A stretch of DNA of 22,643 nucleotides. Origin: a virus. The stretch spans positions 1 to 22,643 of the IMG/VR virus record IMGVR_UViG_3300022911_000066; one strand, given 5' to 3'. Positions within the stretch are counted from its first letter, which is position 1. Every line of letters starts with the position of its first letter. Positions 1 to 22,643 of this stretch are shown piece after piece. The position numbers and the translations under genes were made by a program. The notes beneath the pieces are model-generated. The model saw only the letters and a list, made by a program, of their open reading frames with translations, was not told the origin of the DNA and searched no databases.

Positions 1-3000
1 CCGGCACTTCTTCGTGCATGACTTCCAAGATACCCATGCGGGTCCACAGTTCTTCGATGGCGAGCAACTGCCAGCGCTTCAACAGATGCCGCGCGCCAGG
101 ATCGGGCAGATTGGGATCGGTCAGCCGCGCGTCGCTCAGCGTCTTGCGCCAGTTGCGCATGCGCTGGACAAGGGTCTTGAACGGCGCGAGCGGCTTGTTC
201 TTGACGTTCAACTTGCCCCACACCTTCGGGTCGCTTGTCCCGCTGGTGGACGCCCGCGCCGCCGCGACCGAGCCGAAAAGCGCCTCGTCCCGATAGCCGT
301 TGATCACATGCTCAAGCGCGGCAAAGATATTCAGGCGCTCCGCATCCTTGGGGAACGTGTTGCGCAAGCGCTCGCCATTGTTGGACAGATAAGCCTCATC
401 CGGCATGACAACGCCGCGCGGGTCGATGCCCTGCATCGTCATGGTCTGCGCGAGATACGCCTCCATGGTGCGCGCGAAAAGTTCTTCCTCTTTGAGCCAG
501 TAGGGGTCGCCCATGTTTTCGGCCCCCTGGACGAATTTGCTTTTGCCGATATTGAGGCCCGGGATTTCTTGTCCCGTCCCCATGGCGTCCAGGATGTTTT
601 GCGCGTTTTTCGCGCCAGGGGTCGGGCTCCCCGCCTTGTTCACTTCCGCCGCCTTGATTTGCAAGGCGATCTTGGTCGCGGCGATTTCGCCATGATCGTG
701 GAACATCGTGTTGAGCAAGTGCCCGATGCGCTGCGCCAGCGGATCGTTGGCGCTAAACGTCCCGAGGCGTCCGAGCTTGGTCGAAAGAAAATGCGCGTTC
801 TTGTTGTTGGTGATGTAGTCGGCAATGGCATGGTCGAAGGCGTGGCCCCACTCATGGCCGAAGACATTGCTGCGGCCCCGGACGGTGATCGTGCGGGTGC
901 CCGGGTGGTAAGTGCCGTAACCCGTCGAGCGCGATGTCAGCGGCTCCAGCACAAGATCGACCTTGCCGCCGAGGCTCGCCATTTCGACCGGGAATTGCAG
1001 CGCGTACATCATATTTTGCGCGACGTGATGCAGCTCTAGCAGCACGTTGCGCGCGTCGAACTTGGTGCGGTCGCCCACCACTGTCACGTCCCGGAAACCA
1101 AACGTCTCCTTGACTTGATTGCGCAGCACTTCGATCTGCGTCTCAATGCCCTGGTTCACAATGCGATTGGCGTAGTCCAAGGCGTCCGCGTGGTTCATGC
1201 CGAGATTGTGTTCGGCGTGTTCGACAAAAGCGTCCCGGACATTGGGCGTGAAACGCTGGAATTTGTAATCGTCAAAAGTCCTTTGCTCCGCGTCATGCCT
1301 GGGCGGGTTGAGATCGACAGGCCGCGCCTTGCGCTTGCGCTTGGCGAGCAATTCGCGCCGGGCGTTGACGCGGTTCGCCAACTGTCCCGGGCTTGCGCCC
1401 GACTGCTGGAGCTTGGTGATCTGATCGTTAGCTTTGTCGAGAAGCGCCTGGTCTTCGGCGGCCAGGGGCTCAAACTCTTCTTCCGGCGTCTCTTGACCCG
1501 CGACATCTTCTTTGGGTTCACCCGCCTTGTCGAACAAGGCTTCCTGTGTGCCGCTGCGGATTTGCTTGAGGATATGCGCCGGGTTGGGCTTGTCCGGTTC
1601 AAACCCGATAAAGGTTTCCTGCGGTGTGAAATTGTGGGCGGCTTGCAAATAGTCATGCAAAATGCCGGTCAGCCCCTTGGCGCTGTTCAAGCGCGTCATG
1701 CTGTCATTGTAGAAGCTGCGGTAAAGCTGTTCCGTCACCGCTTCGATAGGACCGCGATCAAGGTCAAGCTGGTTGACCATGTCGCTGGGCGTGATCTTGC
1801 CGCCGCTCTCCCTCTGCTGGCGCACCATGTCGAGCGCCTGGGTAAGCTGCTTGGTTATGTCGAACTCTGCCGGGATTTCGTCCGCCGCGATCCGGGCTTT
1901 CATCTTGGCCCATTGCGGCGCGACATCGGCCAGGGAATTGGTGATGCCGCGCGTGTCGTCGTTCGGGTCTTCCAGGGCGCGCTTGAGCATGTCGTCATGC
2001 CCGTAGGCTTTGGCGAGCATCGCGCCTTTCAAGCGCTGTTGTCCCACCTTGGACAAGCCCGTCCCGTCTTCGTTGATCACCGCCGCGCGCTCGGTTTCCG
2101 GGAGCGTCTGGAGCCAGGCGCGTTCTGACCGGGGATCGCCGGGGACATAGCGGGACATCATGTCGTCATTGATATTGGCCGCATCGACTTTCGCTTGTTC
2201 GACGGCGCTCATCGACATGGCGCGCGAGACGTTGCTGTCCCGGGCAAGTTTGATTTCGGCTTCGGGCGTCATTTGTCCCGTGCGGCGGACCAGGACAGGA
2301 TTTGTCACCCCCGGCGGGATTTCGTGCCCGGCGTCTTTGATCGCCTGGACATAGCCTTGATATTTGTCGGGATGCTTTTCCGCTGCTGCCTTGATCGCGG
2401 CGAAGCGCCCGTTGCCCGCCAGGACTGTTCCGTCTGCATTGACGATAGGCGCACCGCGCTCCGCGACATCGCTTTCCATAAGGTGACGCGGATCGAGGTT
2501 GCCCGCGATCTTGCCGATCTGCGCGGCGGACGCGGCGCTTGTCTCCCGGTTGCGCGGCTGGCGCGGATCGCCAATTGCCGGGTGCGAAAGCTGAGACGCA
2601 TCGACGACTTCGTAGGTGACGGGATGAGTTTCGCCGGTCGAAGCCAGCACCGCGCCGGTTTTCTTTGTCCCAGGCACTTGTCCCGGCGCTGGCGCTGCTG
2701 GCGCTACGGCGGCGGGCTCGTCCTGGACGCCGACGAACGCGGCCTTGGGTTGTTCTCCTGCTGAAACATCTCCATCTGTGTTGGCCGCTTCGGGGGGTAG
2801 TGGAACGCTAGATGCTCCACCAAGTCCGATATTCCCAGCCTGATCGCCAGGGAGCCCGGCAATGTCCGGTTGTCCTCCAGGTCTAACAGTTGTTCCAGCG
2901 CCTTTGCTTGAAATTGGAGCTTCTGGAGTGACGGGGGCATTGGCTGCTGTGGAAACAGGTCCATTGGGTTGCTCCTGTGCGGCGGGCTGCGGTTCGGGTT

Positions 3001-4861
3001 GCGGCTGCGGCTCTGGCTGCGGTTCGGGCTGCGGCTGCGCCTCGGTGCGCCCGCGCTCGCGAATACCAAGGCCGCCCATTTTGCCGGGATGATTTTCGAT
3101 CTCGAAAATCTGGTCCGGGGACTGTTGCTGCATTTTCAGGATAGTGCGCGCGACCGCGACGTGATCCTTCTCGCCAAAGCGCAGCGGACCGCCCTGGTCG
3201 GACATAACGAAGCCGCGATCATCGACATGGAAACGCCCGTCCGCGTCTTGTCCCTTGGGCGTGGCGCTATGGAGATCGTCATTGTCGCGCGGTTGCCGCC
3301 AAGACGGCTGCTCCTGCGTTCGCTGCTGGTTGCGCTGAAAGAAGTTGCGAAGGACTTCCGCTTCGGTGGCGGCGCGCTTCACGCCGCGCAGCGCGGCATG
3401 CCCGCCGCCGAGCGCCAGGCCCGCGACAACGTCTTGTCCCACACCGCGCAGCAACTCCTCGCCGCTCGGCAATTTGTCCCCGGTGACAAGCGGGACGCCG
3501 ATGCGGGTCGCCGTGCCGACTGCGGGCATAACTGGGAAAGCCGTGAACAGCATCTTGGCGACGGCGTTCTTGAACGGCGCATAGGCGAAGGCCGGGGCGC
3601 TGAGCCCGGCGATCCCGCCTTCGGTGGCCGCGCGTTTCCACGCATAGTCCACGGCCTCCTCGTGGCTCATGCCCTGCGCGCGTCCCGCTTTGTAGCCTGG
3701 GACAAGGCCCTGCGCGGTGCCGACAACGGTCATTGCCGCGCCGCCGCCGAGCATGGGACCGACTGGCCCGGCTTCCGGCAACAGTGCTCCGCCCGCCGCT
3801 GCGCCCGCGACGCCCGCCGTCAGCATCGGATAAGAATGCCCCATGCCATAGGCGACTTCGCCCATGAAACTACGCGGCTCAGGCTCTACGGACATCGGCT
3901 GATCGGTAAAGGCTTGGCCGCGCACAACCTGACCGCCTTCGCGTGTCCCCGCTGCAATGCCATGCCCGAGCATCTGAGGGACTTCCTCCATCGAATACCA
4001 GGGAATGTCGGGACGCCACGGCCTCGGCGCGGGGTCGGCGGCGCGATTGGGATCGGCAAAGTCATTCGGGACCAACGTCGCGAGATCGGGCGTCTTCGGG
4101 ATCGGGGACGGAAGGTTCGTTGCGGACAGGGTCGGCGGCGGCTCGGGCGGGAGATTTCTCTCGTCCCAAAACTCGGGAAGCTGGTTTTGCGGGACATCGC
4201 CCAGCGGGGAAAGAAATATCCCGCTGGGCTTCAACGTGGGCGCGGCTTCCTCTTGTCCCAGGACAATGCCGCTCGGGACAAGGGTGGGTTGCGCCGGTTG
4301 CGGCTGCTGCGCGACGAAGACATCCGAGACAGGACTTCCGTCCGGGTTCTCATAGTTGGGCGTGTCGGCCCATTCATCGTTGACCGGGACCGGCGCGGCC
4401 ATAGGCGCAGCCACAGCTTGCGCGCCGCCCATGAACGGCTTGCCGGTGATGTACTCCACATAATCCCGGGTTTCTTTCGGCGCGTTCGCGAGGCCCTGTC
4501 TCTCGACGTTCCCCATGCCCCAGTTGAATTTAGCCGCCGCACCCGCGTAGTCCTGGGCGGCCCCGAGCCGCCGCATATATTTCGCCCCGGCAAAGATCGA
4601 CTGTTTCGCGTCAAACGGATCGATGCCGTATTCCGCCGCCGTCGCGGGCATGAATTGCATGATGCCTTGCGCGCCCTTTGGCGAAACTGCGCGAGGGTTC
4701 AAATTGCTTTCACGCACCCCCTGACGGCGATACTGGACAGGATCGATGCCCTCTTGCTCCGCTGCCTGTCTAAACCATTCGTCATACTCGCTGCCGGGCG
4801 CGGACGCAGAACCGCCGCTGCCAAGGATGATACCGGACGGGACAAGACCGGGGTTGCTCAT
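1..4861 (-). CDS. Giant polyvalent virion protein, partial (transglycosylase + DdrB/ParB-like + HExxH domains)
   Basis: The frame is open from an ATG at 4861 to the window edge: 1,620 codons, C-terminus missing. Residues about 25-140 form an SLT-type lytic transglycosylase: RESNLNPRAVS (catalytic Glu about 51), GAQGIMQFMPATA, and KFNWGMGNV in place of the usual YNAGxGNV. Gly/Ala-rich hydrophobic stretches lie near 333-380 and 470-490. A Pro/Gln/Glu repeat spans about 605-626. Residues about 755-830 match DdrB-like ParB domains (QPRNRE, NLDPRHLMES, GAPIVNADG, then GNGR at 816-819). HEWGHAFDH begins at 1336, with EELFARTMEAY near 1459 as probable third zinc ligand, resembling domains associated with large polyvalent proteins. 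By family knowledge such proteins are packaged and injected, opening peptidoglycan and countering host defence or acting on DNA. The start overlaps the previous stop (ATGA), indicating translational coupling. Domain names are by eye; the role is inferred. Confidence 0.88.
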   Translation of the reverse strand, partial: MSNPGLVPSGIILGSGGSASAPGSEYDEWFRQAAEQEGIDPVQYRRQGVRESNLNPRAVSPKGAQGIMQFMPATAAEYGIDPFDAKQSIFAGAKYMRRLGAAQDYAGAAAKFNWGMGNVERQGLANAPKETRDYVEYITGKPFMGGAQAVAAPMAAPVPVNDEWADTPNYENPDGSPVSDVFVAQQPQPAQPTLVPSGIVLGQEEAAPTLKPSGIFLSPLGDVPQNQLPEFWDERNLPPEPPPTLSATNLPSPIPKTPDLATLVPNDFADPNRAADPAPRPWRPDIPWYSMEEVPQMLGHGIAAGTREGGQVVRGQAFTDQPMSVEPEPRSFMGEVAYGMGHSYPMLTAGVAGAAAGGALLPEAGPVGPMLGGGAAMTVVGTAQGLVPGYKAGRAQGMSHEEAVDYAWKRAATEGGIAGLSAPAFAYAPFKNAVAKMLFTAFPVMPAVGTATRIGVPLVTGDKLPSGEELLRGVGQDVVAGLALGGGHAALRGVKRAATEAEVLRNFFQRNQQRTQEQPSWRQPRDNDDLHSATPKGQDADGRFHVDDRGFVMSDQGGPLRFGEKDHVAVARTILKMQQQSPDQIFEIENHPGKMGGLGIRERGRTEAQPQPEPQPEPQPQPEPQPAAQEQPNGPVSTAANAPVTPEAPISSKGAGTTVRPGGQPDIAGLPGDQAGNIGLGGASSVPLPPEAANTDGDVSAGEQPKAAFVGVQDEPAAVAPAAPAPGQVPGTKKTGAVLASTGETHPVTYEVVDASQLSHPAIGDPRQPRNRETSAASAAQIGKIAGNLDPRHLMESDVAERGAPIVNADGTVLAGNGRFAAIKAAAEKHPDKYQGYVQAIKDAGHEIPPGVTNPVLVRRTGQMTPEAEIKLARDSNVSRAMSMSAVEQAKVDAANINDDMMSRYVPGDPRSERAWLQTLPETERAAVINEDGTGLSKVGQQRLKGAMLAKAYGHDDMLKRALEDPNDDTRGITNSLADVAPQWAKMKARIAADEIPAEFDITKQLTQALDMVRQQRESGGKITPSDMVNQLDLDRGPIEAVTEQLYRSFYNDSMTRLNSAKGLTGILHDYLQAAHNFTPQETFIGFEPDKPNPAHILKQIRSGTQEALFDKAGEPKEDVAGQETPEEEFEPLAAEDQALLDKANDQITKLQQSGASPGQLANRVNARRELLAKRKRKARPVDLNPPRHDAEQRTFDDYKFQRFTPNVRDAFVEHAEHNLGMNHADALDYANRIVNQGIETQIEVLRNQVKETFGFRDVTVVGDRTKFDARNVLLELHHVAQNMMYALQFPVEMASLGGKVDLVLEPLTSRSTGYGTYHPGTRTITVRGRSNVFGHEWGHAFDHAIADYITNNKNAHFLSTKLGRLGTFSANDPLAQRIGHLLNTMFHDHGEIAATKIALQIKAAEVNKAGSPTPGAKNAQNILDAMGTGQEIPGLNIGKSKFVQGAENMGDPYWLKEEELFARTMEAYLAQTMTMQGIDPRGVVMPDEAYLSNNGERLRNTFPKDAERLNIFAALEHVINGYRDEALFGSVAAARASTSGTSDPKVWGKLNVKNKPLAPFKTLVQRMRNWRKTLSDARLTDPNLPDPGARHLLKRWQLLAIEELWTRMGILEVMHEEVP
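2985..3044. repeat. 30-bp tandem repeat, two copies
   Basis: Two adjacent 30-bp units (2985-3014 and 3015-3044) match at 27 of 30 positions. They encode part of the Pro/Gln/Glu-rich spacer of the giant protein, a ten-residue unit of alternating EP and QP. The length keeps the frame. Such repeats can change copy number by slippage. Confidence 0.7.
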
Positions 4862-5097
4862 CTAATCGTGGTGCTCCCTTGTCCCGTGGGGGTCATCGGC
4901 TGGCCGAACAAACTGGAAAGCGGTGTCGGGTTGAGCCCGCCCGAAACTGGCGCGTGCTGCAATCCTGTCGGCGGCGGGACCGGAGCCGCCATGCCGGGAG
5001 CCGTGTTGAAGCCCATGCCCGCGCTTGCGCCAAAAGGCGCAGTCAGCCCGCCGTAGAAAGTTGTCCCGGGATAGATAGCGCGCGGGTCGTTCTTCAT
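4858..5097 (-). CDS. 79-aa Gly/Pro-rich protein coupled to giant protein
   Basis: This small ORF overlaps both neighbours by 4 bp: its ATG shares the TGA of the upstream 566-aa gene, and its own TGA overlaps the ATG of the giant protein. That double ATGA arrangement is the main evidence that it is translated. The product is low in complexity, rich in Gly, Pro, Thr and Ala, with no Cys, no clear membrane segment and no recognisable domain. No strong Shine-Dalgarno precedes it, which fits reinitiation by ribosomes leaving the upstream gene. It also contains the TTGTCCC motif twice on the plus strand (near 4879 and 5061). A small virion or assembly factor acting with the giant protein is possible, but function is unknown. 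Confidence 0.6.
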   Translation of the reverse strand: MKNDPRAIYPGTTFYGGLTAPFGASAGMGFNTAPGMAAPVPPPTGLQHAPVSGGLNPTPLSSLFGQPMTPTGQGSTTIR

Positions 5098-6794
5098 CGC
5101 GCGCCCGCCGCTGCTTCGCGTTGCTTGCGGATCAAGTCCTGTTTCTCTTTCGCATTCAGCGGCACCGCCACGCCGTTATGCACAATCATGGGCGGGCCGC
5201 CGTTCTGGTCGAAGTGGATTTCGCCTTCGCGCGGGTTCTGCACCTGGACGCCCGCGCTTGTGCTCGTCGTTGGCGGCGGCGCGGTCGGCCCGCCGGTCGG
5301 GTTGATCGTGCCGGGCTTGTTGAACACGGTCGTCCCAAGCTCCTCTTTCAAAGGATAAGGCTTGAGCAAATCAATTTTGAAAGCGGGAATATCCCTGCCC
5401 GCATCATCCTTTTTGCCGCTGCCGACAAGCGCGGGGTCTGTCCCTTTCAGCGGTCGTCCGAATGTCCTCCAAAGGGGGATACCAATGTCGGCACCGCCGC
5501 GCTGCCGTTTTGCCGTCACCTTGTCCGGGGTGTCGAGATAACCGTCTTTCTGCAACGACGCCATGGCGCGCTTTTGCGCTTCGCCAAAGTTTTTCTGATT
5601 GACGCGCAGCTTGGGGTCCCGGTTGAACTCTTCCAGGGCGCGCTCGTTCACCGCCGCTTTTGCTTCCGGCGAAAGCTGCGAGACTTCCGTGCGCGGGTCG
5701 TCAAGCAAAAAGCCCTCGCTTTCCTTAACCGGGTACATTTCTTGTGTTGCTCTTTCGAGCAGTTGATCGCGCCGCCCGGACCCTTTTTCCGCGTCTGACG
5801 TGCCGGGCCCTGTGACATGGAAATCCGCCTCGGCGGGCTGGCGATGCGTTCTGATCGCTTCCGCCCGGGTGACAACTTCCGTCTCATTGGGATTAAGTGA
5901 CCCGTCCGGGTTTACTTTGTGGACGGTTGTCGGCGTGAGATTGTGCTGTGTGATCATGCCCGCCGTGTTCGCATCAACGGCGCGATAATCCCTGTAGTTT
6001 TTGTACCATTCATTTTGCGGGACCGAAGTAAGCACGTCCTGCGGGTTAATGACCTGGCGCGGCGTCTGGTCGAACTGCCGCGCGTTCTCCCTGATCTGCC
6101 CGCCCGTGACCATGGCTTGCTGCGCCAGTGTCGTATCAGACGAAAGCATTTCGCCCCGGCCATACGAGGCCAGCCACGCCACGGCGGTAGGCCGGTCGAT
6201 GAGGCCGTACTGTTGCGCTTCATTGATGCCCGCCGCGATGCGAGACGCCAGCGCGTCGCCTGTCAGTCCTTGGCTGACCAAGTTCTGCACAAAACTGTTC
6301 ATGTCGGGCGGCTGCATGCGCGAGCCGTTGGGCTGCGCCAAAACCGTCTGAATAGCGCCGCCATCGGGCCGCGCGGTCGCGGCCTGATCCAGCGGCGACG
6401 GAACAGGGCTGTCTATGTCGGGGTTGTACGGCACGGGCGGAGGAGCGCCGGGCATGCCGCTCGTCACCACATTTGCCATCGCGCCCGGTTGTCCCGGGAC
6501 AACGCCCACACCGGACTTCTGCATCGGCCACGGGCCGGGCGGGACATTCAAGCCGCCCGTGCTCGGGCTAGGTCCGCTAACCTGGGGCGCGGGGCCTTCT
6601 CCCCAAATATGGAGACTGGGCCCGCGCCGCATTGCGTCCAGCTTGATTTGCTGCTCCTCGCTTTTCAGCCGCTCATTGCGCTGTTGCGCGCCCATGAGCC
6701 CCGCCTGTGCGATCTTGGACGGATCGGGAAAGAGCATCGAGCCGAGCGCGTTAAGCCCCTGGTCCCATGACGTGCCTGTGTTGAACTGAGGCAT
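5094..6794 (-). CDS. Probable internal virion (ejection) protein, 566 aa
   Basis: The ATG at 6794 has an AAGGA Shine-Dalgarno 8 nt upstream that overlaps the TAA of the preceding gene. The N-terminus is helical (residues about 1-55, with LFPDPSKIAQAGLMGAQQRNERLKSEEQQ). A Gly/Pro-rich linker follows (about 60-150), then mixed helical sequence with charged segments (about 155-450), and a Pro/Thr-rich tail ending in a charged helix (KEKQDLIRKQREAAAGAR). There are no membrane segments, cysteine clusters or catalytic motifs that I recognise. Its place between tail genes and the giant transglycosylase protein is where podoviruses usually encode internal or ejection proteins, so I infer that role. 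It could equally be an unrelated virion protein. Confidence 0.72.
   Translation of the reverse strand: MPQFNTGTSWDQGLNALGSMLFPDPSKIAQAGLMGAQQRNERLKSEEQQIKLDAMRRGPSLHIWGEGPAPQVSGPSPSTGGLNVPPGPWPMQKSGVGVVPGQPGAMANVVTSGMPGAPPPVPYNPDIDSPVPSPLDQAATARPDGGAIQTVLAQPNGSRMQPPDMNSFVQNLVSQGLTGDALASRIAAGINEAQQYGLIDRPTAVAWLASYGRGEMLSSDTTLAQQAMVTGGQIRENARQFDQTPRQVINPQDVLTSVPQNEWYKNYRDYRAVDANTAGMITQHNLTPTTVHKVNPDGSLNPNETEVVTRAEAIRTHRQPAEADFHVTGPGTSDAEKGSGRRDQLLERATQEMYPVKESEGFLLDDPRTEVSQLSPEAKAAVNERALEEFNRDPKLRVNQKNFGEAQKRAMASLQKDGYLDTPDKVTAKRQRGGADIGIPLWRTFGRPLKGTDPALVGSGKKDDAGRDIPAFKIDLLKPYPLKEELGTTVFNKPGTINPTGGPTAPPPTTSTSAGVQVQNPREGEIHFDQNGGPPMIVHNGVAVPLNAKEKQDLIRKQREAAAGAR
6489..6502. repeat. Head-to-head TTGTCCC palindrome
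   Basis: TTGTCCCGGGACAA is a perfect 14-bp palindrome made of two facing copies of the window-wide heptamer. It lies inside the 566-aa gene (encoding VVPGQ). A second, 17-bp version with one central base, TTTGTCCCGGGGACAAA, lies in the portal gene at 14927-14943. Confidence 0.6.
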
Positions 6795-6805
6795 GGTCTT
6801 TGTCC

Positions 6806-7825
6806 TTATGCCGGAAGAGGAGGACCGAGCGAGCCGCCCGGTTTCAGGAAGCCGGGAAGCGGGCCATACTGCCCCGCGCCCTGCATCAAAGTGCTGCCGA
6901 TGCCGCTGTAAATTCCAGCTATGGCCGCCTTATAGGCTGCGTCGGCTTGCGCTTGCGCCGAGACATTGCCCGCCGTGGTGGTTCTGTTGGCCTGGACAAG
7001 GTCCGCGATGTCCGTCGAATTTTTATATTGCAGCCCGGCGATACCTAGCGCATTTGCGCCGCGTTGGTCCGCGACATCCATCGACGCCTCACCAAAGCGT
7101 CCCGCGTTGTCCCACGCGACTTCTGACGGCGCGAGCAATGTCGGCGCGCTATCCTGGAATAGCTTCGACGCCACCTGGGCGGGCATGATGCCGGTCTGGC
7201 TTTCCTGGACGGCATTCCCCACCAAGTTCATCGGCGCGGCGTAGCTGTTCACTTTCGCCGCCAAGCTGCCGAATTTGCGAATGGTCGCCGCGCTTTCCGC
7301 CGCCCGCCGCTTGAGCGCGGCCTTGGTATAAGGATCGTCGCCCGTGCCGCCCGGCTGATCGGCACCGCTGAGCGGCGCAAGGTTCGACGCGTCGAGCAGC
7401 GTGGCCGCTTGATCCTGCCAGTCCTGTTGCGACTGCGCCAAATTCGCGCCGCTTGTCCTGTCCATAAGCTGATCAGCCGAGGCGAAGCCGATGCTGCGCA
7501 AATACTCCTGTTGCGCATTCAGCCCGCCAAGGACTTTTTCCCGGCCTTCGAGTGCCCCGCGCTGGCTCGTTCGCATCGCCTCCGCGATGCGGCCTTTGTC
7601 TTCCAGCATCCCGGTTTGCGCCGCAACCTCGCCCGTGGTTTGCGCATCGGTTGCCGCCATGCGGGCGGTGAAGCCCTGGTTTTGCGCCCGGGTCTTTTCT
7701 TCGTTTTCCCGGGCAATAGCTTCGGCGGCGGCCTTCGCCGCCTTCGCGCTTTTCGACGCGCCGAAGATCGACAAGCCTAGCCCGGCACCGCCGAGCCCGA
7801 GCGCAATTGCGAGTGGAAGGACCAT
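6806..7825 (-). CDS. Probable internal virion protein with N-terminal glycine-rich membrane-like segment
   Basis: The protein is 339 aa. It starts with a hydrophobic glycine-rich stretch (residues 1-24, LPLAIALGLGGAGLGLSIFG) followed at once by an Ala/Lys/Glu helix (ASKSAKAAKAAAEAIARENEEKTRA). The rest is predicted to be mostly helical with many Ala and Gln residues, ending in a Gly/Pro tail. T7 gp14-type ejection proteins have a similar build, a small helical protein that inserts in the host envelope, though I see no direct sequence match. The ATG at 7825 is supported by AGGGGA 7 nt upstream, overlapping the TAG of the previous gene. An 11-bp gap leads to the next gene. Gp14-like role is an inference from build and position. 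Confidence 0.75.
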   Translation of the reverse strand: MVLPLAIALGLGGAGLGLSIFGASKSAKAAKAAAEAIARENEEKTRAQNQGFTARMAATDAQTTGEVAAQTGMLEDKGRIAEAMRTSQRGALEGREKVLGGLNAQQEYLRSIGFASADQLMDRTSGANLAQSQQDWQDQAATLLDASNLAPLSGADQPGGTGDDPYTKAALKRRAAESAATIRKFGSLAAKVNSYAAPMNLVGNAVQESQTGIMPAQVASKLFQDSAPTLLAPSEVAWDNAGRFGEASMDVADQRGANALGIAGLQYKNSTDIADLVQANRTTTAGNVSAQAQADAAYKAAIAGIYSGIGSTLMQGAGQYGPLPGFLKPGGSLGPPLPA

Positions 7826-7836
7826 GATTTTATCCC

Positions 7837-8928
7837 CTACCGAGTAACGCTGGTCGATCTTGACGAGCCGGGATTTGTCCCGTTCACGCCGCCATAATAG
7901 TAGGCAAGCGAGTTCTGGTTATTCACGCCGCTCATATATCCGCCCGCGCCGCCAAGAAGTCCGGTGAACACGTTCCCCATGGGGCTGACGGTCGGCACCG
8001 CTTTGAGACTGGCGGCGACATCATTCGCGCCGGTCGCGATCCCGGAGATCGTCCGGTTCTGCAAATCGAGAGCGTTGTTCACGTCGCCAATGGTCCCGGT
8101 TTCAATCGGCGGGGCTATCGCTTGCGCCTCCGCGACTTGTCCCAACAAGCCTTTCTTGGCGGCCCCGATATTGGCCCTGAGTGTCGCCGCGCCCGACTGG
8201 GCCTTGCCGGTTTCATCGACAATCGCCTTGCCCTGCGCTTCATCGAGAATGCCGGTCTGGTTGGCAAGCTCCTGGCTGTCGGACAAGCCCTGGCGGGCCA
8301 AGCCGAACAGCATGCCCTTGTTCGCGAGCCCGCGATTATAGCCGAGTTCGTTCCCGGCTTGCGCCATCCAGTCCCGGACATACTGACTGAAATAGTCGTC
8401 GGTGAAGCCGCCGAAGGCTTCATTGATCCGCGTGCTGGCGTCCCCAAGCGCGGAGGTTTGTCCCCGCATATAGACATTGCGCCGCTCCGCCTGTTCGTCG
8501 GACTTTCGCTGGATGTCGTCCCGGATCGCTTTTGTCTCGGCAAGCTGCCGTTCGTTGAAAGCATTGCCCTGCGCCGCGATCTCTTTCGCGGCGGCAATCT
8601 GCCGGTCGGCAATTTGGTTTTGCGAATATTGCTGATAGTCCCCGGTCGTGGTGATGCCCCGGTCAATGGCGTCTTGCGGCAAGCCCGGATCGGCAATCAC
8701 AAGATAGCCGTCGCTGCGCTGGTAGGCTTGCTTATGGTTCGCCGCCGCCATGCGCAAAATGCTGTCACGGTTTGCGATTTGTCCCGGCGTCAATCCGCTC
8801 GTGGCCGTCAGCGCGTTCGGCGCTTGCGGCGGCGCTGCGTTGTTCGCGGCCATGGGATCGGCAAAAAGCGAGCCCGGAGCGAGGGTCTGCTTAGCCGCCT
8901 GTTCCGAATAATATTGTCCTGCGCCCAT
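7837..8928 (-). CDS. Helical virion protein of unknown function, 363 aa
   Basis: The start overlaps the previous gene's stop as TAATG, with GGAGGG 8 nt before the ATG. The first about 60 residues are Ala/Pro-rich and disordered-looking. Residues about 110-270 are rich in Gln, Ala, Glu and Arg and look like long helices or coiled coil (for example QIADRQIAAAKEIAAQGNAFNERQLAETK, written here only as a location near 135-160). The C-terminus from about 310 is Gly/Tyr/Asn-rich (VFTGLLGGAGGYMSG, YYYGGVNGTNPGSS). No enzyme motif is seen. The position between the tail protein and two ejection-type proteins suggests a tail-associated or internal virion protein. I do not recognise a named family. Confidence 0.72.
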   Translation of the reverse strand: MGAGQYYSEQAAKQTLAPGSLFADPMAANNAAPPQAPNALTATSGLTPGQIANRDSILRMAAANHKQAYQRSDGYLVIADPGLPQDAIDRGITTTGDYQQYSQNQIADRQIAAAKEIAAQGNAFNERQLAETKAIRDDIQRKSDEQAERRNVYMRGQTSALGDASTRINEAFGGFTDDYFSQYVRDWMAQAGNELGYNRGLANKGMLFGLARQGLSDSQELANQTGILDEAQGKAIVDETGKAQSGAATLRANIGAAKKGLLGQVAEAQAIAPPIETGTIGDVNNALDLQNRTISGIATGANDVAASLKAVPTVSPMGNVFTGLLGGAGGYMSGVNNQNSLAYYYGGVNGTNPGSSRSTSVTR

Positions 8929-10361
8929 TAGCTAGGCCCTCCCTTGGTAAAGCCTTCTTCGATGTTGATATGCACGGCGGCGAGGAATGCGGGCCCCGCC
9001 GCTTGATTGATCAGGCGCACGGCAATATGCGAGCCCTTCCCCGCGACCGGAATTGTTTGCAGCCCATAGGTGTTGTCCTGGACGTTGGCGATCAGCTCGA
9101 AAAGATCGGTGCGGTTCGGCAACAAGCCGATTTCAATCGACCAGGGCCCGATACACATCACGTCCACGGCGCTGATGCGTTTGGCGATAGTGGAGCCGGT
9201 CGCCATCATGTGCGGCGTGACAAGCGTCACTTTGCTGTTGTCGTAGGTCTTGCCGTCCACGCCACCATAGAGACGGACATTGCCGTTCTCATCGAGGCAA
9301 TAAACGCGATCCGCCACCGTGAACAGGTTTTCGATTTCATAGGGCAACGGGAAGGTTGACCAGGCTGTGATCTGCGCGGCGGGATAGTAGGACAAGACAT
9401 AGACCGTCTTATCGACATGCAACCAATAGCGTCCATGGACCGGCTGCACCACGCCTAGCGCGATACGCGCCGATGCCGGGAAGTCACGAATATGCGCGAT
9501 CAGGATCGGGTCAATGGCGGAGCCCACGTCCGACACCGCCGCCGCAAGATTGATGTTCATCGCCTTGAGGCTGCGCACGCCGCTGTGCGCCAGAAAGAGC
9601 ACGTCGCCCGTCCCGAATTGCAGCATGCTATGCGGCGCGATGCAGCCCGAGCGCAGCATTTGTCCCAGTTCGTCCAGCGTGGGATTGGGATCGAGCGACC
9701 AAACCTGGGTCAGCAGCGGCGCGCTGATCGCCATGTCATTGTAATAGACCTCCATGGATTGCAGGTCTTCGCCCTCCGGGTCATTGATCGCCATGTTGAT
9801 GAAGCCCGCGCCGGGATTGGTGGTGGACGCGGGATCATTGATCGCGGGATTGTTGACACCAGAGAAGCGCAACCGCTTGCCGTCGATGCGGTACATCTTG
9901 CCTTTGTAGGTACGGGCAAAAGTGCCGTGCGAATTACTGGCGTCCACTTCCAGGACGAGAATGTCCTTGTACCAGCAATAAGTGACGCCCGAGACGCCCT
10001 GCCCGCAGACAAAGAAATTTCCGTCGAAGGCTTCAACATCGAGGATTTTCACAATCTGTTCCGGCGCTGCGGCGAGCGCATGCGTCACGATAGGATGCGG
10101 GCAACCCATATTGTTGACGACCGGAGCCGCGCCCACGCCGAAAAAGTGCAGCTTGCCCGCCTGGCCGAAAGCATAAGGCGGCGGCGTCGTGTTCATGGGG
10201 ACTGTGGCGACCGTCACAAGCGCCATGCGCTTTTCGATCTCGCCGCCCGCATTGACGAAAGCATTTTCCAGCACGCGCAAAGTCCCGCCCGGCGCGGTCA
10301 GCGGCGTCTTGCGGACATCGAGCCCGCCTTTGAAATCATTGACCGAGAAGACCTTGGACAA
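8928..10361 (-). CDS. Tail protein, T7 gp12 / tubular-B-like
   Basis: The protein is 477 aa. The N-terminus FSVNDFKGGLDVRKTPLTAPGGTLRVLENAFVNAGGEIEKRMAL is typical of podovirus tail/stabilisation proteins that begin by listing parameters of a beta-rich scaffold. The rest is beta-rich with repeated short strands and turns (GKMYRIDGKRLRFSG, GDVLFLAHSGVRSL, GRYWLHVDKTVYVLSYYP, NLFTVADRVYCLDENGNVRLYGG), consistent with a propeller-like tail nozzle protein. The start codon is TTG at 10361; no in-frame ATG lies near it, and AGGGGG sits about 6 nt upstream, overlapping the stop of the adaptor gene. Downstream it overlaps the next gene as TAATG. The tail assignment is fairly secure; exact equivalence to T7 gp12 is not. 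Confidence 0.8.
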   Translation of the reverse strand: MSKVFSVNDFKGGLDVRKTPLTAPGGTLRVLENAFVNAGGEIEKRMALVTVATVPMNTTPPPYAFGQAGKLHFFGVGAAPVVNNMGCPHPIVTHALAAAPEQIVKILDVEAFDGNFFVCGQGVSGVTYCWYKDILVLEVDASNSHGTFARTYKGKMYRIDGKRLRFSGVNNPAINDPASTTNPGAGFINMAINDPEGEDLQSMEVYYNDMAISAPLLTQVWSLDPNPTLDELGQMLRSGCIAPHSMLQFGTGDVLFLAHSGVRSLKAMNINLAAAVSDVGSAIDPILIAHIRDFPASARIALGVVQPVHGRYWLHVDKTVYVLSYYPAAQITAWSTFPLPYEIENLFTVADRVYCLDENGNVRLYGGVDGKTYDNSKVTLVTPHMMATGSTIAKRISAVDVMCIGPWSIEIGLLPNRTDLFELIANVQDNTYGLQTIPVAGKGSHIAVRLINQAAGPAFLAAVHINIEEGFTKGGPS

Positions 10362-10370
10362 GGCGGCCCC

Positions 10371-11117
10371 CTAGCTGCCGGGGCCGTTGCCATATCCCGG
10401 GGGGATATAGTCAAGCCCAAGCGTGCCATAGCCGACACCCCGAGATTGCGCATCACCGCCGCCCGCGCCAATCGCGACCGGAGCCCGCTTGTGCGAGAAG
10501 CGCCGCACACGATGCCGACGCATCGCCTCCTGCGCTTTCTGCAATTTGAGCCCGGCGTCTTTGGCGTTGTCCCGCTGGAGGATTTCCACCGCGCTAAACA
10601 GGACAATGAGATTGGGCGGCAACGTCGAGAGATCGGCGTCGTTGACCATTTTCTTGACGGTCTTTGTCCCGCGCAAGCGCAGCTTGGCGTTTGCCGCCGC
10701 CGCACTGGCGTCCGGGACGGGCCAGACTTCAAATGTGTTGTCGTCGGCGTGGTGCATCCAGCGCCGCGTCGGCCAAGACTTGAAACCGTTGTCGCTATTC
10801 CACAAGACGAACTGCGCCGGGCCGATGCCATAGGCGAGTTCGGCATAGACCGTGTTGATCAGTACCCAAATCTTGTTGATGTCATCGAACGCCAAATCTG
10901 CCGGATACGCATAATAGCGCTGGCCGTTAGCGAGATTGACATCGCGATCAACAATGAGGTCAGGCCAGTCGTAATCCCGATATAGATCAAGCTGGGTACG
11001 ATTGAGATAATAGAGAAGCGTTTCACGGTCATTCAAGCCATGGGCGACATTGGTCGAATGCCCGACTTCCGCCCGCAAGTCGGTCAGCATATCGCGAAGC
11101 TGCAACTGCTCAGCCAT
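10371..11117 (-). CDS. Head-tail adaptor, T7 gp11 / tubular-A-like
   Basis: The protein is 248 aa. It begins with a helical segment (LRDMLTDLRAEVGHSTNVAHGLNDRETLLYYLNRTQLDLYRDYDWPDL), which matches the common pattern of podovirus adaptor proteins where an N-terminal helical bundle carries YLNRxQxxLYxxYDWP. A beta-rich region follows (RYYAYPADLAFDDINKIWVL, NTFEVWPVPDASA, LRLRGTKTVKKM), then a C-terminal helix (ILQRDNAKDAGLKLQKAQEAMRRHR). It would form the ring between portal and tail. The ATG at 11117 has AAAGGG about 6 nt upstream, overlapping the TAG of the 207-aa gene 3 bp away. The neighbour downstream is the tail protein, the usual order. Confident in family type. Confidence 0.84.
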   Translation of the reverse strand: MAEQLQLRDMLTDLRAEVGHSTNVAHGLNDRETLLYYLNRTQLDLYRDYDWPDLIVDRDVNLANGQRYYAYPADLAFDDINKIWVLINTVYAELAYGIGPAQFVLWNSDNGFKSWPTRRWMHHADDNTFEVWPVPDASAAAANAKLRLRGTKTVKKMVNDADLSTLPPNLIVLFSAVEILQRDNAKDAGLKLQKAQEAMRRHRVRRFSHKRAPVAIGAGGGDAQSRGVGYGTLGLDYIPPGYGNGPGS

Positions 11118-11120
11118 GGA

Positions 11121-11744
11121 CTACCCTTTCGGACGGTCGTGCTCGTTCTCGCCATGCTTTTTCTGACGGCCCGCGACATCAGGAAGATGCGACGGCGTCG
11201 GTCGAGCCTGGCGCGCTTGTCCCTTGAAGCTTGTCCTGCCCTGCGGTTGGTCCTGGACGCGGGGACGGGGGGACAACAGGCTTTCATCGACACCCGGGTC
11301 TTCGTCGTCTTCGTCGAAAGGCTTGGGATTGTCGAAGCCGGGCATGTCGTCGCCCTCGTCCGCCGCAGGATCGGCAAGCGTGTACTGATCAAGCGGGCGC
11401 AAGATGGGGTCGGGGCTATCAGGAAGCGTCGGCCCCGGTTTATGCACCGGAAGGGTGCAGACCGGGACCGAACGATCCATCGTGGGAAGGCGTGGCCGGT
11501 TGCCCGGAAACACCTTTGCCACTTCTTCCGCCTGATAGATTACCCGCAGCCGCGTAAGCGCTTCTTCCTGGGACATCTCGCATGTGCCGATGACATGAAC
11601 GTCCGTCACCGCATCCTCGCCGTGCAGGAATTGAATAACCATCAACTCCGGGAACAGGATCGGATTGTTGCGGCCTCGGACGACGACATTGTCATTGTCG
11701 CCGCCGAGGGCCACTGAGCATCTGAGAAGTTGGAATTGCGCCAT
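11121..11744 (-). CDS. Conserved capsid-neighbour protein, 207 aa
   Basis: Located directly between major capsid protein and adaptor. The first about 90 residues look folded and mixed alpha/beta (SVALGGDNDNVVVRGRNNPILFPELMVIQFLHGEDAVTDVHVIG, then SQEEALTRLRVIYQAEEVAKVFPG); similar sequences often follow the capsid gene in podoviruses, but I know no assigned function. The remaining about 110 residues are low in complexity: a Pro-rich part, an acidic stretch near 137-155 (DEGDD, DEDDEDPG) and a basic Arg/Lys/Gln tail, so likely disordered. Start ATG at 11744 with GGAG 7 nt upstream. It may be a head completion, decoration or transcription-related protein; the data do not decide. Confidence 0.72.
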   Translation of the reverse strand: MAQFQLLRCSVALGGDNDNVVVRGRNNPILFPELMVIQFLHGEDAVTDVHVIGTCEMSQEEALTRLRVIYQAEEVAKVFPGNRPRLPTMDRSVPVCTLPVHKPGPTLPDSPDPILRPLDQYTLADPAADEGDDMPGFDNPKPFDEDDEDPGVDESLLSPRPRVQDQPQGRTSFKGQARQARPTPSHLPDVAGRQKKHGENEHDRPKG

Positions 11745-11759
11745 AGCGATCTCCGGGGG

Positions 11760-12842
11760 TTAGGTGATTTGCACAACAAGCGAAGAGTTCACTTGCTGCG
11801 CAACGATCTGCCCCGTGTGCGTCATGCTCTTGTACATGACGAACTGATTGTAGGGCCGCGCAGGGGTGAACTTGTGATCCCACTCGCCGTCCATCTTCAT
11901 CAGATAGATATGGCGAGGGTCCCACCAATAGCCGTACTTGGCTTTTCCAAGACCATCGAGCGTCGGGTCGTACTCGATCATCGTGTTGCCGAATTTCAGT
12001 TGTCCCATTTTGCCGTCCTGGGACCCTGTGAAGCCGGTCATCGAGTAGTTGCCGTTCGCCCGGATTTCAACTTCGAGCGCGCTGATGAAATCGGACCCTG
12101 CCAAGAACTTGGTGGGCCGACCGCCGAAACGGATCAACTGGCGATATTCCTGTTGCAAGAACTGGAACAGCGCGCCGCCGTTTGCGACGTTGGACGTGAC
12201 CGCCCCGCGCCCGCCCGCAAGCCCATAGGCCACGGTCGCCGCGCGGTTCTGCCACCAGGGATTTGCCAAGCGGCCAAGACCGCCGAGCGTCCCGGCGTTC
12301 GGGACATCGACGATGATGGACGCAAGACCGGCCAGTGCTTTCGGATCGGCCACGCCGTCGCCCCAACACAGGGCATTCATGGAGCGGGCGTACATCTCCC
12401 CGAAATCCTCAAGCTTGTCTTCGAGGAGATCGACCAGGACCGTGACTTCGCGGTCGCTATGGTTGGACGTGCCGTCGCCGTTCCCGGCGCTATCGGTCAC
12501 GCTGATGCCATCGATTTTCAATTCGGTGTGCGTCAGCGTCAGGCCGATGTGATGTTCACGCCACGGATAATTCACACGCTGAATATTTGCGGGCGTGTAG
12601 AAATTCACCGCGTCGTTATGGGTGTAACCGACGACATGATCATTCACGCCGCCCGAGCCATAGTTGCCTTTGACCGCGAGCGAAATGTTGCCTTTGCCGC
12701 CGGGGAAGGATTTTGCCGAGCCTTCAAAGAAACGAAGGAGCGGCTTGGCCTGGATCGACTGCTTAAAGGTGTCGCCTTTGTTGTAGTAAAAATCCAACGA
12801 CGCATTCGCGATGTTGGCGATTTCTCCTGCTGTGAAAGCCAT
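11760..12842 (-). CDS. Major capsid protein
   Basis: The protein is 360 aa, a usual size for an HK97-fold capsid subunit. It follows the scaffold gene by 18 bp. Supporting sequence: an N-terminal helix (FTAGEIANIANASLDFYYNKGDTFKQSI), a Gly-rich extended loop with SFPGGKGNISLAVKGNYGSGG, a P-domain-like middle (LVDLLEDKLEDFGEMYARSMNALCWGDG; FLQQEYRQLIRFGGRPTKFLAGSDFISALEVEIRANG) and a C-terminal strand region (GYWWDPRHIYLMKMDGEWDH, KFTPARPYNQFVMYKSMTHTGQIVAQQVNSSLVV). It assembles the icosahedral shell. Start ATG at 12842 has GGAAG about 9 nt upstream. Gene order portal-scaffold-capsid-adaptor supports the call. The exact capsid subfamily is not determined here. Confidence 0.9.
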   Translation of the reverse strand: MAFTAGEIANIANASLDFYYNKGDTFKQSIQAKPLLRFFEGSAKSFPGGKGNISLAVKGNYGSGGVNDHVVGYTHNDAVNFYTPANIQRVNYPWREHHIGLTLTHTELKIDGISVTDSAGNGDGTSNHSDREVTVLVDLLEDKLEDFGEMYARSMNALCWGDGVADPKALAGLASIIVDVPNAGTLGGLGRLANPWWQNRAATVAYGLAGGRGAVTSNVANGGALFQFLQQEYRQLIRFGGRPTKFLAGSDFISALEVEIRANGNYSMTGFTGSQDGKMGQLKFGNTMIEYDPTLDGLGKAKYGYWWDPRHIYLMKMDGEWDHKFTPARPYNQFVMYKSMTHTGQIVAQQVNSSLVVQIT

Positions 12843-12860
12843 TGTCTTGTCTTCCCAAGA

Positions 12861-14015
12861 TCAGCGGCTTGCGTTCCCCGCGAGCGCCATGAGCGCCGCT
12901 TCCTTCATGGTTTTGGGGACGCGCGAAGCCGAAACGGTTGAACCCTGGCTGCCGGATGGGACCGCGCGTGTGGGCTTGGGCGCGGGTCGAATGCGCGCAA
13001 GCTCTTTCGTGGCCTCATTGTAGGCGTCTTGGATCAGGGACACCGCTTCGTTCACATCACGCGGGGGACCGCGCTCTTGCAGAAGGGCCTGAGCAAATCG
13101 CTTAACGGCAACCGCCTTGTTCTGATAATCGGGGTCCCGTGCGCGCGTGTTCGCTTCCCAGGTGTTCACCGCCGTCTGGACTTGAACGAGCGTCTGCTGC
13201 TGCGTCTGCTGCTGCATCTGCTGCGTCTGTTCGGTCAAGCGATGCTCGGCATGACCGGCGCGGAAGCGCGTGCGGGACATTTCCGCTGCGGCTTCGGTGC
13301 TGATCAAACCCTGATCGACTTGCGCTTGCAGGTCCTTCGGGATGCGCAAACCCAACGCTTCCTGCGCCGACATCACATAGGGCGTGATGCCATTGAGAAA
13401 AGCTTGGTAATCTCCACGCCGGAGCGAAGCCCCGACGCCCAACAACATGTTCACGTCCTCGGGGACAAGCTTGTGTTGGTCGAGATAACCACGAAGCTGT
13501 CGGTGGGCGGCGAGTTCAGGCTCTACCGCCTGGAGATCGCGCCGGGCCTGATTGCGCTGGCCCAACAGCCGCTCGAAGCGCTTGCGCGTCTCGGGCCGCA
13601 ATTTGTTGAGTTCAGCCTCGGTCGGGTCCGGGGTGTCGTCACTAACAGCTTGTTGTGTTTGATCTGGTTGCGAACCGTCGCCGGGGGCTCCGGTTTCAGA
13701 GACAACACCTTGTTTGTCCGCTTGCTCGCCCAGGCCGAACTCGTCTTCGGAAGACGCAGGATCGACGGCTGGTTTATCAGGAAGGGATTTGACCACTGAC
13801 CGAACAGCGGCGAGCAATCCTTCCCGGTCGGACTGACGGGTGTTGGTTTCACTGGACGAAGGTGGGGGGCTGTCCGTTGCGCTTGGCGAGGGCGCGGAGC
13901 TTTCGCCGCTGTCAGCCGGGGACGACGCGGGCGCGGGGGACGAAGCCCCTGCATCCGGCGCGCTGGACGATGGCGCGCTTGTCACGTCCGAATTTGCCGA
14001 ACCCCGATCAGACAT
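12861..14015 (-). CDS. Capsid scaffolding protein
   Basis: The protein is 384 aa and lies between portal and major capsid. Residues 1-60 are almost only Ser, Pro, Ala, Asp and Gly and must be disordered. Residues 66-82 form a short helix, and DEFGLGE lies at 91-97. From about 135 there is a long helical region (ETRKRFERLLGQRNQARRDLQAVEPELAAHRQLRG). A Gln-rich coiled coil follows near 232-256, and a basic C-terminus (KPTRAVPSG, then KTMKEAALMALAG) resembles scaffold tails that contact the coat protein. It would guide shell assembly and then leave the capsid. The ATG at 14015 lacks a clear Shine-Dalgarno and has a possible promoter right upstream. Function rests on composition plus position. 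Confidence 0.82.
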   Translation of the reverse strand: MSDRGSANSDVTSAPSSSAPDAGASSPAPASSPADSGESSAPSPSATDSPPPSSSETNTRQSDREGLLAAVRSVVKSLPDKPAVDPASSEDEFGLGEQADKQGVVSETGAPGDGSQPDQTQQAVSDDTPDPTEAELNKLRPETRKRFERLLGQRNQARRDLQAVEPELAAHRQLRGYLDQHKLVPEDVNMLLGVGASLRRGDYQAFLNGITPYVMSAQEALGLRIPKDLQAQVDQGLISTEAAAEMSRTRFRAGHAEHRLTEQTQQMQQQTQQQTLVQVQTAVNTWEANTRARDPDYQNKAVAVKRFAQALLQERGPPRDVNEAVSLIQDAYNEATKELARIRPAPKPTRAVPSGSQGSTVSASRVPKTMKEAALMALAGNASR

Positions 14016-14023
14016 GGTCGCAA

Positions 14024-14053
14024 GTTATGCGCGTTGTGTTTGTGTTGCGTCAA
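14024..14053 (-). promoter_or_regulatory. Candidate sigma-70-type promoter before scaffold gene
   Basis: On the minus strand, TTGACG (14053-14048) lies 18 bp before CATAAC (14029-14024), giving 5/6 and 4/6 agreement with TTGACA and TATAAT. A transcript would begin about at the scaffold ATG (14015), which would make its message leaderless; this fits the absence of a Shine-Dalgarno there. The spacer is unusually A/C-rich compared with surrounding coding DNA. Only the sequence match supports this. Confidence 0.35.
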
Positions 14054-14066
14054 GTCCTGGCACCAC

Positions 14067-14083
14067 AAAAAAGCGACACCGCT
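14067..14083 (-). terminator. Weak intrinsic-terminator-like hairpin after portal
   Basis: On the minus strand a 4-bp stem (AGCG/CGCT, loop GTGT) is followed by a run of T residues (14072-14067). The stem uses the last bases of the portal stop codon. The stem is short for a rho-independent terminator, so at best it reduces read-through into the scaffold gene. Confidence 0.28.
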
Positions 14084-16412
14084 AGGGGGTGGGGAAGCCC
14101 TGATTGCTCATCGGCATGCGCGGCGGCCCACTACCCGGCCCGGGGCGGTTGCCGTTATTGCCGAAGTATTGCAGCGCGGGAGCCCGGGGGCCGAGGCCGC
14201 CCTGACCAGGCGGGGCTCCCGGTGGAGGACCGCCAGCAACAGCGCCTTGTGGGCCCTGCGCGTTCGGGTCTTGTCCGGGTCCGGGCCCCCGTGGGGCACC
14301 CTTCCCCGCACCCCGGGAGCCGCCGCCGCCCGCATCGCCCGGCTGGCCGGGCGGTGGAGCAGGAGGTTGGGACATAAGCTGGTTGAGCGCTTCCATCGAA
14401 GGGAGCCCTTCGGCAAAAGCATCGGTGAGATCGATGTCGTCGCCCATGCGGCGGATCAATTCGCGCGCCATCCATTCCGGCGAAATGCCGGGGACGCGCT
14501 GGAGCAGCGGAATAATCTGCGTGAGCATCTGCACGTCCTGCTGGCGGTTGGGCGGGCCGTTCGCGCCCGTGTTCACTTCCAGCCACATATTTTCCGCCAC
14601 GGACTGCGGATCAAGCTGCGGCCACACCGCGCCAGCGCCGACGACTTTTTTGACAGTCTCCTCGGTGACATTGAGCAGGAGGATTTGACTGGCCGCGATT
14701 GCCATCTCGGTCATCATGTCGTTGAGGTCATCGACAACAGAGGTCGTGTCGGTGTTCTGCGAAAAAGCCGCAACGCTGACTTCGGTCGCGGTTGCGCCGC
14801 CGGTCTGGCCTTGATCGGCTTGGTCCGAGCCCAGGACGCGAAGGACATCCTCGAAAGTCTGCGAAGTGTCATAGACGGACGGATCAATGGGCGGCATCTT
14901 TATGGGCTGCAACACATCGTCGATCTTTTGTCCCGGGGACAAAGCGTTCAATTCCAGGAGCGCATTGGCCGGATGAGTTCTGAGTTTTTCGAGATCAGCC
15001 TCTTCCAGCATTCCCGCCGCCACGGCAGTTTTCGGGCGATTGGCGCGGCGGTGCTCGCGCAAGCCCTGGCGAGCCCGGTTGAGTTCAAGCTGCATATCGC
15101 GGAGGAGATCAATATCAGACTGCGGGAAAAGCCGCTTTTCGTCATAGCCCTCGTTCATCACAAAGGCGAACCAGGGCCAGAAGCGTTCTGTCTCAGTTTC
15201 CGGCGGCGCGGGCTCTTGCAGAAAATCGGGATAGCCGTCGCACACCACCAGGACCGTCCCGTCCTTGCGATTGTAAATCTCCCACACGCACGCGCTCTCG
15301 TCGCAGGTGTTCTTGTCCCCGCCCGCTTCATAGCGATTGCGCTGGCCGCCGCGCCCAGGCTTGGGGCCCTTGTCGTCATAAGCGGTATAAGACATGCCGA
15401 CATCGACGGAATACACTTCCTTGATCTCGTCCAGGCTCAAAATATATTCCTCGGCCACCCAATCCGCGCCGACGAAATTCTTGAGCGACCGGCATTTCCG
15501 GTCAGGGATCAGCGCCGTGCTGTCGGTATAGTTGAAGGACAAGCCCTCGCGGACGATAAGCTGCGGCTCGGCCATCAACGCTTGCAGCGCGATTTTCAGG
15601 CTCTCGGCTTCGGCGCTGTCGTCCTGAAATTCAGCATCGGTGAAATCCGCCGTCAGGCGCTCGATATTCGCCAGCCGCTCGCTCATGTCGGAAATGCGCT
15701 GTTCGATCTCCGGGCTCATCTTCATGGCGCGCTGGAAACCAAGCTTGACATAGCCGACGCCGGTAATGATCGCCCGCCGCACCGTCATCTTCATGCCGGA
15801 TTTGAACGAGTGGGTCTGCTCGCGGATATTGTATTCGTACAAAAGCTCCAGCGTCTTGCCGACGCGGTCCATCATGCGGTTGAACTGTTCGACCATCTGC
15901 GCGTCTTGCAGGGTCATCAGCGCTTGCGGCGGCGGCATCATGCCGACCATGAGCGATTGCTGCACCGTCTGTTGCGCCTCGATCAATTCCATCGAGGAGC
16001 CGTCCCAGTTCTGCGCGATGATCTTCTCGGTCTTCTTGGCCTTCATCGTGGGGTTGTTGGGGTACAGTTCGGCGGTGCGCTGCTGGACATGCCGCAAGGA
16101 AATGTTGGCGACATAGCGGTCGTCCCGGGCATTGCCACCCGAGACAAAATCCGGCCATTGCTTTCCCTCGGTGAAAGCCATGTTGTCCCGCATGCGCTTG
16201 AAGTCTTTTTCAAAGTGCTCGCGGCTTTCTTTGACCCTTGTCGCCCAGTCTTCGACCAACTTGCGGCGGCCTTCTTCGGGTTGGGGTTTTTCCCGGGACA
16301 TGAACTGTTCGTCGTTGGCGGGCGCTTGTCCCAGGCCAAACTCGTCCTGCTCCATCATGGGATCGGGCGGCATCGCCGCCAGCGGATCAAACATGCTTCC
16401 AAGGGCAGACAT
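14082..16412 (-). CDS. Portal protein
   Basis: The protein is 776 aa from ATG 16412, the size of P22-like portals. It forms the dodecameric ring through which DNA enters and leaves. DEFGLGQ lies at 23-29. The region from about 45 has VEDWATRVKESREHFEKDFKRMRDNMAFTEGKQWP and RYVANISLRHVQQRTAELYPNNPTMKAK, typical of this portal group. The centre is mixed alpha/beta with RNRYEAGGDKNTCDES and VWEIYNRKDGTVLVV. A helix near 500-540 (LRDMQLELNRARQGLREHRRANRP) could line the channel. The last about 110 residues are Gly/Pro-rich. GTG 16415 is an alternative start, but GGAGG is 6 nt before the ATG and only 3 nt before the GTG, so ATG is preferred. Junction with TerL is TGATG. Confidence 0.9.
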   Translation of the reverse strand: MSALGSMFDPLAAMPPDPMMEQDEFGLGQAPANDEQFMSREKPQPEEGRRKLVEDWATRVKESREHFEKDFKRMRDNMAFTEGKQWPDFVSGGNARDDRYVANISLRHVQQRTAELYPNNPTMKAKKTEKIIAQNWDGSSMELIEAQQTVQQSLMVGMMPPPQALMTLQDAQMVEQFNRMMDRVGKTLELLYEYNIREQTHSFKSGMKMTVRRAIITGVGYVKLGFQRAMKMSPEIEQRISDMSERLANIERLTADFTDAEFQDDSAEAESLKIALQALMAEPQLIVREGLSFNYTDSTALIPDRKCRSLKNFVGADWVAEEYILSLDEIKEVYSVDVGMSYTAYDDKGPKPGRGGQRNRYEAGGDKNTCDESACVWEIYNRKDGTVLVVCDGYPDFLQEPAPPETETERFWPWFAFVMNEGYDEKRLFPQSDIDLLRDMQLELNRARQGLREHRRANRPKTAVAAGMLEEADLEKLRTHPANALLELNALSPGQKIDDVLQPIKMPPIDPSVYDTSQTFEDVLRVLGSDQADQGQTGGATATEVSVAAFSQNTDTTSVVDDLNDMMTEMAIAASQILLLNVTEETVKKVVGAGAVWPQLDPQSVAENMWLEVNTGANGPPNRQQDVQMLTQIIPLLQRVPGISPEWMARELIRRMGDDIDLTDAFAEGLPSMEALNQLMSQPPAPPPGQPGDAGGGGSRGAGKGAPRGPGPGQDPNAQGPQGAVAGGPPPGAPPGQGGLGPRAPALQYFGNNGNRPGPGSGPPRMPMSNQGFPTP
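14927..14943. repeat. Head-to-head TTGTCCC pair in portal gene
   Basis: TTTGTCCC and GGGACAAA face each other around one G. It encodes LSPGQK in the portal. Same composite as at 6489 with one extra central base. Confidence 0.55.
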
Positions 16413-17956
16413 CACCAGCCTCCAGTGCCATAGCCGACGCGCACCGAGCGCTCGGCCTGTTTTCTCTGTTCAAGCAAGTGCCCGAACGTGTTCTCGCCAA
16501 ATTCTTTTTGCTGCTGTCTCTGCTTGATCGACGCGCCCACCTGGAGCGTGAGGCCCAGGCCGATATAGGCCAGCGCGTCCACGAAATCGTCATGCGTGTC
16601 GAAAGGGAAACGGAGAAGCTGATCGCGCGCCATCGGCCACCAGGGCGCGCGCTCCGGGAAGCGGACCTTTCCCATGGACATGCGGCCCTGGATTGATTGC
16701 GCCCGGGTCTGCTTGTCGGCAATCGGCTGCATCTCGATCAGCGAACAATAGGTCGAAGTCTCCAGCATGCGCTTGCGCAAGAAAGGCCCAATCGACTTTG
16801 TGATGTGGCCTTTCTCGGCCCACCAGAAAACAGGGCGATGCGCCTTCATCATGCGCAGCATGCTCTCGACCGTCTGTTCGCTGGTCATCGCGCGCCAGAT
16901 CATGTCCGGCAAAATCCAGATATTGTCTTCCTTATCGACGCCCACCATGAGGAGACAGGTTTTGTCCGCGTACTGTTTAAGCGAGACGGCATGGTCAGAC
17001 GCCGCATAGCAGCGCAGATCGGCGGGCAGTTCGTTGGGCTTGTAGGTGTTGAGCCACTTGACGCTGAAAAATGTGCCGCCCGTTGGCGAAGGCCGTCCCT
17101 GATACAGCGCCGAGAAGCCGCGCACGTCGAGGCGCTGCTTGCCAAGCAGGAAAGTGCGCCCGAAGCGGCCCGGCCACAGAGGCTCTCCCTCTTCGCGCCC
17201 GAGCGGATCGACCGCTTTGCCGAACGAAAGGGCCGGCAAGTCGATGATCTTCCACTCCGCCGCCTCCTCCGGGTCATAGTGCGAATTGGCCGGATCGGTG
17301 AGACGCCCAATCAGATCGTCTTGGTGCCAGCGGGTTTGAATAAGCAGGATGCGGCCTGTCTCATCCATGAGACGGGTCGCGATCACTTGGCTAAACCAAT
17401 GCCAAAGCGTGTCGCGGATCGTGGGGCTGTCGGCTTCCTGTCTGTCCTTGAGCGGATCGTCGATGATCAGGAAGTCGCCGCCGCGCCCGGTGGTGGTGCC
17501 GCCTCGTCCCACGAAAGCGAAGATACCGCCCTTGTTGGTTTCCAGCCGGTCGCTCGCCTGGCTGTCGTCTTTCAGCGTCACGTCCGGGAAGACTTGGGCG
17601 AATTGCGGCGACATGATTATGTCGCGCACCGCCCGCCCAATGTCCTGCGAAAACTTCTCGTTGTAGGTGCCAAAAATCAGGCTCTTGTGCGGGTTGCGCC
17701 CGGCCAGCCATGCCGCGAACTTTTTCGACGCAAGCTCCGTCTTGCCGTGGCGCGGGCCAATCTGGATGATCAGCTTTTTGTAGCGACCGGCCTCAAGCTC
17801 CTCCAGCGCCGCCGCCATGATCTCGTGAAACTTCTGCGCCTCATAGCGCGAGAAATCAGGATCGTCCGGTTCTTCCGGCTTCGGCATCATCAGGCGCGTG
17901 AACGCAAGCAGACTGTCGCGCGCCGCGAGGCACGCGATCAGTCTCTTGAGCACCAA
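16412..17956 (-). CDS. terL: Terminase large subunit (ATPase-nuclease)
   Basis: This is the DNA-packaging motor. Counting from the TTG at 17956: Walker A GPRHGKTE at 67-74, Walker B FLIIDDP at 162-168, motif III TRWHQDD at 208-214. An RNase H-like nuclease domain follows, with Asp in YAASDHA (321), Glu in WWAEKGH (381) and HDDFVDALAY (455-464). Length of about 514 aa is normal. The start is unclear: the frame lacks a nearby upstream ATG and has only TTG 17956 or GTG 17953, without a well-placed Shine-Dalgarno. The coding frame reads sensibly further upstream (KLNKDQTRYE) until a TGA. An ATG at 17990 would join it if one A were removed from the AAAA run at 17987-17984. See findings. Confidence 0.92.
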   Translation of the reverse strand: MVLKRLIACLAARDSLLAFTRLMMPKPEEPDDPDFSRYEAQKFHEIMAAALEELEAGRYKKLIIQIGPRHGKTELASKKFAAWLAGRNPHKSLIFGTYNEKFSQDIGRAVRDIIMSPQFAQVFPDVTLKDDSQASDRLETNKGGIFAFVGRGGTTTGRGGDFLIIDDPLKDRQEADSPTIRDTLWHWFSQVIATRLMDETGRILLIQTRWHQDDLIGRLTDPANSHYDPEEAAEWKIIDLPALSFGKAVDPLGREEGEPLWPGRFGRTFLLGKQRLDVRGFSALYQGRPSPTGGTFFSVKWLNTYKPNELPADLRCYAASDHAVSLKQYADKTCLLMVGVDKEDNIWILPDMIWRAMTSEQTVESMLRMMKAHRPVFWWAEKGHITKSIGPFLRKRMLETSTYCSLIEMQPIADKQTRAQSIQGRMSMGKVRFPERAPWWPMARDQLLRFPFDTHDDFVDALAYIGLGLTLQVGASIKQRQQQKEFGENTFGHLLEQRKQAERSVRVGYGTGGW

Positions 17957-18008
17957 TTCGTATCGCGTCTGATCCTTGTTCAGTTTTCATCGTTCCAGCG
18001 GGCTTGCG

Positions 18009-18392
18009 TTAATCGGTCTGGCTGTCGGTGTCGTCGCATTCATCCAGGCCGAACTCTTTTTCCGCTTCCAGCGGACCGCCCACGATTGACGGCCATGGAT
18101 GCGTGCCGGGGATTTCCGTGATCGCCGGATTGACAGGCCCGGCAATCTCCGGCTCCGGCGCGATCACCGCGTTGGGATCGACGGCGAACGGATTGGTCCC
18201 CGGCGTCAGGGTGATCGCCGGGTCTTCGGCGGGCGGCACGGGCGGATCGGTGCCGGGCGGATTTTCGCCCTGCTCCCAGTGCGGCACGGACGGGACTTCC
18301 GCGTCCGGGTGCTGCGCCTGATAGCCCTCTTTTCCCGGGGGCTCGTCAACCGTGATGTAGGGAAGTTCAACAACGCCTTCGACGGTAGCCAT
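18009..18392 (-). CDS. 127-aa Pro-rich acidic protein
   Basis: Start ATG at 18392 overlaps the previous stop (TAATG), with AAGGAG 8 nt upstream, so translation is well supported. The product is acidic, Pro/Glu/Asp/Gly-rich and probably largely disordered. It contains an internal repeat, DPAITLTPGTNP (57-68) and NPAITEIPGTHP (88-99). Near its C-terminus it carries KEFGLDE (112-118), close to peptides found in the portal and scaffold. There is a single Cys and no membrane segment. It sits immediately upstream of TerL, the place where a small terminase often lies, but it has no DNA-binding look. Function unknown; a linker or docking protein for the packaging or head-assembly apparatus is a guess. 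Confidence 0.68.
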   Translation of the reverse strand: MATVEGVVELPYITVDEPPGKEGYQAQHPDAEVPSVPHWEQGENPPGTDPPVPPAEDPAITLTPGTNPFAVDPNAVIAPEPEIAGPVNPAITEIPGTHPWPSIVGGPLEAEKEFGLDECDDTDSQTD

Positions 18393-18562
18393 TATGCTTT
18401 CTCCTTTTCTTCGGGTTGCGGGACAAGCTGCGGCTGCATCTGCGACTGCGCTTGGCGTTGCAGTTCGGCAATGACCGGCGCGGCGGTGCGGTAGGCTGTG
18501 CTGCCTAGCGCCTCCATGATCGTGTTGGTCATCTCCATCGTGAGTTCAAATTTTAGCTGCAT
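18392..18562 (-). CDS. 56-aa small conserved phage protein
   Basis: I chose ATG 18562 rather than earlier candidates because GGAGG lies 9 nt upstream and because the peptide then begins MQLKFELTMEMTNTIMEALG. That pattern (short strand, then a helix with E-x-x-x-I-x-x-A-L-G and a second amphipathic helix, PVIAELQRQAQSQ) is common among small proteins encoded near structural genes in many phages. The C-terminus is Gln/Pro/Glu-rich and charged. It overlaps the preceding 71-aa gene by 17 bp and the next gene by one base. The function of such proteins is not known to me. Confidence 0.66.
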   Translation of the reverse strand: MQLKFELTMEMTNTIMEALGSTAYRTAAPVIAELQRQAQSQMQPQLVPQPEEKEKA

Positions 18563-18761
18563 CGGGGAAATCCTCCGTTTCCATGTCATCACCAAACTGA
18601 TCGACACACGCCGCACAGCCACAGTGCGGGCCGGTGCCGCGTTCGGTGTGGATCACGTCCATTTCCGCCGCCACGTCAGCGGGCGGGATCGGCGTCAACC
18701 GCTGCACGAGATAAATCTTGTCGGCGTCCTGCGCGGCATTGGGGACTTTGATCGTCGCCAT
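18546..18761 (-). CDS. 71-aa small protein with HCxCxxC cluster
   Basis: ATG 18761 has GAGAGGA close upstream and follows the fibre stop by 10 bp, so the start is well supported; an earlier in-frame start at 18812 would overlap the fibre gene and lacks a Shine-Dalgarno. The first 35 residues look folded (ATIKVPNAAQDADKIYLVQ, then RLTPIPPADVAAEMDV). A compact cluster His46-Cys47-x-Cys49-x-x-Cys52 suggests metal binding or a disulfide. The C-terminus is acidic. No named family recognised. Cotranscription with the fibre and with the 56- and 127-aa genes suggests a virion or assembly role. Confidence 0.64.
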   Translation of the reverse strand: MATIKVPNAAQDADKIYLVQRLTPIPPADVAAEMDVIHTERGTGPHCGCAACVDQFGDDMETEDFPDAAKI

Positions 18762-18771
18762 GTTGATCCTC

Positions 18772-21537
18772 TCAAAACGCCTGGATGGGTGTGTAATCGT
18801 CCACGCCGACAAGCTCTATCGTTGCGGTGATGCGGGCGCGAGAAATTCCGGTCGAGCCGCTGGAAAGCGGCGTGACGGTCAGGTTCATAAACCCGACCGG
18901 GCTTATGACGAGGGCAACCGCGACATTCACGGCGGCCACACCCGCATTGATGCTTTGTGCAAGGTGGCCGAGTTGGATCATGGAATAGACGCCCATGCTA
19001 CCCGCGAAGCTGGAATAGTTGCCGATGATTTCACGATAGACGCTGCTATATCCGGCGTTGCCGTCATCGTTGACCGCCGTGATCTTGACAATGACGCTGG
19101 TCGAAAGATTGCTGTTCTCATACGGCCACTTGAACATTGTGGTTTGCGCGTTCGTGGCGACACCGCCCAAGACGCCGTGGCGCTGAGCGCCGCGAGTACC
19201 CTGCACATATAGCTGGCCCACATTGTCCAGCCGCATCCGTTCGGCAAAATTAAACGGGTTGCCCGCGCCGGGAGCCGTCGCGCTGGTGTACCAAATATGC
19301 GCGCCGTCTTGCAGCCCGTAGAGACAAGTGTGCGTCCCCGACATGGCCCGCCACGTCGCGCCGTCGAAGAAAGCATTGTTCGTCAGTTGCAGCGCCGTGT
19401 TGGCGTTGGCCGCGTAGGCAATGCCGAAAATGCTGGCGGTCGGACCAAGGCTGATAGATTTATAGCGCGCGTCCCATGTCGCTTGCGGGATCGTGGCGAG
19501 GCCGAGCCGCCCGTTAATATCGAGCCGCATTGCCTCCGTCAGCGGCGCGAGCGCGTTCGCCGCGCCCGCTGGCGTGGTGTACCAAGTGAACGTCCCGCCG
19601 CCCCACCCGCCGAGGCAACCACCCGCCGCACCAATCAGCCGCCACGCCGCGCCGTCGTTCCAGAGATTTGAGCCGATGTACGCGCCATTACCCGCATTCT
19701 CTGAGATCAAGGCGCTGGTCAATCCAATCGCGACAACGCGATGCACTGGGTTCCACGCTTCGGGGGTGCGGCCAATGCCAAGATTGCCGCCCACGTCGAG
19801 GCGCATTTTTTCGCCACCGACATTGAAGGCATTATTGGTGCCAAACAGCATCGGCCCCTGACTGCCGAGGAACATGCCGGAAGAAGTTTGCAGCCCGCCA
19901 TAGCCCGCTACGGCAAGGCCCGTCCCTGCATAGTTCTGCCCCAACAGCATAAGATTGACGGCATTAGCGCCGTTGTAGGCCGACAACGCTACGCCCGCTG
20001 CATTGCCCGCGTTGGTATTGGTGATGCGGCCAATCGCCAAAGTGTTTGCGCCAGATTGCGTAATATCCAGCACGTTGACCGGCACCATGCCGATACCGAG
20101 ATTGCCCGCAGCGGAGAGCTGCATCCTCTCGGCGGTGCCGCCCGCCGCAAAGTACATCGCGCCGCCCGCAAGCAGCGCAAGCCCTGCGGCGGCTTGCAGC
20201 ACGCCGCGCCCGGCCTGGATCACGCCGTCCGCGACTTTCGCCGTAGGATAAATCAGAAGCGAGGCTTGCGCGCCCGTGTCGTTCTTGGCGATGAAGCCCG
20301 CCGTCGAGAGCGCGCCGTTGTAGGTGTTGCGCACCAGCGCGACGACCGGGCCGTTGACGACTGCGCCCTCCATGTCGAGAAATTCAACCGGCGCGCGGGC
20401 GGGCACGCCCAAGAACAGTTTGTTGAAGGCGGGCGTGTTCGCCTTGTTCAAATCCTGATCGAAGGGATTGGATGTTGTGATCAGCGCCAGCGTGGCCGGG
20501 TTCAAGTCAACCGGGTCGATGGTGCCGTTGGCGATTTTTCCCGATGTGACGCTATTGTCCTGGAGCGCCGCCGTGTCCACCGCCCCGTCAGCCAGCGCCC
20601 GCGCGGACACCGCGCCGGTCGCAAGCTTGGGTTCGGTCACGCATCCGTCGATCAGGTGGATCGTGTTGATGGAATTGGGCGGGAGGGACGAAGGCGCTGC
20701 CGCGATCCAGTCCGTGCCGTTCCAAATCCTGATCGTGCCGGGCGGGATCGACGTGTCGAACCAGATCGCCCCAATGGGAAGCGGATCGCCGGTCACTGTG
20801 AACAGCGGCGGCGTGGGGCCCGCACCGGCATAGTACCAGCCCGCCGCACCGAACGCCTGATTTGCCTTGTTCGCCCACCAGCGCGAGGACCAATGGTCCC
20901 CCGTGATCGCATTCACCGCCAGGACTTCGGGCGGGATGGTGTCGGGCATGTGCTCCGCCCACGCACCGGCAAGCTCGGTGTAGAGCATCGCCGCGCCTTC
21001 CGCGCCTTCGGCATCTGCCGCAGCATTTTCCGCCGCCGTCTTGGCATTGACGGCGGCGGTTTCTGCTAACGCTGCTGCGGTTTCCGAGCCCTCGGCTTCG
21101 GCTGCGGCGGCTTGGGCGGCTGCTGCCGCCGCTGCGGCATTGGCGGCTTGCCCCGCTGCGGAGGTTGCTTCTGCTTCTGCATTCGTGGCTGAGATTTGCG
21201 CTTGGCTGGCATAGCTTTGGGCCTCTGTTACTAGGGGTTGGACGTCATCGATGATCCCCTGCGAAACGTCATCGAACAGTCCGGGGACAAAATTGTTCGC
21301 GTCGAGAATTGCATCACGAATTGTCCCGTCGCTGTTGAGCGACACGCTGGCCCAAGCCAGTTGCGCGGCCACCGCCGCGTTGGTCAGATCGAAATTGCTG
21401 TCGAGCTTGTCGCCCGGGGGCGGCTCGGTGGGATGCGCAACTTGCCAATCGGTGAAAGAAAAATTCCGAACAGGCGGCGCGGGCATCGGGGCTGTCAGTG
21501 CCGACACCAAAAGCGCCGATCTCAACCGCCCCGCCAT
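18772..21537 (-). CDS. Tail fibre / receptor-binding protein
   Basis: The protein is 921 aa. ATG 21537 is preceded by AAGGAAGGGA about 7 nt upstream; Met18 is a weaker alternative. Residues about 24-56 (NFSFTDWQVAHPTEPPPGDKLDSNFD) match the conserved N-terminal region of many podovirus fibres that attaches to the tail. Residues about 105-190 are almost all Ala, Glu, Thr and Asn and should form a trimeric coiled coil. A short Trp-rich domain follows (230-280), then a beta-helical shaft. Four copies of an (E)xMxLxxxGxLGI-type repeat begin near 465, 574, 665 and 763. The last about 130 residues are beta-rich with no visible chaperone-type self-cleaving end. It would bind the host receptor. Its place upstream of TerL, away from the other tail genes, is noteworthy. 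Confidence 0.86.
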   Translation of the reverse strand: MAGRLRSALLVSALTAPMPAPPVRNFSFTDWQVAHPTEPPPGDKLDSNFDLTNAAVAAQLAWASVSLNSDGTIRDAILDANNFVPGLFDDVSQGIIDDVQPLVTEAQSYASQAQISATNAEAEATSAAGQAANAAAAAAAAQAAAAEAEGSETAAALAETAAVNAKTAAENAAADAEGAEGAAMLYTELAGAWAEHMPDTIPPEVLAVNAITGDHWSSRWWANKANQAFGAAGWYYAGAGPTPPLFTVTGDPLPIGAIWFDTSIPPGTIRIWNGTDWIAAAPSSLPPNSINTIHLIDGCVTEPKLATGAVSARALADGAVDTAALQDNSVTSGKIANGTIDPVDLNPATLALITTSNPFDQDLNKANTPAFNKLFLGVPARAPVEFLDMEGAVVNGPVVALVRNTYNGALSTAGFIAKNDTGAQASLLIYPTAKVADGVIQAGRGVLQAAAGLALLAGGAMYFAAGGTAERMQLSAAGNLGIGMVPVNVLDITQSGANTLAIGRITNTNAGNAAGVALSAYNGANAVNLMLLGQNYAGTGLAVAGYGGLQTSSGMFLGSQGPMLFGTNNAFNVGGEKMRLDVGGNLGIGRTPEAWNPVHRVVAIGLTSALISENAGNGAYIGSNLWNDGAAWRLIGAAGGCLGGWGGGTFTWYTTPAGAANALAPLTEAMRLDINGRLGLATIPQATWDARYKSISLGPTASIFGIAYAANANTALQLTNNAFFDGATWRAMSGTHTCLYGLQDGAHIWYTSATAPGAGNPFNFAERMRLDNVGQLYVQGTRGAQRHGVLGGVATNAQTTMFKWPYENSNLSTSVIVKITAVNDDGNAGYSSVYREIIGNYSSFAGSMGVYSMIQLGHLAQSINAGVAAVNVAVALVISPVGFMNLTVTPLSSGSTGISRARITATIELVGVDDYTPIQAF

Positions 21538-21595
21538 CCAGGTCCCTTCCTTCGGACTACAAGATTTTGTCCCTGGGTCGCAGCACTAACACAAC

Positions 21596-21617
21596 AAATG
21601 CAAGACACGCAATGCAG
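21596..21617 (+). repeat. AATGCA direct repeats (two copies, third at 21886)
   Basis: AATGCA occurs at 21597-21602 and 21611-21616, a 14-bp step. A longer related copy, CAC(A/G)CAATGCAG, is present at 21606-21617 and 21881-21892 with 11 of 12 bases equal. All are in the intergenic region. Iteron-like protein binding is possible; only the repetition is observed. Confidence 0.4.
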
Positions 21618-21717
21618 ACCAGCGCGGTCGTCTTTCGCCTGCTGGCTTATGGCGTCGAAAATTTGAAGCCTGTCCGCTCAGTTAGCAGGGGGAGCTTTCG
21701 GCTAAAAGTGAGTAATA

Positions 21718-21729
21718 ACAACATGTTGT
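21718..21729. promoter_or_regulatory. Palindrome ACAACATGTTGT, copy 1 (operator candidate)
   Basis: A perfect 12-bp palindrome between the 97-aa gene and the fibre gene. The same 12 bp recur at 22615-22626, and the shared sequence extends to AACAACATGTTGTCT in opposite orientation. Dyad symmetry and location at both putative control points suggest the binding site of a dimeric repressor or activator. No regulator gene is seen in the window. Confidence 0.45.
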
Positions 21730-21732
21730 CTA

Positions 21733-21764
21733 GGGTGGAGAAATTTCAAATTTTATATCCACCC
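21733..21764. other. Hairpin with AT-rich loop
   Basis: GGGTGGA (21733-21739) is exactly complementary to TCCACCC (21758-21764). The 18-bp interior is AT-only apart from two bases and contains a second small dyad (AAAT/ATTT). No T-run follows on either strand, so it is not a standard terminator. It may be a protein-binding site, a structured RNA leader for the fibre operon, or a cruciform-prone element. Confidence 0.45.
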
Positions 21765-21857
21765 CATCATAGGGCACGGCGCGCGGCGGCGCGGACCCCG
21801 GGGGGTGGCGGACGCGGCCAGGGGACAAGGCGGGACGGCGTTGTCCCCTCTCCTGCC

Positions 21858-21885
21858 GTGTTGCGTCCTGGGGTAGGACGCACAC
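21858..21885. other. Hairpin downstream of the 97-aa gene
   Basis: GTG-T-TGCGTCCT pairs with AGGACGCA-CAC around a GGGGT loop: 11 base pairs with one bulged base. It begins about 20 nt after the stop of the 97-aa gene in the direction of transcription. No T-run follows, so a factor-independent terminator is unlikely; transcript-end stabilisation or attenuation is possible. Confidence 0.45.
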
Positions 21886-21905
21886 AATGCAGCAGGGACA
21901 AGGGC

Positions 21906-22199
21906 TTAGCGGCACTTGTCCCGCAAACGCTCAAGCTCCTGCTCAAGTTCAGCCCGGGACAATTGTCCCACCGGCACCGATGACCCCTTGGCCGGGGCCG
22001 CCTGATGACGCCCGATCAGCCCATCCATCTCAGCCAGGGTTCGGCCCGCCGACGCTTGCGCCTGGGGCGAAGCCTTCGGATTGTCCATTACTTTCAATAG
22101 TTTGGCTCTCACATCATAACCGGGCGACATCTTGTTGTCCCGCACCTTGTCCCGATGCTTGTCCAGGCCCAACCCGAAATCCTCTAAGCCGCTTCCCAT
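21906..22199 (-). CDS. 97-aa protein, possible small terminase or DNA-binding factor
   Basis: ATG 22199 has GGAAGGGA 8 nt upstream and overlaps the end of the zinc-knuckle gene by 16 bp; a longer form from 22262 lacks a Shine-Dalgarno and would overlap more. The protein is helical and charged: LEDFGLGLDKHRDKVRDNKM, a middle helix AQASAGRTLAEMDGLIGRH, and a C-terminal helix LSRAELEQELERLRDK. Residues 7-11 (DFGLG) resemble a peptide in portal and scaffold. Small, helical and upstream of TerL (although separated by the fibre) makes a small terminase subunit conceivable, but I see no convincing helix-turn-helix. Best reported as unknown. Confidence 0.6.
   Translation of the reverse strand: MGSGLEDFGLGLDKHRDKVRDNKMSPGYDVRAKLLKVMDNPKASPQAQASAGRTLAEMDGLIGRHQAAPAKGSSVPVGQLSRAELEQELERLRDKCR
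21956..21969. repeat. Tail-to-tail TTGTCCC palindrome
   Basis: GGGACAATTGTCCC is a perfect 14-bp palindrome in which two heptamers diverge. It lies within the 97-aa gene, in the densest cluster of the motif. Confidence 0.6.
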
Positions 22200-22621
22200 T
22201 GCTTTGTCCCTTCCCTTTTGTAGCGCGCCAGGGCGAGCGCTTCCCGCCATGCTCGCGCCCAATCCATCGGCCTTGACAGCCGATCATGCCAGAGCACGAC
22301 CAGGGCGAGACGCGCCGGGGCCCGCAATGCGACCGGCACCGTCCCGAGATCGCGCCACGCCGCCAGGGCCATGAGATCACCGGGGACAAGCCCAAGCCGC
22401 CACATCGCATTGAGGAGCTTGCTCTCACGCCGTCCCGGTTTATGGGCCTGGGACCGTCCCGAATGCTTGAAGCAGCCGCGCGACCCCTTCACGGCATTGC
22501 GAGCGCAGCGCGAACATCGCCGGTACACCTGGGCCGGGAATTGCGTCGGGACCAGGGCGAGCAGCGACGCCGGATTACCCCGCCAGCCACCGCGCTTTTT
22601 TGTGCCAGGAGCAGACAACAT
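22184..22621 (-). CDS. 145-aa protein with CxxC-x10-CxxH zinc-knuckle
   Basis: The N-terminal half holds RRCSRCARNAVKGSRGCFKH, a CxxC...CxxH cluster of the type found in many short phage proteins whose motif ends in HGG/HSG plus Arg. The second half is helical and rich in Trp, Leu, Arg and Ala (LVPGDLMALAAWRDL, WARAWREALALARYK). Nucleic-acid binding is plausible from the metal cluster and the basic content (Arg/Lys-rich at 65-75). The start at 22621 is uncertain: there is no close Shine-Dalgarno, the ATG lies at the centre of a palindrome, and the frame stays open to the window edge, so the gene may start further upstream. Stop TAG overlaps the next gene. Confidence 0.58.
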   Translation of the reverse strand: MLSAPGTKKRGGWRGNPASLLALVPTQFPAQVYRRCSRCARNAVKGSRGCFKHSGRSQAHKPGRRESKLLNAMWRLGLVPGDLMALAAWRDLGTVPVALRAPARLALVVLWHDRLSRPMDWARAWREALALARYKREGTKQWEAA

Positions 22622-22626
22622 GTTGT
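22615..22626. promoter_or_regulatory. Palindrome ACAACATGTTGT, copy 2
   Basis: Second perfect copy of the 12-bp palindrome seen at 21718-21729. Its central ATG coincides with the apparent start codon of the zinc-knuckle gene. Binding of a protein here would cover the start of that gene. Confidence 0.45.
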
Positions 22627-22643
22627 TGTGTTCTTGTCCCCGT

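Follow-up and report, generated by a model that had tools for sequence, protein, structure and literature searches.

Our results suggest that a short peptide, with a [DE]-F-G-L core and usually reading D-E-F-G-L-G, is a linear docking motif for one common partner. We infer the binding itself, and put the probability of this reading at about 0.6. According to it, at least five unrelated proteins (portal, scaffold, a small-terminase-like protein, a 127-aa protein and a primase-helicase) would each bear one copy, near an end or between domains, in such a way that the same partner grips them all. The replication, packaging and head-assembly proteins of phages are commonly pictured as making contact pair by pair, each pair through surfaces of its own, and one label on at least five such proteins implies a common hub, of the phage or of the host. 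The earlier note had proposed docking from four copies ascribed to head assembly. Docking on one partner is still the best reading, given a core that is kept, codons that differ and a fifth carrier, but the motif is restricted to one clade and is not a matter of head assembly alone. The docking idea needs to take in replication, and to be confined to a single small clade of three phages.

The peptide and its gene context

The window, a virus record of 22,643 bases, holds a tailed-phage morphogenesis module on the minus strand, with a small-terminase-like protein, a 921-aa protein, a 127-aa protein (p127), TerL, portal, scaffold, major capsid protein, an SU10-type adaptor and virion proteins. 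Family matches back TerL, portal, capsid and adaptor; the scaffold and the small terminase are named from place only, as is the 921-aa protein, which we call tail-fibre-like. The relevant features are:

11760..12842, minus strand: major capsid protein, 360 aa (phrog_9953, E 2.1e-31); possible partner, without the motif
12861..14015, minus strand: putative scaffold, 384 aa, by its position between portal and major capsid protein
13725..13745, minus strand: motif copy 2, DEFGLGE, within the N-terminal third of the 384-aa scaffold
14082..16415, minus strand: portal protein, 777 aa (phrog_12082 portal, E 5.6e-8)
16326..16346, minus strand: motif copy 1, DEFGLGQ, portal residues 24-30 counted from GTG, in the N-terminal tail
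16412..17956, minus strand: TerL, 514 aa (Terminase_6N/6C; phrog_38, E 5.5e-103); possible partner, without the motif
18009..18392, minus strand: p127, 127-aa proline-rich protein, upstream of TerL
18039..18059, minus strand: motif copy 3, KEFGLDE, close to the p127 C-terminus
21906..22199, minus strand: small-terminase-like protein, 97 aa; function inferred from size and place only
22164..22184, minus strand: motif copy 4, EDFGLGL, small-terminase-like protein, residues 6-12 of the 97-aa form

The four peptides are present as first noted in the portal, scaffold, 127-aa and 97-aa proteins, all on the minus strand, and a six-frame scan of the window found [DE]FGL at these places and nowhere else. 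Portal residue numbers shift by one depending on whether the GTG or the next ATG is taken as start. From a TTG start the small-terminase-like protein has 118 aa (p118); the MG... start of its 97-aa form is common to two relatives described below, L082 and L084. The scaffold had no Pfam or PHROG match, and neither p127 nor the small-terminase-like protein and its relative in G001 had a match in Pfam, PHROG or NCBIfam. The peptides had been described as lying in disordered or terminal segments, and they are indeed terminal in portal, p127 and p118. No helix or strand is predicted for portal residues 1-47, but with a mean pLDDT of 43.8, in a portal model too poor to rely on. Elsewhere in the module, another peptide, L(V/K)PSGI(I/V/F)L, occurs three times in the N-terminal part of the 1620-aa virion protein (window ~4200-4846, minus strand), and a relative, G021, has PDFDKLVPLG three times in the same family.

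Chance level and conservation in close relatives

In the 7416 aa of the 18 window proteins used, [DE]FGL is expected 0.18 times, and none of 20,000 per-protein shuffles placed it in four proteins. Yet the pattern was chosen after being seen. When every 4-residue pattern with a single class position was allowed, an equally extreme one or a more extreme one turned up in 70.5% of 200 shuffled proteomes, and in the real window proteome another 4-residue pattern outranks [DE]FGL. The suggestion that the peptide is above chance in the proteome therefore survives against shuffles but not, in the window alone, after the look-elsewhere correction: the window by itself proves nothing, and the case beyond chance has to come from retention of the core in close relatives and from a fifth protein.

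Searches of IMG/VR with portal, p127, p118, scaffold, primase, TerL and capsid returned many relatives, few of them close: L002 (TerL 91%), L082 (TerL 92%, 7.1 kb) and L084/G001 (31 kb). For L002 and G001 the metagenome of origin is the same, and 22 bases at the end of one recur at the start of the other. The two probably belong to a single genome, and we therefore count three phages, namely the window, L082 and L002/G001. Together these have 12 copies of the motif. The portal site reads DEFGLGQ in L002 and DEFGLTP in L082; the scaffold site is DEFGLGE in L002, as in the window; the p127 site is SEFGLEE in L002 and EEFGLEE in L082; and the p118 site is DEFGLGQ in L084/G001 and DEFGLGP in L082. 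The acidic context first noted is borne out, with an acidic residue directly before FGL in 12 of 12 copies and one further back in 10 of 12, position -2 being K (window) or S (L002) in two p127 copies.

In seven ortholog comparisons with the window, the core was kept at 28 of 28 positions and the flanks, taken as up to 20 residues per side, at 149 of 252 (59%), with D and E scored as equal in the core (Fisher p 1.1e-6, a value that is indicative only, because the window enters each comparison and makes them interdependent). The clearest case is the C-terminus of p127, where the window and L002 agree at 12 of 38 flanking positions and E-F-G-L is wholly kept. Codons vary from copy to copy, which indicates that selection acts on the peptide and led us to reject a DNA element in its place.

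The fifth carrier is an 825-aa protein of G001 that has DEFGLGE at residues 213-219, between a RepB_primase-like N-terminal region and a DUF5906/VapE-like helicase region; it has PHROG primase matches, and its RepB_primase and VapE matches fall below the Pfam cut-offs. Across the G001 proteins used (5944 aa), chance would give the exact heptapeptide 1.6e-5 times, and because G001 was recovered through p118, not through the primase-helicase, its presence there is a fair hold-out. The peptide thus recurs in unrelated proteins of one proteome, the four of the window and this primase-helicase. Its sharing among head-assembly proteins, as originally put, is too narrow a description, since a replication protein has it too. 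At the same place in the primase linker, four relatives (G017, G018, G021 and G023) have a conserved EPFDPF, and their g170, a recombination-region protein, has GDPF. We considered EPFDPF as a counterpart label and rejected it: it looks conserved, but the other clients lack it.

The absence of significance in the window after correction, and the small number of genomes, could be taken to mean that a chance repetition was kept by common descent in three close genomes. We regard this as very improbable, in view of the intact core amid diverged flanks, of the identical 7-mer in the unrelated primase, and of a count over the clade's called genes (22,761 aa), which gave [DE]FGL 10 times and each of the other 23 letter orders 0 to 4 times. 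The 4 belongs to FGL[DE], partly in the same copies, and gene calling missed some of the 12 copies. Judging from these sequence comparisons with relatives, the peptide is more than chance.

Distribution in wider relatives

Conservation in homologues, the check that had been asked for, gave a divided answer: the motif is kept in the three close phages and missing at the same sites in wider relatives. Among the matches listed, counted as distinct sequences outside the window and with portal tails taken by alignment, it is present in 2 of 121 portal tails (L002 and L082; the other 119 lack it), 1 of 61 readable scaffold N-termini (from 103 distinct scaffolds), 2 of 11 p127 proteins, 2 of 34 p118 proteins and 1 of 17 primase ORFs, fragments included. 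Every motif-positive sequence among these matches belongs to the three phages. As far as sequences can tell, such concerted presence and absence fits what a common partner would give, although one clade amounts to one evolutionary contrast.

The same distribution would be expected if the motif docked a host protein of importance to this clade's host alone (a chaperone, a protease adaptor, or a hub of replication or of the cell pole), because close phages would then have the motif and relatives with other hosts would lack it. Such a factor accounts for the clade-restricted, concerted presence as well as the phage's own AAA+ pair, presented below, does, and clients that span replication to head assembly are what a general host hub would have. 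Against it, two genome scans in search of a host or prophage found no relative. For a factor of the beta-clamp type there is a further objection: the consensus of clamp-binding motifs has a Q three residues before the first hydrophobic residue, and Q stands at position 1 in only 4 of the 12 copies, so we rejected a beta-clamp-binding motif. Overall, a host factor is conceivable, but we would not bet on it.

The capsid protein and TerL had both been proposed as partner. In model phages, portal and small terminase contact TerL, and scaffold and portal contact the capsid, which would suit either one as docking site. Neither accounts for all five clients, above all the primase-helicase, and the sister phage L044 has a TerL that is 87% identical though its p127 lacks the motif and its portal has only NFGL. 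No large change in TerL thus came with the motif, and docking on TerL or capsid seems to us improbable. The L044 portal reads MNFGLM at the motif site (portal residues 21-23), perhaps an intermediate, precursor or remnant of the motif.

Looser or more distant versions of the peptide were also considered. The broader pattern [DE][DE][FML]GL was rejected, with 9 matches in 206,720 aa against up to 24 for permuted patterns; peptides of this acidic-acidic-[FML]-G-L kind are seen in acidic stretches of g170 in G004, G008 and G016 and of the p207 relatives in G004 and G016. EDFGLVLDLAA, found in scaffolds of more distant relatives, is a different, conserved stretch unrelated to the motif site. A scan of viral contigs for DEFGLG[EQ] gave 43 loci, some of them outside listed frames or in frames that are possibly not genes, and none outside the clade had the motif in several of these client proteins; the match in L137 sits in an ADP-ribosyltransferase-like region. 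Another viral scan, with the capsid protein, found no further motif-bearing phage; L263 has a capsid protein at 90%, but its record begins after the scaffold. No other comparable exact 5-mer was found to be shared by portal, scaffold, p118 or primase in the 12 relatives fetched whole, nor anything comparable in Microcystis phage Mae-Yong1326-1, a search that degenerate motifs could escape, and open-licence PMC papers yielded nothing matching a shared phage docking peptide.

Candidate partners and known systems

Beside p118 in G001, and transcribed divergently from it, lie the genes of a 491-aa MoxR-class AAA+ ATPase and a 641-aa CobT-like protein, which overlap by 4 bases:

L084:6084-8009 and L084:8006-9481, minus strand: MoxR AAA+ / CobT-like HExxH-VWA pair, divergent from the small-terminase-like gene

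Extrapolating by homology, the pair would start ~60 bases past the right end of the window; the end of the L082 contig encodes residues 1-52 of this ATPase at 96% identity. The ATPase matches AAA_5 (69.1 bits) and CbbQ_C (37.0 bits) above the Pfam cut-offs, which places it in the MoxR class, and its PDB matches are Midasin, CbbQ, NorQ and CobS. Its neighbour has an HEVCH close to the N-terminus, an acidic linker of some length, and a VWA domain in which the MIDAS residues DLSGS, T and D align. The best match of the model of this CobT-like protein (mean pLDDT 63.5, better within the two domains; comparisons also used Foldseek) is Rea1-MIDAS bound to its UBL ligand (Z 20.5, 202 residues, 2.7 A), and comparison with the NorD VWA gave Z 18-19 (best Z 19.2, 192 residues, 2.9 A); both are domains that bind acidic residues.

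There are published precedents for such pairs. In CbbQO, the CbbO MIDAS binds one acidic residue of Rubisco (PMC4660213). Besides a VWA protein, the MoxR protein p618 of the archaeal virus ATV binds three more viral proteins (PMC4124505), and a jumbo-phage MoxR-vWA pair with a metallopeptidase domain has been proposed to act in virion assembly and structural protein processing (PMC7824862). Taken with the MIDAS fold matches, these precedents make it natural to see in the pair a hub that would recognise an acidic peptide on its clients. By analogy, and on circumstantial grounds, we tentatively rank the phage's own MoxR AAA+ ATPase and VWA co-factor first among the possible partners, though at well below even odds. 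The pair was outside the list first proposed (capsid, TerL, chaperone, protease), and is a candidate at least as good as those. The metal of the VWA MIDAS would coordinate the invariant acidic residue of the motif, a pocket would take up FGL, and remodelling of the client would fall to the AAA+ ring; portal, terminase small subunit and hexameric helicase are all expected to form rings or oligomers. MIDAS binding of so short a peptide is a candidate mechanism, not an established one, and it has against it that in CbbQO an 11-mer spanning the acidic residue failed to stimulate the ATPase (PMC4660213).

The pair is kept in many relatives: a VWA match was found in 14 of 23 relative records, and among the relatives fetched whole 12 of 12 have the AAA+ protein and 11 of 12 the VWA protein. 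None of these 12 has DEFGLG in portal, scaffold, p118 or primase, and the peptide is also absent from Mae-Yong1326-1, which has CobS/CobT. The pair is thus retained where the peptide is missing, and does not depend on it in general.

The HExxH domain of the CobT-like protein suggests another role, in which this domain or another protease would cut at the motif and trim portal, scaffold, terminase-like protein, p127 and primase. Sites near ends or between domains would suit cleavage, as would the HEVCH of the phage protein, in line with the processing proposed for the jumbo-phage metallopeptidase pair (PMC7824862). We nevertheless judge it unlikely: a cut in the primase linker, or one 10-20 residues short of a protein's C-terminus, has no clear use; HExxH is kept in relatives without the site; and family searches, which covered part of the window genes, brought up no recognisable prohead protease.

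If the hub is the MoxR-VWA pair, the presence of cobS/cobT in so many tailed phages would have an explanation, and the function of these genes would become directly testable with a short peptide. One paper gives the cobalamin view of phage CobS/CobT (PMC8651126) and another still calls the function of phage cobS/cobT uncertain (PMC11288001). One might speculate, with rather low confidence, that phage CobS/CobT-like genes encode a client-remodelling machine and are not vitamin B12 genes, that their address label is a MIDAS-bound acidic peptide on portal, scaffold, terminase small subunit and primase-helicase, and that a single AAA+ motor serves replication, packaging and head assembly. Other subclades would then use other, so far unseen labels.

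Like CobS-CobT, CbbQ-CbbO, NorQ-NorD, Rea1/midasin and ATV p618-p892, the phage pair joins a MoxR-class AAA+ protein to a VWA protein with a MIDAS. ATV p618 binds several viral proteins (PMC4124505), and multi-client binding by the phage pair is our hypothesis. For the known pairs, no shared client peptide is named in the portions of the literature consulted; here one is hypothesized, with relatives that lack it. The best-named homologues are the cobaltochelatase subunits CobS and CobT, known as phage auxiliary metabolic genes, and those of Mae-Yong1326-1 are so annotated. We rejected this identity for the phage pair, which scores far under the NCBIfam equivalog cut-offs (62.9 versus 558.55 bits for CobS, 28.7 versus 759.05 bits for CobT).

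Prokaryotic docking peptides include clamp-binding motifs, SSB tails and the cargo-loading peptides of encapsulins. Like the motif as proposed here, they put one short peptide on many unrelated proteins, which one hub grips. The phage motif differs from them in its sequence, in not lying at the very C-terminus, and in spanning both assembly and replication.
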